Source: an uncultured Methylomonas sp. (GTDB lineage Bacteria > Pseudomonadota > Gammaproteobacteria > Methylococcales > Methylomonadaceae). Taken from it: a DNA stretch of 64,000 bases. The position numbers and the translations under genes are program-made. The stretch covers positions 62,001-126,000 of the forward strand of contig CAKZJE010000031.1 in assembly GCA_936941155.1 (NCBI GenBank), given 5' to 3'. Of the stretch, positions 1-64,000 are shown in pieces. Position 1 is the first letter of the stretch. The number at the start of each line of letters is the position of its first letter. The notes under the pieces are model-generated. The model was not told the DNA's origin. It searched no databases and worked only from the letters and a program-made list of their open reading frames with translations.

Positions 1-783
1 CAACCGTTGTATCACGCAAGTTTAGAAGACGCGCTGGCTTGGTTGGATAAAAACTTTAATAACAACGCAGAAACTCAGCGTTTCACCACAGAATTAAGAC
101 AACTTGATGCAAACAAACTCAATGCGCAAATGCCTGATATTAGTTTGTCATTAAAAATGTTGCGTGATATTACTAAGTTACGAATCGAAACGGATAAAGC
201 CTTACCAACTGTTGATTTAGAACATAGTTTAGCCGCACCTAAAGCAGAAGAAGCGAAACCTGTTGAGGTTAAACCGGTAGCTGTTGAACAGCCTGTCGCA
301 GAAAAAACAACAACTGCTTTGCCGGCTTTAAATATCGAAAAACCAGCAGCGGCTACGCCAGCGACAACAACACAACCCGCTGTAGCAGCTCCGGCAGCAA
401 CGCCTGCGGCAACTCCAGACGTTAAAAAAGCCGTTGATGCTCCAGTACCAGCTGCGCAACCAGTGAATAAAGCCGCTGCGCCTGTTACAGAAGTTAAAAA
501 AGTTGCTGATGCGCCAGTGCCAGCAGCACAGCCAAACAATAAAGCGGTTGTGCCAAGCCCTGAAGTTAAAAGAATTACTGACGCACCTGTTGCTCCAGCT
601 GCGGCCGCAGCTAATAAAACTGCCGTGACCAGCACAACACCAACACCTGTAGCAGAGCCTAAAAAAGCAGCACCAACACCTGTAACAGCAGAAAAAAGTG
701 TGGTTAAACCTGCTGAGCCTATGAGTAAAATACCCGAAAAAACTGCTCAACCAATAGTGCTTAAGCCTGTTGTTGTTCATTAA
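1..783 (+). CDS. hemX: HemX C-terminal part (5' end outside window)
   Basis: The reading frame is open from base 1, so the start lies upstream. The first ~75 residues carry the end of the HemX (PF04375) domain: an SLxxALAWL helix, then a PDISxSLKML stretch typical of the family. HemX is a membrane-anchored protein of the heme biosynthesis operon, named from similarity to uroporphyrin methyltransferases; its enzymatic role is doubtful. The rest (~180 residues) is a low-complexity Ala/Pro/Lys/Val tail that most HemX proteins lack at this length. The tail holds about three diverged ~26-residue repeats with the core DAPVPAAQP. hemY follows after 8 bases, the usual hemX-hemY order. The tail is probably disordered and periplasmic (inference). 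Confidence 0.85.
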   Translation, partial: QPLYHASLEDALAWLDKNFNNNAETQRFTTELRQLDANKLNAQMPDISLSLKMLRDITKLRIETDKALPTVDLEHSLAAPKAEEAKPVEVKPVAVEQPVAEKTTTALPALNIEKPAAATPATTTQPAVAAPAATPAATPDVKKAVDAPVPAAQPVNKAAAPVTEVKKVADAPVPAAQPNNKAVVPSPEVKRITDAPVAPAAAAANKTAVTSTTPTPVAEPKKAAPTPVTAEKSVVKPAEPMSKIPEKTAQPIVLKPVVVH

Positions 784-791
784 GCGAGAGC

Positions 792-2030
792 ATGTATATG
801 AAAAATATAATTTATTTTCTAGGTTCACTCGCTGTTGCATTGGTCGCAGCATTTTTGGTGCATTATTGGCTATCGGCAAACGACGATCCCGGTTATGTGC
901 TGCTGGGTTTTGGCGGCTGGTCACTGGAAACATCAATGGTGGTGTTTGCGGTGAGTTCCGTATTTGTCTTTTTCGGCTTTTATGTATTTTTTAGATTGCT
1001 AGGTTGGTTAATTCGCTTGCCTGCACAAATGAAAGCCGGACGCAAAGTAAACAAATTTAATCGCTCACAAGAAGGTTTAATTGCCGGATTAGTCGATTCA
1101 GCGGCTGGCAATTGGGAAAGCGCGGAAAAAACGTTAATCAAACATGCTTCTAATAGCGGCGCACCGTTATTGCATTATTTGACTGCTGCGCGTGCTGCAC
1201 ATTCACGCGGCGCAATGGACAAACGCGATGAGTATTTGCAAAAAGCCATTGATCAAACCGGCGGTTCTGATATTGCGGTAGGCTTAACACAAGCAGAGCT
1301 GCATTTGTCGGCGCAACAATTTGACCACGCCATAGAAACCTTAACTAAGTTAAACTCGATTGATCCTACACATGGCACGGTGCTAAAACTGCTGCATCAA
1401 ACCTATCAACATATTGGTGATTGGGAAGGCTTGCTGAAATTAATTCCATCGTTGTACAAAAATAAAGTATTAATGGAAGCGGAAGTTAAATTACTGGAAA
1501 CGGAAACTTTCAGTCGTTTGTTAAAACAAGCCTCTGCAAGCAATGAAGAAGCTAGAATTCAAGCTGTGTGGGAATCTATGCCGCTGCATATTCAAAATCT
1601 GCGTGATATTTTTAATATCTATTTTGCCGCGATGACCACAATTGGAGCGGGCGTAAAAATTGAAGAGCTGTTAGTGAAAAAAGTAACAGAGCAATGGAAT
1701 GACACCTTGATTGAAATTTTTGCCAATATTGACAACGGCAATGCGACCAATCAACTGGTGACTGCGGAAAGATGGCTGCTTTCTTATCCTGATAATGCGG
1801 TGTTATTGCGAGCTGCTGGAAAAATTTCTTTGCGTTGCCAAGATATAGAAAAAGCGATGAAATATTTTTCTAAAAGTTTGGATAGTGAGCCAACAGTGGC
1901 TGCTTATCATGCGTTGGGGGATTTGTTTTTTGATTTGGACGATAAAGATAAAGCCAGTAAATGCTATAAACGTGGTTTGGAATTAGCAGCGAGTGAAGTG
2001 GTCAGCAATGCTGAGGCGATTTCTAAATAA
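792..2030 (+). CDS. hemY: HemY, heme-biosynthesis-associated TPR membrane protein
   Basis: 412 residues. Two N-terminal membrane segments (about residues 5-25 and 42-65) precede the conserved R-x-P-A-Q-M-K-A-G-R-K region and a helical TPR C-terminal half, the HemY_N/TPR layout of proteobacterial HemY (about 400 residues). HemY sits in the inner membrane with its TPR part in the periplasm; genetics ties it to late porphyrin steps but no catalytic role is settled. It is not the protoporphyrinogen oxidase also called HemY in Bacillus. The start ATG is 8 bases after the hemX stop; a second ATG two codons on is an alternative start. Confidence 0.9.
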   Translation: MYMKNIIYFLGSLAVALVAAFLVHYWLSANDDPGYVLLGFGGWSLETSMVVFAVSSVFVFFGFYVFFRLLGWLIRLPAQMKAGRKVNKFNRSQEGLIAGLVDSAAGNWESAEKTLIKHASNSGAPLLHYLTAARAAHSRGAMDKRDEYLQKAIDQTGGSDIAVGLTQAELHLSAQQFDHAIETLTKLNSIDPTHGTVLKLLHQTYQHIGDWEGLLKLIPSLYKNKVLMEAEVKLLETETFSRLLKQASASNEEARIQAVWESMPLHIQNLRDIFNIYFAAMTTIGAGVKIEELLVKKVTEQWNDTLIEIFANIDNGNATNQLVTAERWLLSYPDNAVLLRAAGKISLRCQDIEKAMKYFSKSLDSEPTVAAYHALGDLFFDLDDKDKASKCYKRGLELAASEVVSNAEAISK

Positions 2031-2117
2031 AAGAAGATACACTTATTTTTCAATTTTACCGCATTGAAAAATACGCTCCTGAAACTCAAGCGGTTGTAAA
2101 TATTGGAGGGAGTTAAA

Positions 2118-2444
2118 ATGAAAACATCTATCGTCTTATTTACTCTGTTACTTTTATTTTTTAGCTTGAATAACAATGCGTTTGCAAAAGGTGTTGTTAT
2201 TCTGGAATGCAAGTTATACAGCGAATCACCACCCTCTCCGCCGTATACTCGAATTGTTTCAAGAGTCAGTAGTAGTGTGGTTTTGCCTAAAGCTGCAACA
2301 GTGAATCTTGGCGAGTCTTGCTCTGTTGCGTTAGCTAAAATTTTGAAAGCGAACTTTACAATTGCAAGTGTGAATGTCACCGCAGATAGTGGTTATGCAG
2401 CGGGCGATGATTCTTTGGTTTACACGTTGGTTTCAATTTTATAA
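2118..2444 (+). CDS. Small secreted protein of unknown function
   Basis: 108 residues from an ATG with a strong Shine-Dalgarno (GGAGGGAG, 2105-2112); the upstream TTG in the same frame would place the ribosome site inside the gene. The N-terminus is a clear Sec signal peptide (MKTSIVLFTLLLLFFSL..., cleavage likely after AFA at about residue 22). The mature part has two cysteines and a Ser/Val-rich beta-like composition. I recognise no family. It stands alone between hemY and a methyltransferase gene, with a hairpin behind it. Product probably periplasmic or secreted. Confidence 0.65.
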   Translation: MKTSIVLFTLLLLFFSLNNNAFAKGVVILECKLYSESPPSPPYTRIVSRVSSSVVLPKAATVNLGESCSVALAKILKANFTIASVNVTADSGYAAGDDSLVYTLVSIL

Positions 2445-2466
2445 AGCTCATCTAATGAGTTGCTCA

Positions 2467-2505
2467 GTAGCATGGGGAGCGGCAACAGCCAAACCCCATC
2501 GCTAC
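2467..2505 (+). terminator. Hairpin after the small secreted-protein gene
   Basis: Arms GTAGCATGGGG (2467-2477) and CCCCATCGCTAC (2494-2505) pair with one bulge around a 16-base loop and are followed by TTTCT. Position 23 bases past the stop suits a transcription terminator. The U-tract is short, so strength is uncertain. Confidence 0.45.
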
Positions 2506-2534
2506 TTTCTCAGTATTCTTAATTCTATTTTCTA

Positions 2535-4139
2535 ATGCAGACTGAACGCCCCCCTAACGCTGCACATTCCATAGAAGAAAATTATCTAAACACCACCTCC
2601 GCGCAACACCGCAAAAAATTCGCCCAATTTTTCACGCCACCAGAAATTGCCGACTTCATGGCAAAATGGCTATTAGCCCATCCCAACTTAAAAACTGTTT
2701 TAGACCCCGCTTACGGACTTGGGATTTTTGCTCGTGCCTTGCTTGCGCATAAACCTGATTTAAAGATTAAAGGCTTTGATTGTGACCCGCTTATTTTTGC
2801 AAAAGCAAAAGCAGTATTTTCCAATAATAACAATGTAGAAATTCAATTAAATGACTATATTAATCACGATTGGGAAAATAAATATGATGGCATTATTTGT
2901 AATCCACCGTATTTTAAATTTCACAATTATGATAACAAAGCAGCAATTCAACAATTGGAAGAAAATATTGCTTGCAAGTTGAATGGAGCTACTAATCTTT
3001 ACGCGCTGTTTTTATTAAAATCTATTTCGCAACTGAATAAAAATGGCAGAGCCGCTTATATTATTCCTTCCGAGTTTTTAAATTCCGATTATGGCAAATT
3101 AGTTAAATCTTATTTAATCAAAAGCAAAACCTTACGCCATATTCTGGTAATTCATTTTGATGAAAATGTTTTTGACGACGCTTTAACCACCGCATGTATT
3201 TTATTATTGGCAAACGATGATCAATCCGAAGTTGTACAATTTAGCAATCTGAAATCAATTGCAGACATGCAGTGCTTGGAAAAAGTGATTTCAGTTTATC
3301 CGAATGATATAACTAAAAAAAACTGCTTTAATTTTAATGAGTTAAATCCAGAGATTAAATGGCGCAGTTATTATCAAAAGCAAAATGCGGATAACTATCA
3401 AAATCTTGTGCCGTTTTCCAATTACGCTAAAGCCATGCGTGGTATTGCAACGGGGGCGAATCACTATTTTATTTTTAATCAAAGTAAATCCAAGCAATTT
3501 GCAATCCCAGAACAGGCTTTATTGCCTTGTATTTGTAAATCAGCAGATGTAAAGCAAGCGTTTTTCACGACACAACATTTTGCAGCATTAAAAAATTCTG
3601 ATAACAATATCTTTCTGTTAAATTCAGCAAATTCTGATTCAGCATCAATCAATGATTACCTTACATTAGGTGAGCAACAGGCAATTAACAAAGGCTTTCT
3701 TACGGCTAGGCGTAATCCTTGGCATTTATTAGAAAAGAGACCGCCTGCACCGATTTGGATTGGGGTTTTTAATCGCACGGGATTACGATTTATTAGAAAT
3801 GAAGCGGGGATTTCAAACTTAACTACTTTTCATGGCATTTATCCAATCGCTGCCAATTTAATTCCTGAAAATATTGATTTGTTATTTGCTTATTTATTAA
3901 CCGATATTGCTAAAGATATTTTTGCCGATAATCGCCGTGAATATGGGAATGGTTTACAAAAGTTTGAGCCTAACGATATTAATAATGCGCAAATGCTTGA
4001 TTTAAAGCTGTTGAAAATAAATGTAAAAAATGAGCTGTTAAAACAGTATTATTTATATCGAAATTCAGTTTTAGAAAATCAACCGAATCAGAATTTAATT
4101 ATCGAAATGAATAATATATTAACCACACACTTTACTTAA
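2535..4139 (+). CDS. Solitary N6-adenine DNA methyltransferase
   Basis: 534 residues. Motif I is DPAYGLGIF (about residues 55-63, SAM binding) and motif IV is NPPY (about residue 123, catalytic), marking a gamma-class TaqI/Eco57I-like adenine methyltransferase. The QFFTPPEIADFMA stretch before motif I is typical of N6 methylases of restriction systems. The C-terminal half probably holds target recognition. No endonuclease gene is adjacent (hemY side upstream, trpD 45 bases downstream), so this is an orphan or the survivor of a broken system; at this length it is also shorter than fused type IIG enzymes. The start ATG has no strong ribosome site. The codon use is AT-rich compared with trpD, consistent with transfer. 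Confidence 0.8.
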   Translation: MQTERPPNAAHSIEENYLNTTSAQHRKKFAQFFTPPEIADFMAKWLLAHPNLKTVLDPAYGLGIFARALLAHKPDLKIKGFDCDPLIFAKAKAVFSNNNNVEIQLNDYINHDWENKYDGIICNPPYFKFHNYDNKAAIQQLEENIACKLNGATNLYALFLLKSISQLNKNGRAAYIIPSEFLNSDYGKLVKSYLIKSKTLRHILVIHFDENVFDDALTTACILLLANDDQSEVVQFSNLKSIADMQCLEKVISVYPNDITKKNCFNFNELNPEIKWRSYYQKQNADNYQNLVPFSNYAKAMRGIATGANHYFIFNQSKSKQFAIPEQALLPCICKSADVKQAFFTTQHFAALKNSDNNIFLLNSANSDSASINDYLTLGEQQAINKGFLTARRNPWHLLEKRPPAPIWIGVFNRTGLRFIRNEAGISNLTTFHGIYPIAANLIPENIDLLFAYLLTDIAKDIFADNRREYGNGLQKFEPNDINNAQMLDLKLLKINVKNELLKQYYLYRNSVLENQPNQNLIIEMNNILTTHFT

Positions 4140-4184
4140 GTTAAAATAACTCAATCTAAATCACCTTTTTTATTTTGGTATTTC

Positions 4185-5219
4185 ATGGACATCAAACAAG
4201 CTTTGCAAACCGTATTGAATAAACAAGATTTGACGCTGGCACAAATGCGCGAGGTGATGCAGCAAATCATGAGCGGCGCGGCAACGGATGCGCAAATCGG
4301 CGGTTTTTTGATTGGATTGCGCTGCAAAGGTGAAAGTATTGATGAAATTACCGCTGCGGCGCAGGTGATGCGGGAACTTGCCACGCCAGTTTTGGTGCTG
4401 GGCGAACATATTATTGATACTTGCGGCACAGGCGGTGACGGCGCAAATACGTTTAATATTTCAACCACTTGTGCTTTTGTGGTTGCGGCGGCGGGTGCGC
4501 AAGTTGCAAAACATGGCAATCGTTCCGTCTCAAGCAAATCCGGCAGTGCGGATGTGTTGGAAGCTGCGGGGGTCAATTTAAACCTTACGCCTGAGCAAGT
4601 GGCTGATTGTGTTAATCAAATTGGAGTCGGTTTTTTGTTTGCACCGAAATATCATGGCGCAATGAAACATACGGGCAATGTGCGCAAGGAGATGGGCGTT
4701 AGAACTCTGTTTAATTTGCTGGGGCCTTTAGCCAATCCTGCTGCCGCGCCGAATCAACTTATCGGTGTGTTTGCGCAGCAATGGTTAGAGCCGCTGGCGC
4801 AGGTTTTAAAAAACTTAGGCAGTGCGCATGTGTTGGTTGTGAATGCGGAAGATGGTTTAGATGAAATCAGCATTGCCGCGCCCACTCAGATTGCGGAATT
4901 AAAAAATGGCACAATTAGCACTTACCGTATTACGCCGGAATCGCTGGGTTTAAAGCGCGGTTCTTTGGCAGATTTAGCCGTCACAGATGCGCAGTCGAGT
5001 TTGGCGATTATGCAAGCGGTTTTAAACAATCAAAGCGGCACAGCAAAAGATATTGTGCTGTTAAATGCGGGAGCTGCAATTTATGCGGCAAATTTAGCTG
5101 ATTCCTTATCCGCTGGAATTGCTAAAGCAAATCAAATGCTTGAAAGCGGCGCGGCAATGGCGAAATTAAACGCTTTGATTGAGTTTAGTCAACGCGACTC
5201 AATGAATTTCAGTGTATGA
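4185..5219 (+). CDS. trpD: Anthranilate phosphoribosyltransferase
   Basis: 344 residues, normal for TrpD. It transfers phosphoribose from PRPP to anthranilate in tryptophan synthesis, in the cytosol. Visible family marks are [17 protein letters not shown] (about residues 79-95, PRPP-binding glycine loop), [18 protein letters not shown] (anthranilate and Mg site) and the LGPLANP segment. No other trp gene is nearby, which is common when trpD is separated from trpC. Start chosen at ATG 4185, which gives the canonical N-terminal helix. Confidence 0.95.
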
Positions 5220-5357
5220 AGTTTGCCATTATAAAAAATGAGTAGTGACTTCATAAACTCAGTATTTGCGATAGCTTCAGGCATAATTTAACCCTTTCCT
5301 TAAGCTGTAACTCCTATGTTATGCTTTGTTATTCGATCATTATCTTCTAGGAATGAA

Positions 5358-6785
5358 ATGAAGATTTTTCTTTTAATCATCACTGTTTTGTTGTTGCCTG
5401 ATTTGGCTTTTGCCACAGAATCTGCAAATACCTCCACTTCGCTAGATTTAACCCATCATTTTGTCGGCTATCTTTCGATTTTAATTACTGTTGCCGCTTA
5501 CATCTCTGCGATGTCTGAAGAAGTGATTCAGTTACGCAAATCAAAGCCAATGGTTTTAGGCGCGGCATTAGCGTGGTTTGTGATTTGTATTTATTATGCC
5601 ATGCACGGACAAGCAAAAATGGCATCGCTCGCCTTTGAAAGTAATTTGTTAGCTTACGTTGAACTATTGCTTTTTATATTAGTATCAATGACTTATCTAA
5701 ATACAATGGAAGAGCGCGGCGTATTTGATGCTTTGCGTATTTTCTTATTAAGCAAACGATACAGTTATCGACAACTGTTTTGGATTACGGGCGCACTCGC
5801 TTTTGTGTTATCCACCGTGATTAATGGTTTAGCAATTGGTTTGTTAATGGGCGCGGTTGCCTCAGCGGTGGGAAAAAAGAAACCTCAATTTGTTTCTTTA
5901 GCTTGCGTTAATGTGGTGGTTGCAGCCAATGCGGGTGGCACTTTTAGTCCTTTAGGCGGTATTTCCACGTTATTTGTTTGGCAGCACGGCATTCTGCATT
6001 TTGCCGATTTTTTTCATTTAGCCATTCCCTGTGTTGTCAATTTTGTTGTCCCTGCTAGCATCATGCACTTTTTTATTCCGAAAGAAACACCGGATGTGTC
6101 AGCACAAGCCATTCATCTGCATCGTGGCGCAAAATGGGTAATAGGCTTATTCGTACTGACACTGGCGATTACGGTTTGTTCTAATGTGTTTTTATTGTTG
6201 CCACCCGCCGCAGGAATGATGTCTGGATTGGGTTTGTTACAGTTCTATAACTATTACTTGAATAAAACCGCAGAAGAAAAAGAAAGCGATTTTGCCCACG
6301 TTTATCGTTTTTATAATCTTGAAGTACCTAATGAAAATAGCAAAGAGACCTTTGATGTGTTCAAAAATATTGGTCACGTTGAATGGGATACTTTGCTGTT
6401 TTTCTATGGTGCGATGATGTTGATTGGTGCAATTGGATTTGTTGGCTATTTGGATGGGATTGCGCATTTTCTATTTGGACAAATGAACCCGTCTATCGCC
6501 AATATTTTAATTGGCTTGTCATCGGCTTTTGTTGATAACGGCACATTGATGTTTGCGGTATTGAGTATGCACCCACCGATTCAAACCGGACAATGGTTGT
6601 TATTAACCTTAACATTAGGTGTAGGTGGTAGTTTGTTAGCCATCGGTTCTGCCCCTGGCGTTGGCATGTTGGGACAAATCAAAGAATATTCATTCAGCTT
6701 TCATTTGCGCTGGATGCCAGCAGTGTTATTAGGATACTTTGCCAGCATTGCAACGCATTTTTGGATTAATGCCGCTTATTTTTAA
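5358..6785 (+). CDS. nhaD: NhaD-type sodium/proton antiporter, copy 1
   Basis: 475 residues from the ATG at 5358, which gives a signal-like first helix (MKIFLLIITVLLLPDLAFA); an in-frame ATG at 5316 adds 14 non-conserved residues. About twelve membrane helices. NhaD marks: KSKPMVLGAAL, SYRQLFWITG, NVVVAANAGGTFSPLGG and SAFVDNGTLMFAVLSM, carrying polar residues in transmembrane helices. The family (PF03600-related) expels Na+ or Li+ in exchange for H+ across the inner membrane. A paralogue follows 23 bases downstream. Copy 1 has ANAGGTFSPLGGIST where copy 2 has SNAGGSFSPFGDITT, so this copy lacks the Asp after FG that NhaD proteins usually keep; its activity may differ. Confidence 0.88.
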   Translation: MKIFLLIITVLLLPDLAFATESANTSTSLDLTHHFVGYLSILITVAAYISAMSEEVIQLRKSKPMVLGAALAWFVICIYYAMHGQAKMASLAFESNLLAYVELLLFILVSMTYLNTMEERGVFDALRIFLLSKRYSYRQLFWITGALAFVLSTVINGLAIGLLMGAVASAVGKKKPQFVSLACVNVVVAANAGGTFSPLGGISTLFVWQHGILHFADFFHLAIPCVVNFVVPASIMHFFIPKETPDVSAQAIHLHRGAKWVIGLFVLTLAITVCSNVFLLLPPAAGMMSGLGLLQFYNYYLNKTAEEKESDFAHVYRFYNLEVPNENSKETFDVFKNIGHVEWDTLLFFYGAMMLIGAIGFVGYLDGIAHFLFGQMNPSIANILIGLSSAFVDNGTLMFAVLSMHPPIQTGQWLLLTLTLGVGGSLLAIGSAPGVGMLGQIKEYSFSFHLRWMPAVLLGYFASIATHFWINAAYF

Positions 6786-6808
6786 TAACCCCTAATTAAA
6801 AAACAAAT

Positions 6809-8200
6809 ATGGATACACCACATTTAGATTTAACGCTGCATTGGTCAGGCTACATGGCGTTAGTGTTATTTGCCGTTGCTTATTTTTTAGCCATGCTAGA
6901 AGAGGTTACAGAGCTACGCAAATCCAAGCCAATGGTATTTGCTGCCAGTTTAATTTGGTTAGGGATTGCAGGCGTTTATGCAAATCACGGCATGACAGAA
7001 CAAGTTGGCGCGGCATTTCGCAGCTCTTTAGAAAGCTATGCGGAATTATTTTTGTTTATTATGGTGTCGATGACTTACTTAAACGCAATGGAAGACCGCA
7101 GTGTATTTGAACGGTTGCGGGTGTGGTTGTTGAGCAAAAACTACAGTTATCGGCAATTATTTTGGATTACAGGCATTCAGGCGTTTTTTATTTCCGCTGT
7201 TTGCAACAACTTAACCACTGCTCTGTTAATGGGTTCTGTGATTATGGCAATGGGCAAAGACTTGCCGCGTTTTGTGATGCTTGCTTGTATCAACGTGGTA
7301 GTTGCCTCTAATGCCGGCGGTTCGTTTTCTCCTTTTGGCGATATTACAACCTTATTAGTTTGGCAAAAAGGGGTTGTGCCGTTTGCTGATTTCTTTTCTC
7401 TATTAATACCCGCCATTCTGAATTTTGCGATTCCCGCTTCTATCATGCACTTTTGGATTCCTGCCGAAAGTCCCGCTGCTGTTAAAGAATCACAGCCTAT
7501 GAAACGTGGTGGCTTTGTGATTATTGCATTATTCGCATTGACGATTATCACCTCGGCTTGTTTTGAAAACTTTTTTCACCTTCCGCCGGCAGCGGGCATG
7601 ATGATGGGCTTAACCTATCTGCAATTTTTCAGCTATTACTTACAAAAAAATCCACCAAAAGGTATTTTGACCAAACCGATGAAAATTGATTATTTTGGCC
7701 CGATGAAATATATGAATCAACCTAACTGGCATCAAAAAACGGAAGAAGAAATTGATGAGTCTTTTGATGTGTTTCATAAAGTTGCCAATTTAGAATGGGA
7801 TACCCTATTATTTTTCTACGGTGTGATGGTGGCAGTGGGTGGCTTGAGTTTTATCGGCTATTTAACGGTCATTTCTGCCCATTTATACACAGGGATTGAC
7901 CCAACAATTGCGAATATTTTGGTCGGCGTTGCCTCCGCTTTTATTGATAACGGCACGATTATGTTAGCGGTTTTAACCATGCACCCCGATATTTCACAAG
8001 GACAATGGTTGCTAGTGACATTAACAGCAGGTGTGGGCGGAAGTTTGCTAGCCGTTGGTTCTGCTGCGGGTGTGGGATTAATGGGACAAGCCAAAGGGAT
8101 TTATACGTTTACCTCGCATTTAAAATGGTCGCCTGTTATCGCACTGGGTTATATCGGCAGTATCGTGGCGCATTTCTTAATTAACGGACGCTATTTCTAA
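6809..8200 (+). CDS. nhaD: NhaD-type sodium/proton antiporter, copy 2
   Basis: 463 residues, the same fold and helix order as the preceding gene and clearly a tandem paralogue (shared KSKPMV, NYSYRQLFWITG, LEWDTLLFFYG, DNGTIMLAV). This copy keeps the polar motif SPFGDITTLLVWQ and NNLTTALLMG expected of a working NhaD, where copy 1 has NGLAIGLLMG. It has an extra cytoplasmic loop of about 20 residues around residue 300. The two genes are probably co-transcribed. Likely role: Na+ export and pH homeostasis. Confidence 0.92.
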   Translation: MDTPHLDLTLHWSGYMALVLFAVAYFLAMLEEVTELRKSKPMVFAASLIWLGIAGVYANHGMTEQVGAAFRSSLESYAELFLFIMVSMTYLNAMEDRSVFERLRVWLLSKNYSYRQLFWITGIQAFFISAVCNNLTTALLMGSVIMAMGKDLPRFVMLACINVVVASNAGGSFSPFGDITTLLVWQKGVVPFADFFSLLIPAILNFAIPASIMHFWIPAESPAAVKESQPMKRGGFVIIALFALTIITSACFENFFHLPPAAGMMMGLTYLQFFSYYLQKNPPKGILTKPMKIDYFGPMKYMNQPNWHQKTEEEIDESFDVFHKVANLEWDTLLFFYGVMVAVGGLSFIGYLTVISAHLYTGIDPTIANILVGVASAFIDNGTIMLAVLTMHPDISQGQWLLVTLTAGVGGSLLAVGSAAGVGLMGQAKGIYTFTSHLKWSPVIALGYIGSIVAHFLINGRYF

Positions 8201-8210
8201 TTCGTCAATC

Positions 8211-8243
8211 ACGACTGGCAGTTTTCAAAAGATTGCTGGTCGT
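8211..8243. repeat. Palindromic repeat, family B (degenerate copy)
   Basis: Inverted repeat beginning ACGACTGGCAG and ending GCTGGTCGT, a diverged member of the ACGACTGGCAGTCCTT family found at five other places here. It lies 10 bases past the second antiporter stop and may act as its terminator. Confidence 0.7.
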
Positions 8244-8281
8244 CATCCCTCCTTTTTTTAAAAGTTAATTTTTTACTTTTT

Positions 8282-10159
8282 ATGCCTCACTCTCAATCCC
8301 AAAATAATCTTGTTCCTTTAGCACTTAGCGCAATTGGCGTGGTGTTTGGGGACATCGGCACTAGCCCGCTTTATGCAGTGAAAGAAGTTTTCGGCAATCA
8401 TATAACCATTGATAAACTGCATGTGCTGGGTGTGTTATCGCTGATTTTTTGGTCACTGGTGTTAGTTGTGACCTTGAAATATGCCATTTTTATTATGCGG
8501 GCGAATAATAAAGGCGAAGGCGGAATTATGGCGTTAATGACCCTAGCCTTGTATAGCTCAAAAGAACGCCCAAAACTGCGTCAATTTATTATCACTATTG
8601 GCTTATTTGGCGCGGCGTTGTTTTATGGTGACGGCATTATCACACCTGCAATTTCAGTATTAAGCGCGGTGGAAGGCTTGCAAATTATCGCTCCTTCTTT
8701 AGAACACTATGTGCTTCCAATTACGTTGGCAGTGCTGGCTGTGTTGTTTATTTTACAAGCGAAAGGCACAGGGCAAGTTGGCAAATTATTTTCACCGATT
8801 ATGTGCATTTGGTTTTTCACGCTTGCCGCGCTGGGTGTGATTAACATTCTCAAATTCCCTGCGGTATTGATGGCGGTCAATCCTTATTACGGTTTGCATC
8901 TGTTATTTGAACTCGGCTGGGGGGGCTTGCTGATTATGGGGTCGGTTGTGCTTTCCATCACAGGAGCAGAAGCTTTATATGCAGACATGGGGCATTTTGG
9001 CTTAAAACCGATTCGTTATGCGTGGTTTAGTTTTGTGTTTCCAGCTTTACTGCTCAATTATTTTGGACAAGGCGCGTTATTAATTAACAATCATGCTGCT
9101 GTGCAAAATCCGTTTTATCTGCTCGCCCCGACTTGGGCAATGTATCCTTTATTAATCATGGCAACGCTTGCTTCGGTCATCGCCTCGCAAGCAGTGATTT
9201 CTGGTGCGTTTTCTGTCACGCGCCAAGCGATACAATTAGGCTATTGTTCACGGATGCGCATTTTGCACACCTCCGGCGAAGAAATGGGGCAAGTGTATTT
9301 GCCGATGGTGAATTGGATCTTGATGGTGTGCGTATTTATTGTGGTCTTGAGTTTTCAATCCTCCTCTGCATTAGCTTCCGCTTATGGCATTGCCGTCACA
9401 GGCACGATGATTATTGATACTTTGCTAGCTTTTATCGTGATTCAAAGTTTATGGAAATGGCGCACTTCACTCGGCTTATTGTTTTTAACCACTTTTTTAA
9501 CCATAGACTCGCTATTTTTGTTTGCCAATAGTTTAAAAATCCCTACAGGCGGCTGGCTACCTTTATTTATCGGCACATTGTTATTTTTAACCATGACAAC
9601 ATGGGTAAAAGGGCGCACTTTGCTGACAAGCTATATGTATGATAATCGGGTGATGTTTGAAGAATTAGATGAAAAACTAACCGGACATAAAACCGTCAGC
9701 GTGAAAGGCACTGCGATTTATTTGGCGAAAAGTTTGCACGGTGTGCCGCAGGTTTTTTCTCAAAATTTTGAACACAACCATGTTCTGCATGAACAAATCA
9801 TTGTGTTGACGGTGGTGACAAAAGAAGAACCTTATGTGCCTGAAGAACAGCGGATGAAAATTCGTAAATTTGGGGTGAATCGCGAGTTTTATCGGGTGAA
9901 ATTTTATTATGGCTTTCAGCAAGACCCGGATGTGAGAAAAGATTTAGAATTGTGTAGTCAAGGTGGAATTCATCTGGATTTTGCGCAAACCTCATTTTTT
10001 ATTGGTAGCGAGAAAATCACCTTTAAAAAACAAAATCCATTACCCGAATGGCGCAGAATTTTGTTTTTATTTTTATTCCGTAACGCCTCTAGCCCGATTG
10101 GTTTTTTGAAAATTCCAGCGGAGCGGGTGATTGAGTTAGGAACAAGAATTAATCTGTAG
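8282..10159 (+). CDS. kup: Low-affinity potassium transporter Kup
   Basis: 625 residues, normal for Kup/TrkD. The N-terminus has the diagnostic GVVFGDIGTSPLYAVKEVFG; KYAIFIMRANNKGEGG and FFYGDGIITPAISVLSAVEGL follow. About twelve membrane helices fill residues 15-440 and a soluble C-terminal domain follows. Kup imports K+ with H+ across the inner membrane. Next to two Na+/H+ antiporters it suggests a cation-homeostasis block, though each has its own spacing and repeats lie between them. Downstream comes a repeat-rich convergent gap before purD. Confidence 0.95.
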   Translation: MPHSQSQNNLVPLALSAIGVVFGDIGTSPLYAVKEVFGNHITIDKLHVLGVLSLIFWSLVLVVTLKYAIFIMRANNKGEGGIMALMTLALYSSKERPKLRQFIITIGLFGAALFYGDGIITPAISVLSAVEGLQIIAPSLEHYVLPITLAVLAVLFILQAKGTGQVGKLFSPIMCIWFFTLAALGVINILKFPAVLMAVNPYYGLHLLFELGWGGLLIMGSVVLSITGAEALYADMGHFGLKPIRYAWFSFVFPALLLNYFGQGALLINNHAAVQNPFYLLAPTWAMYPLLIMATLASVIASQAVISGAFSVTRQAIQLGYCSRMRILHTSGEEMGQVYLPMVNWILMVCVFIVVLSFQSSSALASAYGIAVTGTMIIDTLLAFIVIQSLWKWRTSLGLLFLTTFLTIDSLFLFANSLKIPTGGWLPLFIGTLLFLTMTTWVKGRTLLTSYMYDNRVMFEELDEKLTGHKTVSVKGTAIYLAKSLHGVPQVFSQNFEHNHVLHEQIIVLTVVTKEEPYVPEEQRMKIRKFGVNREFYRVKFYYGFQQDPDVRKDLELCSQGGIHLDFAQTSFFIGSEKITFKKQNPLPEWRRILFLFLFRNASSPIGFLKIPAERVIELGTRINL

Positions 10160-10397
10160 CGAGTTTTTTTGTTGACCGTAGAGACGCAATATTTTGCGTC
10201 TCTACCATTTTGAAAAAATATATATTGCTAAAATGACGATGATTATTTGAAGTAGAAATAACAAAAATTATCAAAACGACCAGTCGTCTTGAAAAAAATT
10301 ATAAGACGACTGATCGTCTTAAAAAATAACAGTTATTTTTATCAGGTAGAGACGCAAAATATTGCGTCTCTACGGGGGCTTATGAAGAGTCAAAAAG
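10160..10397. repeat. Convergent gap filled with two palindromic repeat families
   Basis: Between the convergent kup and purD. Family D: 10178-10205 and 10346-10373, each 28 bases with arms GTAGAGACGCAA / TTGCGTCTCTAC. Family A: 10273-10290 and 10303-10320, 18-base hairpins with arms ending TCGTCTT. So the array reads D-A-A-D. Any of these could end transcription from either side. No ORF or RNA gene seen here. Confidence 0.85.
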
Positions 10398-11672
10398 TTA
10401 TTTTATCGCCTTAAAGCCAATATCTGTGCGGTAATAAACTTTATCCCAACTGATTTGATTGACCAATTGATACGCATTTTCTTGCGCAGTTTTAATATCC
10501 GCACCTAAGGCACACGCACACAATACGCGCCCTCCAGCGGTCACAACCTGTTCACCTTGTAATGCAGTTCCAGCATGAAACACTTTGCTAGTTTCATTCT
10601 CTGTGGTTGGCAAACCGTAAATCACATCGCCTTTAGGATAAGCATCAGGATAACCGCCCGCCGCCATTACCACTCCGAGAGCCGCACGTTCATCCCACGC
10701 GCTATCAACTTGGTCTAAACGTTGTTCTAATGCCGCTAAACATAAATCGACCAAATCACTTTGCAAACGCATCATAATCGGTTGAGTTTCAGGATCACCA
10801 AAACGGCAGTTGTATTCCAATACTTTCACCGAGCCATCTGCGGCAATCATCAATCCCGCATACAAAAAGCCAGTATAGGCATTATCATCGCTAATCATCC
10901 CTTGTAAGGTTGGATTAATCACAGTGTCCATCACGCGCTGATGAATTTCTGGAGTCACAATCGGAGCTGGAGAATACGCGCCCATTCCACCGGTATTGGG
11001 GCCGCAATCACCGTTGTCACGCGCTTTATGGTCTTGCGAGGTTGCCATTGCTAAAGCTTGTTTACCATCTGCAATGACAATAAAACTGGCTTCTTCACCG
11101 ACTAAAAATTCCTCAATCACCACTCTATGACCGGCATCGCCAAAGCTATTGCCAGACAACATATCTTCAACTGCGGCGATGGCTTCTTGTTCGGTTTGCG
11201 CCACGATGACACCTTTGCCAGCGGCTAAACCATCCGCTTTTACTACAATCGGTGCGCCGTGTTTTTTGATGTAAGCAATCGCTTGCGCAGTATCGGTAAA
11301 ACTTTGATACGCGGCGGTGGGAATTTGATAACGCGCCATAAAGTCTTTGCAATAACTTTTTGAGCCTTCCAGTTGTGCCGCTTTTGCGGTGGGGCCAAAA
11401 CATTGCAAGCCAGCCTGCATAAAGCTATCGACAATCCCTTTTACTAACGGCACTTCAGGGCCAATAATGGTTAAGTCAATCGCGTTTTGTAGTGCAAAGG
11501 TTAATAAACCGCCCACATCATCGGCGGCAATTGCGACATTTTCTAAATTGGCTTCTAAAGCAGTGCCAGCATTGCCCGGCGCAACAAAGACGTGGCTTAC
11601 TTTTGCAGATTGTTTTACTTTCCAAGCTAAAGCGTGTTCACGTCCGCCGCTGCCTACGATAAGAATTTTCAT
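10398..11672 (-). CDS. purD: Phosphoribosylamine-glycine ligase
   Basis: 424 residues, standard for PurD. It joins phosphoribosylamine and glycine with ATP, second step of purine synthesis. The N-terminus MKILIVGSGGREHALAWK is the PurD signature; GADGLAAGKGV-like ATP-grasp residues (KADGLAAGKGVIVA, near residue 147) and the NCRFGDPETQ motif are present. The gene is apart from purH (49.4 kb). It starts just after the end of the argS/SPOR operon, from which a hairpin separates it. Confidence 0.95.
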   Translation of the reverse strand: MKILIVGSGGREHALAWKVKQSAKVSHVFVAPGNAGTALEANLENVAIAADDVGGLLTFALQNAIDLTIIGPEVPLVKGIVDSFMQAGLQCFGPTAKAAQLEGSKSYCKDFMARYQIPTAAYQSFTDTAQAIAYIKKHGAPIVVKADGLAAGKGVIVAQTEQEAIAAVEDMLSGNSFGDAGHRVVIEEFLVGEEASFIVIADGKQALAMATSQDHKARDNGDCGPNTGGMGAYSPAPIVTPEIHQRVMDTVINPTLQGMISDDNAYTGFLYAGLMIAADGSVKVLEYNCRFGDPETQPIMMRLQSDLVDLCLAALEQRLDQVDSAWDERAALGVVMAAGGYPDAYPKGDVIYGLPTTENETSKVFHAGTALQGEQVVTAGGRVLCACALGADIKTAQENAYQLVNQISWDKVYYRTDIGFKAIK

Positions 11673-11701
11673 GGTTTCTTCTGTATTTAAAAGATTTTAG
11701 A

Positions 11702-11730
11702 TTGCTATGCAAAACTACTTTGCACAGCAG
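11702..11730 (-). terminator. Hairpin after the argS-SPOR operon
   Basis: TTGCTATGCAAA and TTTGCACAGCAG form an imperfect stem around ACTAC, 12 bases beyond the SPOR gene stop and before the purD start. Read on the minus strand it would end the argS-SPOR transcript. Confidence 0.4.
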
Positions 11731-11742
11731 TTAAAGAGGAAA

Positions 11743-12489
11743 TTATTTAAACTCAAGCACAATCGCATCAATGCCTTGGCTACGCAATTGACTTTTAATC
11801 GCCATCACGCTGGTCATGCCGGCATAAGGGCCAACCTTAACGCGATACCACATCACCTCACCGACTTGCGCTTTTTCAATGCGCGACTCAATACCCATCG
11901 TGGTTAATTTTGCTTTCAGCTCATCGGCATCAGGAGAATCACGAAAAGAACCCGCCTGCATAATATATTTTGCAGTTTGATCGCCTACGCCAATTTTTTC
12001 TTCGCGAATCCGCGTTTTAATTTCATGGTCTGGAATCACCACTTCAACCGACGGCAAAATGGTGTAAAAATCAAAATGCGGCTCTACAGGAATCGAATCT
12101 TGTCGCGGCGGAACAGCGGCTGTAGGTACAGGACTGGTTTTTGTCTCTGCACCAGTTGCTGCAGCAACAGGATTACCCGCTGAATTGGGTTCGGCATTCA
12201 TTTCATCGGCACTTAAACCACCTGCGGCTGCCACTTCTTTCGCCACCGTTGCTACCGCGCTGGTGGCGGCGGCTACTTTTGCATCATTTTGATTGCTAGC
12301 TGCGGTAGCGACTTGTTCTGGCACAAGTGGTCTGGGCTTGGCTTGTTCTACTTGAATAAAGTGTTTAATAACTAATGCCAAAACAGTGATAAAAGCAACA
12401 ATCAACAATCTATCCCAACTGTCTAAGCCCATTTTTTTTTTCGGTTTAGCGGTGCGATAAGTGTTACTTTTGTAATCTCTCGGTGGCAT
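11743..12489 (-). CDS. SPOR-domain inner-membrane protein (FtsN-like)
   Basis: 248 residues. A short basic cytoplasmic start (YRTAKPKKKMGLDSWDRLL), one membrane helix (about residues 28-44), a long Ala/Val/Thr-rich periplasmic linker, and a C-terminal SPOR domain (about residues 170-248, YIMQAGSFRDSPDADELKAKL ... WYRVKVGPYAGM). SPOR domains bind denuded peptidoglycan at the division septum. This layout with argS directly upstream (1 base) recurs in gammaproteobacteria and is usually called FtsN-like. True FtsN identity is not proven here. Confidence 0.85.
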   Translation of the reverse strand: MPPRDYKSNTYRTAKPKKKMGLDSWDRLLIVAFITVLALVIKHFIQVEQAKPRPLVPEQVATAASNQNDAKVAAATSAVATVAKEVAAAGGLSADEMNAEPNSAGNPVAAATGAETKTSPVPTAAVPPRQDSIPVEPHFDFYTILPSVEVVIPDHEIKTRIREEKIGVGDQTAKYIMQAGSFRDSPDADELKAKLTTMGIESRIEKAQVGEVMWYRVKVGPYAGMTSVMAIKSQLRSQGIDAIVLEFK

Positions 12490-12490
12490 T

Positions 12491-14251
12491 TTACATAACC
12501 TCAGGGGAATTGATTCCCAGCAGAGTCAAGCCGTTATGCAACACTTGTTTCACGGCACAAATCAAATTCAAACGCGCGTTACGCAACGCCACGTCATCAA
12601 CCAAAAATTGGTGTGCATTATAATAAGTATGAAAATCATGCGCTAAATCACGCAAATAATGAATTAACACATGCGGCTCGTATTGCAGCGCGGCTTTTTC
12701 CAACACTTCAGCATAACGCGACAGCGCGGTTAATAAGTTAATTTCATGCTCTTGCGTTAATAAAGTGAGATTTTGCATACCCAAGCTTAAATCACGCGGC
12801 AAACCTTTTTCATCCAATTGCCGCAACACGCTGCAAATTCGCGCATGAGCATATTGCACATAATAAACAGGATTATCGTTGCTTTTCGAGGTTGCCAATT
12901 TCAAATCAAAATCCATGTGCTGTTCAGATTTACGCATCACATAAAAGAAACGCGCCGCGTCTTTGCCCACTTCATTGCGCAATTGCCGCAACGTGACAAA
13001 TTCACCAGAGCGCGTTGACATTTGCACTTGCTCATCACCACGCCACAACACCGCAAACTGCACTAATAATACGCTGAGTTTTGATTCATCCGCGCCTAAC
13101 GCTTGGAGTGCGGCTTTGACGCGTGGAATATAGCCGTGATGGTCTGAACCCCAAATATTAATAATTTTGTCGAAACCGCGATCCAGCTTGTTCATGTGAT
13201 ACGCAATATCGGAGGCAAAATAAGTACCTTGCCCATTTTCACGCACCACGACTCTATCTTTTTCATCGCCTAAACGACTGGAAGCAAACCATGTTGCGCC
13301 GTCTTTTTGATATAAAAATCCGGTTTTTTCCAAGCGATGTAAAGCTTCCGCCACTGCGCCATCATCCATCAATTTCCGCTCAGAAAACCATTGTTGATAG
13401 CCCACGCCGAATTCTTCTAAATCCTGCTTAATATCATCCAAAATGCCATTTAATCCGGCTTGGAATAAATCCCGATATTGCGAAGAACCTAATAAGGTTT
13501 TTGCTCGTTCAATTAGCGCGTCAATATGCTTTTCTTTATCGCCACCGGCTGGCTCATCAGCGGGAATATCTTCCATCACTAATTCTGCGGGACGACGATA
13601 TTCATTTTGTGAATTGTGATGAATGGTTGCTGCAATATCGCGCACATACGCACCGCGATAAGCATTGCTTGGGAAGGGAATGACCTCACCACATTCTTCT
13701 AAATAACGTAGCCAAATGCTGGTGGTTAAAATATCCATTTGCCGACCTGCATCGTTGACATAATATTCACGATGCACTTCAAAACCGACTGCGGCTAATA
13801 AATCCGCAACCACAGAGCCATAAACCGCGCCGCGTCCGTGTCCTACATGCAGAGGGCCGGTTGGATTTGCAGAAACAAATTCAACTTGCACTTTTTTGCC
13901 CGCGCCAATTTTGCTCAAACCAAATTGTTGTCCGGCACTGTGAATTTTCTCAATAATCTGATAACGCGCATTCGGATTAACGAAAAAATTGATAAACCCC
14001 GGCCCTGCAATTTCAACTTTGGTGACAAACTCATTTTTCGGCAAAGCAGCAATAAACTGCTCAGCAAAAACTCTGGGGGTGCTGTTGTTTTGTTTAGCCA
14101 AAATCAACGCTAAATTAGAGGCAAAATCGCCATGCGCAGGGTCGCGTGCTCGGTCAAGATTAATCTTCGGGGTCACATCGGTTGCAATTACGCCAGTGTT
14201 TTTTAGGGTGTCAATGGCTTGTTGGATAAGGGCTTCTAACTGTTGTTTCAT
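12491..14251 (-). CDS. argS: Arginyl-tRNA synthetase
   Basis: 586 residues from the ATG at 14251 (MKQQLEALI), which matches the family N-terminus; an in-frame TTG nine codons upstream is less likely. Class I synthetase charging tRNA-Arg in the cytosol. The HIGH-type motif is in [15 protein letters not shown] (about residues 125-139). As in many ArgRS the KMSK motif is altered, here [11 protein letters not shown]. The C-terminal anticodon-binding helix bundle is complete. First gene of an operon with the SPOR protein. Confidence 0.96.
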
Positions 14252-14437
14252 TATGTTACAGCGTTTAATTAGTATCAAAATAGCTGTCCATTATCCCTGA
14301 ATTTTCTATTATTAGCTAATTCAAGATATTAGCGGCAACGTAGGTTTTTTTCTGTCATCGCATAGACGCTAAGATAAGCTTTTCTTTCAGTGTCTTAGTG
14401 ACTATTATAGATTCTTTGCATTTTTTAAATCCCTGAT

Positions 14438-15442
14438 ATGACGACATCTCAATCTATTCAACGCCTTGCTTTAACCTGTGGCGAACCTGCTGGAATCGGC
14501 CCTGATTTATGTGTTGCGCTGGCTTTTCAACATCATGAGTGTGAGCTGATTGCCATTGCCGATCCTGATATGCTCAAAGAACGCGCTAAATTGCTGGGGC
14601 TGGAGCTTGAAATCAAAAAATTTGACCCGTTAGACCCCGCGCGTCCACATCAGGCTGGCACGTTATTGGTGTTTCCTGTTTCTACAAAAAAACAAGTCAA
14701 TTGCGGACAGCTCAATAAAGAAAATAGTCGCTATGTGATTGAATCTATTCGCTTAGCGACGCAAGGCTGTTTAGATGGTTTGTTTAGTGCAATGGTCACA
14801 GCTCCTGTGCACAAAGGCATTATTAACGATGCGGGCTTGGAATTTAGCGGACACACTGAATATATTGCGGATATTAGCGGTGGACATCCGGTGATGATGC
14901 TGGCAACGCCGGGGCTGCGGGTTGCGCTAGTCACTACACATTTGCCGTTAGCGGATGTACCAAAAGCGATTACCGCTGAACGGTTAACTAAAGTGATTCA
15001 AGTGTTAGATCGGGATTTGCGCTGCCGTTTTTCCATTCGTCGTCCTAATATTTTGGTTTGCGGCTTAAATCCTCATGCAGGCGAAGGCGGGCATTTAGGC
15101 ATGGAAGAAATTGAGGTGATTATTCCCACTTTGGAAAAGCTAAAAAGCCAAGGGATTCGTTTACTAGGGCCATTGCCAGCCGATAGCGTGTTTACGCCGA
15201 AATATATGGAGCAGGCGGATGTGGTGTTGGCGATGTATCACGATCAAGGTTTGCCGGTGTTAAAGCATGTGGGATTTGGGGCGGCGGTGAATATTACCTT
15301 GGGTTTGCCGATTATTCGTACTTCGGTGGATCATGGCACGGCGTTGGAGTTGGCGGGAACGGGCTTGGCGAATGGTAGTAGTTTGAATTTAGCCATAAAA
15401 ACGGCGTTAGAAATGACTTCTTATAATCCGATGCACTTTTAA
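14438..15442 (+). CDS. pdxA: 4-hydroxythreonine-4-phosphate dehydrogenase
   Basis: 334 residues. Catalyses the NAD-dependent oxidation of 4-phosphohydroxythreonine in pyridoxal phosphate synthesis. Family marks: TCGEPAGIGPDL near the N-terminus, ELSGHTE-like FSGHTEYIAD (about 146-155), GLNPHAGEGGHLG and YHDQGLPVLKHVGFG with metal-binding His/Asp, and SVDHGTALELAG near the end. ksgA, often adjacent, is not here. The gene is followed by a family B palindrome that likely ends transcription. Confidence 0.95.
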   Translation: MTTSQSIQRLALTCGEPAGIGPDLCVALAFQHHECELIAIADPDMLKERAKLLGLELEIKKFDPLDPARPHQAGTLLVFPVSTKKQVNCGQLNKENSRYVIESIRLATQGCLDGLFSAMVTAPVHKGIINDAGLEFSGHTEYIADISGGHPVMMLATPGLRVALVTTHLPLADVPKAITAERLTKVIQVLDRDLRCRFSIRRPNILVCGLNPHAGEGGHLGMEEIEVIIPTLEKLKSQGIRLLGPLPADSVFTPKYMEQADVVLAMYHDQGLPVLKHVGFGAAVNITLGLPIIRTSVDHGTALELAGTGLANGSSLNLAIKTALEMTSYNPMHF

Positions 15443-15462
15443 GTTAAGCAAATCTGATAACT

Positions 15463-15496
15463 ACGACTGCCAGTCCTTCAAAGGACTGGCAGTCGT
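15463..15496. repeat. Palindromic repeat, family B
   Basis: 34-base perfect inverted repeat, arms ACGACTGCCAGTCCTT / AAGGACTGGCAGTCGT, 20 bases after the pdxA stop. Probably works as a hairpin terminator as well as being a dispersed repeat. Confidence 0.9.
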
Positions 15497-15684
15497 GCTT
15501 ACAATCCAGCTATCCGCACCATTTGCAACGGGTTAATTGTGTGCCCGCCTACTTGTAAAAACACAAAATCTTCCGTCTCTACGCCTGATAACAAAAGTCA
15601 CTTTTACCAAAAAATCTATTCTCAATAACTTAAATCGTAGCAGCCGCTAACTCTGTCAATTATTTTTTACGCTCTGATTTTTTT

Positions 15685-15702
15685 AAGACGACCAGTCGTC
15701 TT
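15685..15702. repeat. Palindromic repeat, family A
   Basis: 18-base AAGACGACCAGTCGTCTT flanked by T-runs and A-runs, one of six copies in the window. Confidence 0.9.
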
Positions 15703-15833
15703 TAAAAATTTTGCTGCAACTTCTTTCTAAAATGAATCATTATAAGCACCTGTTTATTCGCGATTACCATTGGAAAACGTTTGCTTAATCACTTACTTTG
15801 TTCTTTTTTACTCTCTTTAATCAACGCAAAAAC

Positions 15834-16487
15834 ATGAAACGTCAATTAGAACCCGAACTCATGGAAGACGAGGCGCAAGTAAAAGCTTATGCGGAAGCCG
15901 ACTTTAGCCAGCCGCATCAAAACTTTGTGTCTTTATTCAACGAAATTTTCTGCCAACAACACGATTATGTTTTAGATTTAGGCTGCGGCGCGGGCGATAT
16001 TAGTTATCGCTTTGCCAAAGCCAATCCCGACTGTATTGTGCATGGCGTTGATGCCTCAGAAACCATGCTGGCTTGGGCACAAAAAGATCCGCGCCGCGCA
16101 TCTATCAAAAACGTCCATTTTTTTAATCGCTATTTGCCCGCAGAACAATTGCCACGCAGTTCTTATGATGCCATTATCAGCAACAGCTTGTTGCATCATT
16201 TGCCAGAGCCACAAGTGTTATGGCAAACCATCAAACAAGGTTCTCAGCCGAAAACTAAAATCTTGCTGATGGATTTAATGCGCCCTGCCCGCCTTCAACA
16301 AGCACAGCAATTAGTGCAAACTTATGCTGCAAATGAACCTGCCATTTTGCAACACGACTTTTATCATTCGTTGCTTGCCGCTTTTACAATTGAAGAAGTA
16401 CAAGCCCAACTCAATGCCGCTGATTTGGCTTTAGCGTGTAGAATAATCAGCGATCGCCATTTTATTGTTTATGGCTCGTTTAATTGA
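15834..16487 (+). CDS. Class I SAM-dependent methyltransferase
   Basis: 217 residues from the ATG at 15834; an upstream in-frame ATG adds 12 residues that lack family character. Motif I is VLDLGCGAGDISYRFA (about residues 42-57), followed by HGVDASETMLAWA and the SNSLLHHL loop of small-molecule methyltransferases (Methyltransf_11/25 type). Substrate unknown. It lies alone in a repeat-bearing region, not in an evident operon. Cytosolic. Confidence 0.8.
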   Translation: MKRQLEPELMEDEAQVKAYAEADFSQPHQNFVSLFNEIFCQQHDYVLDLGCGAGDISYRFAKANPDCIVHGVDASETMLAWAQKDPRRASIKNVHFFNRYLPAEQLPRSSYDAIISNSLLHHLPEPQVLWQTIKQGSQPKTKILLMDLMRPARLQQAQQLVQTYAANEPAILQHDFYHSLLAAFTIEEVQAQLNAADLALACRIISDRHFIVYGSFN

Positions 16488-16597
16488 TGGTTTAAAGCAG
16501 GATTTTTAGACGCAAAAACTTACAGAATCATTTTGCTAATTCTAAAATTTGGTAACTTTTGATTCAGACAGCAAAATTTCCTTTCTCACAATGAAAA

Positions 16598-17014
16598 ATG
16601 AACAAAACTGAACTTGAAAATTTAGCCGCTATCAGAATCAAAGAAGCCGAAGTTCTTCTAAAAGCAGAATGTTATCAAGGAGCTTACTATTTAGCAGGCT
16701 ACGCGCTGGAATGTACATTGAAAGCTTGCATAGCCAAACACGTTAAAGCATTTGATTTTCCAGACAAACAACTAGCCAACGATTGTTATACTCACAATTT
16801 GGCTAAATTGCTAAGCACCGCAGGTTTAAAACAAAAACAGGCAGAAGCAGAAAAACAAAATGCAGAGTTTAAATTAAACTGGGCAATTGCTATTGAGTGG
16901 TCAGAAGAATCACGTTATGACTGTGAAATTGAAGAGCAAGAGGCACTCGATTTGTTTAATGCAATTACCGATAACCCATCAGGAATATTGTCATGGCTAA
17001 AGAATTATTTATAA
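16598..17014 (+). CDS. HEPN-domain protein
   Basis: 138 residues, almost entirely helical. IRIKEAEVLLKAECYQGAYYLAGYALECTLKA is the first part of a HEPN fold, and the W...ESRYD segment plus the final ILSWLKNYL helix fits HEPN proteins of PF05168. The R-x4-6-H ribonuclease motif of toxic HEPN proteins is not visible, so nuclease action is doubtful. It overlaps the next gene by 22 bases, implying translational coupling. HEPN proteins often pair with a nucleotidyltransferase; here the partner is a different protein. Confidence 0.75.
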   Translation: MNKTELENLAAIRIKEAEVLLKAECYQGAYYLAGYALECTLKACIAKHVKAFDFPDKQLANDCYTHNLAKLLSTAGLKQKQAEAEKQNAEFKLNWAIAIEWSEESRYDCEIEEQEALDLFNAITDNPSGILSWLKNYL

Positions 17015-17481
17015 CGCAATGGTTTTCTAATGAAATGCGTATAGCCGGAGAAAACTTAATAAAACGCCTAGATGAATCTGGCGCACAAGTAGTCGCAGCT
17101 TTTTGGCTGTTAGATAGCGAGGAAAAAACCTGGGAATTGACGATAGTTTCTCCCCTTGTTAAAACGGAAGGCCCCAAAAATTACTATAAACGGATTAACG
17201 ATATTGATGAATCTGTAAATCCAGCTGAAGAAATCATTTCTTTACATCATATTCGCGTAGCTAAACCCAATAATCGGATTGTAAAAGCATTGAAAAACAG
17301 TGTTCTTGAAGATTCTATGCTTGCCAATAATAGATTAGGTCAAAATATGCTTGGAGGAGTTTATATTGAGGATATATATCTTTATCGAATGGATTGGAAA
17401 TTACTTGAAGATAATGCAAAAAACATAATCAACTCAAACTCATCGCTTTACCTGAAAAAAACACCTGCCCTCGCACAATGA
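16993..17481 (+). CDS. Unknown protein coupled to the HEPN gene
   Basis: 162 residues, ATG at 16993 with AGGA eight bases upstream inside the HEPN gene. I do not recognise the family. The protein looks alpha/beta, with a QVVAAFWLLDSEEKTWELTIVSP strand pair near residues 30-55 and a YIEDIYLYRM strand near the end; no signal peptide or membrane helix. The overlap argues that it works with the HEPN protein, perhaps as its control partner. The MNT nucleotidyltransferase GSx10DxD motif is absent. Confidence 0.7.
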   Translation: MAKELFITQWFSNEMRIAGENLIKRLDESGAQVVAAFWLLDSEEKTWELTIVSPLVKTEGPKNYYKRINDIDESVNPAEEIISLHHIRVAKPNNRIVKALKNSVLEDSMLANNRLGQNMLGGVYIEDIYLYRMDWKLLEDNAKNIINSNSSLYLKKTPALAQ

Positions 17482-17575
17482 AAGTTGAGGGTGGGCAGCC
17501 TCATTTGAACAACAAAATAACAGCTTACTTGAATAGTCACCTTGGTCTTCATCTTTATCAACTCAAATCAAACCC

Positions 17576-18511
17576 ATGAAAAAAATCCCTATCGGTATCA
17601 GCAGTTGTTTACTCGGTGAAAATGTCCGTTTTGACGGCGGCAATAAACACAACGCTTACATCACCGGCACTCTCGGCGAATATTTTGAATTTCTGCCCTT
17701 TTGCCCTGAAGTTGCGATTGGCTTAGGCATTCCACGCCCCACCATTCACTTAATTAAAACCGACAATCAACTGCGCTGTGTCGGCGTAAAAGATGCAACG
17801 CTGGATGTCACCGACCGCTTACGCAATTACGCACTGGCACAAAAAACCGCTCAGGCGCATTTATCCGGTTATATTTTCAAAAAAGACTCGCCCAGCTGCG
17901 GCGTGGAGCGCGTGAAGGTTTACACCCATAATCAACCGCATCGCGAAGGCGTGGGCATTTATGCACAGCAAATTATGGCGAATAACCCTTTATTGCCGGT
18001 TGAAGAAGAAGGTCGCTTAGGCGATGCGGGATTGCGAGAAAATTTTATTCAGCGTGTTTATGTTTATCATCGCTGGCAAACTCTGCTGCAAGAAGGCTTA
18101 ACCGTGCAAAAACTCACGCATTTTCACGCGCGGCATAAATTGATTATTATGAGTCACGGCAATTATCAACCGCTTGGACAATTGCTTAGCACTGCAACTC
18201 AGGAGAATCTCACCCAAATTGCCGATGACTATATTGTGCAATTGATGACTATTTTGAAAAAGGTAGTCACGCGCGGACAGCATGTGAATGTGTTGCAGCA
18301 TATTCAAGGCTATTTGAAAAAAGAACTTGGCGCGGATGATAAAGCTGAATTAGGTGAAATTTTTGAACGTTATCGCAATGGCGAATTGCCGCTGATTGTG
18401 CCGATTACTTTATTGAAACATCACTTTCGCAAAACGCCCGATCCGTATATTGAAGACTCGTTTTATATGTCGCCCTATCCGCAAGAACTTAATTTAATCA
18501 ATCAGTTGTAA
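17576..18511 (+). CDS. DUF523 + DUF1722 fusion protein (YbbK/YbgA-like)
   Basis: 311 residues. Residues 1-150 form DUF523: ISSCLLGENVRFDGGNKHN and the FCPEVAIGLGIPRP and KKDSPSCGV motifs, with conserved cysteines. Residues 190-305 form DUF1722 (YbgA): HARHKLIIMSHG, YFKKEL-like YLKKELGADDKAELGEI and the final PYPQEL. The domain fusion is frequent in gammaproteobacteria. DUF523 has a recent link to 2-thiouracil or thio-base desulfidase activity in some homologues; function here is inference. Two bases separate it from the next gene. Confidence 0.88.
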   Translation: MKKIPIGISSCLLGENVRFDGGNKHNAYITGTLGEYFEFLPFCPEVAIGLGIPRPTIHLIKTDNQLRCVGVKDATLDVTDRLRNYALAQKTAQAHLSGYIFKKDSPSCGVERVKVYTHNQPHREGVGIYAQQIMANNPLLPVEEEGRLGDAGLRENFIQRVYVYHRWQTLLQEGLTVQKLTHFHARHKLIIMSHGNYQPLGQLLSTATQENLTQIADDYIVQLMTILKKVVTRGQHVNVLQHIQGYLKKELGADDKAELGEIFERYRNGELPLIVPITLLKHHFRKTPDPYIEDSFYMSPYPQELNLINQL

Positions 18512-18513
18512 TC

Positions 18514-19356
18514 ATGGCAAAAATATTATGCGTAGGCTGCGGTGATGTCGGCGGCACAGTTGCGAAACAATTGGCAGAAGCTGGACATCACGTCACAGGG
18601 TTAAAACGCCATCCGCCAGCAAAGGCAGATAAGGTGAATTATGTTGCTGCCGATATTACCGAGGCAGCGCAATTGCAAAATCTAGCGACGGATTTTGACA
18701 CCGTGTTTTTTGTGCTTTCACCAGATAGATACAGTGAAAATGGTTATCGTGCGGTTTATGAAACCGGTTTGGATAATTTACTGAATCATTTTGCCCGCGC
18801 GAAACAATCGCCGCGTTGGTTTTTCACTTCCTCAACCAGTGTTTATGCGCAATCACAGGGTGAATGGGTTGATGAAGAATCAGAGGCTGAACCGGAGAAT
18901 CCGAATAGTCAATTTATCCGCGCGGCAGAGCGCAAAATTATTGCCGCCAATCCTGAAAATATTGTGGTGCGGTTTAGTGGTATTTATGGCGAAGGGCGCG
19001 GTTATTTATTAAGGCTTGCGCAACAAGCTCCTGAAGTGCAAAAAAATCCGCCTTGTTTTACTAACCGCATTCATCAGCAGGATTGTGTAGGCGTGTTGTT
19101 GTTTTTGTTGCAGCAGCAAGCAAATGGAAAATTGTTGGAGCAATGTTATCTCGCTAGTGATGATAATCCCGCGCCGACGTGGGAGGTGATGACGTGGTTG
19201 GCTGAGCAAATGAAATGCCCGCCGCCTAAAGAAAAAACGACGCATAGTGCTGAAATGAATAAACGTTGCAATAATCAGCGTTTGAAAGCGTTGGGTTATC
19301 AATTTCGTTATCCGAGTTATCAAGAAGGGTATTTGCCGCTCATTAATCTAAGTTAA
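18514..19356 (+). CDS. NAD(P)-dependent epimerase/dehydratase-family protein (YeeZ-like)
   Basis: 280 residues, atypical short-chain dehydrogenase. The N-terminal nucleotide loop is VGCGDVGGTVAKQLAEAGH, close to GxxGxxG, and FFTSSTSVYAQSQGEW places the catalytic Ser region; the Y-x3-K pair is not obvious, as in YeeZ-type members. Cytosolic; substrate unknown. It begins two bases after the DUF523/DUF1722 gene, so both are probably one transcript. The stop codon merges with a family C palindrome. Confidence 0.8.
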   Translation: MAKILCVGCGDVGGTVAKQLAEAGHHVTGLKRHPPAKADKVNYVAADITEAAQLQNLATDFDTVFFVLSPDRYSENGYRAVYETGLDNLLNHFARAKQSPRWFFTSSTSVYAQSQGEWVDEESEAEPENPNSQFIRAAERKIIAANPENIVVRFSGIYGEGRGYLLRLAQQAPEVQKNPPCFTNRIHQQDCVGVLLFLLQQQANGKLLEQCYLASDDNPAPTWEVMTWLAEQMKCPPPKEKTTHSAEMNKRCNNQRLKALGYQFRYPSYQEGYLPLINLS

Positions 19357-19387
19357 ACCTTTCAGGTCTTGAAGACCTGAAAGGTTT
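19355..19387. repeat. Palindromic repeat, family C, fused to a stop codon
   Basis: 33 bases, arms AAACCTTTCAGGTCTT / AAGACCTGAAAGGTTT around a single G. It begins in the TAA of the epimerase-like gene and so also works as a hairpin at the transcript end. Confidence 0.9.
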
Positions 19388-19571
19388 GTAAAAAACTATT
19401 GAGCAGTAACGTGTCACCTCACTACATCTGTAAAAAAATCAAGTTCAGCTACATACTTTTTTCAGATAAAAAAGTAAAAGTTTATAATCTGTGTTTTCAA
19501 TATTATATGTTGTTTAACATAACAGACTTACAGTAGACTCCATTCTCAAGTCATCTTTAAAGTGTTTATTT

Positions 19572-20612
19572 ATGTATAAAATGCAATTCAATCAGTTTGC
19601 CTTTAAAGGCTGCCAATTTCCTTCACCAGAAATTGAAAAATTTAGGTTTATTGACTTATTTGCAGGGATTGGAGGGTTTCGTCTTGCAATGCAATCGGTT
19701 GGTGGAAAATGTCTTTTTTCAAGCGAATGGGATAAAGACGCACAAACAACTTATTTTGAAAACTTTGGCGAATTACCTGCTGGAGATATAAGAGATATTT
19801 CTGAAAAAGATATACCCAATCACGATGTTTTATGTGCGGGCTTTCCCTGTCAGCCATTTAGCTTAGCAGGAGTTTCTGCAAGAAACTCACGAAATACTGC
19901 ACATGGTTTTGCCTGTGAAACTCAAGGTACGCTATTTTTTGATGTAATGAGAATAGTTGCAGAAAAGCGTCCAGCTGTTATTTTTTTGGAAAATGTTAAA
20001 AACATTGTTAGACATAATGAAGGCAATACCTTTGCAGTCATAAAAAGAACAATTGAAGACTTGGGTTATTCATTCAATTACACGCTAGTTAATGCTCAAA
20101 CAGAAGTGCCGCAAAAACGAATTCGATGTTACATAGTATGTTTGCGTGATACCAAGCAAAAGTTTGAATTTCCAATATTTTCAGGCACTCCTTTGCCGTT
20201 AAAGTCAATTCTTGAAAATGAAAACACTTTGGGTGACGAATTTACCATTTCCGATAAATTATGGGCTGGGCATCAAAGACGAACAGCTACAAACTTAGCT
20301 CGAGGAGTTGGTTTTACCGCATTTTGCGTTGATATTAACAAGCCTGCAAATACCTTAGTGGCTCGTTATGGAAAAGATGGAAAAGAATGTTTAATCCCTC
20401 AATTAGGTAAAAACCCACGAAAACTCACTCCTAGAGAATGCGCTCGATTACAAGGTTATCCCGAATCCTTTAAAATACCTGTTTCAAAAACAGCGGCTTA
20501 TAAGCAATTTGGTAATTCAGTTGCGTTACCTGTGATAAAAAAAATTTCTGAAAAAATTTCTGATTATTTGATGGAAGAAAGACAATGCAATTCGGAGCTA
20601 TTCAAAAAATAA
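19572..20612 (+). CDS. C5-cytosine DNA methyltransferase (type II modification)
   Basis: 346 residues. All main C5 motifs appear in order: FIDLFAGIGGFRLAMQ (motif I, about 26-41), GFPCQPFSLAG (motif IV with catalytic Cys), FLENVKNI (motif VI), QKRIRCYIV (VIII), and QFGNSVALPV (X). It methylates cytosine in the target of the co-encoded nuclease, protecting host DNA. The target recognition region lies between VIII and X. The coding sequence is AT-rich compared with flanking genes. Its last 28 bases overlap the HNH gene. A short palindrome ATGTT-gttt-AACAT near 19507-19520 may be an operator (weak). Confidence 0.93.
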   Translation: MYKMQFNQFAFKGCQFPSPEIEKFRFIDLFAGIGGFRLAMQSVGGKCLFSSEWDKDAQTTYFENFGELPAGDIRDISEKDIPNHDVLCAGFPCQPFSLAGVSARNSRNTAHGFACETQGTLFFDVMRIVAEKRPAVIFLENVKNIVRHNEGNTFAVIKRTIEDLGYSFNYTLVNAQTEVPQKRIRCYIVCLRDTKQKFEFPIFSGTPLPLKSILENENTLGDEFTISDKLWAGHQRRTATNLARGVGFTAFCVDINKPANTLVARYGKDGKECLIPQLGKNPRKLTPRECARLQGYPESFKIPVSKTAAYKQFGNSVALPVIKKISEKISDYLMEERQCNSELFKK

Positions 20613-21421
20613 AATTTAATACAACTATAGGCTCTTATTCAGTTGTAACAGAGCGAGAAAACTATGACTCCCAAATTACTGCAACAGATTCAGAAGCAAA
20701 ACTATTAATTGATTTCTTTGGTAAAGAAAACATACCAATTGGAAATGTAAAATCACATAAAGAACAAGCTCAGAAAACACTAAGGTTATATCCTAAAGGA
20801 GATGAAATAAAATTAAACTTGGTTTTTCCAAAACCTAATAAAACAGAGCTAAGACTCTATTTATCAACAAAAGCCGGCTTTAAACCCATTCCAAACTCAA
20901 TTTGGTTTATGTTTATCAAAAACAATGAGCTATGGATTGGAAGCATGATAGAACAAGAATGGCGTGATGAAAATGCTCTCATTATTTATGACGAAACAGA
21001 AGGGGTTTATCAAGACTCCCTTTCCGAGCTGGACGAAATAAAAATTACAAAATTAAAAGCTCGTGATGTTTTTTCCAGAGATAGAAATATTGCTTTAGAA
21101 AGAATTAAAATCGAAAAATATATGTGTGAATATAATCCATCTCATATTCTGTTCAATTCACGTTACACTAATTTACCTTATCTTGAAGCCCATCATCTCA
21201 TTCCGCTCGCATTACAAAAAAACACAGCTAAAAAGCTTGATGTTATAGAAAATATTTTCAGCCTTTGCCCTTATTGTCATAGAGCAATTCATAATGCTGA
21301 CAAAGATTTAACACAAAATATAATTAAAAAACTTGCATTTAAAAGACCCGAATTGCTGAATATAATGGAGTTAAAAACCAGTGATATATTTAGCTTTTAT
21401 TCAGTTGAGGATATTTATTAG
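20585..21421 (+). CDS. HNH restriction endonuclease paired with the C5 methyltransferase
   Basis: 278 residues. The C-terminal third has an HNH/ββα-metal core: LEAHHLIPL, then ENIFSLCPYCHRAIHNADKD with the CxxC zinc knuckle and catalytic His. The N-terminal 180 residues carry no family I recognise and likely bind the DNA target. The ATG lies within the end of the methyltransferase gene, so the two are translationally coupled. AT-rich like its partner, which suggests arrival by transfer as a unit. No controller gene seen. Confidence 0.85.
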   Translation: MQFGAIQKIKFNTTIGSYSVVTERENYDSQITATDSEAKLLIDFFGKENIPIGNVKSHKEQAQKTLRLYPKGDEIKLNLVFPKPNKTELRLYLSTKAGFKPIPNSIWFMFIKNNELWIGSMIEQEWRDENALIIYDETEGVYQDSLSELDEIKITKLKARDVFSRDRNIALERIKIEKYMCEYNPSHILFNSRYTNLPYLEAHHLIPLALQKNTAKKLDVIENIFSLCPYCHRAIHNADKDLTQNIIKKLAFKRPELLNIMELKTSDIFSFYSVEDIY

Positions 21422-21519
21422 CTGTTAAAAATAAATCTTATTTGCCATCTCTAAAGGAGCAATACTCTGCCCTACTCATAAAAATATCGCATTAATCCAT
21501 TAGTTTTTCCTTAAAAATC

Positions 21520-23094
21520 ATGCATCTACTCACGCTGATTCATAAACCGCACAACCTGCAATTATCATTTGTACAAGGCGATAACGTTCTTAACATTCTC
21601 AATAGCGCGGAACTTAAAGTCAGCTCCGCTTGCGTCGGACACGGCTTTTGCGGCTTATGTCGCATCAAAATTATCAGCGGAAACGTATCCGATTTAACTG
21701 GCATTGAAAAAAGCCGCTTATCTATCCAACAAATTCAACAAGGAACGCGCCTTGCTTGCCAAATCAACGCGCTATCGAATCTGGAAGTGAGCATTGAAAA
21801 TCCCATCAACGTTTTAAAATGGCGAAAAATCCAACCGCTGGATAAATCTGCCCTGCACAACACAGCAAGCTATGGCATTGCGCTGGATTTGGGCACAACG
21901 CATTTGCGCCTGTCGTTGTGGAATATCACGCAACGAAAACGTGTGCTGGCGTGGTCTGCGTTTAATCCGCAATTTCGCTACGGTGCAGATGTGCTCACAC
22001 GCTTGATGGCGGCGCGAGAATCAGAAGCGGATGCTTTGGAACTGAAATTACTGATTCAACAAGCCATTAAAAACGCTCTGACGATTATCTGTACATTGCC
22101 GTTGACTATTGCGCAAATCAAAGCGTTATTGATTGTTGGCAACACGCCGATGCTGACTTTATTAAGTCAGAAAAACTTTCAGCAATTATTAGAGCCGGAA
22201 TATTGGACGCAAGCGGTTGAATGTCAAATTGATGAGGTGCGCGATTGGCAAACTTTTTTAAATTTAGACGCAAATACAGAAATTGCTAATGTTCCGCCGT
22301 TGGCAGGTTTCGTCGGCTCTGATTTGTTGGCTGGCGTTTTGGTCACTGAACTGACTCGCAGCAATGAACCCGCGCTGCTGATTGATTTTGGCACAAACTC
22401 AGAACTCGCGCTGTGGGATGGCGAAAAACTCTGGCTGAGTTCCGTGCCCGGCGGCCCCGCGTTTGAAGGTTCTGGAATTAGTTGTGGCTTGCCTGCTGGC
22501 GATGGGGCAATTTGTCGAATGAGTAAAAGTTCTGCGGATTTTTGGGATTATCAAGTGCTTGGCAAAGCGCGTCCTGCGGGATTATGTGGCTCAGCATTAG
22601 TAGATGTGATTGCGCAATTGCTGGCAACAGGCGAATTAAATCGTAATGGTCGGTTTAAAAACAGGGCTAATACTGAAATTTTATTGCCTTTATCCGCAGA
22701 ACATTTTCTGAGTGTAAAAAAACAAGATATTGATATTTTTCAACGCGCAAAAGCCGCAACCGGCGCGGCGCAACAACATTTATTCAAAGCCGCCGGTCTC
22801 AGTTTGACCGATTTAAAGCGCGTTTGTGTGTGCGGCGCGTTTGGGCAGTTTTTAAATGTGGCAAATGCTCAAGCAATCGGCTTGCTGCCTGCGTGTGCGG
22901 TGGAAAAAATTCAGCTGTATGAAAATACAGCTCTGAGTGGCTGCGAATTACTCTTATCAGCTACGGCTGCTGAAACAGAGCAACTGGAAAACATGAGAAC
23001 GCAGGCACACATTGTGAATATGGCGCATTCGTTTAGTTTTGATGATGCGTTTGTTGATAATTTATATTTGCAACCACTGCTGTTTGAAAAATAA
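21520..23094 (+). CDS. ATP-dependent reductive activator of corrinoid proteins (ASKHA/DUF4445)
   Basis: 524 residues. Residues 1-90 are a plant-type 2Fe-2S domain with C38, C44, C47 and C80 (SSACVGHGFCGLCR ... LACQ). From about residue 115 an ASKHA ATPase fold begins (YGIALDLGTTHLRLSLW) and continues through the DUF4445 region (LLIDFGTNSELALWDG, VPGGPAFEGSGISCG, VCVCGAFGQFLNVANAQAIGLLP). Proteins of this kind (RACE family) use ATP to drive one-electron reduction of inactive Co(II) corrinoid to Co(I). The next gene is a corrinoid protein, the obvious target. A stem at 23129-23156 (GTCGGTC / GACTGAC) followed by A-runs lies between the two. Confidence 0.9.
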   Translation: MHLLTLIHKPHNLQLSFVQGDNVLNILNSAELKVSSACVGHGFCGLCRIKIISGNVSDLTGIEKSRLSIQQIQQGTRLACQINALSNLEVSIENPINVLKWRKIQPLDKSALHNTASYGIALDLGTTHLRLSLWNITQRKRVLAWSAFNPQFRYGADVLTRLMAARESEADALELKLLIQQAIKNALTIICTLPLTIAQIKALLIVGNTPMLTLLSQKNFQQLLEPEYWTQAVECQIDEVRDWQTFLNLDANTEIANVPPLAGFVGSDLLAGVLVTELTRSNEPALLIDFGTNSELALWDGEKLWLSSVPGGPAFEGSGISCGLPAGDGAICRMSKSSADFWDYQVLGKARPAGLCGSALVDVIAQLLATGELNRNGRFKNRANTEILLPLSAEHFLSVKKQDIDIFQRAKAATGAAQQHLFKAAGLSLTDLKRVCVCGAFGQFLNVANAQAIGLLPACAVEKIQLYENTALSGCELLLSATAAETEQLENMRTQAHIVNMAHSFSFDDAFVDNLYLQPLLFEK

Positions 23095-23128
23095 AAGATT
23101 GTGTGTAAATAACAAGTCTTTAAGGATT

Positions 23129-23156
23129 GTCGGTCGAAAAGTAAGCTTTGACTGAC
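23129..23156. terminator. Hairpin between activator and corrinoid-protein genes
   Basis: Arms GTCGGTC (23129-23135) and GACTGAC (23150-23156) with a partly paired A/T loop, 35 bases past the activator stop. It may end or attenuate that transcript. A TTGACA box with a TATAAT-like box further on (about 23177-23217) suggests a promoter for the next gene, although the spacing is not classical. Confidence 0.35.
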
Positions 23157-23234
23157 AAAAAAATCTCCCCCTTTGACACATCTGTGATAAATTTCCACAT
23201 TTATAGACATATAATTTTCATCAGGAGCGTTTAA

Positions 23235-23900
23235 GTGCTTACCGAAATTATCGCGGCATACAATGAAGCGGTTTTTGACACCGACCGCGATAGTGCGTTA
23301 GAAATTATTCATTGCGCACTAGAGAGCGGCGTTTCTCCTGAAGATATTGTGTTTCAAGTTGTGATTCCTGCAATGGAATTGATGATTAAATCCATCAGTG
23401 AAGATTTTGATGCCAATCTTGCACAACACTTCATGGCATCGCAAATTGCCTCGCAAGTCACCGAAGAAATGGTGGCAAAATTCAAAAAAAGCCCTGAAAT
23501 TATCGGCACGGTGATTTTGGGAACTTCACACGGCGACATGCACACGCTGGGAAAACGGATTGTGTCGGGTTGTTTGCGTTCCTTGATGATTGATGTGGTT
23601 GATTTAGGCGTGAATGTTGCGCCAGAAAAATTTGTGGATGAAGCCGTTGCTCACAACGCGCCCGTTATCGCCATTTCCTCAATGATGATGCACACCGCCC
23701 GCAGTGACTTGGGCTGCATAAAAGTGCGTGAAATTTTAAAAGAACGAAATCTGGAAGCTAAAATCAAAATTGTAGTCGGCGGCGCACCTTATCGTTGGGA
23801 TCCTAATCTGTATAAAATCGTGCAGGCGGATGCGTGGGCAGAAGATGGAATTACCGCAGGCAAGGTGATTAAGGATTTGATTATGGAGATGAAAAAATGA
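23235..23900 (+). CDS. Corrinoid (B12-binding) protein, MtbC/MtaC-like
   Basis: 221 residues from a GTG start with AGGAG eight bases upstream. Residues 1-85 are the helical cap (B12-binding_2), and from residue 90 the Rossmann B12 domain begins with TSHGDMHTLGKRIVSG, carrying the DxHxxG motif whose His ligates cobalt from below; SSMMMHTA and IVVGGAPYRWD follow. Such proteins shuttle methyl groups between a substrate methyltransferase and a second methyltransferase. Start of the next gene overlaps by 4 bases (ATGA). Confidence 0.92.
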   Translation: MLTEIIAAYNEAVFDTDRDSALEIIHCALESGVSPEDIVFQVVIPAMELMIKSISEDFDANLAQHFMASQIASQVTEEMVAKFKKSPEIIGTVILGTSHGDMHTLGKRIVSGCLRSLMIDVVDLGVNVAPEKFVDEAVAHNAPVIAISSMMMHTARSDLGCIKVREILKERNLEAKIKIVVGGAPYRWDPNLYKIVQADAWAEDGITAGKVIKDLIMEMKK

Positions 23901-24924
23901 TAACCGGAATGGAGAGATTGGTTGCCGCAATGAATGGGGAAAAATCGGACAGAATTCCGGTTTTTTGCAATTTGCTTGACCAAGGTGCAAAGGAATTGGG
24001 AATCAGCACTCTGAAAGAATATTACTCTAACGGCGAATATGTGGCAGAAGCGCAGCTAAAAATGCGCGAAAAATACGGTTATGACAATGTCTGGAGTTTG
24101 TTTTATGTTGGAAAAGAAGCGGAATTATTAGGCTGCCAAAAAATTATTTACGCCACCGATGGCCCGCCGAATGTTGAACACTTTGTGATTCAATCGGATG
24201 CGGATATAGAAAAACTGCAAGTGCCAGAGGATATAACCTCGCATCCTGCCTGGGCAGAAGAGTTGAAATGTTTGCAAATTCTAAAGCGCGAGGCAAAAGG
24301 CAAATATCCGATTTGTGCGTATTTGACTGCCAGCATGACTTTGCCAGCGATTTTAATGGGCATGGATAAATGGTTTGAATTACTGTTTTTTGGTTCTCAC
24401 GACCTGCGCGACCTGCTGTTAAGCAAATGCAGCGAGTTTTTTCATAAAGAAGTCACTGCGTATCGCAATGCCGGTGCCGATATTATTTTGTACGCCAATC
24501 CGTTTGGCTCAACAGATTTTGTGCCGAAAAAACAATTTCAAAACTTATCCATGCCTTGGATGAAAAAAGATTTAGAGCCGGTTGGAATTGATGATGTGGT
24601 TTATTACTGCGGCAGTTCGCGGATGAATAATGTGATTGAACCTGTGATGGAACAATTAAATCTTAAATCGTTCTATTTAAGCCCGAATGATGATGTGGCA
24701 GCAGGGAAGAAAATCGTGGCAAATCGTGGCTTAACCTGCGGCGTGATTAATGATATTCGTTTGATTGGACAGAAGCCGAAGTGCGCAGCGAAGTGCAACG
24801 CATTATTGAGGCTGGCATGGCAGGGGGGAAATTTGCGTTTGGCACATTGGTGATGCCTTATAAAATTCCAGAACGTAATATTCGCGCTATGTTGGATGCC
24901 GCTTATGAATTTGGGCGATATTAA
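23897..24924 (+). pseudogene. MtaA/CmuA-like (UroD family) methyltransferase with a frameshift
   Basis: Frame one runs to a stop at 24851-24853 (318 residues), but homology breaks at about 24765. From TGG at 24766 the -1 frame carries on with WTEAEVRSEVQRIIEAGMAG and the usual UroD-family end (EFGRY, stop 24922-24924). The bases TTGATTGGACAG look like TTGATTGATTGGACAG after loss of one 4-base GATT unit. The family moves methyl groups from a corrinoid protein to a thiol or other acceptor, using Zn held by His/Cys. Here the HxC zinc motif reads YYCG, with Tyr for His. So the gene is either recently broken, rescued by slippage, or a sequencing error; only ~50 C-terminal residues are affected. 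Confidence 0.82.
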
Positions 24925-24936
24925 TTTTCTGTTGCC

Positions 24937-26937
24937 ATGATGCCTAACAACAATGAAGACGCAATACAAAAGCTTCAACAGCGCGTGAAAAAACTCGCCG
25001 CAGAAAAATCATATCTGCAACTGATTCTGCAATTAATCTCTAAAATCAACACAGTTTCAGGGTTAGAAAATACCATCGACAATTTATTGCACGCCGTGAT
25101 GGACGTGATTGGCGGCGCAAATTTGATTTTGTATTATCAAATTGACGAAGATATTTTTTATACCGATGTGTATGGCAAAAAACAAAAACTAGAAACCATT
25201 GCAGATTCGCAAGTTTCTGGCGTGTATCAAACAGGACAACCTGTTGAATATGAACATGATTTTGAAGATACGCAACTGCGCAGCGCGGAATTTACCAATG
25301 CCTACACTTGGGTTTATCCGCTGAAAGTCGGCAATGACTTAATTGGCGTGTTTAAAATGGAAAGTCTGCATATTGGAATGCACGAGCTGCAAGAATATTT
25401 GCCCATTTTTTTTAATTACACTGCCCTGATTTTAAAAAATGAAATTTTAGGTTTTTCGCGTTTGCAGCAGATTAATCAGCAATTGGAACAAGAAATTATT
25501 CGCCGCAAACAGATTGAAAAAGATTTGCGTCATGCCAAAAATCGCGCTGAGGAAGCCAGCCAAGCAAAAAGCATTTTTTTAGCCAATATGAGCCATGAAC
25601 TGCGCACGCCAATGAATGCGGTTTTGGGTTTTTCCAAAATTATGCAGTCCGATCCTGACATTACTGACGCGCAACGACAAAATCTGAATATTATTAATCG
25701 CAGCGGCTCGCATTTGCTGAATTTAATCAACGATATTCTGGATATGGCAAAAATTGAAGCCGGACGCGTTGTGATTGAGCCTGAGCCGTTTGATTTGGGC
25801 GAGGCAATTCGGGATATTGTCGATATGATGCGCGAGCGGGCGGAAAATAAACATCTGCAATTGCTGCATGTTGAGCAATCTGATTTTCCGCGTTTTGTGG
25901 AAGCCGATCCGTATAAATTCCGGCAAATTTTGATTAATTTAATTGGTAATGCGATTAAATATACCGACACAGGCACGGTGACTTTGTGGCTAAATGTTAA
26001 AAAGCATGATGAAGCCGACAAAATGTGGTTGATTTGTGAGGTGGAAGATACAGGTGTAGGAATTAGCCCGGAAGATCAGGAAAAGATTTTTGAGCCATTT
26101 GTGCAAGTTGGAAAAAATAGTGCGCAAAAGGGCACGGGCTTAGGTTTGCCGATTACTAAAAAATATCTCAGTTTAATGGGCGGCACTCTTTCTGTGCGTA
26201 GCAAAACTAACCAAGGTTCTTTTTTTCGGATTGAGTTGCCAGTGCGAAAAATCACCGCCACTGAAATTATGGCGATTAAACCACATCAAAATCAGGTGCT
26301 GGGTTTAGCTCCAAATCAAACCCTGCCGCGCTTGTTGATTGTGGATGATAATTTGGAAAATCGTTTGTTGCTGAAAAAAATTTTGCACCCGTTGGGATTT
26401 CAATTACGCGAGGCGTGTAATGGATTGGAGGCGGTGGAAATCTTTCAACAATGGCATCCGCATTTAATTTGGATGGATATTCGGATGCCGGTGATGGATG
26501 GCACAGAAGCAACGCGGCGCATTAAGGCAATGCCGCTGGGTAAAAATACCGTCATCGTGGCGTTGACTGCTAGCGTGTTTGCTGAGCAGCGCGAGAATTT
26601 GTTTCGTGCTGGCGTGGATGCGTTTATTAGCAAACCTTATCGCGTGGATGATATTTTTGCTTGTTTGCATGAATATCTGAAGGTTGAGTTTATTTATCAG
26701 CAACCTGAATCTCAGGCGTTGTCTACTCCCAAGCCTTTAAGTGTGGAAGAGTTCAAAACCTTGCCTGTTGATTTGCAAACACAACTACAGAGTGCTGCTG
26801 CCATGCTGGATATAGAACAAACGGAACAGGTGATTGCACAAATACCGGCGCAAAATGACGCTATCGCAGCTGGATTAGAGCAGTATTTGCAACAAATGGA
26901 TTTTCAAGCAATTTTGAATTTGTGTAAAAGTGCGTAA
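24937..26937 (+). CDS. Hybrid sensor histidine kinase (GAF-HisKA-HATPase-REC) of the corrinoid module
   Basis: 666 residues, no membrane helix, so cytosolic. Residues ~1-165 are GAF-like, then a coiled coil (QQLEQEIIRRKQIEKDL), HisKA with phospho-His in ANMSHELRTPMNA (about 218), HATPase with NLIGNAIKYT, EDTGVGISPEDQ and GTGLGLP boxes, a receiver with LIVDDN, MDIRMPVMDG and ISKPYR, and an ~85-residue helical tail. It starts 12 bases after the methyltransferase frame ends, so it is in the corrinoid operon. The sensed signal is unknown; the neighbours suggest a methylated compound or the corrinoid protein's own state (inference). No separate output regulator is next to it. Confidence 0.92.
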   Translation: MMPNNNEDAIQKLQQRVKKLAAEKSYLQLILQLISKINTVSGLENTIDNLLHAVMDVIGGANLILYYQIDEDIFYTDVYGKKQKLETIADSQVSGVYQTGQPVEYEHDFEDTQLRSAEFTNAYTWVYPLKVGNDLIGVFKMESLHIGMHELQEYLPIFFNYTALILKNEILGFSRLQQINQQLEQEIIRRKQIEKDLRHAKNRAEEASQAKSIFLANMSHELRTPMNAVLGFSKIMQSDPDITDAQRQNLNIINRSGSHLLNLINDILDMAKIEAGRVVIEPEPFDLGEAIRDIVDMMRERAENKHLQLLHVEQSDFPRFVEADPYKFRQILINLIGNAIKYTDTGTVTLWLNVKKHDEADKMWLICEVEDTGVGISPEDQEKIFEPFVQVGKNSAQKGTGLGLPITKKYLSLMGGTLSVRSKTNQGSFFRIELPVRKITATEIMAIKPHQNQVLGLAPNQTLPRLLIVDDNLENRLLLKKILHPLGFQLREACNGLEAVEIFQQWHPHLIWMDIRMPVMDGTEATRRIKAMPLGKNTVIVALTASVFAEQRENLFRAGVDAFISKPYRVDDIFACLHEYLKVEFIYQQPESQALSTPKPLSVEEFKTLPVDLQTQLQSAAAMLDIEQTEQVIAQIPAQNDAIAAGLEQYLQQMDFQAILNLCKSA

Positions 26938-26962
26938 TCATCGCTTTTGGGTGAGTTAAACG

Positions 26963-26997
26963 TTTCTGCATTCAAGCATTGCGCCTGAATGCAGAAA
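26963..26997. terminator. Bidirectional terminator between the kinase and pyk
   Basis: Perfect 12-base arms TTTCTGCATTCA / TGAATGCAGAAA around an 11-base loop, in the 75-base gap between convergent genes. It would serve both strands. Confidence 0.75.
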
Positions 26998-27012
26998 GTT
27001 TATAGCAGGAGA

Positions 27013-28488
27013 TTAAGGAGTTAATCCTTCACCGATTGTGACAACTTTTAAAGCACTGGTGCCGCCTTGTTGTCCTGTCAAATCGCCTTTTGTGATGATG
27101 ATTTTGTCACCATTTTTAGACTGTCCTTTTGTTCTTAACAAATCCACAATTTCACGATTGACTGTTGCGTGATCTTGCGATTCGTTAGAGAAATACATCG
27201 GGAATACACCACGATACAGCGTCACTTTTCCCAAAGTATGCAGTTGGCTACTGAACGCATAAATTGGAATCCCTGAACTAATCCGTGACATCCATAAAGG
27301 TGTTGAACCAGATTCAGTCATAGCAACAATCGCTTTCACGTCATCTGTATGGTTTGCCATGTACATTGCAGACATTGCAATCGCTTCATCAACCCGTTGG
27401 AATGTGCATTCTACGCGGTGTTTTGAAGTACGAATGCTAGGTTGTTGCTCAGTTTCTTTGCAAACTCTGTCCATTGCTTCCACCGCCAAAACGGGGTGTT
27501 TGCCACTGGCAGTTTCTGCTGACAACATAATCGCATCAGTACCATCTAATACGGCGTTAGCTACGTCAAACACTTCGGCACGAGTAGGAATCGGATTTTC
27601 AATCATAGATTCCATCATTTGCGTTGCTGTAATCACGGCACGGTCTAAAGCGCGTGAACGTTGAATCAAACGTTTTTGCACGGCTGGCAAATTCGCATCA
27701 CCAATTTCCACACCTAAATCACCACGCGCAACCATCACTACGTCTGATGCAAGAATGATTTCATCCATCGTGGGTTGCACCACAGCTTCTGCACGTTCCA
27801 CTTTAGAAACGATGCTGGCATAACAACCTTCTGCTGCTAACAAACGACGTGCTTCGTGCAAATCTTCTGCGCAACGTGGAAAAGATACCGCCACAAAATC
27901 AACATCAATTTTTGCGGCTGTTTTAATATCTTCTTTGTCTTTGTCAGTCAACGCTGCTGCTGATAAACCACCGCCTAACAAGTTAATACCTTTTTTGTTA
28001 GACAGATAGCCACCTACAACCACAGTACAGTTAATGCGTAAGTTTTCTTCGACATTGACCACGTCTAACACAACGCGACCGTCATCTAATAACAAACGAC
28101 TACCCGCTTTCACTTCTTTGGGTAAAGGCTCATAGCTAATAGCAACTTGCGTTTCATCGCCTGCGGTGTAGTCTAAGTTAATATCGAGTGCGAAATCTTG
28201 ACCGTTATGTAACCAAACTTTTTCCGCGCCATTTTCTTTGGCATTGGGTTTAAAACGCTCAATACGAATTTTTGGCCCTTGCAAATCTGCCAAAATGCCG
28301 ACCCGACGACCGGTTTTTTTGCTCATTTCTCGCACAGCATTAGCACGATTGATATGATCTTCGGCAGTGCCGTGAGAAAAGTTTAAGCGCACCGCATCAA
28401 CGCCGGCTGCAAACAAACCTTCCAAAACGCCCGGTTTGTCCGTAGCAGGCCCTAAGGTCGCTAAAATTTTAGTTCTTCTTAATGCCAT
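27013..28488 (-). CDS. pyk: Pyruvate kinase
   Basis: 491 residues. Makes pyruvate and ATP from phosphoenolpyruvate and ADP. N-terminal [14 protein letters not shown], the RLNFSHG substrate loop, [13 protein letters not shown] and [11 protein letters not shown] motifs are all present. Length and sequence style fit the PykA/PykII type. It begins 12 bases downstream of gap, so gap and pyk form a glycolytic operon on the minus strand. Confidence 0.96.
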
Positions 28489-28500
28489 TGAAGTATCCAG

Positions 28501-29514
28501 TTATTTTGCATTCATAAAAGCAACCGTTGTATCTAACATACGGTTTGAGAAGCCCCATTCGTTGTCATACCAAGACAATACTTTTACGAAATTGCCGCCA
28601 GTCACTTTGGTTAAGCCAGCTTCGTAAATAGATGAATGTGGGTTGTGGTTAAAGTCCATAGACACTAATGGCTCATCATTGATTGCCAAAATGCCTTTTA
28701 ATGAACCTGCTGCTGCTTCTCTTAAAATGCCATCAATTTCTTCTTTAGTAGTATTGCGTGATGCTTGGAAGCATAAGTCAACCACAGAAACGTTGATAGT
28801 TGGTACGCGCATTGCGAAACCGTCTAATTTGCCTTTCATTTCTGGCAATACCAAACCAACCGCTGCTGCTGCACCTGTTTTTGTTGGAATCATAGATTGC
28901 GTTGCAGAACGCGCACGGTGTAAATCACTGTGATAAACGTCTGTTAAAACTTGGTCATTTGTGTATGAGTGAATAGTTGTCATTAAACCATGCTCAACAC
29001 CGATAGAATCCATTAAAGGTTTAACTAATGGAGCTAAACAGTTTGTGGTGCAAGATGCGTTAGAAATAACAGTATCAGATGCTTTCAATGTGTCATGGTT
29101 TACGCCAAACACGATTGTTGCGTCCACATCATTGCCGCCTGGTGCAGAAATAATTACTTTTTTCGCGCCAGCTGCAATATGTGCTGAAGCTTTTGCTTTA
29201 CTAGTGAAAAAACCAGTACATTCATGCACAACGTCAACGCCTAATTCTGCCCAAGGCAATTTTGCAGGGTCTCTTTCTGCCAAAACACGAATTCTGTCGC
29301 CATTAATCACAATGTAATCGCCATCAACGCTGACATCAAAACCGAATTTGCCATGCACTGTATCGTATTTTGTTAAATGTGCATTGGTTTTGGAATCGCC
29401 TAAATCGTTAATTGCAACGATTTGGATTTCATCAGTACGACCTGATTCGTACAATGCACGCATGATATTGCGACCGATACGACCATAACCGTTAATTGCA
29501 ACTTTAATTGCCAT
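28501..29514 (-). CDS. gap: Glyceraldehyde-3-phosphate dehydrogenase
   Basis: 337 residues. Oxidises glyceraldehyde-3-phosphate with NAD in glycolysis. [13 protein letters not shown] at the N-terminus binds [15 protein letters not shown] holds the catalytic Cys (about residue 156), and [12 protein letters not shown] ends the catalytic domain. A GGAGA ribosome site sits ahead of the ATG. First gene of the gap-pyk operon; the ~200 bases upstream hold its promoter and, further off, a family B palindrome. Confidence 0.97.
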
Positions 29515-29644
29515 AGAATTTCTCCGAAAATAAAATAAGGATGTGATGAATCTTGTGAGGATAAGTATGATAAAAGACTTATAGAACCGCTAACTATATC
29601 AAAAATAGCAATATTACGCTATTTCAGCTTGATTGTGTGGCATT

Positions 29645-29677
29645 ACGACTGGCAGACCTTAAAGGACTGCTAGTCGT
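29645..29677. repeat. Palindromic repeat, family B
   Basis: Starts ACGACTGGCAG and ends CTAGTCGT around CCTTAAAGG; slightly degenerate. It lies between gap (start side) and the dacB end, where it could terminate dacB transcription. Confidence 0.85.
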
Positions 29678-29715
29678 GACATCTAATTTACACTACATTT
29701 TGAAGAGATAATGGC

Positions 29716-31341
29716 TTATTCAAAATAAACCCATTTAGGACTCAGTTCAGAATGCTCTGACGATTGTGAAGGCTGTGTTTTTTCTTCTGTTTCTGGCTTA
29801 ATGACTGGATCAGAATTAGAGTCAGCTTTCCCTGCTTGTTGTCTTGCAATCCAATCAATCAGTTTGTCGTGAATAGGACGCGCTTTGTATTTAACCGCAG
29901 GGTCATTATGCAAAATAGCAACAACATACGTTTCGCCATCATCAGCAACCACATAACCTGCTAAAGCTTTGGCATTGTTCAGCGTGCCGGTTTTAAGATG
30001 CGCATGACCCGCAACATGAGAGCCTTTCATACGTTTTTTCAACGTGCCATCCACGCCCATAATCGGCAAGGAATTAATAAACGCATCGTGTTGTGGATGT
30101 TGATAAGCATCAAATAATAAGTCTGCAATATGCCGCGCACTGATTTGTCCGTTACGACTTAAACCCGAACCGTTTTCCATCACCAATTCAGGAAAATCCA
30201 AGCCGCGCGTTTTAAACCATTGCTGAATTCCTTGATACGCTTTTTCGGAAGTATCCGCATTGCCCGGCTGTTTCGCGCCAATACTTAAAAACAATTGCTG
30301 CGCCATCACGTTATTACTTTTTTTGTTAATCATCGGCAAAATATCGCTAACTGGCTCGGATTCAATTTTTGCTAACAATTTTGCATTCGCAGGCGTTGGA
30401 GCAACCACAAAATCTTGCCCTGCAATCACGCCCGCCATGTCATCTGTCCAAATCTTAAATGCCGTGCTATAGACCATATTGGCAGCATCCGTGAGTACAA
30501 ACGAATATTTGCGCTCACCACAATTATTGGAAATCACGCCTTCAAAACGCATAATCACTTGATCGTTTCGATGTGAAATCCCCGTTTTTGGATAAGCAAA
30601 ACGTCCAGCGCAGGCGGCATTTTTCCCTTGTAAATTATTGGCAATTTCTACATTTTTGGCAGGATTCGGTGAAAAAACCTCAGAGCCACGCACAATAAAA
30701 TCGCTCAAACCTTCGTTATAAATCAAAGCATCAGACTGCGCGTTATAAGCCGCATAGCGTTTGCCATCAAACTCGCCGGTATCATGCTTTTCAATTGAAA
30801 AATAAGTATTATCAATCACCAAATTACCGGTGATTTTTTTGATTCCCGTTGCGCGTAAATCGTCCAGCAAATGATGCAAATCGCCTTCTTTAAAATTCGG
30901 AGCACCATAACCTTTTAAATATAAATCGCCTTGCAAGGTATCGCCATTCACCGTGCCCGTGCTATACAACTCCACAGGCCAACGATAATCCGCGCCTAAT
31001 GTGCCTAAAGATGCGTAGGTTGTGACTAATTTCATCACCGAAGCGGGGTTGCGTGGCACATCTTCATTCACCGCCAAAAGCGGCGCAGGATCAGAAACCG
31101 ATTGCACAAACACACTTAAACCGTCTTCTCGCAACCGCGCGGCATTTAAAGCATCAATGATTTCATCAGGAAATTGCGTGAGTTTTGCAGGTAAACGTGG
31201 ACGTGGTTCTGAGCTTTTGACTTCTGCTTTTGGAGCTTGCTCTTTCGGAGCGGATGTGGGTTTTTCAACAATTGGAGGCTCGCTACAAGCCGTGAGCATT
31301 AAACTAATACAAGCGATAATCCAGCGTTTTTTTAAAGACAT
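29716..31341 (-). CDS. dacB: D-alanyl-D-alanine carboxypeptidase/endopeptidase (PBP4 type)
   Basis: 541 residues. The N-terminus is a lipoprotein signal with lipobox LTAC (Cys at about 19), so the protein is probably membrane-anchored and periplasmic. Penicillin-binding motifs are in order: SVMK (SxxK, in NPASVMKLVTTYASLG), SNN (in KKSNNVMAQQLF) and KTG (in HLKTGTLNNAKALAGYV). It trims or cleaves peptidoglycan crosslinks. A Pro/Glu-rich linker follows the signal and a Glu/Ser-rich tail of ~35 residues ends the protein. Monocistronic in appearance. Confidence 0.93.
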   Translation of the reverse strand: MSLKKRWIIACISLMLTACSEPPIVEKPTSAPKEQAPKAEVKSSEPRPRLPAKLTQFPDEIIDALNAARLREDGLSVFVQSVSDPAPLLAVNEDVPRNPASVMKLVTTYASLGTLGADYRWPVELYSTGTVNGDTLQGDLYLKGYGAPNFKEGDLHHLLDDLRATGIKKITGNLVIDNTYFSIEKHDTGEFDGKRYAAYNAQSDALIYNEGLSDFIVRGSEVFSPNPAKNVEIANNLQGKNAACAGRFAYPKTGISHRNDQVIMRFEGVISNNCGERKYSFVLTDAANMVYSTAFKIWTDDMAGVIAGQDFVVAPTPANAKLLAKIESEPVSDILPMINKKSNNVMAQQLFLSIGAKQPGNADTSEKAYQGIQQWFKTRGLDFPELVMENGSGLSRNGQISARHIADLLFDAYQHPQHDAFINSLPIMGVDGTLKKRMKGSHVAGHAHLKTGTLNNAKALAGYVVADDGETYVVAILHNDPAVKYKARPIHDKLIDWIARQQAGKADSNSDPVIKPETEEKTQPSQSSEHSELSPKWVYFE

Positions 31342-31662
31342 TTGAGCGTAAACCTAAAAAATAATGTGGTGCAGATAGTCTGCGATTATAGTAGTTATGT
31401 CGATTTCTTGGTAATGCGGAATTATATTTATCATGCAAATTCACCGCAGCAAAGATATTCTATACCTAATAATTGCGAATAAGCAGAATATCCCCTTGTG
31501 AAAAAAGATTTTTTTCTTATTTTGAGAAATTCTGGAGTTAAATAGCTTTAGCTATTTTAACCGCCAACAGCTAAAGCTGTTGCACTCCATCTTTAATTTT
31601 ATGCCGTAAATTTTATGTTCCGTGACTTAATTCTTATCCTTTAAAAACTACCGAGGTTAGAA
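31342..31662. other. Divergent gap with a double-hairpin repeat (family F)
   Basis: 321 bases between dacB and the SPFH gene. 31533-31589 is flanked by TGGAGT / ACTCCA and encloses AAATAGCTTTAGCTATTT and AACAGCTAAAGCTGTT hairpins. The rest is AT-rich and should hold the divergent promoters; I see no ORF or RNA gene. Confidence 0.65.
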
Positions 31663-32688
31663 ATGTTTGGCTTTAAATTCATCAAATTTCAACCCACCGA
31701 TTACGTTTTGCAATATAAAAACGGCAAATTAGTTCGTTCAGGCGCGGGTTTATCCTTTATTTATTTCACCATAACCAGTTCCCTAGTGCGCATTCCAGCA
31801 GGCAGTGTTGATGTGCCGTTTATTTTTGCCGAAGTCACCGCTGATTTTCAAGAAATCACTATTCAAGGACAAATGACTTATCGCGTGAGCGACCCCAATA
31901 AATTATCGCAATTAATGAATTTCACCTTAGCGGCAAATGGCAAATCTTATAGCAGTGATGATCCTGAAAAATTATCGCAACGCTTAATTAATAATGCGCA
32001 AGTTTTAACCCGTTCCTTATTAAAAACCATGCCCTTGCGCGAAGTTTTAACCAGTTCTGATGCCCTAGTCAATGCGCTCAATCAGCAATTGCAACAAATT
32101 AAAGCAATTAATTCGTTAGGCGTGGAAATCTTAGATGTTTCCATCACCGCAATCAAACCCACGCCAGAAATGACCCGCGCGTTAGAAGCCGAAGCGCGTG
32201 AGCAGATTTTATTATTAGCCGATGAAGCCGTTTATTCGCGCCGAAATGCCGCCGTTGAGCAAGAGCGGATTATTAAAGAAAACGAATTAAATACCGATAT
32301 TGCAGTGGAACAAAAGAAACGGCAAATTCGAGAAACACAAATGGAAGCGGAAAAAGCCATTCAACAAAAAGAACGCGAATTAAAAGAAGCGCAAATGGCA
32401 ACCGAAATCGCTTTAGAACAACAAAATGAACAATTGGTGTTATTAGCCAGTAAAAACAGTCGCTTACAAGCAGATGATAAAGCCTATAGCGCGGCGGCAA
32501 TGATGAAAGCTTTTGCAGAAAGCGATCCTAAAATCATTCAAGCGTTGGCAAACAGCGGCATGAATGCCAATCAATTAATTGCCTCCGCATTTAGAGAATT
32601 AGCCGAAGGCGCGGAAAAAATTGGGCAACTCAATATTTCTCCCGATTTATTAAGCGAATTAATGGTGAAAGAGTCGCCTAAAAAATGA
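31663..32688 (+). CDS. SPFH/Band 7-domain protein
   Basis: 341 residues. The SPFH fold spans about residues 25-185 (VPFIFAEVTADFQEITIQGQMTYRV ... LGVEILDVSITAIKPTPEMTRALEAEAREQ), followed by a long Glu/Gln/Lys coiled coil (about 185-265) and a helical end. No clear N-terminal membrane helix, unlike stomatins. SPFH proteins form membrane-associated rings or cages. GAGG precedes the ATG. It overlaps the next gene by 4 bases (ATGA), so the two are coupled. Confidence 0.85.
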   Translation: MFGFKFIKFQPTDYVLQYKNGKLVRSGAGLSFIYFTITSSLVRIPAGSVDVPFIFAEVTADFQEITIQGQMTYRVSDPNKLSQLMNFTLAANGKSYSSDDPEKLSQRLINNAQVLTRSLLKTMPLREVLTSSDALVNALNQQLQQIKAINSLGVEILDVSITAIKPTPEMTRALEAEAREQILLLADEAVYSRRNAAVEQERIIKENELNTDIAVEQKKRQIRETQMEAEKAIQQKERELKEAQMATEIALEQQNEQLVLLASKNSRLQADDKAYSAAAMMKAFAESDPKIIQALANSGMNANQLIASAFRELAEGAEKIGQLNISPDLLSELMVKESPKK

Positions 32689-33623
32689 GCGGTTTAACTG
32701 AAAACAAGATTATTTTGATTGTGCGCAAAACGCGCTTGGATGAATTAATCAATCGGTTTAATACGCAAGCACAAGCGCGGTTTTATCTGGAACATTTAGG
32801 CGCGGATTTTTCGAGCTATCAAATAGAAGATGCAACCTATAAACAAGCCGTGCAATTAACCCAAAAGATTTTGAGTGTTTTTGGACGTGTGCAAACCCTT
32901 GATAGACAATTTTTGCCCAATTTTGTGTTTGGAAAAAATGATTTAGTTGTCGTGATTGGACAAGATGGCTTGGTCGCGAATGTTTTGAAATACTTGGAAA
33001 ATCAACCGGTTGTTGGTGTCAACCCTGACCCTGAACACTTGGAAGGTGTGTTATTGCCGTTTTTAGTGCCTGATTTGTACGCGCTGCTGCCGAAAATTTT
33101 CAATCAAAACTATGCCGTGCATAAAATCAGCATTGCCAAAGCGCAATTAAGCAACGGACATACGTTGTATGCCGTGAATGATTTTTTTATTGGCGCAAAA
33201 ACCCATGTTTCAGCGCGATACCGAATCCAAATGAATCGGCGTGAAGAAACACAATCTTCCAGTGGCGTGATTGTGTCAACGGGATTGGGTTCAACAGGCT
33301 GGTTAAAAAGCGTGTTGGCTGGCGCACAAGGGATTAGTTCTGCTTTGTTGCAAAAAGCTGTGCATATTCCTGAACAAATGATGGCGTGGGATGCGGATTA
33401 TTTATATTTTTCAGTGCGTGAACCTTGGCCAAGCAAAAATTCAGCGGCGGAGCTGACGTTTGGCAAAATCACTCGTGGTCAGCCGTTGCACATTCATTCG
33501 CAAATGCCTGAAAACGGCGTGATTTTTAGTGATGGTATTGAGCAGGATTTTGTGGAATTTCAAGCCGGAACAATGGCGACGATTGGCTTGGCGGATAAAC
33601 AAGGGCATTTGGTTGTTAAATAA
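32685..33623 (+). CDS. NAD-kinase-like protein coupled to the SPFH gene
   Basis: 312 residues. The NAD/diacylglycerol kinase fold is recognisable: VIGQDGLVANVL at about 88-99 where NAD kinases have GGDGT, VVGVNPDPEHLEGVLLP, and STGLGSTGWLKSVL in place of the TPTGSTAY substrate loop. The Asp of the first motif is kept, but its second Gly is Gln, so the substrate may not be NAD. This family is sometimes annotated as a sugar kinase. Coupling to an SPFH protein is the main clue to its role. Cytosolic. Confidence 0.75.
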   Translation: MSGLTENKIILIVRKTRLDELINRFNTQAQARFYLEHLGADFSSYQIEDATYKQAVQLTQKILSVFGRVQTLDRQFLPNFVFGKNDLVVVIGQDGLVANVLKYLENQPVVGVNPDPEHLEGVLLPFLVPDLYALLPKIFNQNYAVHKISIAKAQLSNGHTLYAVNDFFIGAKTHVSARYRIQMNRREETQSSSGVIVSTGLGSTGWLKSVLAGAQGISSALLQKAVHIPEQMMAWDADYLYFSVREPWPSKNSAAELTFGKITRGQPLHIHSQMPENGVIFSDGIEQDFVEFQAGTMATIGLADKQGHLVVK

Positions 33624-33632
33624 GTCGAGAAA

Positions 33633-33665
33633 AAACCTTCCAGGTCTTAAAGACCTGGAAGGTTT
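33633..33665. repeat. Palindromic repeat, family C
   Basis: 33-base inverted repeat, nine bases after the NAD-kinase-like stop; arms AAACCTTCCAGGTCTT / AAGACCTGGAAGGTTT. Likely also a terminator. Confidence 0.9.
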
Positions 33666-33682
33666 GAGCGATGAAATTTTTC

Positions 33683-33700
33683 AAGACGATCAGTCGTCTT
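33683..33700. repeat. Palindromic repeat, family A
   Basis: AAGACGATCAGTCGTCTT followed by AAAAAATTTT, the same context as the copy at 56930. Confidence 0.9.
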
Positions 33701-33790
33701 AAAAAATTTTCACTTTTTTTCGCTGAGTCATTTTTTTAGGAATATGTACAAAACTATTTCTTCAAGTGTTTTTTTAAATCCCGGGATGTC

Positions 33791-33823
33791 ACGACTGGCA
33801 GTCCTTTGAGGACTGCCAGTCGT
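33791..33823. repeat. Palindromic repeat, family B
   Basis: 33-base inverted repeat with arms ACGACTGGCAGTCCT / AGGACTGCCAGTCGT. Confidence 0.9.
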
Positions 33824-33932
33824 TATGCTGCCGGAAGTTATTTTTAGCCATATCCTTAGTTACAACTAGGATTTTCTATCGACAGTGCGTAACATGATTT
33901 ACTAAAAAAATCTCTTAAAACAGGAATCATCA

Positions 33933-34376
33933 ATGGACGATCTTGATAAAAAAATCATCAATCATCTGCAAACAGGTTTCCCGATTTGCGAATCGCCTTA
34001 TCAACAAGTTGCCGAAGAATTAGGCATTAGCGAACATTGTTTATTAGAACACCTACAAAAATTATTGGCTAACGGCGTGTTGTCACGCTTCGCACCGCTT
34101 TATCATGCGGAAGAAATGGGCGGCGCATTAACGCTGGCGGCGGTGAAAGCTCCTGCGGAGAAATTTGAGGAAATTGCGCAAATCATTAACGCTTTTCCTG
34201 AGGTTGCCCACAATTATGCGCGTGAGCATGAATTGAATATGTGGTTTGTAATTGCAACGGAACAGCCTGAGCGTTTAAACAAAGTGCTTGTGGAAATTGC
34301 CGAACAAACAGGTTTGCAGGTTTATAACATGCCGAAAATGAAAGAGTTTTTTGTCGGTTTAAAATTGGAGGCGTGA
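33933..34376 (+). CDS. Siroheme decarboxylase subunit, NirD/NirG/AhbA-like
   Basis: 147 residues. An AsnC/Lrp-type winged helix-turn-helix (residues 1-60) leads into an RAM-like domain with the heme-pathway marks LSRFAPLYHAEEMGGALTLAAVK and EVAHNYAREHELNMWFVIA. In NirDLGH and AhbAB these proteins remove two carboxyl groups from siroheme, giving didecarboxysiroheme on the path to heme d1 or alternative heme. AGGAA precedes the ATG. The partner gene follows after 10 bases. It is not expected to be a DNA-binding regulator despite the fold. Confidence 0.88.
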   Translation: MDDLDKKIINHLQTGFPICESPYQQVAEELGISEHCLLEHLQKLLANGVLSRFAPLYHAEEMGGALTLAAVKAPAEKFEEIAQIINAFPEVAHNYAREHELNMWFVIATEQPERLNKVLVEIAEQTGLQVYNMPKMKEFFVGLKLEA

Positions 34377-34386
34377 GGGTTTTTTT

Positions 34387-34863
34387 ATGATTGATGAAAT
34401 TGACCAACAAATTATTCAACTCACGCAAACAGGTTTGCCGCTGGTTTCAAAACCGTATCATGTGATTGCTGAGCAACTGGATATTAGTGCCGATGAAGTG
34501 ATGGCGCGAATGCAAGCCATGCAAGATAACGGCATAATTCGGCGGATTGGCGCAATTCCGAATCATTATAAACTCGGCTATACCTTCAATGGCATGACGG
34601 TGTGGGATGTGGCGGATGAGATGATTGAGACACTAGGGCAACAAGTGGGCGGGTTGGATTTTGTCAGTCATTGTTATCACCGTCCGCGTCATTTGCCGGA
34701 ATGGTCATACAATTTATTTGCGATGGTGCACGGTAAAACGCAAGCCAGTGTGGATGCTGAAATTGCACAGATTAGGGCGTTATTAGGTGAGCATTGCCGC
34801 GCACATACGGTGTTGTATAGCACGCGGATTTTGAAAAAAACGGGCTTGCGGATTAAGCGATAA
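34387..34863 (+). CDS. Siroheme decarboxylase subunit, NirL/NirH/AhbB-like
   Basis: 158 residues with the matching second-subunit marks: GIIRRIGAIPNHYKLGYTFNGM and SHCYHRPRHLPEWSYNLFAMVHG, whose His residues bind the siroheme-type substrate in studied AhbB/NirH. Same wHTH plus RAM-like layout as the preceding gene, with which it should form the heterodimer. No nirS, nirF, nirJ, nirE or nirN lies in the window, so heme d1 synthesis cannot be asserted from here. Confidence 0.9.
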   Translation: MIDEIDQQIIQLTQTGLPLVSKPYHVIAEQLDISADEVMARMQAMQDNGIIRRIGAIPNHYKLGYTFNGMTVWDVADEMIETLGQQVGGLDFVSHCYHRPRHLPEWSYNLFAMVHGKTQASVDAEIAQIRALLGEHCRAHTVLYSTRILKKTGLRIKR

Positions 34864-34952
34864 TTTCATCTGGCTATTTTTTGGAAAAATACTTTGCAAG
34901 ATAAGCTAGTGTGTTTTATATGTGGCTTTTCACACTTCTTTGAAAATTTTTT

Positions 34953-34970
34953 AAGACGGCTGGTCGTCTT
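34953..34970. repeat. Palindromic repeat, family A (variant)
   Basis: AAGACGGCTGGTCGTCTT, the most diverged family A copy, but keeping the T-run/A-run flanks. Confidence 0.8.
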
Positions 34971-35055
34971 TTAAATTTCAGCTAAAAAACTGAGTAAAGA
35001 ATGGTTCTTTCCCCCTTTGGTAGTTTTGTGATTTTTTTCATCGCTTTTTTCTATC

Positions 35056-35151
35056 TTACGAGTTGCTAAAAAGACGATAGGATTTTTGATATTGCTGTTC
35101 ATCATCTCGCGTGAAAAAACGCACAATCACATTGGTATCAATGGCTATCAT
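35056..35151 (-). pseudogene. Truncated PIN-domain toxin (vapC remnant)
   Basis: A 31-codon frame begins MIAIDTNVIVRFFTRDD, the exact kind of start seen in VapC toxins, with the first catalytic Asp of the PIN nuclease (D5). It stops at TAA 35056-35058, before the other acidic residues; no continuation is visible in any frame down to the neighbouring repeat. The ATG overlaps the antitoxin gene end by 14 bases, the usual vapBC arrangement. So the toxin is dead. Confidence 0.8.
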
Positions 35152-35410
35152 GTTTGCCCCATTTTGCAATGATGCCTTGCCGAACTCCCTCATCCATTTC
35201 TTCTATGGTTTTTGCTTTGCCGTGATAAGCCCAACACCCCGCAAGCTCATCAATCGAGGTATATTTTTTTTCTTTCGGCGTTAAAGCGGTTTTTTCATAC
35301 AACAAATCAAGGGCTTGTTTGATGATTTCGCTGATGTCTAACTGGGTTGATTGTTGAATGGCGGCGATTCTGGTTTGATAACTGTCGTCTAGTTGGGCAG
35401 TGATTTGCAT
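35138..35410 (-). CDS. Ribbon-helix-helix antitoxin (VapB-like)
   Basis: 90 residues. The N-terminal half (MQITAQLDDSYQTRIAAIQQ, then DISEIIKQALDLLYE) is a strand plus two helices as in CopG/MetJ-type DNA-binding antitoxins. The C-terminal part (SIDELAGCWAYHGKA, EEMDEGVRQGI) is the kind of flexible segment that wraps a PIN toxin. Its partner is reduced to a fragment directly downstream, so this gene is an orphan antitoxin that may persist for autoregulation or anti-addiction. Confidence 0.78.
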   Translation of the reverse strand: MQITAQLDDSYQTRIAAIQQSTQLDISEIIKQALDLLYEKTALTPKEKKYTSIDELAGCWAYHGKAKTIEEMDEGVRQGIIAKWGKHDSH

Positions 35411-35447
35411 GATGTCTGATTCCTGTTGCTTAAAAAGTTTGCTTATT

Positions 35448-35498
35448 TTACTGAGGCTTTGCCGCTTGCAGGGCTGTTAAATTAGCCTTGCCTTGTTT
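35448..35498 (-). pseudogene. 3' relic of a second TPR gene
   Basis: Reading the minus strand gives KQGKANLTALQAAKPQ then stop, against KQGVANLEALQAAQAK then stop at the end of the intact TPR gene at 36098. The DNA around it also aligns (GCCGCTTGCA, TAAATTAGC, GCCTTG). So a second copy of that gene, or its end, once lay here and was almost wholly deleted. Confidence 0.75.
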
Positions 35499-35507
35499 TT
35501 GTGTGAT

Positions 35508-35771
35508 TTATAACTGCCCTTCGTAAATATCCGCAATCGGAAAACACAGTTCATAATCATTCCAGTCTATATCGCCATCACGCAGGGTGAAGTTTTTAAA
35601 CTGGTTCAAATCCAGATATTTTTTTAGCATTGGATTTTTGGCTTTTTTTAAAAAAGGTTCAAAGTCAATCATGGTTTGCGTTTCATCATTAAATTCAAAT
35701 TCGATTTTGTAGTCTTGTAAATAACGGGCTTGGGTTATTTCGAGGCAAGCAGTAGCAACAGCGTTCATCAT
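35508..35771 (-). CDS. DUF2442-domain protein
   Basis: 87 residues. The pattern of early YLQDYKIEFEFNDET, a central IDFEPFL, FKNFTLRDGDIDWNDYELCFPIADIYE end is that of DUF2442 (NE0471-like N-terminal fold). It overlaps the upstream DUF4160 gene by 4 bases (ATGA), and this two-gene unit is frequent in bacteria and often listed as a toxin-antitoxin candidate. Function unproven. Cytosolic, acidic. Confidence 0.85.
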   Translation of the reverse strand: MMNAVATACLEITQARYLQDYKIEFEFNDETQTMIDFEPFLKKAKNPMLKKYLDLNQFKNFTLRDGDIDWNDYELCFPIADIYEGQL

Positions 35772-36073
35772 TTCACCTTTTGATTGATGATTTCAGGGGA
35801 AACAGGTTTATTCAAGATGAAGAAATCTATCCATTTTTGGACGATTTTTTCGGCATAAACCGTCACAAAACTTTTAAAAGCTTTTAGGTCGTTATTGTCT
35901 AAAGGGGGTTTTCCAGCAACGGATTTAAGCGTGATGATGTATTCTGTGCCGTCTTTTACAATAATTTCGGCTTTGCTTTCTTTGCCACCTTTGCGTCCAT
36001 GAACATGCACGGGTTCGTGTTCATTGGCATAAAACAGAATAATAATTCCCAAATATTCGTAAAGTTTGGGCAT
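35768..36073 (-). CDS. DUF4160-domain protein
   Basis: 101 residues, with the family marks IILFYANEHEPVHVHGRKGGKESKAEI near the N-terminus (conserved His in EHEPVHVH). First gene of the coupled DUF4160-DUF2442 pair. The conserved His/Glu cluster could be an active or metal site, but no activity is established. It starts 24 bases downstream of the TPR gene stop, so it may share its transcript. Confidence 0.85.
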   Translation of the reverse strand: MPKLYEYLGIIILFYANEHEPVHVHGRKGGKESKAEIIVKDGTEYIITLKSVAGKPPLDNNDLKAFKSFVTVYAEKIVQKWIDFFILNKPVSPEIINQKVK

Positions 36074-36097
36074 GATGGTTTCCTTGTCGAATGTTTT

Positions 36098-37708
36098 TTA
36101 TTTGGCTTGTGCCGCTTGCAAGGCTTCTAAATTAGCAACGCCTTGTTTTGTGGAGGGATGATTTTCCCCTAACGATTTTTTCAAAATTTCTACTGCGCGT
36201 TGCAATAAAGGCTCGGCTTCTGCGTATTTGCCTTGTGCTTTATAAAGCAGAGCTAAATTATTTAAATCTCTGGCAACAGCTGGATGAATTTTACCTAATA
36301 CTTTTTCATTAATCGCTAACGCTTGCTTGTACAAAGGTTCAGCTTCTGCATATTTGCCTTGAACGCGATAAAGTTCGGCTAAATTATTTAATTCTGTTGC
36401 AACTTGCGGATGCTCTTTCCCTAATGTTTTTTCCCAAATCGCTAACGCTTGTTTGTATAAAGGTTCGGCTTCGACGTATTTGTTTTGTGCATAATAAAGC
36501 ACGGCTAAATTGTTTAAACCTGTTGCAACTTGAGGATGCTCCTTGCCTAAATTTTTCTCCCCAATCGTTAACGCTTGTTTGTACAAAGGCTCGGCTTCGG
36601 CATATTTGCTTTGAACATAATAAAGCCCTGCTAAATTGTTTAAATCAATGGCAACATCAGGGTGGTCTTTACCTAAGGCTTTTTCATCAATCACTAACGC
36701 CTGCTGGATTAAAGGTTCGGCTTTTGCATATTTGCCTTGTGCTTCATAAAGTTCGCCTAAATTGCCTAAATGACTCCCCAAATTAATATGTTCTTTGCCT
36801 AAAAACTTTTTATCAATCGCTAACGCTTGCTTATATAAAGGTTCGGCTTCGATATATTTACCTTGAGTTTTATAAAGCAGAGCTAAATTGTTTAAACAAA
36901 TTGCAACTTGAGGGGGGGGATTCGCCAAAGTTTTTTCCCAAATCACTAACGCTTGTTTATATAAAGGTTCGGCTTCGGCATACTTTCCTTGTGTGTGATA
37001 AAGCTCGGCTAAATTGTTTAAACGAATCGCAACATCAGGATGCTCTTTTCCTAAAGTCTTTTCATCAATTGCTAACGCTTGTTTAATCAAAGTTTCGGCT
37101 GCACTGTATTCTCCCATAATCCAAAGCTGATGTGCTAACTCATTCAAATACAAAGAATTATCTGGCACAAGCTGCACCGCTTGGCTGTAATAGGTTTTGG
37201 CGGCTTGGTAATCCAATTGCAGCACTTTAATCTTTGCCAACGAAAAAGCCTTTTCCGCCGCTTTTAAATTTGCCTGTTGTGCGGCTTTCAAATCATGCTC
37301 TAAGCCCTGTTGCAACAACTGTGCGGCTTCTTCCAGTTTTCCGTCATCCAATAAGGCTTTTGCTTGCTTGGCAACCTCATCGGAACTGTCTGCTAATTGG
37401 CTTTCCAATTCCTTGTACTTCTTTATCCAGTTATCGCGCTCATTTTCCACAACCCCCAACTTTTTAGACAACTCAATCAACTTTTCCAGCGGTGCGCCTT
37501 GATTGATGATGTTGTTATTAATGACGGTTGTTTTTTTGACAGTGGTTTTATTCACCGTTGTTTTACTGCAATTTACACCCACATTACCGCCTGCGTGAAT
37601 TGCGGATGAACAATCACCGCTGGTTGTTTGCTTAATGTCAGTCGCATTCAACGCCGCAAACGGCAACAGCAACACACAGCCACAGATTATTTTTGTTTTA
37701 AAAGTCAT
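36098..37708 (-). CDS. Exported kinesin-light-chain-type TPR protein
   Basis: 536 residues from the ATG at 37708, which has AGGAAA upstream and gives a signal peptide (MTFKTKIICGCVLLLPFAALNA); the longer frame adds 12 unlikely residues. After the signal comes QTTSGDCSSAIHAGGNVGV, a Thr/Lys/Asn-rich stretch, a coiled coil, then two plain TPRs and eight 42-residue TPR units of the kinesin-light-chain sort (core AEPLYKQAL...LNNLAELY...QGKY). The DNA of these units is so alike that the opposite strand shows spurious repeated ORFs. TPR arrays bind protein partners; location is probably periplasmic. xisI precedes it. Confidence 0.85.
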   Translation of the reverse strand: MTFKTKIICGCVLLLPFAALNATDIKQTTSGDCSSAIHAGGNVGVNCSKTTVNKTTVKKTTVINNNIINQGAPLEKLIELSKKLGVVENERDNWIKKYKELESQLADSSDEVAKQAKALLDDGKLEEAAQLLQQGLEHDLKAAQQANLKAAEKAFSLAKIKVLQLDYQAAKTYYSQAVQLVPDNSLYLNELAHQLWIMGEYSAAETLIKQALAIDEKTLGKEHPDVAIRLNNLAELYHTQGKYAEAEPLYKQALVIWEKTLANPPPQVAICLNNLALLYKTQGKYIEAEPLYKQALAIDKKFLGKEHINLGSHLGNLGELYEAQGKYAKAEPLIQQALVIDEKALGKDHPDVAIDLNNLAGLYYVQSKYAEAEPLYKQALTIGEKNLGKEHPQVATGLNNLAVLYYAQNKYVEAEPLYKQALAIWEKTLGKEHPQVATELNNLAELYRVQGKYAEAEPLYKQALAINEKVLGKIHPAVARDLNNLALLYKAQGKYAEAEPLLQRAVEILKKSLGENHPSTKQGVANLEALQAAQAK

Positions 37709-37740
37709 GGTGTTTTCCTGATTATCTGTTTTTAAGCACA

Positions 37741-38067
37741 TCAAGCCACTGCAAATTCAGTAAACTGCCTTTTAAACGGCGACTGAAAACCGATCACAAT
37801 CTGCTGTTTAGGAATACCTCGGTTGACCAATTCCTGCGCAATATCCAACTCCGTGCCGTTGTGCTGTATCCAAATTTTTTGGTCTTTAATATCCAAATGC
37901 AACACACAACCATAAACACGGCGGTTATTTTTCCAACCCACTTGCGTTAATTGATAATGGTCATGTTCCGTATCGGTGATGATTTGACTCTCAATTTCAT
38001 CTGATGGCGGCGCAAGGTTTTCAAGCAATTTTTTAATTGTATCTTGATAAGAACTTAAGCTATCCAT
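37741..38067 (-). CDS. xisI: XisI-like protein
   Basis: 108 residues, full length for XisI: YQDTIKKLLENLAP, HYQLTQVGWKNNRRVYGCVLHLDI, KIWIQHNGTELDIAQELVNRGIPKQQIVIGF are the family's conserved blocks. In Nostoc XisH and XisI assist excision of the fdxN element; most homologues elsewhere have unknown roles. The partner xisH survives only as a short fragment overlapping the start of this gene. No xisF recombinase is in the window. Confidence 0.9.
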   Translation of the reverse strand: MDSLSSYQDTIKKLLENLAPPSDEIESQIITDTEHDHYQLTQVGWKNNRRVYGCVLHLDIKDQKIWIQHNGTELDIAQELVNRGIPKQQIVIGFQSPFKRQFTEFAVA

Positions 38068-38126
38068 TGAATTAACTCTACTGTTTCAGGTTTAACAATG
38101 TCGTGGAAAGTGTCTTTGGCTGACAT
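38055..38126 (-). pseudogene. xisH relic with internal deletion
   Basis: A 23-codon frame begins MSAKDTFHDIVK, the N-terminus of XisH proteins (M-x-AKDxFHDxVK), and then jumps to ETVELIQWIA, which resembles the XisH C-terminal strand and W-I end. XisH is normally about 140 residues, so roughly 115 codons are missing. The stop lies inside the xisI start, the normal xisH-xisI overlap. Confidence 0.75.
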
Positions 38127-38131
38127 AATTT

Positions 38132-38554
38132 TTATTTGTTCTTGTTGATTACAGCAGCATCGCCACCGCTAATAATTGCCGGACTATTCTCGCCTTGCGT
38201 ACTTTGCTCAACATTTTTATCGGATAAATCTACTTGCTCAATCACCGCGCTGCTGTTATTGCCCTTTGTGATTTGTTTGATTTGCGTAAGATTTTTTTCT
38301 GGAGTCGCTATTTTAGTTTCAGCTTTTGGAATTGCCTGTAACACTTCTTTTTGACTAAAAAAACCAAAAACCATTCCCGCCAACGCCAAAATAAACAAAT
38401 AATTTAAGCTTTTGTTAAGCAATTTAGCGGAATTGACTTGATTGACTTTGATGACGTTATTTTTCAGCAATAACTTAATCACCCCAGCAAAAACAAACAG
38501 CATAAAAGCTATCAGCACCAACGGGCTGTTTAAATGTTCTATCCAAGTTTCCAT
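38132..38554 (-). CDS. Membrane protein with repeated Q-x-T-x-G-x-N-S motif
   Basis: 140 residues. Two membrane helices (about 11-30 and 48-66) are followed by a hydrophilic tail with two copies of one motif: QITKGNNSSAVI and QSTQGENSPAIISGG. A third, related copy (QTTSGDCSSAIHAGG) is at the mature start of the TPR protein encoded downstream. I do not know the family. The shared motif and shared strand suggest the two proteins act together at the membrane. Reported only as hypothetical with that link. Confidence 0.65.
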   Translation of the reverse strand: METWIEHLNSPLVLIAFMLFVFAGVIKLLLKNNVIKVNQVNSAKLLNKSLNYLFILALAGMVFGFFSQKEVLQAIPKAETKIATPEKNLTQIKQITKGNNSSAVIEQVDLSDKNVEQSTQGENSPAIISGGDAAVINKNK

Positions 38555-38607
38555 CGTTTCTCATCCAACCGTATTAAAAAACAAGCAAAAACATACGCTT
38601 AAAAAAA

Positions 38608-39429
38608 CTACTCAGGCTTACGCTCACCCACACAATCAATACTAATCCTCTCCACCTCTTTCCCAAGCTTTATCGCGGTCAACTGCCCACCCCACAACGC
38701 GCCCGTATCAATTCCATAACAATTATTCTGATCGTAATAACCCAACGTAGACCAATGCCCAAAAATAATCCGCATATTCGCACTTTTGCGCCCCTCCACC
38801 TCAAACCAAGGCTTTAAATCCGCAGGCTGCGTCCCCGGCTTACCCTTTTGCTGAAAATTCATTTTTCCCTGCGCATCGCAATAACGCAAACGAGTAAAAC
38901 AATTGGTGATAAAACGCAACAATATCGCCCCATGCAATCGCCGCGACCACACATTCGGCTTATCGCCATACATGCCATTGAAAAAACTCAAATAATTATT
39001 TCCATGCAGCACCCGCTCTGCATACGCAGCCATCTTTTTCGTTTGAGCAAAATCCCACTGCGGCGGCAATCCTGCATGAACCAAACAAAACTCATGGTTG
39101 TGGTAAAACAAAGGACGATGCCGCAACCAATCAATCAATTCCGCACTATCTGGCGCAGTTAAAATAGGCGTTAAATCATCTTTGCGTCCCGGCGACGTTT
39201 TGTTATAAGCAATCGCTAATAAATGCAAATCATGGTTGCCGAGCACACACACCGCAGCATCGCCCAGTGATTTTACAAAACGCAAGGTTTCCAATGATTT
39301 AGGGCCGCGATTGACCAAATCCCCAACAAACCAAAGTTTATCGTGGGCTGGATTAAAATTAATTGCATCTAAGAGGCGTAGTAAATCGTCATAACAGCCT
39401 TGAATATCGCCAATTGCGTAAATAGCCAT
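38608..39429 (-). CDS. apaH: Diadenosine tetraphosphatase
   Basis: 273 residues, normal for ApaH. It splits Ap4A to two ADP and also removes NpnN caps from RNA. The metallophosphatase motifs are IGDIQGCYDDL (GD), GDLVNRGP, LGNHDLH, and HAGLPP; GHWSTLGYY and GIDTGALWGGQLTAI complete the family pattern. Its start overlaps the apaG stop by one base, the usual apaGH pairing. Confidence 0.95.
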   Translation of the reverse strand: MAIYAIGDIQGCYDDLLRLLDAINFNPAHDKLWFVGDLVNRGPKSLETLRFVKSLGDAAVCVLGNHDLHLLAIAYNKTSPGRKDDLTPILTAPDSAELIDWLRHRPLFYHNHEFCLVHAGLPPQWDFAQTKKMAAYAERVLHGNNYLSFFNGMYGDKPNVWSRRLHGAILLRFITNCFTRLRYCDAQGKMNFQQKGKPGTQPADLKPWFEVEGRKSANMRIIFGHWSTLGYYDQNNCYGIDTGALWGGQLTAIKLGKEVERISIDCVGERKPE

Positions 39430-39806
39430 CAGTGTAGAGTTCTCGGAATAGAAAGAGTAAATTTAGGAATCGGCGCAACAAATTGGCTGCCGTCATCTTC
39501 GACAAAAAAATAATTGCCTTGCATCACGCCAACTGCCGTTTCCAACACCGCACCGCTGGTATAACGAAACACATCATTCGGTTTTAAATAGGGTTGCTTA
39601 CCCACCACGCCCTCGCCGCGCACTTCTTGCACTTTGCCGTTTGAATCGGTGATTAACCATTGCCGGCTTAGCAGTTTTGCAGGTTTTTCACCTTTGTTGC
39701 TAATCGTAATCGTATAAGCAAAAACATAGCGGTTTTCGGCGGGAGAAGATTGCTCTCTAATAAAACGTGGCACAGCTTCAATCAAAATATTGTTTTCTTC
39801 GTTCAT
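39429..39806 (-). CDS. apaG: ApaG protein
   Basis: 125 residues, a single ApaG (DUF525) immunoglobulin-like domain: ENRYVFAYTITISNKGEKPAKLLSRQWLITD and GEGVVGKQPYLKPNDVFRYTSGAVLETAVGVMQGNY are the family blocks. Linked to Co2+ resistance and Mg2+ efflux by older genetics; biochemical role unclear. Operon with apaH. Confidence 0.95.
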   Translation of the reverse strand: MNEENNILIEAVPRFIREQSSPAENRYVFAYTITISNKGEKPAKLLSRQWLITDSNGKVQEVRGEGVVGKQPYLKPNDVFRYTSGAVLETAVGVMQGNYFFVEDDGSQFVAPIPKFTLSIPRTLH

Positions 39807-39899
39807 AGTAAAAAAATAGTTTATGTCATATTCCCTTATATTACCTTATCCTAAACCTTAATAAATGATTAAAATGACTGCTTTAGTCATTATTTCTTC

Positions 39900-39933
39900 A
39901 CGACTGCCAGTCCTTTTGAGGACTGGCAGTCGT
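39900..39933. repeat. Palindromic repeat, family B, upstream of mpl
   Basis: 34 bases with arms ACGACTGCCAGTCCT / AGGACTGGCAGTCGT in the apaG-mpl divergent gap, 32 bases before the mpl start codon. It would form a strong hairpin in the 5' leader if mpl transcription starts before it. Confidence 0.9.
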
Positions 39934-39965
39934 AGTATGGCTGTTATTTTTTTAGGACAACAAAA

Positions 39966-41363
39966 TTGCATATTCATATTTTAGGTATTTGTGGCACTTT
40001 TATGGGCGGATTAGCTCTGTGTGCCAGAGAATTAGGTTATCAAGTCAGTGGTTCAGATGCGAATGTTTACCCGCCCATGAGCACACAGCTTGCCGAACAA
40101 GGCATTCAACTCATGCAAGGCTACAAGGCGGAAAATTTACATCCAAAACCGGATTTAGTGATTATTGGCAACGCCTTATCGCGTGGCAATGCGGAAGTGG
40201 AAGCGGTGTTAAATTTGGGTTTGCCGTATATTTCTGGGGCGCAATGGCTTTCTGAACATGTTTTGCAAAATAAATGGGTATTAGCTATTGCAGGTACGCA
40301 TGGCAAAACCACCACAACCAGCATGTTAAGTTGGGTGTTAGAGCATCAAGGTTTTAAACCGGGATTTTTAGTCGGTGGCATTCCGTTGAATTTTGGCATT
40401 TCTGCCCGCTTAGGCGAATCGGATTTTTTTGTGATAGAAGCCGATGAATACGATTGCGCATTTTTTGATAAACGCTCGAAATTTGTTCATTATCGTCCGC
40501 GCACGCTGGTGATGAATAATTTGGAATATGACCATGCCGATATTTTTCCTGATTTGGATGCGATTAAACGCCAATTTCATCATTTAGTGCGAACTGTGCC
40601 GAGCGAAGGATTAATTATTGCGCCGCAACACGAAAGCAATTTAGACGATGTGTTGAAAATGGGTTGTTGGACTCCGGTGGTGCGTACAAACTTAAGGACT
40701 GCCAGTCCTTTAAAGGACTGGCAGTCCTCTGATGCCGCTTGGATAGCGGTTTTACATCAAGCGGACGGCACGGTATTTGAAGTTTTATTGCATGGGCAAT
40801 CACAAGGGCAAGTGCATTGGACTTTGAGCGGTGAACACAATGTATATAACGCTTTATCCGCGATTGCAGCTGCGCATCACGTTGGTATTTTGCCTAGTGC
40901 GGCAATTGAGGCGTTAAACAAATTTCAAAGCGTGAAACGGCGGATGGAAGTAATTGCGAAAATTAACGGCGTGACGCTTTATGATGATTTTGCTCATCAC
41001 CCGACCGCTATAAAAACCACGTTAGACGGTTTACGCAAACAAGTGGCGCAGCAAAAAATTGTGGCGATTGTTGAGCCGCGCTCTAATACGATGCGGATGG
41101 GGATTCATACGGAAAGTTTAGCAGCATCGCTGAGTGCTGCTGATGTGGCGATTATTTATCAACCTGCTGAATTAAAATGGGATTTATCAGCCGTAAAAAA
41201 TCATGCGGCAAATATTGAAATTTACACGAGTTTAGAAGAAATAATCACGCGCTTAACTGCATTGGCAGAAGAAAACAGCCATTTTGTGTTGATGAGTAAC
41301 GGCAGTTTTGGTGGCATTTATCAAAAATTGCAAACAGCGTTAAGTGATGGCGTACAAAAGTAA
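39966..41363 (+). CDS. mpl: UDP-MurNAc:L-Ala-gamma-D-Glu-meso-DAP ligase (Mpl), with a repeat inside
   Basis: 465 residues. Recycles the cell-wall tripeptide by joining it to UDP-MurNAc. MHIHILGICGTFMGG at the N-terminus, AGTHGKTTT P-loop, EADEYDCAFFDKRSKF and YDDFAHHPTA are Mur-ligase family marks. The start is TTG: it matches the family N-terminus and has AGGA nine bases upstream, and no ATG is near. Codons 243-254 or so come from a family B palindrome (40694-40728) lying in frame; from recalled E. coli Mpl, the GCW-to-EVLL gap is 36 residues here against 24. Confidence 0.94.
   Translation: MHIHILGICGTFMGGLALCARELGYQVSGSDANVYPPMSTQLAEQGIQLMQGYKAENLHPKPDLVIIGNALSRGNAEVEAVLNLGLPYISGAQWLSEHVLQNKWVLAIAGTHGKTTTTSMLSWVLEHQGFKPGFLVGGIPLNFGISARLGESDFFVIEADEYDCAFFDKRSKFVHYRPRTLVMNNLEYDHADIFPDLDAIKRQFHHLVRTVPSEGLIIAPQHESNLDDVLKMGCWTPVVRTNLRTASPLKDWQSSDAAWIAVLHQADGTVFEVLLHGQSQGQVHWTLSGEHNVYNALSAIAAAHHVGILPSAAIEALNKFQSVKRRMEVIAKINGVTLYDDFAHHPTAIKTTLDGLRKQVAQQKIVAIVEPRSNTMRMGIHTESLAASLSAADVAIIYQPAELKWDLSAVKNHAANIEIYTSLEEIITRLTALAEENSHFVLMSNGSFGGIYQKLQTALSDGVQK
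40694..40728. repeat. Family B palindrome inserted in frame in mpl
   Basis: Arms AAGGACTGCCAGTCCTT and AAGGACTGGCAGTCCT read through as LRTASPLKDWQSS. The flanking Mpl sequence stays in frame on both sides. Confidence 0.88.
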
Positions 41364-41394
41364 TCAGAGATTTCTATAATCTAAAGAGGATGTT

Positions 41395-41856
41395 ATGGCA
41401 GAACGCACACCAGTAAGTATTGCTGATTTAGTGAGCAATTTAGAAACCGCTGCAAAAATTGCGCGAATGTTGTCTGATAAATATTTAACACTGGAAGTGG
41501 GTGAGTTAAACACAAAGTTTAATGAATTGGTGAACTTAATTAACGGCACAAAAATAGAAGTGCTGGAGTTTCAGAATATTATCAGTGGAAAAAATAGGCA
41601 GATTGCAGAGTTAGAGTCGGCTTTAAAGTTTAAAGACAAACTGGTTTGTATTGGTGATGCGTATTTTGAAATGGATGCAAAGGGCAAACCAACCGGACAT
41701 GCAAATTGCGTTAAGTGCTGGGAAAACACTTATAAAAAACGCAAGTTAGTGGTGAAAACCGATGATGCAAATGTAAAAATGTGCGCAACGTGCGGGCAAA
41801 CTTATTCGCGTGCGGAAACTGAAAATATCAAAAAGAAGTTTAGATTGTTTGGTTGA
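41395..41856 (+). CDS. Zinc-ribbon protein of unknown function
   Basis: 153 residues. An N-terminal helix and coiled coil (residues 10-80, ISGKNRQIAELESALKFKDKL) is followed by a zinc-ribbon-like pair CVKC (about 105-108) and CATC (about 132-135). GAGGATGTT precedes the ATG. I do not recognise the family, though such coil plus ribbon proteins occur in phage and accessory DNA. It lies 31 bases after mpl and could share its transcript; a hairpin ends it. Confidence 0.65.
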   Translation: MAERTPVSIADLVSNLETAAKIARMLSDKYLTLEVGELNTKFNELVNLINGTKIEVLEFQNIISGKNRQIAELESALKFKDKLVCIGDAYFEMDAKGKPTGHANCVKCWENTYKKRKLVVKTDDANVKMCATCGQTYSRAETENIKKKFRLFG

Positions 41857-41874
41857 TAAAAAAATCTAAAAAGG

Positions 41875-41914
41875 AATAACCGTGTTTGATAACAGAGCTT
41901 GAAACACGGTTATT
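41875..41914. terminator. Bidirectional terminator between the zinc-ribbon gene and trmL
   Basis: Perfect 13-base arms AATAACCGTGTTT / AAACACGGTTATT with a 14-base loop; the right arm covers the trmL stop codon. Suits convergent genes on both strands. Confidence 0.8.
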
Positions 41915-42380
41915 TAATCACCGCGCCTGCAAAATTCAGCTGTTTCCATGCCTCAAATAACACCACTGCCACAGTATTGGATAAATTGAGACTGCGGCTG
42001 TTTTCTTGCATGGCTAAATAAAGCTTTGCGTGTTCAGGCTGTGCCGCCAAAAATTCTGCTGGAAGACCGCGCGTTTCTGCGCCAAATAACAACACATCGC
42101 CATCTTGAAAGCTGACGCTGCTGTAAAGTGTGCGTCCTTTGGTGGTGAGAGCAAAAAGGCGTTGTGGTTGTTGCGTGGCAATAAAATCAGCAAGCGATTC
42201 GTATTGTTTGACATCAACCCATTCGTGATAATCCAAACCAGCCCGACGCAATTTTTTGTCGTCTAGTTCAAATCCTAAGGGTTTGATTAAATGCAGTTGT
42301 GCGCCAGTGTTGGCGCACAACCGAATGATATTGCCTGTATTTGCAGGAATTTCCGGCTGGTACAAAGCGATATGAAGCAT
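41910..42380 (-). CDS. trmL: tRNA (cytidine/uridine-34 2'-O)-methyltransferase
   Basis: 156 residues from the ATG at 42380 (MLHIALYQPEIPANTGNIIRLC), the family's start; the longer frame would run into glgP. SPOUT knot methyltransferase that modifies the wobble base of two leucine tRNAs. LFGAETRGLP and the SRSLNLSNTVAVVLFEAWKQL knot motif are present. Two bases separate it from glgP, so they are likely co-transcribed, although unrelated in function. Confidence 0.93.
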   Translation of the reverse strand: MLHIALYQPEIPANTGNIIRLCANTGAQLHLIKPLGFELDDKKLRRAGLDYHEWVDVKQYESLADFIATQQPQRLFALTTKGRTLYSSVSFQDGDVLLFGAETRGLPAEFLAAQPEHAKLYLAMQENSRSLNLSNTVAVVLFEAWKQLNFAGAVIK

Positions 42381-42382
42381 GT

Positions 42383-44893
42383 TTAGTCTTGGCTTTTGAT
42401 TGCCGCTGTAGGCGTGAGTTTCCAAATTTCGTTATTGTATTCAGCAATAGTTCGATCTGTGGAAAATTTGCCACTCGATGCGCAATTTAAAATGCTCATG
42501 CGTGTCCAACGTTCTTTGTCGTTGTAGGCGATTTCAACCTGTTTTTGCGCATCAACATAACTGCGGAAGTCCGCAATTGTCATCCAAGGATCATGTGGAC
42601 TTTTAATGGAGTTTACAATGTCATTAAAAATGCCTGGTTCAAATTGATTGAAGTGTCCAGATTCTAATAAGTTCATCACTCGTTGCAAGTCGTTATCTTC
42701 AGCAATCATTGCCCAAGGATTGTAGTGTGGACGAAGTTCTTGAACTTGTTCTTCAGTTAAACCGAATAAGAAGAAATTTTCTTCGCCAACTTCTTCACGG
42801 ATTTCAATATTCGCACCGTCTAATGTGCCAATGGTTAAAGCTCCGTTCATCATAAACTTCATGTTGCCAGTGCCTGATGCTTCTTTACCAGCGGTTGAAA
42901 TTTGCTCAGATAAATCCGCACCTGTACAAATTCTTTCCATTGCAGAAACGCGATAGTTAGGCAGGAAAATCAGCTTTAATTTATCGCCTACTTCTGGATC
43001 GTTATGAATCACGTTGCCGACATTATTAATTAATTTAATAATTTTTTTCGCCATCGCATAACCGGGAGCTGCTTTTCCAGCGATTAAGACGCAACGGTTT
43101 GTCCAATTAGCGGTATCGCCTCGTTTAATCCGATCATATAAATGAATAACATGCAGAACGTTCAGCAATTGGCGTTTATATTCATGGATTCGTTTCACCT
43201 GAATATCGAACAAAGCATTGACGTTTAACTCTATGCCGATCTCTTCTTTTTTGTACTCAATCAAACGTTGTTTGTTTGCAAGTTGCACTTGAGTCCAAGC
43301 TTTACGAAACGCTTTATTGTCTGCGTGCGGTTTGAGTTTTGCCAATTGCGACAAATCTGTGAGCCAGCCATCACCAATGGTTTTGGTAATCAGCTCTGCT
43401 AAATCTGGATTGCAAGCAGCCAACCAACGTCTAGGTGTAACACCATTGGTTTTATTGTTAAATTTTGCAGGCCACAATTCATAAAAGTCTTTGAACAAAC
43501 CTTGTTGCAACAGTTTTGAATGCAGTTCAGCTACGCCGTTGATGGAATAACTGCCAACGATTGCCAAATAAGCCATGCGCACTTGTTTGTCGCCGCCTTC
43601 TTCAATAATTGACATTCTCGCCAGACGCGCACCATCGCCCGGCCAACGCGCTGAAACTTCCGACAGAAAACGCGCATTAATTTCAAAAATAATTTCCATT
43701 AAGCGTGGCAATAACGCTTGCATTAAACCAACAGACCATTTTTCTAAAGCTTCAGGCAATAAAGTATGGTTGGTGTAAGCCATTGTTTTGCTTGTAATAG
43801 CCCATGCTTGATTCCAGCTCAGTTTGTGTTCGTCCATTAATAAACGCATCAACTCAGCGACTGCAATGCTTGGGTGAGTGTCGTTTAATTGGAAACAGTT
43901 TTTCTCTGCAAAATGCGTAAAATCATGTCCGCGTCGTCCAACCCATAAACAGATAACATCTTGCAAACTAGCAGAAGCGAGCAAATATTGTTGGCGCAGG
44001 CGTAAAACTTTGCCATTTTCATTCGCATCATTTGGATACAGCACCATCGTGATGTTTTCAGCACTATTTTTGGCAGCAACCGCTTCGGCATAATCGCCGG
44101 CGTTAAACTCTTGCAAATCAAAGTTTGAAGTTGCTGTTGCTTTCCATAAACGTAATACATTCACTGTGCGGTTTTGATAGCCCGGTACTGGCGTGTCATA
44201 AGGCACGGCCAAAACGTCATGCGTATCTACCCAGCGTGTGACTTTATTGCCGTGTTCATCAAAGGAATGCTCGGTATGTCCACCAAATTTAATTTTTTGC
44301 GCATATTCCAAACGCTCGATTTCCCAAATATTGCCATTTTTTAGCCAATGATCTGGGTTTTCAATTTGTTCGCCATTAACGATGGTTTGAGAGAACATGC
44401 CGTATTCGTAACGTAGTCCATAGCCTGTGACTGGCAGTTGCAACGTTGCGCAGCTATCAATAAAACAAGCAGCTAAACGACCTAAACCGCCGTTTCCTAA
44501 ACCTGCGTCTGATTCTGCATCCACAAGTTCTTCTAGTTCTAAACCTAAATCATATAAAGCTTTGCTAATAACGTCGGTTACACCTAGATTTAACATCGCA
44601 TTGCTGAGGCTGCGACCCATCAAAAATTCCATTGATAGGTAAAAACCACGTTTGCAATTGCTTTCCCGATAAGCGTTATAAGTGTCTTTCCAGCGTTCAA
44701 TCAAGCGGTCACTAATAGCCAGAGCCAAAGCTTCATAAGCATAATGCAGAGAGCGGCAATTTGCATCGCGTCCTAATCTGTGTCCGTAATAACGTTTAAA
44801 GTCTTCGATGAAGTCCTTTTTATTCATTCCCAAGTGAGGGAGTTTACTAATGTCAACATGGGGGGTACTTTTTTCAAAAATTCTATGTGGCAT
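42383..44893 (-). CDS. glgP: Glycogen/starch phosphorylase
   Basis: 836 residues, typical. Releases glucose-1-phosphate from glycogen using phosphate and a PLP cofactor. GFYLSMEFLMGRSL, GYGLRYEYGMFSQ, VKRIHEYKRQLLNVLH and EASGTGNMKFMMNGALTIGTLDGANIEI, the last holding the PLP-lysine, are present. No other glg gene is adjacent. A family C palindrome lies upstream, between it and the secA end. Confidence 0.96.
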   Translation of the reverse strand: MPHRIFEKSTPHVDISKLPHLGMNKKDFIEDFKRYYGHRLGRDANCRSLHYAYEALALAISDRLIERWKDTYNAYRESNCKRGFYLSMEFLMGRSLSNAMLNLGVTDVISKALYDLGLELEELVDAESDAGLGNGGLGRLAACFIDSCATLQLPVTGYGLRYEYGMFSQTIVNGEQIENPDHWLKNGNIWEIERLEYAQKIKFGGHTEHSFDEHGNKVTRWVDTHDVLAVPYDTPVPGYQNRTVNVLRLWKATATSNFDLQEFNAGDYAEAVAAKNSAENITMVLYPNDANENGKVLRLRQQYLLASASLQDVICLWVGRRGHDFTHFAEKNCFQLNDTHPSIAVAELMRLLMDEHKLSWNQAWAITSKTMAYTNHTLLPEALEKWSVGLMQALLPRLMEIIFEINARFLSEVSARWPGDGARLARMSIIEEGGDKQVRMAYLAIVGSYSINGVAELHSKLLQQGLFKDFYELWPAKFNNKTNGVTPRRWLAACNPDLAELITKTIGDGWLTDLSQLAKLKPHADNKAFRKAWTQVQLANKQRLIEYKKEEIGIELNVNALFDIQVKRIHEYKRQLLNVLHVIHLYDRIKRGDTANWTNRCVLIAGKAAPGYAMAKKIIKLINNVGNVIHNDPEVGDKLKLIFLPNYRVSAMERICTGADLSEQISTAGKEASGTGNMKFMMNGALTIGTLDGANIEIREEVGEENFFLFGLTEEQVQELRPHYNPWAMIAEDNDLQRVMNLLESGHFNQFEPGIFNDIVNSIKSPHDPWMTIADFRSYVDAQKQVEIAYNDKERWTRMSILNCASSGKFSTDRTIAEYNNEIWKLTPTAAIKSQD

Positions 44894-44957
44894 GATGATA
44901 TCCCAGTGAATAGGTTGTGGAGAGGGGAGGGTGGAGACTAATTTTGAGGGTCAATCT

Positions 44958-44989
44958 AAACCTTTCAGGCGGTTAAAGTCTGAAAGGTC
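44958..44989. repeat. Palindromic repeat, family C (degenerate)
   Basis: AAACCTTTCAGGCGG...TCTGAAAGGTC, 10 bases beyond the secA stop (minus strand), upstream of glgP. Likely a secA terminator. Confidence 0.8.
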
Positions 44990-44998
44990 TATTTTGTA

Positions 44999-47743
44999 TT
45001 AGGCTAGTTTACCATGACATTGTTTGAATTTTAGTCCTGAACCACAAGGGCAAGGGTCATTACGGCCGATTTTTTGTTCATCGTTCATTGAGAAGTTTTC
45101 AGGTTCTGAAGAGCTATGGCTAGCCATCATGTCGTCTGGAAATTCTTCAATTTGTGGTTGTGCAACAAAAGGTGGCATTTCAGCGTGTTCAAAATGCAAT
45201 TCTGCTTCAGCTTGTGCTTCCAATGAAGGAGCAGCAGTCGCCGCGCTGATGGATATTTTCGATAAAATACGCACGACTTCGTATTTGAGGTCTTCTAATA
45301 AACTGGTAAACATTTCAAAAGATTCGCGCTTGTATTCTTGCTTTGGATCTTTTTGCGCATACCCTCTAAAGTGAATACCTTGGCGTAAATAGTCCATTGC
45401 CGCCAAATGTTCTTTCCAAGCGTTATCTAAGACTTGCATCATTACAGATTTTTCGACATCTCTCAGTGACTCAGAAGTGATAACTTGTTCTTTTTCTTCG
45501 TAAAGTTTTTCTAGTGTGCTGATAATATGATTACGCAATCCCTCTTCGTGCATATTTTTATCTTGTTGTAATAACTCAACAAGCTGCATATCGAGATTAA
45601 AATCTTTGCGTAGTTGTTCTTCTAAGCCTGTTAAATCCCATTGTTCTTCCATTGTTTTAGGTGGAATATAACGGGTGATAACATCATTAACCACGTCTTT
45701 ACGGATAGCATGGATAATATCAGATATATCATCAACAGCCATTAGTTCGTTGCGCTGTGCATAGACAACTTTGCGCTGGTCGTTGGCAACATCGTCATAC
45801 GCCAAGATTTCTTTACGCACATCAAAGTTACGGTTTTCAACTTTACGTTGTGCATTTTCAATTGAGCGTGTTACCCAAGGATGCTCAATCGCTTCGCCTT
45901 CACCCATACCGAGTTTTTGCATGATAGCTGCAACTTTGTCAGAGGCAAAGATTCGCATTAAATCATCTTCTAACGACAGATAAAAACGAGTAGAGCCGGG
46001 GTCACCTTGTCGACCTGAACGACCACGCAATTGATTGTCAATCCGGCGAGACTCATGCCGTTCTGAACCAATGACATGCAAACCGCCGTTGGCGACAACT
46101 TGATTGTGACGCTCTAGCCATGCACCACGCACTTTATCTTTTTCTTCTTGTGTTGCGTTTTCACCTAAAGCAGTTAATTCAGCTTCTAAATTGCCACCGA
46201 GCACAATATCTGTACCACGACCTGCCATATTGGTTGCAATGGTAATTGCATAAGGCATCCCCGCTTGGGCAATAATATGCGCTTCGCGCTCGTGCTGTTT
46301 CGCATTCAACACTTCATGTTTAATGCCTTGTTTGGTAAGAATATCAGAAATTAATTCTGAATTCTCAATCGAGGTTGTACCCACTAATACAGGTTGTCCA
46401 CGACTTAGGCACTCTTTGATGTCTTCTGAGACAGCGGTATATTTTTCTCTGGCAGAGAGATAAACAAGGTCGCCCATATCTCTACGAATCATAGGACGAT
46501 GCGTTGGGATAACTACAACTTCGAGACCATAAATTTTATTTAATTCAAAGGCTTCGGTGTCAGCAGTCCCTGTCATTCCAGAGAGTTTTTCGTACAAGCG
46601 GAAGTAGTTTTGGAAGGTAATGGAAGCTAAAGTTTGGTTTTCACTCTGCACTTCCACATTTTCTTTGGCTTCTATGGCTTGATGCAAGCCTTCTGACCAG
46701 CGTCTGCCCGCCATAACCCGACCAGTAAACTCATCAACAATAACCACTTCGCCATTGAGAACGATGTATTGCACATCGCGGTTGAATAAAGTGTGTGCGC
46801 GTAGCGACGCGCTTAAATAGTGCATTAAACGAATATTGGCGACATCATAAAGGCTTTCACCTTCCGTCATTAAGCCATGTTCAATCATTAAGTTTTCGAC
46901 GTGCTCATGTCCTTCTTCACTTAAATGAACTTGCTTACTTTTTTCATCAACAGAATAATCGCCTTCACCTTCTGGCTCTTTATCGCCAACTGTTTTTTGT
47001 CGTTTTAATAAAGGGATGATTTTATTGACTTTAAAATAAATTTCAGTGCCTTCATCGGTTGGGCCTGAAATGATTAACGGCGTTCTTGCTTCGTCAATCA
47101 GAATCGAGTCCACTTCGTCAACAATAGCAAAATACAAATCACGTTGCACTTTTTGACTTAGGCTAAACGCCATATTGTCGCGCAGATAATCAAAGCCAAA
47201 TTCGTTGTTAGTACCGTAAGTAATATCACAGTTATAAGCATCACGACGTTCTGATTGTGATAACTCACTGAGAATAACACCTGTTGTTAGTCCTAAAAAA
47301 CCATAGAGTTTTGACATCATTGCAGAGTCACGCGCTGCGAGATAATCATTCACGGTAACAATGTGGACACCACGACCGGGCAGCGCATTTAAATAAGCCG
47401 CTAAGGTCGCCATTAAGGTTTTACCCTCACCGGTTTTCATTTCGGCAATTTTGCCGTTATTTAACACCATCCCGCCGATTAACTGCACATCAAAGTGCCG
47501 TAATCCAAATACGCGCGTAGAGGCTTCTCTAACGGTGGCAAACGCTTCAGGAATTAAATTATCAAGCTTTTCACCTTGTGCTAGGCGATCACGAAACTCC
47601 TGTGTTTTTGCTTTTAATGCCTCATCAGACATGTTTTCGTATGCGGAAGCGAATGAGTTGATCTTGGCGACCACCTTCATTTTCTTCTTTATAAGTCTGT
47701 CATTCCGACTTCCTACAACAAATTTAACCAGTTTACCGAGCAT
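44999..47743 (-). CDS. secA: Preprotein translocase ATPase SecA
   Basis: 914 residues, full length. Drives export through SecYEG. Walker A in [40 protein letters not shown] (DEAD-type), the long preprotein crosslinking and scaffold regions, [11 protein letters not shown] and the [13 protein letters not shown] motif VI. The C-terminal zinc/SecB-binding tail is [15 protein letters not shown]. Expressed alone, divergent from dusB-fis. Confidence 0.98.
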
Positions 47744-48052
47744 ACTTTTTTCCGGTGAATATTAAATCAAAATTGTGAATTATATACCTTATCTTTACGC
47801 TATTTCCAGACAAATAGCCAACTGACTAAATATAATCAATGCTTAGACAAAAGATTTCAACTTTGTTATGGCATGACTAATTAGGCTTACTAGGACAAAA
47901 ACACTTAAAAAAGCCATTTTTACAGAACAAACATTAAAACAGACGCGGCAATAGTTAAGCTAAGCCGCCAGCAAATTTTGGGATGAAAATTCATCTTAGT
48001 ACAGAGCATTTTTACGTTATCATAGCCGCCCTTTTGAAAATTTTGTTTGACT
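47744..48052. other. Divergent promoter region of secA and dusB-fis
   Basis: 309 bases without an ORF. A TATCAT box at 48019-48024 could be the -10 of dusB-fis; its -35 (about 47996) is poor. No repeat family member and no SecM-like leader ORF is visible on the secA side. Confidence 0.35.
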
Positions 48053-49036
48053 ATGCAAATTGGTTCTCACGTCCTTAATAACCAGCTAATTCTTGCGCCG
48101 ATGGCAGGTATTACAGATCAACCGTTTCGGGTGTTGTGCAGGCAGTTTGGAGCAGGATTGGCAGTTTCAGAAATGCTTGCTTCTAATCCAGCCCTGCGAG
48201 ATAACAAACGCACTTTGTTAAAAGCCAATCACAGTGGCGAAAACGGGCTGCGTTCTGTGCAAATTTTAGGAACAGACCCGGCACAAATGGCAGATGCGGC
48301 ATTGTTTAATCAAGCACGCGGCGCGGATATTATTGACATAAATATGGGCTGTCCGGCAAAAAAAGTTTGTGCGGTAGCAGCAGGTTCGGCGTTATTAAAA
48401 AACGAAGATTTAGTCGCTAAAATTTTGGATGCTGTTGTTAAAGCGGTGGATATTCCTGTGACTTTGAAAATCCGCACCGGTTGGGATGCGGAAAATCGCA
48501 ATGCCATCAAAATTGCGCAACTTGCTGAAAACATAGGGATTGCTGCTTTAACCATTCATGGCAGAACTCGTGCGTGTAAATTTAATGGCGAGGCAGAATA
48601 TGACACGATTCAACAAGTCAAACAAAATGTGTCAATCCCCATTATTGCTAATGGCGATATTACCAGCCCGGAAAAAGCCGCTTTTGTGTTAAATTACACC
48701 CGAGCAGATGCGGTGATGATAGGACGTGGCGCACAAGGTAAGCCTTGGATTTTTCAGCAAATTTTGCAATTTTTATCTGAAAAAACGTATGACAACCCCT
48801 CTTTAGCTGAGATTCAAACAACAATGCAGCAGCATTTAGAACAATTGTATCGTTTTTATGGCGACACAATGGGCGTTAGAATGGCACGAAAACACATCGG
48901 CTGGTATTTTGAACCGCTAGGTAAATTGCCGATTTCGCAAAAAAATGCCCTGTATCAAACAGAACACCCCAGTCAGCAACTTGCCTTAGTCAATGCCGCC
49001 TTTCATTTTTTTAACCACGAGCAAGCTACCGAATGA
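48053..49036 (+). CDS. dusB: tRNA-dihydrouridine synthase B
   Basis: 327 residues from ATG 48053 (MQIGSHVLNNQLILAPMAGITDQPFR); a TTG two codons earlier is possible. Flavoenzyme reducing uridine in the tRNA D-loop. NMGCPAKKVCAVAAGSALL holds the catalytic Cys, and TLKIRTGWD, IHGRTR and IANGDI follow the FMN barrel pattern. Four-base overlap with fis, the classic gammaproteobacterial pair. Confidence 0.95.
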   Translation: MQIGSHVLNNQLILAPMAGITDQPFRVLCRQFGAGLAVSEMLASNPALRDNKRTLLKANHSGENGLRSVQILGTDPAQMADAALFNQARGADIIDINMGCPAKKVCAVAAGSALLKNEDLVAKILDAVVKAVDIPVTLKIRTGWDAENRNAIKIAQLAENIGIAALTIHGRTRACKFNGEAEYDTIQQVKQNVSIPIIANGDITSPEKAAFVLNYTRADAVMIGRGAQGKPWIFQQILQFLSEKTYDNPSLAEIQTTMQQHLEQLYRFYGDTMGVRMARKHIGWYFEPLGKLPISQKNALYQTEHPSQQLALVNAAFHFFNHEQATE

Positions 49037-49311
49037 ACACTACAGAAAACCTGTCGCCCTCGATTGTTAACGATAACACCGCCACGCCAAGATTGTCTGT
49101 TCATGTGAAACAGGCGATGGATTTATATTTTAGCCAGCTCAAAGGTCACGATGCTGCGGATTTATACACACTGGTGATGAATGAAGTTGAAAAACCGTTA
49201 TTAGAATCGGTATTGGCTTATTGTGGACATAATCAATCCAAAGCGGCTAAAGCATTGGGTTTAAGCCGTAGCACGTTACGCAAAAAGCTAGAACAGTACG
49301 GTTTATCCTAA
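49033..49311 (+). CDS. fis: DNA-binding protein Fis
   Basis: 92 residues. The C-terminal helix-turn-helix is strongly conserved (GHNQSKAAKALGLSRSTLRKKLEQYGL) and the N-terminal dimer region (HVKQAMDLYFSQLKGHD) is shortened and varied, as usual outside enterics. A nucleoid protein that bends DNA and controls stable RNA and recombination. Translation is coupled to dusB. Confidence 0.95.
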   Translation: MNTTENLSPSIVNDNTATPRLSVHVKQAMDLYFSQLKGHDAADLYTLVMNEVEKPLLESVLAYCGHNQSKAAKALGLSRSTLRKKLEQYGLS

Positions 49312-49354
49312 ATTTTTAGCTGTGATTCCCTAATTTTATTTTTGAGGTTTATTT

Positions 49355-50914
49355 ATGAACAAAAAAGTTTCCCGTGCTTTAGTCAGTGTGTCTGATAAAA
49401 CCGGTATTGTTGAGTTTTGTCGCGGCTTGCAACAGCTAGGAATAGAATTATTATCGACGGGCGGCACAGCAAAAATTTTGGCTGAAAATGCAATTCCTGT
49501 GATTGAAGTATCTGATTACACAGGTTTTCCTGAAATGATGGACGGGCGGGTGAAAACATTACATCCAAAAGTGCACGGTGGCATTTTGGCGCGACGTGGT
49601 ATTGATGACGCTGTGATGGCAGCCAACGGCATTCAAGCGATTGATATGGTGGTGGTGAATCTTTATCCTTTTGAACAAACGATTGCAAAACCGGATTGTG
49701 ATTTTGAAACAGCGATTGAAAATATCGACATTGGCGGGCCAACCATGATTCGCGCTGCTGCAAAAAATCACAACGATGTCGCGATTGTGGTGGATGCAGC
49801 CGATTATGAAACGCTGTTGGCAGAATTAAATGCTAATGCTGGACAATTAACGCAGCAAACTCGTTTTAATTTAGCCTTAAAAAGTTTTGAACACACCGCG
49901 CGTTACGATACTGCCATTGCCAGTTATTTAAGCAAATTACAACAAGTGCAATTTCCTGCAACGTTAAACTTACAATTTGAGCATGTGCAAGCGATGCGTT
50001 ACGGTGAAAATCCGCATCAAAACGCCGCGTTTTATCAAGAAAAAAATCCAGCAATCGGCACGATTTCTGCGGCAAAACAATTGCAAGGCAAAGAATTGTC
50101 TTATAACAATATTGCCGATGCCGATGCAGCATTGGAATGTGTGAAAAGCTTTACGGATAAACCGACGTGTGTGATAGTAAAACATGCCAATCCATGCGGC
50201 GTGGCGCAAGCGGATGACATTTTCACCGCATACGATTTAGCTTATCAAACTGACCCAACTTCTGCATTTGGTGGGATTATTGCATTCAATCAAGAATTGG
50301 ACGAGGCAACCGCAGCAGAAATTGTAAAACGCCAATTTGTGGAAGTGATTATTGCGCCGGTTATCAGTGTCGCCGCACAAAATGTGTTAGCCGCCAAACA
50401 AAATGTTCGGGTGTTGGAATGTGGACAATGGGGAAGCGAGCCGATTGCCGCGTTAGATTTTAAGCGCGTTGCCGGTGGTTTGTTGGTGCAAGACAAAGAT
50501 AATGGTCAAATCAGTGCCGCTGATGTGAAAGTTGTCAGCAAGCGCGTGCCAACGGAAGCGGAATTAGCTGATTTATTATTTGCGTGGAAAGTGGCGAAAT
50601 TTGTAAAGTCTAACGCGATTGTCTATTGTAAAAACGGACAAACGGTTGGTGTAGGCGCAGGACAAATGAGCCGTGTTTACTCAGCGCGTATTGCTGGGAT
50701 TAAAGCTGCGGATGAAAACTTAATTGTTGCAGGTTCTGTGATGGCATCGGATGCGTTTTTTCCATTTCGTGATGGTATAGACTCTGCCGCACAAGTTGGA
50801 ATTACTGCGGTGATTCAACCCGGCGGATCAATGCGTGATAATGAAGTGATTGCAGCAGCCGATGAACATAATATTGCGATGGTGTTTACCGGAATGCGTC
50901 ACTTTAGACACTAG
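49355..50914 (+). CDS. purH: Bifunctional AICAR transformylase / IMP cyclohydrolase
   Basis: 519 residues. The last two steps of IMP synthesis. N-terminal MGS-like cyclohydrolase domain ([38 protein letters not shown]) and C-terminal transformylase domain ([12 protein letters not shown] with catalytic Lys-His, and FFPFRDGID). In gammaproteobacteria purH often lies after fis and next to purD; here purD is 38 kb away. A family C palindrome 86 bases downstream is a likely terminator. Confidence 0.96.
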
Positions 50915-51000
50915 GATTGTGTTTGTTGAGCATAGAATGGTTGCAGTGCAACATCTTTACTGCTTAACAGTTTAAGATATTAAGCAAAAGTTTATCGCCC

Positions 51001-51033
51001 AAACCTTCCAGGTCTTTGAGACCTGGAAGGTTT
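51001..51033. repeat. Palindromic repeat, family C, with T-run
   Basis: Arms AAACCTTCCAGGTCT / AGACCTGGAAGGTTT, followed by further Ts, so it has full rho-independent terminator form behind purH. Confidence 0.9.
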
Positions 51034-51170
51034 TTACCCCTGAAAACTTATGATTAATAACGGATTTTTTACAGTGCATGGAGAGGGTCAATAACTTCTC
51101 TTCAAAGGTTTTGTTTATAAGTTTCTTAAAACATCGACTATTTCATTTTAACTTACTAAAAAATATTTTT

Positions 51171-52319
51171 ATGAAAATCAAAATTAATGTCGGCATTATT
51201 GGTTTTTCTTTGCACGAGCAAGAAAAATTTGAGCGTATTTTTGAAATATCTCAAGAACATAGTCGATATTATAGGTTGAAGGATTTAGCACTCAATCAAC
51301 CAGTTGATGTCTTAGTTGTTAAAACTGCCACAGAATCTGCCTTTAAAAAACTAGACTCCTATCTTGCTGCTTATCCAAATATTCCTGTCGTGACGGCGGG
51401 AAAAGCGGAACTGGAGGGTTTTGCGCATCATATCCAAGGCGTGTTGTTAGTGAGTCGAGTTCTGAAAGTACTGGATGAAATAGACATCAAACCTAAATCC
51501 ACAGAAGAACTTGCGCAGCAACAAACATTAGCCGAAAGCGATAACGTCAATGTTAGTGGGCAATACGACATTTTGGTTGTTAATGACGATGAAATGACGC
51601 GCAAAGTTTTAAAAGATGAATTAATCAAATCCGACATTCCATTGAATATTGATTTTGCGATTAATGGTGAATTGGCAACCGAAAAAATCAGCCAAAAATA
51701 TTACGATTTTTTATTTGTGGATGAACAAATCCCCAATTACATGGAAATTGAAGAGTGCATTCAGACCGTGAATAAAGAAGGCGTGCGGGCTTCAGTGGTG
51801 ATGGCAACGTCACAAGAATCGGCAGTGGAAGAAGCGCAGGTTGTGTTGCGGGTTTTAAAATCTTTTGCGGATATGGATGATATGTCTGATCGCGAATATT
51901 CTGACACACCGCAAGTGAATGAATCTTATACAGTTTTAGTGATTGATGACAGCACAATCACGCACAAATCAGTAGAACTGGAATTGGAAAAATCAGCTGT
52001 TCCTTTAAGCATTGAATTTGCTTTTAGTGGCGAAGAGGCTCTGGAGAAATTAAGCAAAAAATATTACGACTTTATTTTCTTAGATGTGATGATGCCGGGG
52101 ATTGATGGATTTGAAACTTGCGGCAGAATCCGCAAGATTAAAGGCATGAATAAATTGCCAATTATTATGCTGACTTCCAAAACATCGCCGTTGGATGAAG
52201 TGAAAGGGATTATGGCAGGCTGTACAACGTATATAACCAAACCGATTAAACCGGAAGAGTTTCAAAAAATGTTAGCGCGAATTATGCGCTGGTTGCGTGA
52301 TTTCAAAAAAGAAGCATAA
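51171..52319 (+). CDS. Protein with three receiver-like domains
   Basis: 382 residues from ATG 51171; the frame upstream to 51078 lacks domain character. Domain 1 (about 5-105) is a receiver-like fold without the phosphorylation Asp. Domain 2 (about 125-240) has ILVVNDDEMTRK and FVDEQIPN but a deviant second half with no clear T/S-K end. Domain 3 (about 262-380) is a complete receiver: VLVIDDS, FLDVMMPGIDG and ITKPI. No output domain, so it should pass phosphate or signals by contact. It lies 11 bases before the arsM-like gene. Confidence 0.85.
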   Translation: MKIKINVGIIGFSLHEQEKFERIFEISQEHSRYYRLKDLALNQPVDVLVVKTATESAFKKLDSYLAAYPNIPVVTAGKAELEGFAHHIQGVLLVSRVLKVLDEIDIKPKSTEELAQQQTLAESDNVNVSGQYDILVVNDDEMTRKVLKDELIKSDIPLNIDFAINGELATEKISQKYYDFLFVDEQIPNYMEIEECIQTVNKEGVRASVVMATSQESAVEEAQVVLRVLKSFADMDDMSDREYSDTPQVNESYTVLVIDDSTITHKSVELELEKSAVPLSIEFAFSGEEALEKLSKKYYDFIFLDVMMPGIDGFETCGRIRKIKGMNKLPIIMLTSKTSPLDEVKGIMAGCTTYITKPIKPEEFQKMLARIMRWLRDFKKEA

Positions 52320-52330
52320 GAAAGAGAAAA

Positions 52331-53458
52331 ATGATGACAGTTGAAGCCGGAGTTTTAGAACGTTATTCTGCGGGCGCAGAAACCAGACAAGCCGATTTAT
52401 GTTGCCCTGTGGATTACGACAGAAGTTTGCTTGCCTTATTGCCGCAGGAAATTATTGAAAAAGATTATGGTTGTGGCGACCCGTCACGCTATGTCAAATC
52501 TGGCAATGTTGTATTAGATTTAGGTTCAGGCTCAGGCAAAATTTGTTATATGGCAGCGCAATTAGTCGGTGAAACTGGCAAAGTGATTGGCGTGGACATG
52601 AATGACGACATGCTGGCATTAGCACGCAAATACACCGCAGAAATGGCGCAAAAATTAGGTTCTGACCGCGTGCACTTTGTGAAAGGTCAAATTCAGGATT
52701 TAGCTTTAGATTTAGCGGCAATGGATGCGTATTTGCAAAAAAATCCTATTTCTAAAGCGGAAGATGTGATTCATTTGCGCACTTGGCAAGAGCAACAACG
52801 CAAAGCCGCGCCGCTGATTGCCGATAATTCCATTGATTTAGTGGTCTCAAATTGTGTTTTAAATTTGGTGCGCGATAGCGATAAAACGCAATTAGTGCAA
52901 GAAATTTTTCGCGTGACCAAACCGGGTGGGCGCGTGGCAATTTCAGATATTGTCAGCGATGAGCCAGTGCCAGAGCATTTAAAGCAAAATCAACAATTGT
53001 GGAGCGGCTGCATTTCGGGAGCACTGCAAGAACATGAATTTTTACAAGCCTTTCTTGCCGCCGGTTTTATTGCCGTGAAATACGACAAATGGGAAACCCA
53101 GCCTTGGCAAGTAGTGGAAGGCATTGAATTTCGCTCCGTGACGATTACCGCAGTCAAACCGCAAAATGAGCCGTGTATTGATAAAGGTCACGCTGTGATA
53201 TATCGCGGGGCTTTTTCAAAAGTGTATGATGATGAAGGGCATGTGTATTTGCGTGGACAGCGCATGGCAGTTTGTGAGCGTAACTTTAAATTGCTAACTA
53301 GCGACGTATTCGGCAATGACTTTATTGGCATCGCCCCCATGACAGAATCGGAAGGAAAACTGTGGGATTGTCACCCTGGCACGATCAGAGCAGTGGCAGA
53401 AACCAAAGGCGGGGTATATCAAGATAATAATTGCTGTAATACAACTAGCTGTTGTTGA
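52331..53458 (+). CDS. arsM: Arsenite S-adenosylmethionine methyltransferase-like protein
   Basis: 375 residues. SAM loop LDLGSGSGKICYMAAQLVGETG (motif I, about 59-80) with GVDMNDDML; Cys positions LCCPVDYD (about 24-25), SNCVLNLV and SGCISGALQEHEF match the three As(III)-binding Cys regions of ArsM. The C-terminal ~110 residues, a part found only in some members, end in CCNTTSCC, a likely extra metal(loid)-binding tail. ArsM makes methylated arsenicals for detoxification or as a toxin. No arsR is adjacent; the three-receiver gene lies just upstream. Confidence 0.82.
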   Translation: MMTVEAGVLERYSAGAETRQADLCCPVDYDRSLLALLPQEIIEKDYGCGDPSRYVKSGNVVLDLGSGSGKICYMAAQLVGETGKVIGVDMNDDMLALARKYTAEMAQKLGSDRVHFVKGQIQDLALDLAAMDAYLQKNPISKAEDVIHLRTWQEQQRKAAPLIADNSIDLVVSNCVLNLVRDSDKTQLVQEIFRVTKPGGRVAISDIVSDEPVPEHLKQNQQLWSGCISGALQEHEFLQAFLAAGFIAVKYDKWETQPWQVVEGIEFRSVTITAVKPQNEPCIDKGHAVIYRGAFSKVYDDEGHVYLRGQRMAVCERNFKLLTSDVFGNDFIGIAPMTESEGKLWDCHPGTIRAVAETKGGVYQDNNCCNTTSCC

Positions 53459-53656
53459 AAAGATAATGATTTGATTACTATTGTTTTTTTTGAAGAGTCA
53501 TCTCAAAATAGCACAGCAAAACAATGAGAGTTTAAAGCAGCAACTGAAAATACTCGCCTTATCTTAGGGACGAACATTGCAAGACTTTTACGCTGTAACA
53601 ACATTTTCGGTTTTTTACCCCCTTACCGCTTGCAAGAATAACTTTTGGATTATTGT

Positions 53657-54190
53657 ATGTTAGAAACTAATGAAGAATTCGATATAGAGTTTGATGCAGA
53701 ACTTACCATGGATGATTTATTGACTTACGCTAAATCATTTTCAGGGCTGCAAGCAGAAGATGAAGCGTGCTTAAAAAACATTGCGCCGCTAGTGACTCCC
53801 CACCTGACTGAAATCACCGATTCGTTTTATACAAACCTAAATAATATTCCAGAAGCAGCATTTTTTATCAAAGGGCGCGAAGAAAAACTGAAAATCACGC
53901 ATTTAAATTGGCTTACCAGTTTATTCACTCGAAATATTGATATTAACTTTGTCACTGCCATGTACAAAACAGGCGATACGCATGTAAAAGTGCATTTGCC
54001 GATTGAATTTATGGTCGGCGCAATAACGTTGATGAATAATGATTTAATTAAACTGATGTTTAAGCTGTTCCCTGACAATCCGCAGCAGTGCATGAATGCA
54101 ATCAAAGCCATTAATGCCGTCACAGGGTTGTCATTAATGCTGATGCTGTATTCATTTCATGTTTTAACCAATGTGGCTGCCGATAGCTAA
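53657..54190 (+). CDS. Protoglobin-domain heme protein
   Basis: 177 residues from ATG 53657. A globin-sensor fold: FSGLQAEDEACLKNIAPLVTPHLTEITDSFY, then THLNWLTSLF and TGDTHVKVHLPIEFMVGA, where the H before the VxxxxP stretch is the expected proximal heme ligand; the helical end fits PF11563. No output domain is fused, so it is a free-standing gas sensor or carrier. The next gene is a heme-sensing HD-GYP protein, which could be its partner. Confidence 0.85.
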   Translation: MLETNEEFDIEFDAELTMDDLLTYAKSFSGLQAEDEACLKNIAPLVTPHLTEITDSFYTNLNNIPEAAFFIKGREEKLKITHLNWLTSLFTRNIDINFVTAMYKTGDTHVKVHLPIEFMVGAITLMNNDLIKLMFKLFPDNPQQCMNAIKAINAVTGLSLMLMLYSFHVLTNVAADS

Positions 54191-54245
54191 AACAAGATTT
54201 TTCAAAACGTTGCTTTGGAACGTGCATGAAATAAGCTCGACAGCT

Positions 54246-54290
54246 GTAGGTGCGAATTCATTCGCACAGTGCGGATAAATCCGCACCTAC
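54246..54290. repeat. Palindromic repeat, family E
   Basis: 45 bases, outer arms GTAGGTGCG / CGCACCTAC, with GAATTCATTC and GGATAAATCC inner segments, between protoglobin and HD-GYP genes. A degenerate copy is at 56814-56858. Confidence 0.85.
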
Positions 54291-54419
54291 ACAAAATAAA
54301 CTTGCATAAGTTGTTTCGTGCTCATTTCCTTGCTATAGAAAACTGTCATTTCAATTAACCTCGTTTGGATTTAAACACCACTGTATTTCAACAAACACCT
54401 AACGGCAAAAGAGCTGACT

Positions 54420-56774
54420 ATGAAAAAGAACAAAGCTAACTTACTGTTTGTGGTGATTGTGCTGATAAGTGTTGCCGCAATGTTATATAGCCTTGTGATA
54501 AACACGCAAAAGCAGATTCAATTGTGTGAAGAAAAACTCATTCAAGAAGCGATTGCGCATTTTGACAATATGGTGATTACGCGCAGTTGGAGTGCCATCT
54601 ATGGCGGTGTTTATGTGAAACCCATTGCAGGATTAAAACCGAATCCTTATTTAAAAAACAACAGCTTGCAAACCGCCGATGGACAAACGCTGATTAAAAT
54701 TAATCCAGCGTGGATGACGCGCCAAATTTCTGAATTATCCAATAAAAAAAACGGCTACTACTACAGAATCACCAGCCTAAATCCTATCAATCCGCACAAT
54801 GCCGCCGACGCTTTTGAAACCAAAGCTCTGCGATATTTTCAGCAGCATCAAGATAAAAAATATTATTACTACCTAAGCCCTGATAAAGCAGTTTTCAATT
54901 TTATGGGCGCGTTAAAAACCGAAGCAGAATGTTTAGCCTGTCACGGCTACCAAGGCTATCAAGTTGACGATATTCGCGGCGGCATTCGTGTTTCCATTCC
55001 CACGCATCTTTTGCAAAAAGAAACGCGCAGTATTTACACACAGGCTTATAGCAATATGATTTTTATTGTGATTTTGGGCGTGGGCGTGTTGCTGGTTTTC
55101 TTTCGCTTAGTGGGAAATTTATATCAACAGCAACAAAAAATAGAGTTGTTGAATCAATCGTTAGAAAAAAAGGTGATTGATAGAACGCATAGCCTAGAAA
55201 AACTGTATTGCCATGAAAAATACATTAAAGACTTATTGAAAACTGTTTCCAATGTAAATGAACTGTTATTCGCCTCAATGTCTGTGCAAAGCGTGTTAAA
55301 AAACACCACCGAAGAATTGGCAAAACACACGCATTACCGCTTCACTTGGGTTGGCATGATTAAAGACAATTTATTGGAAATTGCCCATAAATCGCATGAA
55401 AACTCCGAGATTTTGGATAAAGATGTTTACCATTTTGCAGAAAACTTGTTAGGCGAGCAAACTAGCGCGGCACTTCAGGCGATTATTAAAAATCAAACGA
55501 TTATCAAAGCTTATGAAAGTGAAGAAACTGAATTAGAACAAAAACGTCGCCACAGCGATTATCAGCTGCACTGGATGATTGCCATTCCGTTGATAACCAA
55601 CGAATGTGAACAACCTTTTGGCGTGTTTAATGTGTATTCGGATCGCGAAAAAGGTTTTGAGCCTGAAGAAATCAATGTGTTAGAGCGGCTGGCGATTGAT
55701 ATTGGCTTGATTTTGCATTCGCATAAACAAAAAGCGATTTTAGAGCAAATGGAGCTGCAAAAAGTTTCTAATTATGAAGAAACGATTTTAGCGTTTGTGA
55801 ATATTATTGAGCAGCGTGACACCTACACCGCAGGGCATACGTTGCGGGTGGCGGATTATTGTACAAAAATTGCCACAGCGTTAAATATTGATGAAAAACA
55901 CATCAAAAAACTGGCGCAAGCGGCGATTTTGCACGATATTGGCAAAGTGGCAACGCCCGATGCGGTGTTATTGAAACCGGGCAAACTGACAAATTTAGAA
56001 TACGAACTTATCAAACAACATGCTTATGCCGGTTTTAATATGTTGTCGAAAATTGATATGTATAAAGATTTAGCCGAAATCATTCGTTATCACCATGTTA
56101 GATACGACGGCTCAGGCTATCCTGCCACCCAATCACCGGATGATGTGCCGTTTTTATCGCATATTATGGCGGTTGCTGATGCGTTTGATGCGATGACCAC
56201 AAATCGCATTTACAAACCCAGACAGACAGTCAAGCAAGCCTTAGTCGAAATAGCCAGTTATTCGGGCACTCAGTTTCATCCGCAAGTGGTTGCTGCGGCT
56301 GTGAAAGTTCTTGCTGATGTGCAAGTGCATAACACCAGTCAAAAGCCCGGCACTGAATTGGAACAAAAACGGTTTTCCTATTTTTTTGAAGATTCGCTCA
56401 CCAATCTATACAACGAAAATTATTTGCAAATTGTGTTGTCGAATTTGCAACGCGCACATCATTGTTTTTATTTGCTGTTATTAAGTAACTTTTCCCAATA
56501 CAACAAAAAGCAAGGCTGGGAGCAAGGAAACTTGCTGTTAATTGAATTAGCAAAAAACTTAAAAGAACAATTTCCGAAAGCATTAGCGTTTCGTTATCAC
56601 GGTGATGATTTTGTGTTGCTATTTGAAGAACATGTTGAAATAGATGAAAAAAATTTGGCAAAACTGCCGTTGTTAGCCAATAACGGCATTGGCATCGTGC
56701 TGAAGCATTTGGAGCTGGAAAGCATTGATTATGAAATTGCGACGATTTACAAAAAAATCACCAAGCACGCTTAG
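54420..56774 (+). CDS. Heme-sensing HD-GYP phosphodiesterase with degenerate GGDEF
   Basis: 784 residues. Membrane helix (8-24), periplasmic Tll0287-like/DUF3365 domain with CLACH (about 171-175, CxxCH heme c site), helix (about 210-230), GAF-like part (about 285-435), HD-GYP (about 455-635: HDIGK and YHHVRYDGSGYP), and a final GGDEF-like domain reading YHGDDFVLLF, so not catalytic. HD-GYP domains hydrolyse cyclic di-GMP to GMP. Input is heme-linked redox or gas sensing (inference). Upstream gap carries a family E repeat. Confidence 0.92.
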   Translation: MKKNKANLLFVVIVLISVAAMLYSLVINTQKQIQLCEEKLIQEAIAHFDNMVITRSWSAIYGGVYVKPIAGLKPNPYLKNNSLQTADGQTLIKINPAWMTRQISELSNKKNGYYYRITSLNPINPHNAADAFETKALRYFQQHQDKKYYYYLSPDKAVFNFMGALKTEAECLACHGYQGYQVDDIRGGIRVSIPTHLLQKETRSIYTQAYSNMIFIVILGVGVLLVFFRLVGNLYQQQQKIELLNQSLEKKVIDRTHSLEKLYCHEKYIKDLLKTVSNVNELLFASMSVQSVLKNTTEELAKHTHYRFTWVGMIKDNLLEIAHKSHENSEILDKDVYHFAENLLGEQTSAALQAIIKNQTIIKAYESEETELEQKRRHSDYQLHWMIAIPLITNECEQPFGVFNVYSDREKGFEPEEINVLERLAIDIGLILHSHKQKAILEQMELQKVSNYEETILAFVNIIEQRDTYTAGHTLRVADYCTKIATALNIDEKHIKKLAQAAILHDIGKVATPDAVLLKPGKLTNLEYELIKQHAYAGFNMLSKIDMYKDLAEIIRYHHVRYDGSGYPATQSPDDVPFLSHIMAVADAFDAMTTNRIYKPRQTVKQALVEIASYSGTQFHPQVVAAAVKVLADVQVHNTSQKPGTELEQKRFSYFFEDSLTNLYNENYLQIVLSNLQRAHHCFYLLLLSNFSQYNKKQGWEQGNLLLIELAKNLKEQFPKALAFRYHGDDFVLLFEEHVEIDEKNLAKLPLLANNGIGIVLKHLELESIDYEIATIYKKITKHA

Positions 56775-56929
56775 AACGCGACTAAAAAAACGCCGTGATT
56801 TTTGAATGACAATGTAAGAACTAATTCATTCGCCTTGGGCGATTAAAATCGCACCTACAAAATGATAAATTTAAAGGATTTAGAGAAGTTATGATTGAGC
56901 GAATCCTTGATTTTTTCACAAAGTTTCTC

Positions 56930-56947
56930 AAGACGATCAGTCGTCTT
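56930..56947. repeat. Palindromic repeat, family A
   Basis: AAGACGATCAGTCGTCTT, identical to the copy at 33683 including the AAAAAATTT that follows. Confidence 0.9.
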
Positions 56948-56966
56948 AAAAAATTTCAGCACAATT

Positions 56967-56999
56967 AAACCTTTCAGATTTCTAAAACATGGAAGGTTT
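56967..56999. repeat. Palindromic repeat, family C (degenerate)
   Basis: AAACCTTTCAG...ATGGAAGGTTT with several mismatches in the stem and a T-run after it. Confidence 0.75.
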
Positions 57000-57088
57000 T
57001 TTTACACAGTTTTATTTCGCTGCGATTACAAACTGAAAGCCTATTAGAAGTTTATGCTGCATAAATAAATAGACTTACCTAGCCTTAA

Positions 57089-57117
57089 TTGCTTTATCAG
57101 ACCGATTGCAGTACAAT
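57089..57117 (+). promoter_or_regulatory. Sigma-70-like promoter of the SRPBCC-LOV operon
   Basis: TTGCTT at 57089-57094 and TACAAT at 57112-57117, 17 bases apart. Start of transcription would fall at about 57124, at the palindrome below. Confidence 0.55.
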
Positions 57118-57121
57118 CAAG

Positions 57122-57138
57122 CTGAGTAATTTACTCAG
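57122..57138. promoter_or_regulatory. Operator-like palindrome at the predicted transcription start
   Basis: CTGAGTAATTTACTCAG, a perfect 17-base palindrome, sits between the -10 box and the AGGAG ribosome site (57141-57145). Position suits repressor blocking; the binding protein is unknown. Confidence 0.55.
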
Positions 57139-57153
57139 TTAGGAGAAAGTGCC

Positions 57154-57633
57154 ATGCAAATCAAATTGCCATTTGATTCATCCAAGCCGGTTATCGGTGA
57201 GGCAAGTGTAGAAATTGACAAACCCATTCACGAAGTTTTTTCTTATATAGGGACGTACTTTTTTGAAAATTATCCCAAATGGGCGGTGGAAGTTGTTGAA
57301 TTTGAACCTTTAGATGGCAAAGATGTTTTTGTTGGCGCAAAGGCAAAACAAATCCGTAAAGACAACGGTACAAAAGTTGAATCTGTTTTTGCAATTATAG
57401 ATTTTCAGCCGAATTCAAAACTGATGCTGCAAGGACTCGCAGATCCCTACAAACATAGCTATTTATTAGAAAGCGATTCGCAAAAACCCACCCTCTTAAC
57501 GTTTCAGTTTCAATTGCTGGAGCTAGATGTTTTTATGCGACCTTTTCAAAAACTGATTCGTTCTACGATTGAAGATGGCGCGGAAAATACAGTTGCCAAT
57601 ATAAAAAACTTAATCGCCGCAGAATGCGCTTAA
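57154..57633 (+). CDS. SRPBCC-family (START-like) protein
   Basis: 159 residues. A single helix-grip domain: EASVEIDKPIHEVFSYIGTYFFENYPKWAVEVVEFEPL at the start (ligand-pocket strand and loop), WAVEVVEF, SKLMLQGLADPYKHSYLLE and a long C-terminal helix. SRPBCC proteins bind hydrophobic ligands in a deep pocket. First gene of a three-gene unit with LOV and hydroxylase-like genes (39- and 41-base gaps). AGGAG lies eight bases before the ATG. Confidence 0.82.
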   Translation: MQIKLPFDSSKPVIGEASVEIDKPIHEVFSYIGTYFFENYPKWAVEVVEFEPLDGKDVFVGAKAKQIRKDNGTKVESVFAIIDFQPNSKLMLQGLADPYKHSYLLESDSQKPTLLTFQFQLLELDVFMRPFQKLIRSTIEDGAENTVANIKNLIAAECA

Positions 57634-57672
57634 GCCCGCTTTCCCCTTTATTCCCCGCATTGGAGATTTATT

Positions 57673-58128
57673 ATGCAGTTTGTTGTTGAAAAAGATGGCG
57701 GGCTGATTCCGCAAGTGCTTGCCGCAATTTTAGATGAATGTGTCAACGGCGTTACCTTAGCGGATCCTGATTTGGAAGACGCGCCCATTGTCTATGCAAA
57801 TAAAGCCTTTGAACGATTAACAGGCTACACGCAAGCGGAAATTGTGGGTCACAATTGTCGTTTTTTGCAAGGTGAAGATAGAGAACAAGAAGCACGCTAT
57901 TTGATTGCAGCGGCAATGCAAAAGCATGAAGCGGTTGAAGTCACGTTACGCAATTACAAAAAGGATGGCACATTATTTTTCAATCATTTGAAAATAGTCC
58001 CATTACTTGATAGAAAACAACGCGTTATTTATTATTTGGGTGTGCAATACGACATCACGCAGCAAGTGAATGCCAGTAATGAAATTAAATCCTTAACTGA
58101 TCTATTAAATACAATGTCGCCTAAATAG
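57673..58128 (+). CDS. Short LOV (blue-light receptor) protein
   Basis: 151 residues, one PAS/LOV domain with short helical ends. GHNCRFLQG at about 59-67 is the LOV flavin signature, with photoactive Cys62; IVYANKAFERLTGY and the later NYKKDGTLFFNHLKIVPL (FMN-binding Asn residues) agree. In LOV proteins blue light forms a Cys-flavin bond. No effector is fused, as in short LOV proteins of Pseudomonas. Placed between SRPBCC and hydroxylase-like genes. Confidence 0.9.
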   Translation: MQFVVEKDGGLIPQVLAAILDECVNGVTLADPDLEDAPIVYANKAFERLTGYTQAEIVGHNCRFLQGEDREQEARYLIAAAMQKHEAVEVTLRNYKKDGTLFFNHLKIVPLLDRKQRVIYYLGVQYDITQQVNASNEIKSLTDLLNTMSPK

Positions 58129-58169
58129 CATTCAAATAGCAAAGCAGTTTTAAAAAAAAGGGGAAGGGA

Positions 58170-59003
58170 ATGAGCGCAACAGAAAATGTCAGCACAGCAA
58201 GTGGTTTAGTTTTTAACGAGGTTTTATTCGGCTTGGCTTTGCTTGCTTTTGTGATTTTACTTGTCATGGAAAAAGCTCATCCTTACCGACAATTTCCCAA
58301 TAAAATTTACAAAGAATCGTTTGTCACCAACACCGAAGCTTTTTTAATTAATAACGTTATTTTAACGGTATTAAAAGCTTCATCTTTGTTTTTAGTTGCG
58401 CAAAAGTTTTCCTCGCACGGTTTGCTCGCAGATATGGACAATGGCGTTATCAAAGGATTTTTAGCCTTTATTTGCTTTGATTTTGCCATTTATATTTGGC
58501 ACGTTGCCAGCCACAAATTTGAATGGTTATGGCGGTTTCATAAAATTCATCACAGTGACAAAAGTTTTAATGTGTCCACCGGCTTTCGGTTTCACGTTTT
58601 CGATTTATTGCTGGAAATCATTTACAAATGTATTTTTGTAATTGTGATTGGCGTAGATGCGTATTTGGTGCTTTCCATTGAAATCATTGAATTATTTTTC
58701 ATCTTTTTTCATCACGCCAATCTGCGCGTTCCGAATGAAGAAAAAATTTCGCAATATATTATTACCCCCTCTCTGCACCGCACGCATCATTCTACCTTGC
58801 GCAAAGAACACGATAGCAATTATGGGATTGTGTTAGCCGGCTGGGATAGATTATTTGGCACGCGCCAAGAATTGATTCCTGAAAATATCGGCTTAGATTT
58901 GATTGAGGCAGAAAACTTTATTCAATTGTTTTCGTTAGCTTTTATTACGGAACGCAAAATTAAACAACTGTTAAGCTGGATTCCAAAAGGCAAAAAAGAA
59001 TAG
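58170..59003 (+). CDS. Sterol desaturase/fatty-acid hydroxylase-family membrane protein
   Basis: 277 residues, about four membrane helices. The di-iron histidine boxes appear as HVASH (HX3H), HKIHH (HxxHH) and HRTHH (HxxHH) in the right order, then the HDSNYGIVLAGWDRLFGT signature of the family. It would hydroxylate or desaturate a lipid in the membrane; the substrate cannot be told. GGGAAGGGAATG is the start context. Third gene of the SRPBCC-LOV unit. Confidence 0.88.
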   Translation: MSATENVSTASGLVFNEVLFGLALLAFVILLVMEKAHPYRQFPNKIYKESFVTNTEAFLINNVILTVLKASSLFLVAQKFSSHGLLADMDNGVIKGFLAFICFDFAIYIWHVASHKFEWLWRFHKIHHSDKSFNVSTGFRFHVFDLLLEIIYKCIFVIVIGVDAYLVLSIEIIELFFIFFHHANLRVPNEEKISQYIITPSLHRTHHSTLRKEHDSNYGIVLAGWDRLFGTRQELIPENIGLDLIEAENFIQLFSLAFITERKIKQLLSWIPKGKKE

Positions 59004-59087
59004 ACTTATTTTAACTTTACTAATCAATCAGTTATAGAAAAAATCAATTTAAAAAGTATTCTTTTAAACGGTTGATTTTATTATCTG

Positions 59088-59117
59088 CTGGAGTACAAAA
59101 CATGTTTTGCACTCCAG
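59088..59117. repeat. Palindromic repeat, family F-like
   Basis: CTGGAGTACAAAACATGTTTTGCACTCCAG, a 30-base imperfect palindrome, shares the TGGAGT/ACTCCA ends with 31533-31589. It follows the hydroxylase gene by 84 bases, so may end that operon. Confidence 0.75.
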
Positions 59118-59207
59118 TTTTTGAACTATAACACTTTGATATATAAGCATACTTTGTTAAAACAAGTCTAATAAATCTCTCATTCATATCAACAATGGAG
59201 CTTGGCA

Positions 59208-60164
59208 ATGCTTATTAAAACTGAATCCGAAATTCCTGCCAGTGAAATTACCGACCCGTTGATTTTTAAGGAGCGGCGCACGATTATCAAAGCGTTGTTG
59301 GCAATGGGAATTACAGGGGCTGCCATGCCAGTTGCGTTAGCGAATAATCAAAAACCAAAATGGCAAAATTTAGCCCACGATAATCTTTCCAATCTTGCTT
59401 TGCCGCCTACGCCCGCTGAGTTAGTTAAAAACTATACCAATTATTACGAGTTTTCTTTGAATAAAGAAGATTCAACTTCGTTAGCGCAAACCTTGCGCAC
59501 CGATCCTTGGTCTGTGGAAATCAGTGGCGAAGTGGAAAAGCCCGGCACTTATCATTTGGAAGATATTTTGCGCCAACAAACCTTGCAAGAGCGGATTTAT
59601 CGGTTTCGATGTGTGGAGGCGTGGTCAATGGTTGTGCCTTGGGTGGGATTTTCGTTAGGTAATTTACTGAAAACCGTGAAGCCGTTATCTACAGCAAAGT
59701 TTGTAAAATTTACTACCGTGCATCAACCTGATGTGATGCAAAATCAACGCAATCAGGCGATTTTGGAATGGCCATATATTGAAGGATTGCGGATTGATGA
59801 GGCAATGCACCCACTAACGATGTTAGCGATTGGGATGTATGGCGACATTTTGCCGAAACAAAACGGTGCGCCATTGCGTTTAGTTGTGCCTTGGAAATAT
59901 GGTTTTAAAAGCATTAAGGCGATTGTGAAAATTGAGTTGTTAAAAAAACCGCCGCTAACCAGTTGGAATAAATCCGCGCCGCGTGAATATGGTTTTTATG
60001 CCAATGTAAACCCAGCGGTATCGCATCCGCGCTGGAGTCAAAGCAGTGAACGACAACTAGGCAGCAGTTTTTTTACCCCACGCAGACAAACAGAATTATT
60101 TAATGGCTATGGTGCACAAGTCGCTTCACTATACCGTGATATGGACTTAGAGCACTTTTTCTGA
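59208..60164 (+). CDS. msrP: Protein-methionine-sulfoxide reductase catalytic subunit
   Basis: 318 residues from ATG 59208, with GGAG eight bases upstream. Molybdopterin enzyme (YedY) of the periplasm that repairs oxidised Met. A Tat signal (KERRTIIKALLAMGITGAAM) supports export after folding. YRFRCVEAWSMVVPW holds the Mo-binding Cys. PWKYGFKSIKAIVKI and TSWN follow. msrQ overlaps by one base. Confidence 0.94.
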   Translation: MLIKTESEIPASEITDPLIFKERRTIIKALLAMGITGAAMPVALANNQKPKWQNLAHDNLSNLALPPTPAELVKNYTNYYEFSLNKEDSTSLAQTLRTDPWSVEISGEVEKPGTYHLEDILRQQTLQERIYRFRCVEAWSMVVPWVGFSLGNLLKTVKPLSTAKFVKFTTVHQPDVMQNQRNQAILEWPYIEGLRIDEAMHPLTMLAIGMYGDILPKQNGAPLRLVVPWKYGFKSIKAIVKIELLKKPPLTSWNKSAPREYGFYANVNPAVSHPRWSQSSERQLGSSFFTPRRQTELFNGYGAQVASLYRDMDLEHFF

Positions 60165-60784
60165 TGACGTTACCAAGCAACAAAATCTGGTTTTTCACTA
60201 TTGTAGGATGCTGTCTCCCTTTGTTGTGGCTAATTGTTGATATTGCAGCGAATAATCTCGGCGGAAATCCGATTCAAGCCCTGCATATTCGCTTAGGGGA
60301 TTGGGCATTGCGGTTTTTATGGATAACGTTGGCAATTACGCCGCTGCAAACCGTCACAAAATGGCGTGGCATGACGGATTATCGACAATTGCTGGGATTG
60401 TGCGCATTTTTTTATGCAACGTTGCATTTGCTGGTATATTTGGTGGTTGACCAAGGCATGATGTGGCAGGCGATTGCGGTGGACATTCTTGAAAGCCCGT
60501 ATATTTGGTTTGGGGTGCTGGCGTATCTGATTATTTTCGCGCTGGCGATAACCTCACCGAAGTTTGCTAAAAAGCAGATGGGGAAAAACTGGAAAAAACT
60601 GCATCGCTTGATTTATTTTGCTTCCGTTGCAGCGATTATTCATTATTTTTGGCAATTAAAAGGCAATTTAGCAGAGCCGGTTATGTATTTGGTTTTATTG
60701 GCATTGCTGTTGGGTTTTCGCGTTTTGGTGTGGTTGAAAAATGCAAAATTTACCAAAATGATGATTCCCAAAGGGCGTAATTAA
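60164..60784 (+). CDS. msrQ: Protein-methionine-sulfoxide reductase heme subunit
   Basis: 206 residues, about six membrane helices, with the ferric-reductase-like domain of MsrQ (YedZ): DWALRFLWITLAITPLQTV, DYRQLLGLCAFFYATLHLLVYLV and WKKLHRLIYFASVAAIIHYFW, the His residues of which bind b-type heme. Passes electrons from the quinone pool to MsrP. Coupled by overlap ATGA with msrP. Confidence 0.94.
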   Translation: MTLPSNKIWFFTIVGCCLPLLWLIVDIAANNLGGNPIQALHIRLGDWALRFLWITLAITPLQTVTKWRGMTDYRQLLGLCAFFYATLHLLVYLVVDQGMMWQAIAVDILESPYIWFGVLAYLIIFALAITSPKFAKKQMGKNWKKLHRLIYFASVAAIIHYFWQLKGNLAEPVMYLVLLALLLGFRVLVWLKNAKFTKMMIPKGRN

Positions 60785-60810
60785 AAACGTTTTGTATTAT
60801 TTGTGAATTT

Positions 60811-60844
60811 CAGCTTTAGCTGTTGCAGCAAAATAGCTAAAGCG
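60811..60844. repeat. Palindromic repeat, family F-like
   Basis: GCTTTAGCT (60813-60821) and AGCTAAAGC (60835-60843) in the convergent gap between msrQ and the tgpA-like gene; likely also a terminator. Related to the inner hairpins at 31533-31589. Confidence 0.7.
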
Positions 60845-60846
60845 TG

Positions 60847-62817
60847 TTAATCCGGCTTTGATTTAGGATGAGATTCTAACCAGCCACTGACTTTATCTTG
60901 TAGTTCCAATTCGGTTGCCGGCAATAAACTGCGTGGATCAAATCGCAATTGATAATGCAGTTTCGCCAGCGATTCTAATTCTGTCATTTGCAAACGTTTT
61001 ACCCATTGCGCACTGCTTTCATATTTATTTCTTGCAAATTCCGTGTTTGCAAACTGTGCTTCAATCAAATAAAACGCAGAATCCAAGCCTTGCAAAGCAA
61101 TTGTTTCACGCGAAACATGAGCATTTTGCGTAGTCGTGCGAGTTAATTGTCGTCTCGCTGAATAAATTCGCCAGCCGATATAACAAGCCAACAAGAAAGC
61201 CGCTCCCAACCAAATACTGTTTTGATTTTTATCATGCCGCGCTTGCCATTGTTTCAGTGCGAATAAACGATTGGAAAACCAATCATTTAGCGGCTGAAAG
61301 AAACTGGCTTGTTCATTTTCCATTTCCAGCCATTGTGACGGCGTGGAATCAACCATTTGCCATTTTCCATCAATGTAGGCAATTGCCCACGCATGAGCAT
61401 GACGGCGGCGCACCACATATAATTGCTGCTGCGGATCAAATTCTTCAACGGCATAACCATTTGCCAAACGTGCTGGAATTCCCGCTTGGCGCAGCAATAA
61501 CACCGATGCGACCGCAAAATATTCACAATGTCCGGCTTTGCTTTTTAAAATAAAATTTCGCAGGGCTAAATCCGCATCCGGTTCTGAACCTAAATACAGA
61601 CTGTAATAAAAGTTGTGCCGAAAATAGTGCGTGATTTCAGCAGCAGCGGCTTGAGGTTTCAGTTCTGATAATTTCAAATTGCGACCAAGTTGCATCAACC
61701 AATCGCTATGTTGTTTCGGAATTTGTAAATCATAACGACTGGGTGCGCCATTTCTTTCACCCGTGAAAAACACTCGATAATCGGCAAAGTCGGGTGCGTC
61801 AGTGATTTTTATCGCGCCTAGCGAGTTGTATTGCAAATTTGCCCCTTCCAAACCTGTGACATTCAGCGTGCCATCGGGCAAAGCTAAGATTTCCTCACGC
61901 TTATTAAATTGCTGCAAAATTTCCAACTCTTGCAACGTTTGGTTTTGCGTGGCTTGCACGGGATTGTCATCGCTAAAAACATAGCGCGAGACCGACCAAC
62001 TTTTGCCTAAATAGCGGTCATAACTGGCTTGCAATAAATAGAGTGGTTGCTGTGCTTTCACGCGAAAAACGATTTTATCGGATAATTTCATCTCGCCTAA
62101 ATCGCCAATCGAAGTTTGTGTTTTAAAAGGATCGGCTTCCCAATTTCCTAACCATTCCAAAGAGTTATATTCAATAATATTTTGCAAACGCCGTAAGCCT
62201 TGTTGACCAAAATGCCCGCTGACAATCGCCAGCGTTATCAGAAAAAACCATGCGGATTTTGAGGCGTGTTTCGGGCGCGAACTCCATAACACGGCAATAA
62301 ACAGCGCAATCGCGACGGCAAAATAATTTAAATTTTGCACATTTGCCGCGCCCGCGCTGAGAATCGTTAAAGCGGCGTAGGGGAGTTGAAAATCAATTTC
62401 AGGAGCTGAAGTGAGACCTTCCAAGTTTTTAAAACCTGGAAGGTCTAAGCGATGTTTTTTTTGCGAGAATTGCCGGCGACGATAGGAATAAAACAGTGTG
62501 CCTAGCGGTAATTTTTGTTCGCTGCTGAATAATTGCGCAAACAGTACAGGGCAAAATAATAGCGGCAACCATTTCAACACGATAAAAATCGGGCGTTCAT
62601 CCACTTGCGTCACATACACATACATCAACAGCAGCATCGTTAACAGCGACGCTAAATCACCCCAGCGATAAAATTGTTGCAAGGTAATCTGCCAACGCCA
62701 AGTGATTGATTTATTAATAGTAATAATCAGAAGTAGTCCAGCCGCTGCTATCCATGTTTGCAACAGCCACGCCCACGCCACCAAACTGAAAATTAAAAAA
62801 AACAATGCGCGATTCAT
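60847..62817 (-). CDS. TgpA-like transglutaminase membrane protein, with a repeat inside
   Basis: 656 residues. DUF3488 N-terminal part with about six membrane helices (1-200), then a transglutaminase domain with Cys-His-Asp: SKAGHCEYFAVASVLLLRQAGIPARLANGY (Cys), RRRHAHAWAIAY (His), VDSTP (Asp). DUF4129-type C-terminus after a last membrane helix (about 540). Acts in or near the periplasm; TgpA of Pseudomonas is essential for growth. Residues LDLPGFKNLEGL near residue 126 are encoded by a family C palindrome (62414-62446). Overlaps the DUF58 gene by 4 bases. Confidence 0.9.
   Translation of the reverse strand: MNRALFFLIFSLVAWAWLLQTWIAAAGLLLIITINKSITWRWQITLQQFYRWGDLASLLTMLLLMYVYVTQVDERPIFIVLKWLPLLFCPVLFAQLFSSEQKLPLGTLFYSYRRRQFSQKKHRLDLPGFKNLEGLTSAPEIDFQLPYAALTILSAGAANVQNLNYFAVAIALFIAVLWSSRPKHASKSAWFFLITLAIVSGHFGQQGLRRLQNIIEYNSLEWLGNWEADPFKTQTSIGDLGEMKLSDKIVFRVKAQQPLYLLQASYDRYLGKSWSVSRYVFSDDNPVQATQNQTLQELEILQQFNKREEILALPDGTLNVTGLEGANLQYNSLGAIKITDAPDFADYRVFFTGERNGAPSRYDLQIPKQHSDWLMQLGRNLKLSELKPQAAAAEITHYFRHNFYYSLYLGSEPDADLALRNFILKSKAGHCEYFAVASVLLLRQAGIPARLANGYAVEEFDPQQQLYVVRRRHAHAWAIAYIDGKWQMVDSTPSQWLEMENEQASFFQPLNDWFSNRLFALKQWQARHDKNQNSIWLGAAFLLACYIGWRIYSARRQLTRTTTQNAHVSRETIALQGLDSAFYLIEAQFANTEFARNKYESSAQWVKRLQMTELESLAKLHYQLRFDPRSLLPATELELQDKVSGWLESHPKSKPD
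62414..62446. repeat. Family C palindrome inserted in frame in the tgpA-like gene
   Basis: 33 bases = 11 codons, arms AGACCTTCCA / TGGAAGGTCT. Lies in a loop between membrane helices, where it adds about LDLPGFKNLEGL. Confidence 0.88.
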
Positions 62818-64000
62818 AAAGCCGCCAATTCGTTTTCCAGATGTTGATAATTGAGCAAATAAAAATGCTGCGGTTTATTGGCGCATTGCGCTGTGCTGAG
62901 CGAGCCGTCATGGACTAAAAACACTGCTACCGGCAAACCTTGTGCCGCGAGCGTTTTCAGCAATTGTTGCCGCAGATCATCCCAGTGCATGAGCACACAC
63001 ACAAAGCTGCTGCATTGACCAGCGCGACTTAACACCGCTTGTTGCAATGGCAAAAAATTATCGGTATCGCTGCTTTGCACAGAGGCTAAAATTTCTTGCA
63101 AATGAGGCAAATGATCGACACCGCGTCCGGTAGTGAAACAATAGGTTTCTTGCCCGACAAACATTAAATCCAGCAAAGATTCCGTTTGTCGCTCCATCAT
63201 GGCGACAGACGCTGCAATGGAAACGGCGGCTTCAAAAACATCGGGTTCTGTATTGCCGATAAAGGTATCGAGCAACAAGGCGCGGCGCACAAAATATTCA
63301 TCTTGATAATCTTTCACAATCAATTTGCCGTGCTTGGCAAAACTTTTCCAATGAATTTTATTCAAAGGGTCGCCGTGTTGATAATCACGCAACCCCATAA
63401 ATTCTGAAGAATTGCCGACCGAATTTGCTAATGACACGCCGCCGGCTTGATATTTATGTTTGCCGGTGAGTGCTAACGGTTTCAGCGGATAACGTTTCGG
63501 CAAAATCAAACAGCTTTGTGATTCGTTAATGGGAATTAAGCGGCGAAATAAACCGAGCACATCCGGTTTTGCAAGAAAGCTGCTGGCAAAGTGGATTTTT
63601 CCGCGCCGTAACGGTGTGAAATTGATGTTGATTGTTGTCGATTTTTGCTTCAGTTCAGGAATTGGCGTTTCAGGAATAATGCCGCCGCGTTGATAGATTA
63701 AATAACGTCGCCATTGATTGAAACTGATGCCGCGTTTGCGTCGTGTTTTTTTGTTACGCGAATAGAAATGTTGCAATTGCGCATAAGAAGGAAAGTTGTC
63801 TGCCAATTGTTCAATTAAGGCTAAATCAGAATAGTTTTTCGCGCCTAAATTTGTGAGTGTGACCGTGTAAGAAAACGATTCACCCACTGTGCCATAACGC
63901 GGCAGTTGGCGTTTGATGGAAACTTTTAAGCGATTGAATAGATTATTCAGTACCGCAAAAATCAAAATAATCAGCAAAAATACAAACAATTGATAAGTGT
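62814..64000 (-). CDS. DUF58-domain protein (5' end outside window)
   Basis: The frame stays open to base 64000, so the start is beyond the edge; a TTG at 63989 is inside the frame only. Visible ~395 residues: two membrane segments at the start (VFLLIILIFAVLNNLF), RYGTVGESFSYTVTLTN, then DUF58 (GLRDYQHGDPLNKIHWKSFAKHGKLIVKDYQDE) and a von-Willebrand-like end. DUF58 genes usually sit between a MoxR ATPase and a transglutaminase, as here. moxR would be expected off the edge. Confidence 0.92.
   Translation of the reverse strand, partial: TYQLFVFLLIILIFAVLNNLFNRLKVSIKRQLPRYGTVGESFSYTVTLTNLGAKNYSDLALIEQLADNFPSYAQLQHFYSRNKKTRRKRGISFNQWRRYLIYQRGGIIPETPIPELKQKSTTININFTPLRRGKIHFASSFLAKPDVLGLFRRLIPINESQSCLILPKRYPLKPLALTGKHKYQAGGVSLANSVGNSSEFMGLRDYQHGDPLNKIHWKSFAKHGKLIVKDYQDEYFVRRALLLDTFIGNTEPDVFEAAVSIAASVAMMERQTESLLDLMFVGQETYCFTTGRGVDHLPHLQEILASVQSSDTDNFLPLQQAVLSRAGQCSSFVCVLMHWDDLRQQLLKTLAAQGLPVAVFLVHDGSLSTAQCANKPQHFYLLNYQHLENELAAL

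Follow-up and report, generated by a model that had tools for sequence, protein, structure and literature searches.

A dispersed palindrome inserted in frame in the mpl gene of an uncultured Methylomonas, with many further in-frame copies in the same genome

The window analyzed here is a 64,000-nucleotide stretch (contig 31, positions 62001 to 126000) of a 4.26-Mb genome. Judged by comparison with its relatives, a segment of the mpl gene in this window arose when a short mobile palindrome (REP-like, 33 to 34 bp) was inserted in frame. We think it probable that a single explanation covers the evidence as a whole, namely, that a mobile palindrome was inserted in mpl, is translated as a surface loop, was probably copied by a RAYT, and belongs to a set of survivors that have passed a filter. 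By this account, the insertion in mpl would have followed the divergence from those genus mates that have been sequenced, and the inserted palindrome would be translated as an extra surface loop. Palindromes of this type would be copied, probably as single-stranded hairpins by a RAYT-type HUH transposase and without target duplication, and would land in many places, with gene-breaking copies being purged. The survivors would be open copies in a variable loop, read in the frame that gives a tolerated, turn-rich peptide. Small additional loops derived from mobile DNA are probably present in the enzymes of this genome, Mpl included.

The palindrome in mpl

The host ORF matches the Mpl model with 681.7 bits, against a cutoff of 388.7. 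Within it lies the 34-bp palindrome AGGACTGCCAGTCCTTTAAAGGACTGGCAGTCCT (Table 1). The preliminary description had recognized a dispersed palindrome translated in frame within mpl, which was confirmed; its span of 40694 to 40728 took in one extra A, however, and the true start is 40695. It had also held that the reading frame and both flanks are conserved and that about 12 residues are added between the GCW and EVLL blocks. Comparison with the Mpl relatives bore out the former, and the latter is roughly right, the length difference being +7 to +12 in 95 of 109 relatives (full range, −3 to +14). Over the two nearest relatives, both of the same genus (G001 and G002), the net gain of the window Mpl is 10 residues. 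An alignment of Mpl from near relatives had been proposed as the check on insertion. The RTASPLKDWQSS residues were found in none of the 109 relatives (at best, 4 of 12 were identical), all of which span the element site, although several are probably the same genome twice (e.g., L025 and L109, which read identically in the alignment) and not all are independent. The outcome that had been named as refuting the insertion, the same residues in Mpl of relatives lacking family B repeats, did not arise. The closest named Mpl relatives come from methanotrophs, among them Methylobacter, Methylomonas, and Methylomicrobium, which suggests a place for the host in the Methylococcales.

In an AlphaFold model of the window Mpl (mean pLDDT of 88, 32 sequences), the element block lies between strands 238 to 245 and 259 to 263 and is modeled less confidently than the rest (pLDDT of 71 to 75). 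The site is a loop of naturally variable length among Mpl proteins, and PDB entry 3hn7 has a long loop there. The segment is presumably translated into protein, and the extra loop may well be neutral.

Five further family B copies lie in the window outside any gene-like ORF, as had been described. Members of a second family, here called C, are also present, one of them in frame in an ORF (Table 1).

Table 1. Mpl gene and family B and C palindromes in the 64-kb window (window positions)
Feature	Position	Strand	Remarks
Family B-like palindrome, degenerate	8211..8243	.	Very start of a 652-codon open frame, without preceding start codon
Family B palindrome	15463..15496	.	Intergenic
Family C-related palindrome	19356..19386	.	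Intergenic
Family B palindrome, imperfect	29645..29677	.	Intergenic
Family C palindrome, AACCT..AGGTT subtype	33634..33664	.	Intergenic
Family B palindrome, 33 bp	33791..33823	.	Intergenic
Family B palindrome	39900..39933	.	Intergenic, upstream of mpl
mpl, UDP-N-acetylmuramate:L-alanyl-gamma-D-glutamyl-meso-diaminopimelate ligase	39966..41363	+	Host gene; 465 codons; TIGR01081
Family B palindrome, 34 bp, AGG..CCT subtype	40695..40728	.	In frame in mpl, residues 244-255 (RTASPLKDWQSS); absent in 109/109 relatives
Family C palindrome	51002..51032	.	Intergenic
Family C-like palindrome, degenerate	56968..56998	.	Intergenic
Family C palindrome	62415..62445	.	Read as residues 125-135 (DLPGFKNLEGL) of a transglutaminase-like protein of 656 aa (minus strand, 60850-62817), in frame

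Two palindrome families across the genome

A strict search of the genome gives 76 copies of family B and none of its reversed pattern, so a chance origin is excluded. For family C (GACCTTCCAGGT..ACCTGGAAGGTC), there are 99 copies when up to 3 mismatches are allowed, with none for the control. Palindromes of 20 to 40 bp in such numbers have the size and copy number expected of REPs of the GTAG superfamily. A total of 130 copies were examined with their surroundings (72 of 76 for B, 58 of 99 for C), a sample that leans toward perfect copies, as the 41 C copies left out have 2 or 3 mismatches and all listed C copies with 0 or 1 mismatch were included.

At the variable positions, the two arms covary. 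In B, the second base pair can be GC, CG, or TA, with no mismatch in 72 copies, and in C several base pairs vary together. Arms free of any mismatched pair are found in 45 of the 72 B copies and in 43 of the 58 C copies. All 130 copies have A and T as their outermost bases. Neither family bears the tag of the GTAG or CGTC superfamily: within 10 nt, GTAG was missing from all 144 B flanks and occurred at 3 of the 116 C flanks, and CGTC occurred at 2 of 144 and 0 of 116, respectively. Insertion without target duplication is expected of Y1 transposases. Target site duplications like those of MITEs of DDE transposons were absent, with junction repeats of 5 to 9 nt found at 0 of 130 copies; repeats of 4 nt occurred at a single copy of the 130 (0.63 expected), and 3-nt matches at the in-ORF B copies were above expectation (3 versus a mean of 0.76).

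Common flanks of mpl and the SMC gene (7 nt on the right and 3 nt on the left) were considered as a sign of direct copying between the two, and this was rejected because they fall within the range of control flanks. A repeat unit of ca. 125 bp was also noted, with ends resembling TTAGGAACG and CGCATTCCTAA and a 33-bp B palindrome in the middle (C107:114796, C117:55180, C84:19501, C47:40469, C108:25308, C19:16642, and C47:29532). Elsewhere, four family C copies lie ca. 1 kb apart (C34:7177, 8120, 9117, and 10051).

Host genes and reading frame

The search for other in-frame copies that had been suggested was fruitful. When the ORF had to span 150 codons or more, with no fewer than 8 before and 15 after the element, 54 of the 130 examined copies were in frame, distributed over 48 ORFs and both families (B, 26 of 72; C, 28 of 58). 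Twelve of the 76 copies counted as outside occupy shorter frames or the end of an ORF. In family B, 34-bp copies were found in ORFs far more often (19 of 29) than those of 33 bp (7 of 43; Fisher P = 3.8e-5).

Curated family matches were obtained for 45 of the 48 ORFs (Mpl by NCBIfam and 44 of the 47 others by Pfam above the cutoff), leaving 3 without. The decorated hosts, with names read from the Pfam families, include BirA, type III pantothenate kinase, PolA, MutL, SMC, RecC, a MurE-like Mur ligase, AroE, TilS, RsmB, an RsmE-like methyltransferase, DabA, UreF, a PepN-like peptidase, an AcrB-type pump, and a 2-oxoacid dehydrogenase E2, and by these scans they are functionally unrelated to one another. 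Replication and repair proteins are represented by PolA, MutL, RecC, SMC, a UvrD-type helicase, and a UDG-type glycosylase. For the gene at C83:5386, a surA-like or recC-like identity was discarded, the Pfam scan showing DabA.

From our reading of the match tables, a single domain match spans the element in 17 ORFs. Five ORFs hold two or three elements each. The element falls within the first 34 residues in 9 of the 48 ORFs, in which the true start may lie downstream. Two others (L136 and L205) are without a Pfam match or other support, and a third without a Pfam match (L241) is nevertheless 85% identical to a genus-mate protein over the compared segment. Setting aside the nine early-element ORFs together with L136 and L205, and retaining L241, we arrive at a safe count of ca. 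37 ORFs with internal elements. Because the ORF test detects open elements only, a split-gene control was run on the copies outside ORFs. No out-of-frame split gene was found at the 76 copies, 73 of which had enough flank to test, with a criterion (at least 80 codons open on both sides, same strand) by which decayed genes would be missed.

Since the palindrome reads nearly alike on both strands, only a few peptides are possible. For family C, four combinations of frame and orientation are free of stops, and one of them (DLPGFKNLEGL and close variants) accounts for 26 of the 28 in-ORF copies (P = 4.8e-14 if the four were equal), which are not fully independent, as two lie at the same site in Roco-type proteins and some sites were possibly inherited. 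Insertion is blind to the frame of the gene, yet frame use is biased, which points to selection on the translated peptide. The in-ORF B copies gave TASP-KDWQS or near variants in 13 of 26, DCQSF-GLAV in 5, and other peptides in 8; the five DCQSF-GLAV copies are found in two N-terminal signal-like segments, one AcrB-type pump, one UreF, and one ORF without a Pfam match.

Comparison with genus mates and distribution in the family

The two genus mates, with genomes 90 to 93% complete, have 0 (G001) and 1 (G002) strict family B copies. From 19 chosen gene segments, 16 were compared with both, and 15 aligned across the site. As in mpl, the insertion was absent from the orthologues of these 15 genes, except for a different palindrome at two G002 sites and for tilS, where there was no gain. 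Net length differences between the own genome and the genus mates ran from −4 to +20 residues in 29 comparisons, and a single fixed inserted length was looked for but did not emerge. The relative was shorter by 2 to 20 residues in 25 comparisons, equal in two (tilS), and 4 residues longer in two (mutL in G002 and an NnrS-like protein in G001), and on account of these last two our confidence in the main explanation is slightly lower. Because 34 bp is not a multiple of three and the length differences are variable, the frame is not accounted for by a clean insertion of nothing but the palindrome. To judge from the alignments, native loop residues often seem to have been replaced rather than pushed apart.

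At tilS, the relatives have faintly similar residues, and with no net gain, the element there is probably older or refreshed. At the dabA site (L300:1685-1717 versus C83:5461 of the own genome), G002 has a different perfect palindrome, AGACCTGACAGGT.., meaning that either the two arms changed in concert or one element took the place of another. At pgeF, G002 has a family C variant and the own genome (G000) a family B element. Given these differences at dabA and pgeF, we take some sites to be old or recurrent, with the resident palindrome changed.

Among 151 genomes of the family, C was matched in 29 and B in 15, with the reversed control at 0 in every genome. Copy numbers are patchy (C up to 78, in G017; B up to 76, in the own genome, and 69 in G147), and identical palindrome cores occur across different genera. 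Copies in ORFs, among the matches listed, made up 4 of 6 in G001, 1 of 3 in G002, 2 of 9 in G024, and 0 of 13 in both G017 and G103. Six of these seven proteins have Pfam domains, and the seventh is the RAYT of G001. By these counts, heavy intragenic decoration looks like a trait of the genus more than of the palindrome.

A candidate transposase

On contig 32 of the own genome there is a RAYT-like gene (C32:276-854; L021:276-854), whose 192-residue product matches the RAYT model NF047646 (E = 1.3e-15) with 57.6 bits, under the curated cutoff of 80, and PF01797 at its cutoff of 23; an HFH motif is visible. Both C and B palindromes lie upstream of the gene, and a C variant lies just downstream. 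Close homologues were found in G001, G125, G017, G144, and G066. In all six close RAYTs, a palindrome precedes the start codon by 12 to 22 bp, C or C-like in five and B in the own genome, where C is further out. Moreover, five of the six contain a whole palindrome within the RAYT ORF. Four homologues encode DLPGFKNLEGL, or a peptide with one residue different, at the same place, and the own RAYT has half a B element there; in G066, a C-like variant is near the C terminus. In the relatives' RAYT ORFs L347, L348, L350, and L351, the in-frame palindromes lie near residue 70, with two close together in G017 and G144. In the own genome, a truncated second RAYT start (C32:131-211; 27 residues, 78% identical) lies between a C and a B palindrome.

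Palindromes were found on both sides of the gene in the own genome and in G001, and none was seen downstream for G125, G017, and G144. Two remoter RAYTs, L352 and L353 of G002 and G072, are each bracketed by another 33-bp palindrome, AGAGATAACATCCCTT.. Family C is present in 6 of 7 genomes with a close RAYT, including G053, which is counted on a partial hit and has no C, versus 23 of 144 others (Fisher P = 1.9e-4, not corrected for relatedness); the C-rich G112, G067, and G081 are without a close RAYT. Family B adjoins the RAYT in the own genome only, and no B palindrome was found beside Y1 transposase genes in 17 loci (a subset of the Y1 matches) of the B-rich genus g23. The subthreshold NF047646 match and the lack of the GTAG tag used by studied RAYTs also count against the RAYT. 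A fair case can thus be made for the RAYT as the likely mover of family C, and it is a weak candidate for family B, the family in mpl.

Alternative explanations

That the extra residues are ordinary loop variation, palindromic by accident, fits the variable length of this Mpl loop, but it is refuted by the exact recurrence of the same 34 bp elsewhere in the genome, with a reversed control of 0, and we give it practically no credence. A functional RNA or DNA hairpin (a translation ramp, an attenuator, or a protein-binding site), kept for regulation rather than as a tolerated passenger, would agree with the strong fold of the mpl element (−29.2 kcal/mol, z of −8.2), which stands out in its mRNA context as well (z of −6.1), and with arms that are largely paired across copies. 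We regard it as improbable, given that the element is absent from mpl in all 109 relatives, that the host genes are functionally unrelated, and that a hairpin needs no particular frame, yet nearly all C copies use the same one. The segment could also be bypassed by the ribosome or spliced out, giving a protein without it. Short mobile hairpins within genes are known as byp elements in some yeast mitochondria, and the palindromes recall them. Skipped elements, however, could carry stops or frameshifts, whereas no split gene was found at the outside copies and frame use is strongly biased. The case against bypass rests on the split-gene control, with the bounds on that control given above, and makes this explanation very improbable.

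More weight attaches to the route of spread. The copies may have multiplied by gene conversion or template switching between them, or a transposase may have acted on a larger repeat unit; the RAYT would then be a mere neighbor. Motifs of the ca. 125-bp unit accompany 7 of the 36 B-33 copies outside ORFs, B is missing from the 17 Y1 loci of g23, and the dabA site has different perfect palindromes in G000 and G002. On the other hand, the unit motifs accompany 0 of the 26 in-ORF B copies, and palindromes are found beside 6 of 6 close RAYTs, with another 33-bp palindrome on both sides of the two remoter ones. We see such a route as a serious although unlikely alternative to copying by the RAYT.

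Starting from a mobile palindrome moved by a RAYT, a bolder picture can be drawn, which we offer only tentatively. A tyrosine transposase and untagged 33-bp palindromes would keep adding tolerated turn-rich peptides to the proteome (ca. 48 ORFs), host selection would have fixed one frame, and the transposase of the relatives, carrying its own palindrome in frame, would link element and enzyme in one gene.

Relation to known elements

Rickettsia palindromic elements (RPE) are dispersed palindromes of ca. 150 bp, in frame in unrelated Rickettsia protein genes (PMC10969869). The likeness to RPE noted in the preliminary description holds, as the palindromes here are likewise read in frame in protein genes unrelated to one another, with 54 copies distributed over 48 ORFs, and are absent from orthologues in the genes compared. 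With in-frame insertion in unrelated genes and so many further in-frame copies, they appear to work like RPE. They differ from them in size, having 33 to 34 bp and 11 to 12 residues, are set beside them by description only, and reside in a 4.26-Mb genome. The description had added "but in a gammaproteobacterium," which is right for the host but does not stand as a novelty. Thioalkalivibrio too is a gammaproteobacterium. Intragenic REPs have been reported in several bacteria, including in uvrA of Thioalkalivibrio (PMC3733652). The same source equates some intragenic repeats of R. conorii with RPE-4 and RPE-6 and describes some RPE families as short REPs.

The intragenic REPs that Di Nocera et al. 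(2013) reported from several bacteria are of the GTAG and CGTC types, and many of them lie in genes of DNA synthesis and repair, such as those for UvrABCD, RecBCD, and Pol I (PMC3733652). The palindromes described here are likewise short and located in ORFs, often of repair genes, but GTAG and CGTC are absent within 10 nt in nearly all copies, and the frame bias and the palindrome inside the transposase ORF are not described for those REPs in the available text of that paper. RAYT genes flanked by REPs were reported by Nunvar et al. (2010) (PMC2817692), and Di Nocera et al. described them as flanked by REPs or other inverted repeats, along with cases of overlap between such repeats and the ends of the transposase gene (PMC3733652). 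Such REPtrons or TIRtrons (a RAYT or TIRYT gene with flanking repeats) resemble the RAYT-like gene adjoining members of dispersed palindrome families here. In a study of TnpAREP, however, the GTAG motif served in recognition or cleavage to varying degrees (PMC8266576), whereas here the palindrome has plain ends on both sides, and the relatives' RAYT ORF itself holds a palindrome copy. Perfect inverted repeats translated within genes are also known from nematomorph mitochondria, where they reach 284 bp and where the available text mentions no dispersed family with a transposase (PMC6649704).

Among the matches listed from the open-licence literature, we found no report of these palindromes in methanotrophs and no precedent for their scale. 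What is new here is the combination of untagged palindromes, two families that behave alike, many genes, a strong frame bias, and a self-decorated transposase, for none of which was a precedent found in that literature among the matches listed; translated or intragenic palindromes were already known from Rickettsia and other bacteria. Protein-coding mobile palindromes are extended by this case to a large genome outside Rickettsia, with two families and a candidate transposase. The genus mates, with empty sites or other variants, allow tests of how protein loops arise from mobile DNA, of which frames persist, and of whether enzymes such as Mpl, PolA, or MutL are altered by the loops.

Other repeats in the window

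Additional dispersed palindrome families are present in the window: GTAGAGACGC.. (10178, 10346, and 15555), GACGA..TCGTC (10264-10329, 15676, 33674, 34944, and 56921), and TGTAGGTGCG.. and similar sequences (54245 and 56813). The window also contains a tandem repeat with a period of 126 bp, the units of which are 71 to 75% alike, at positions 36156 to 37085.
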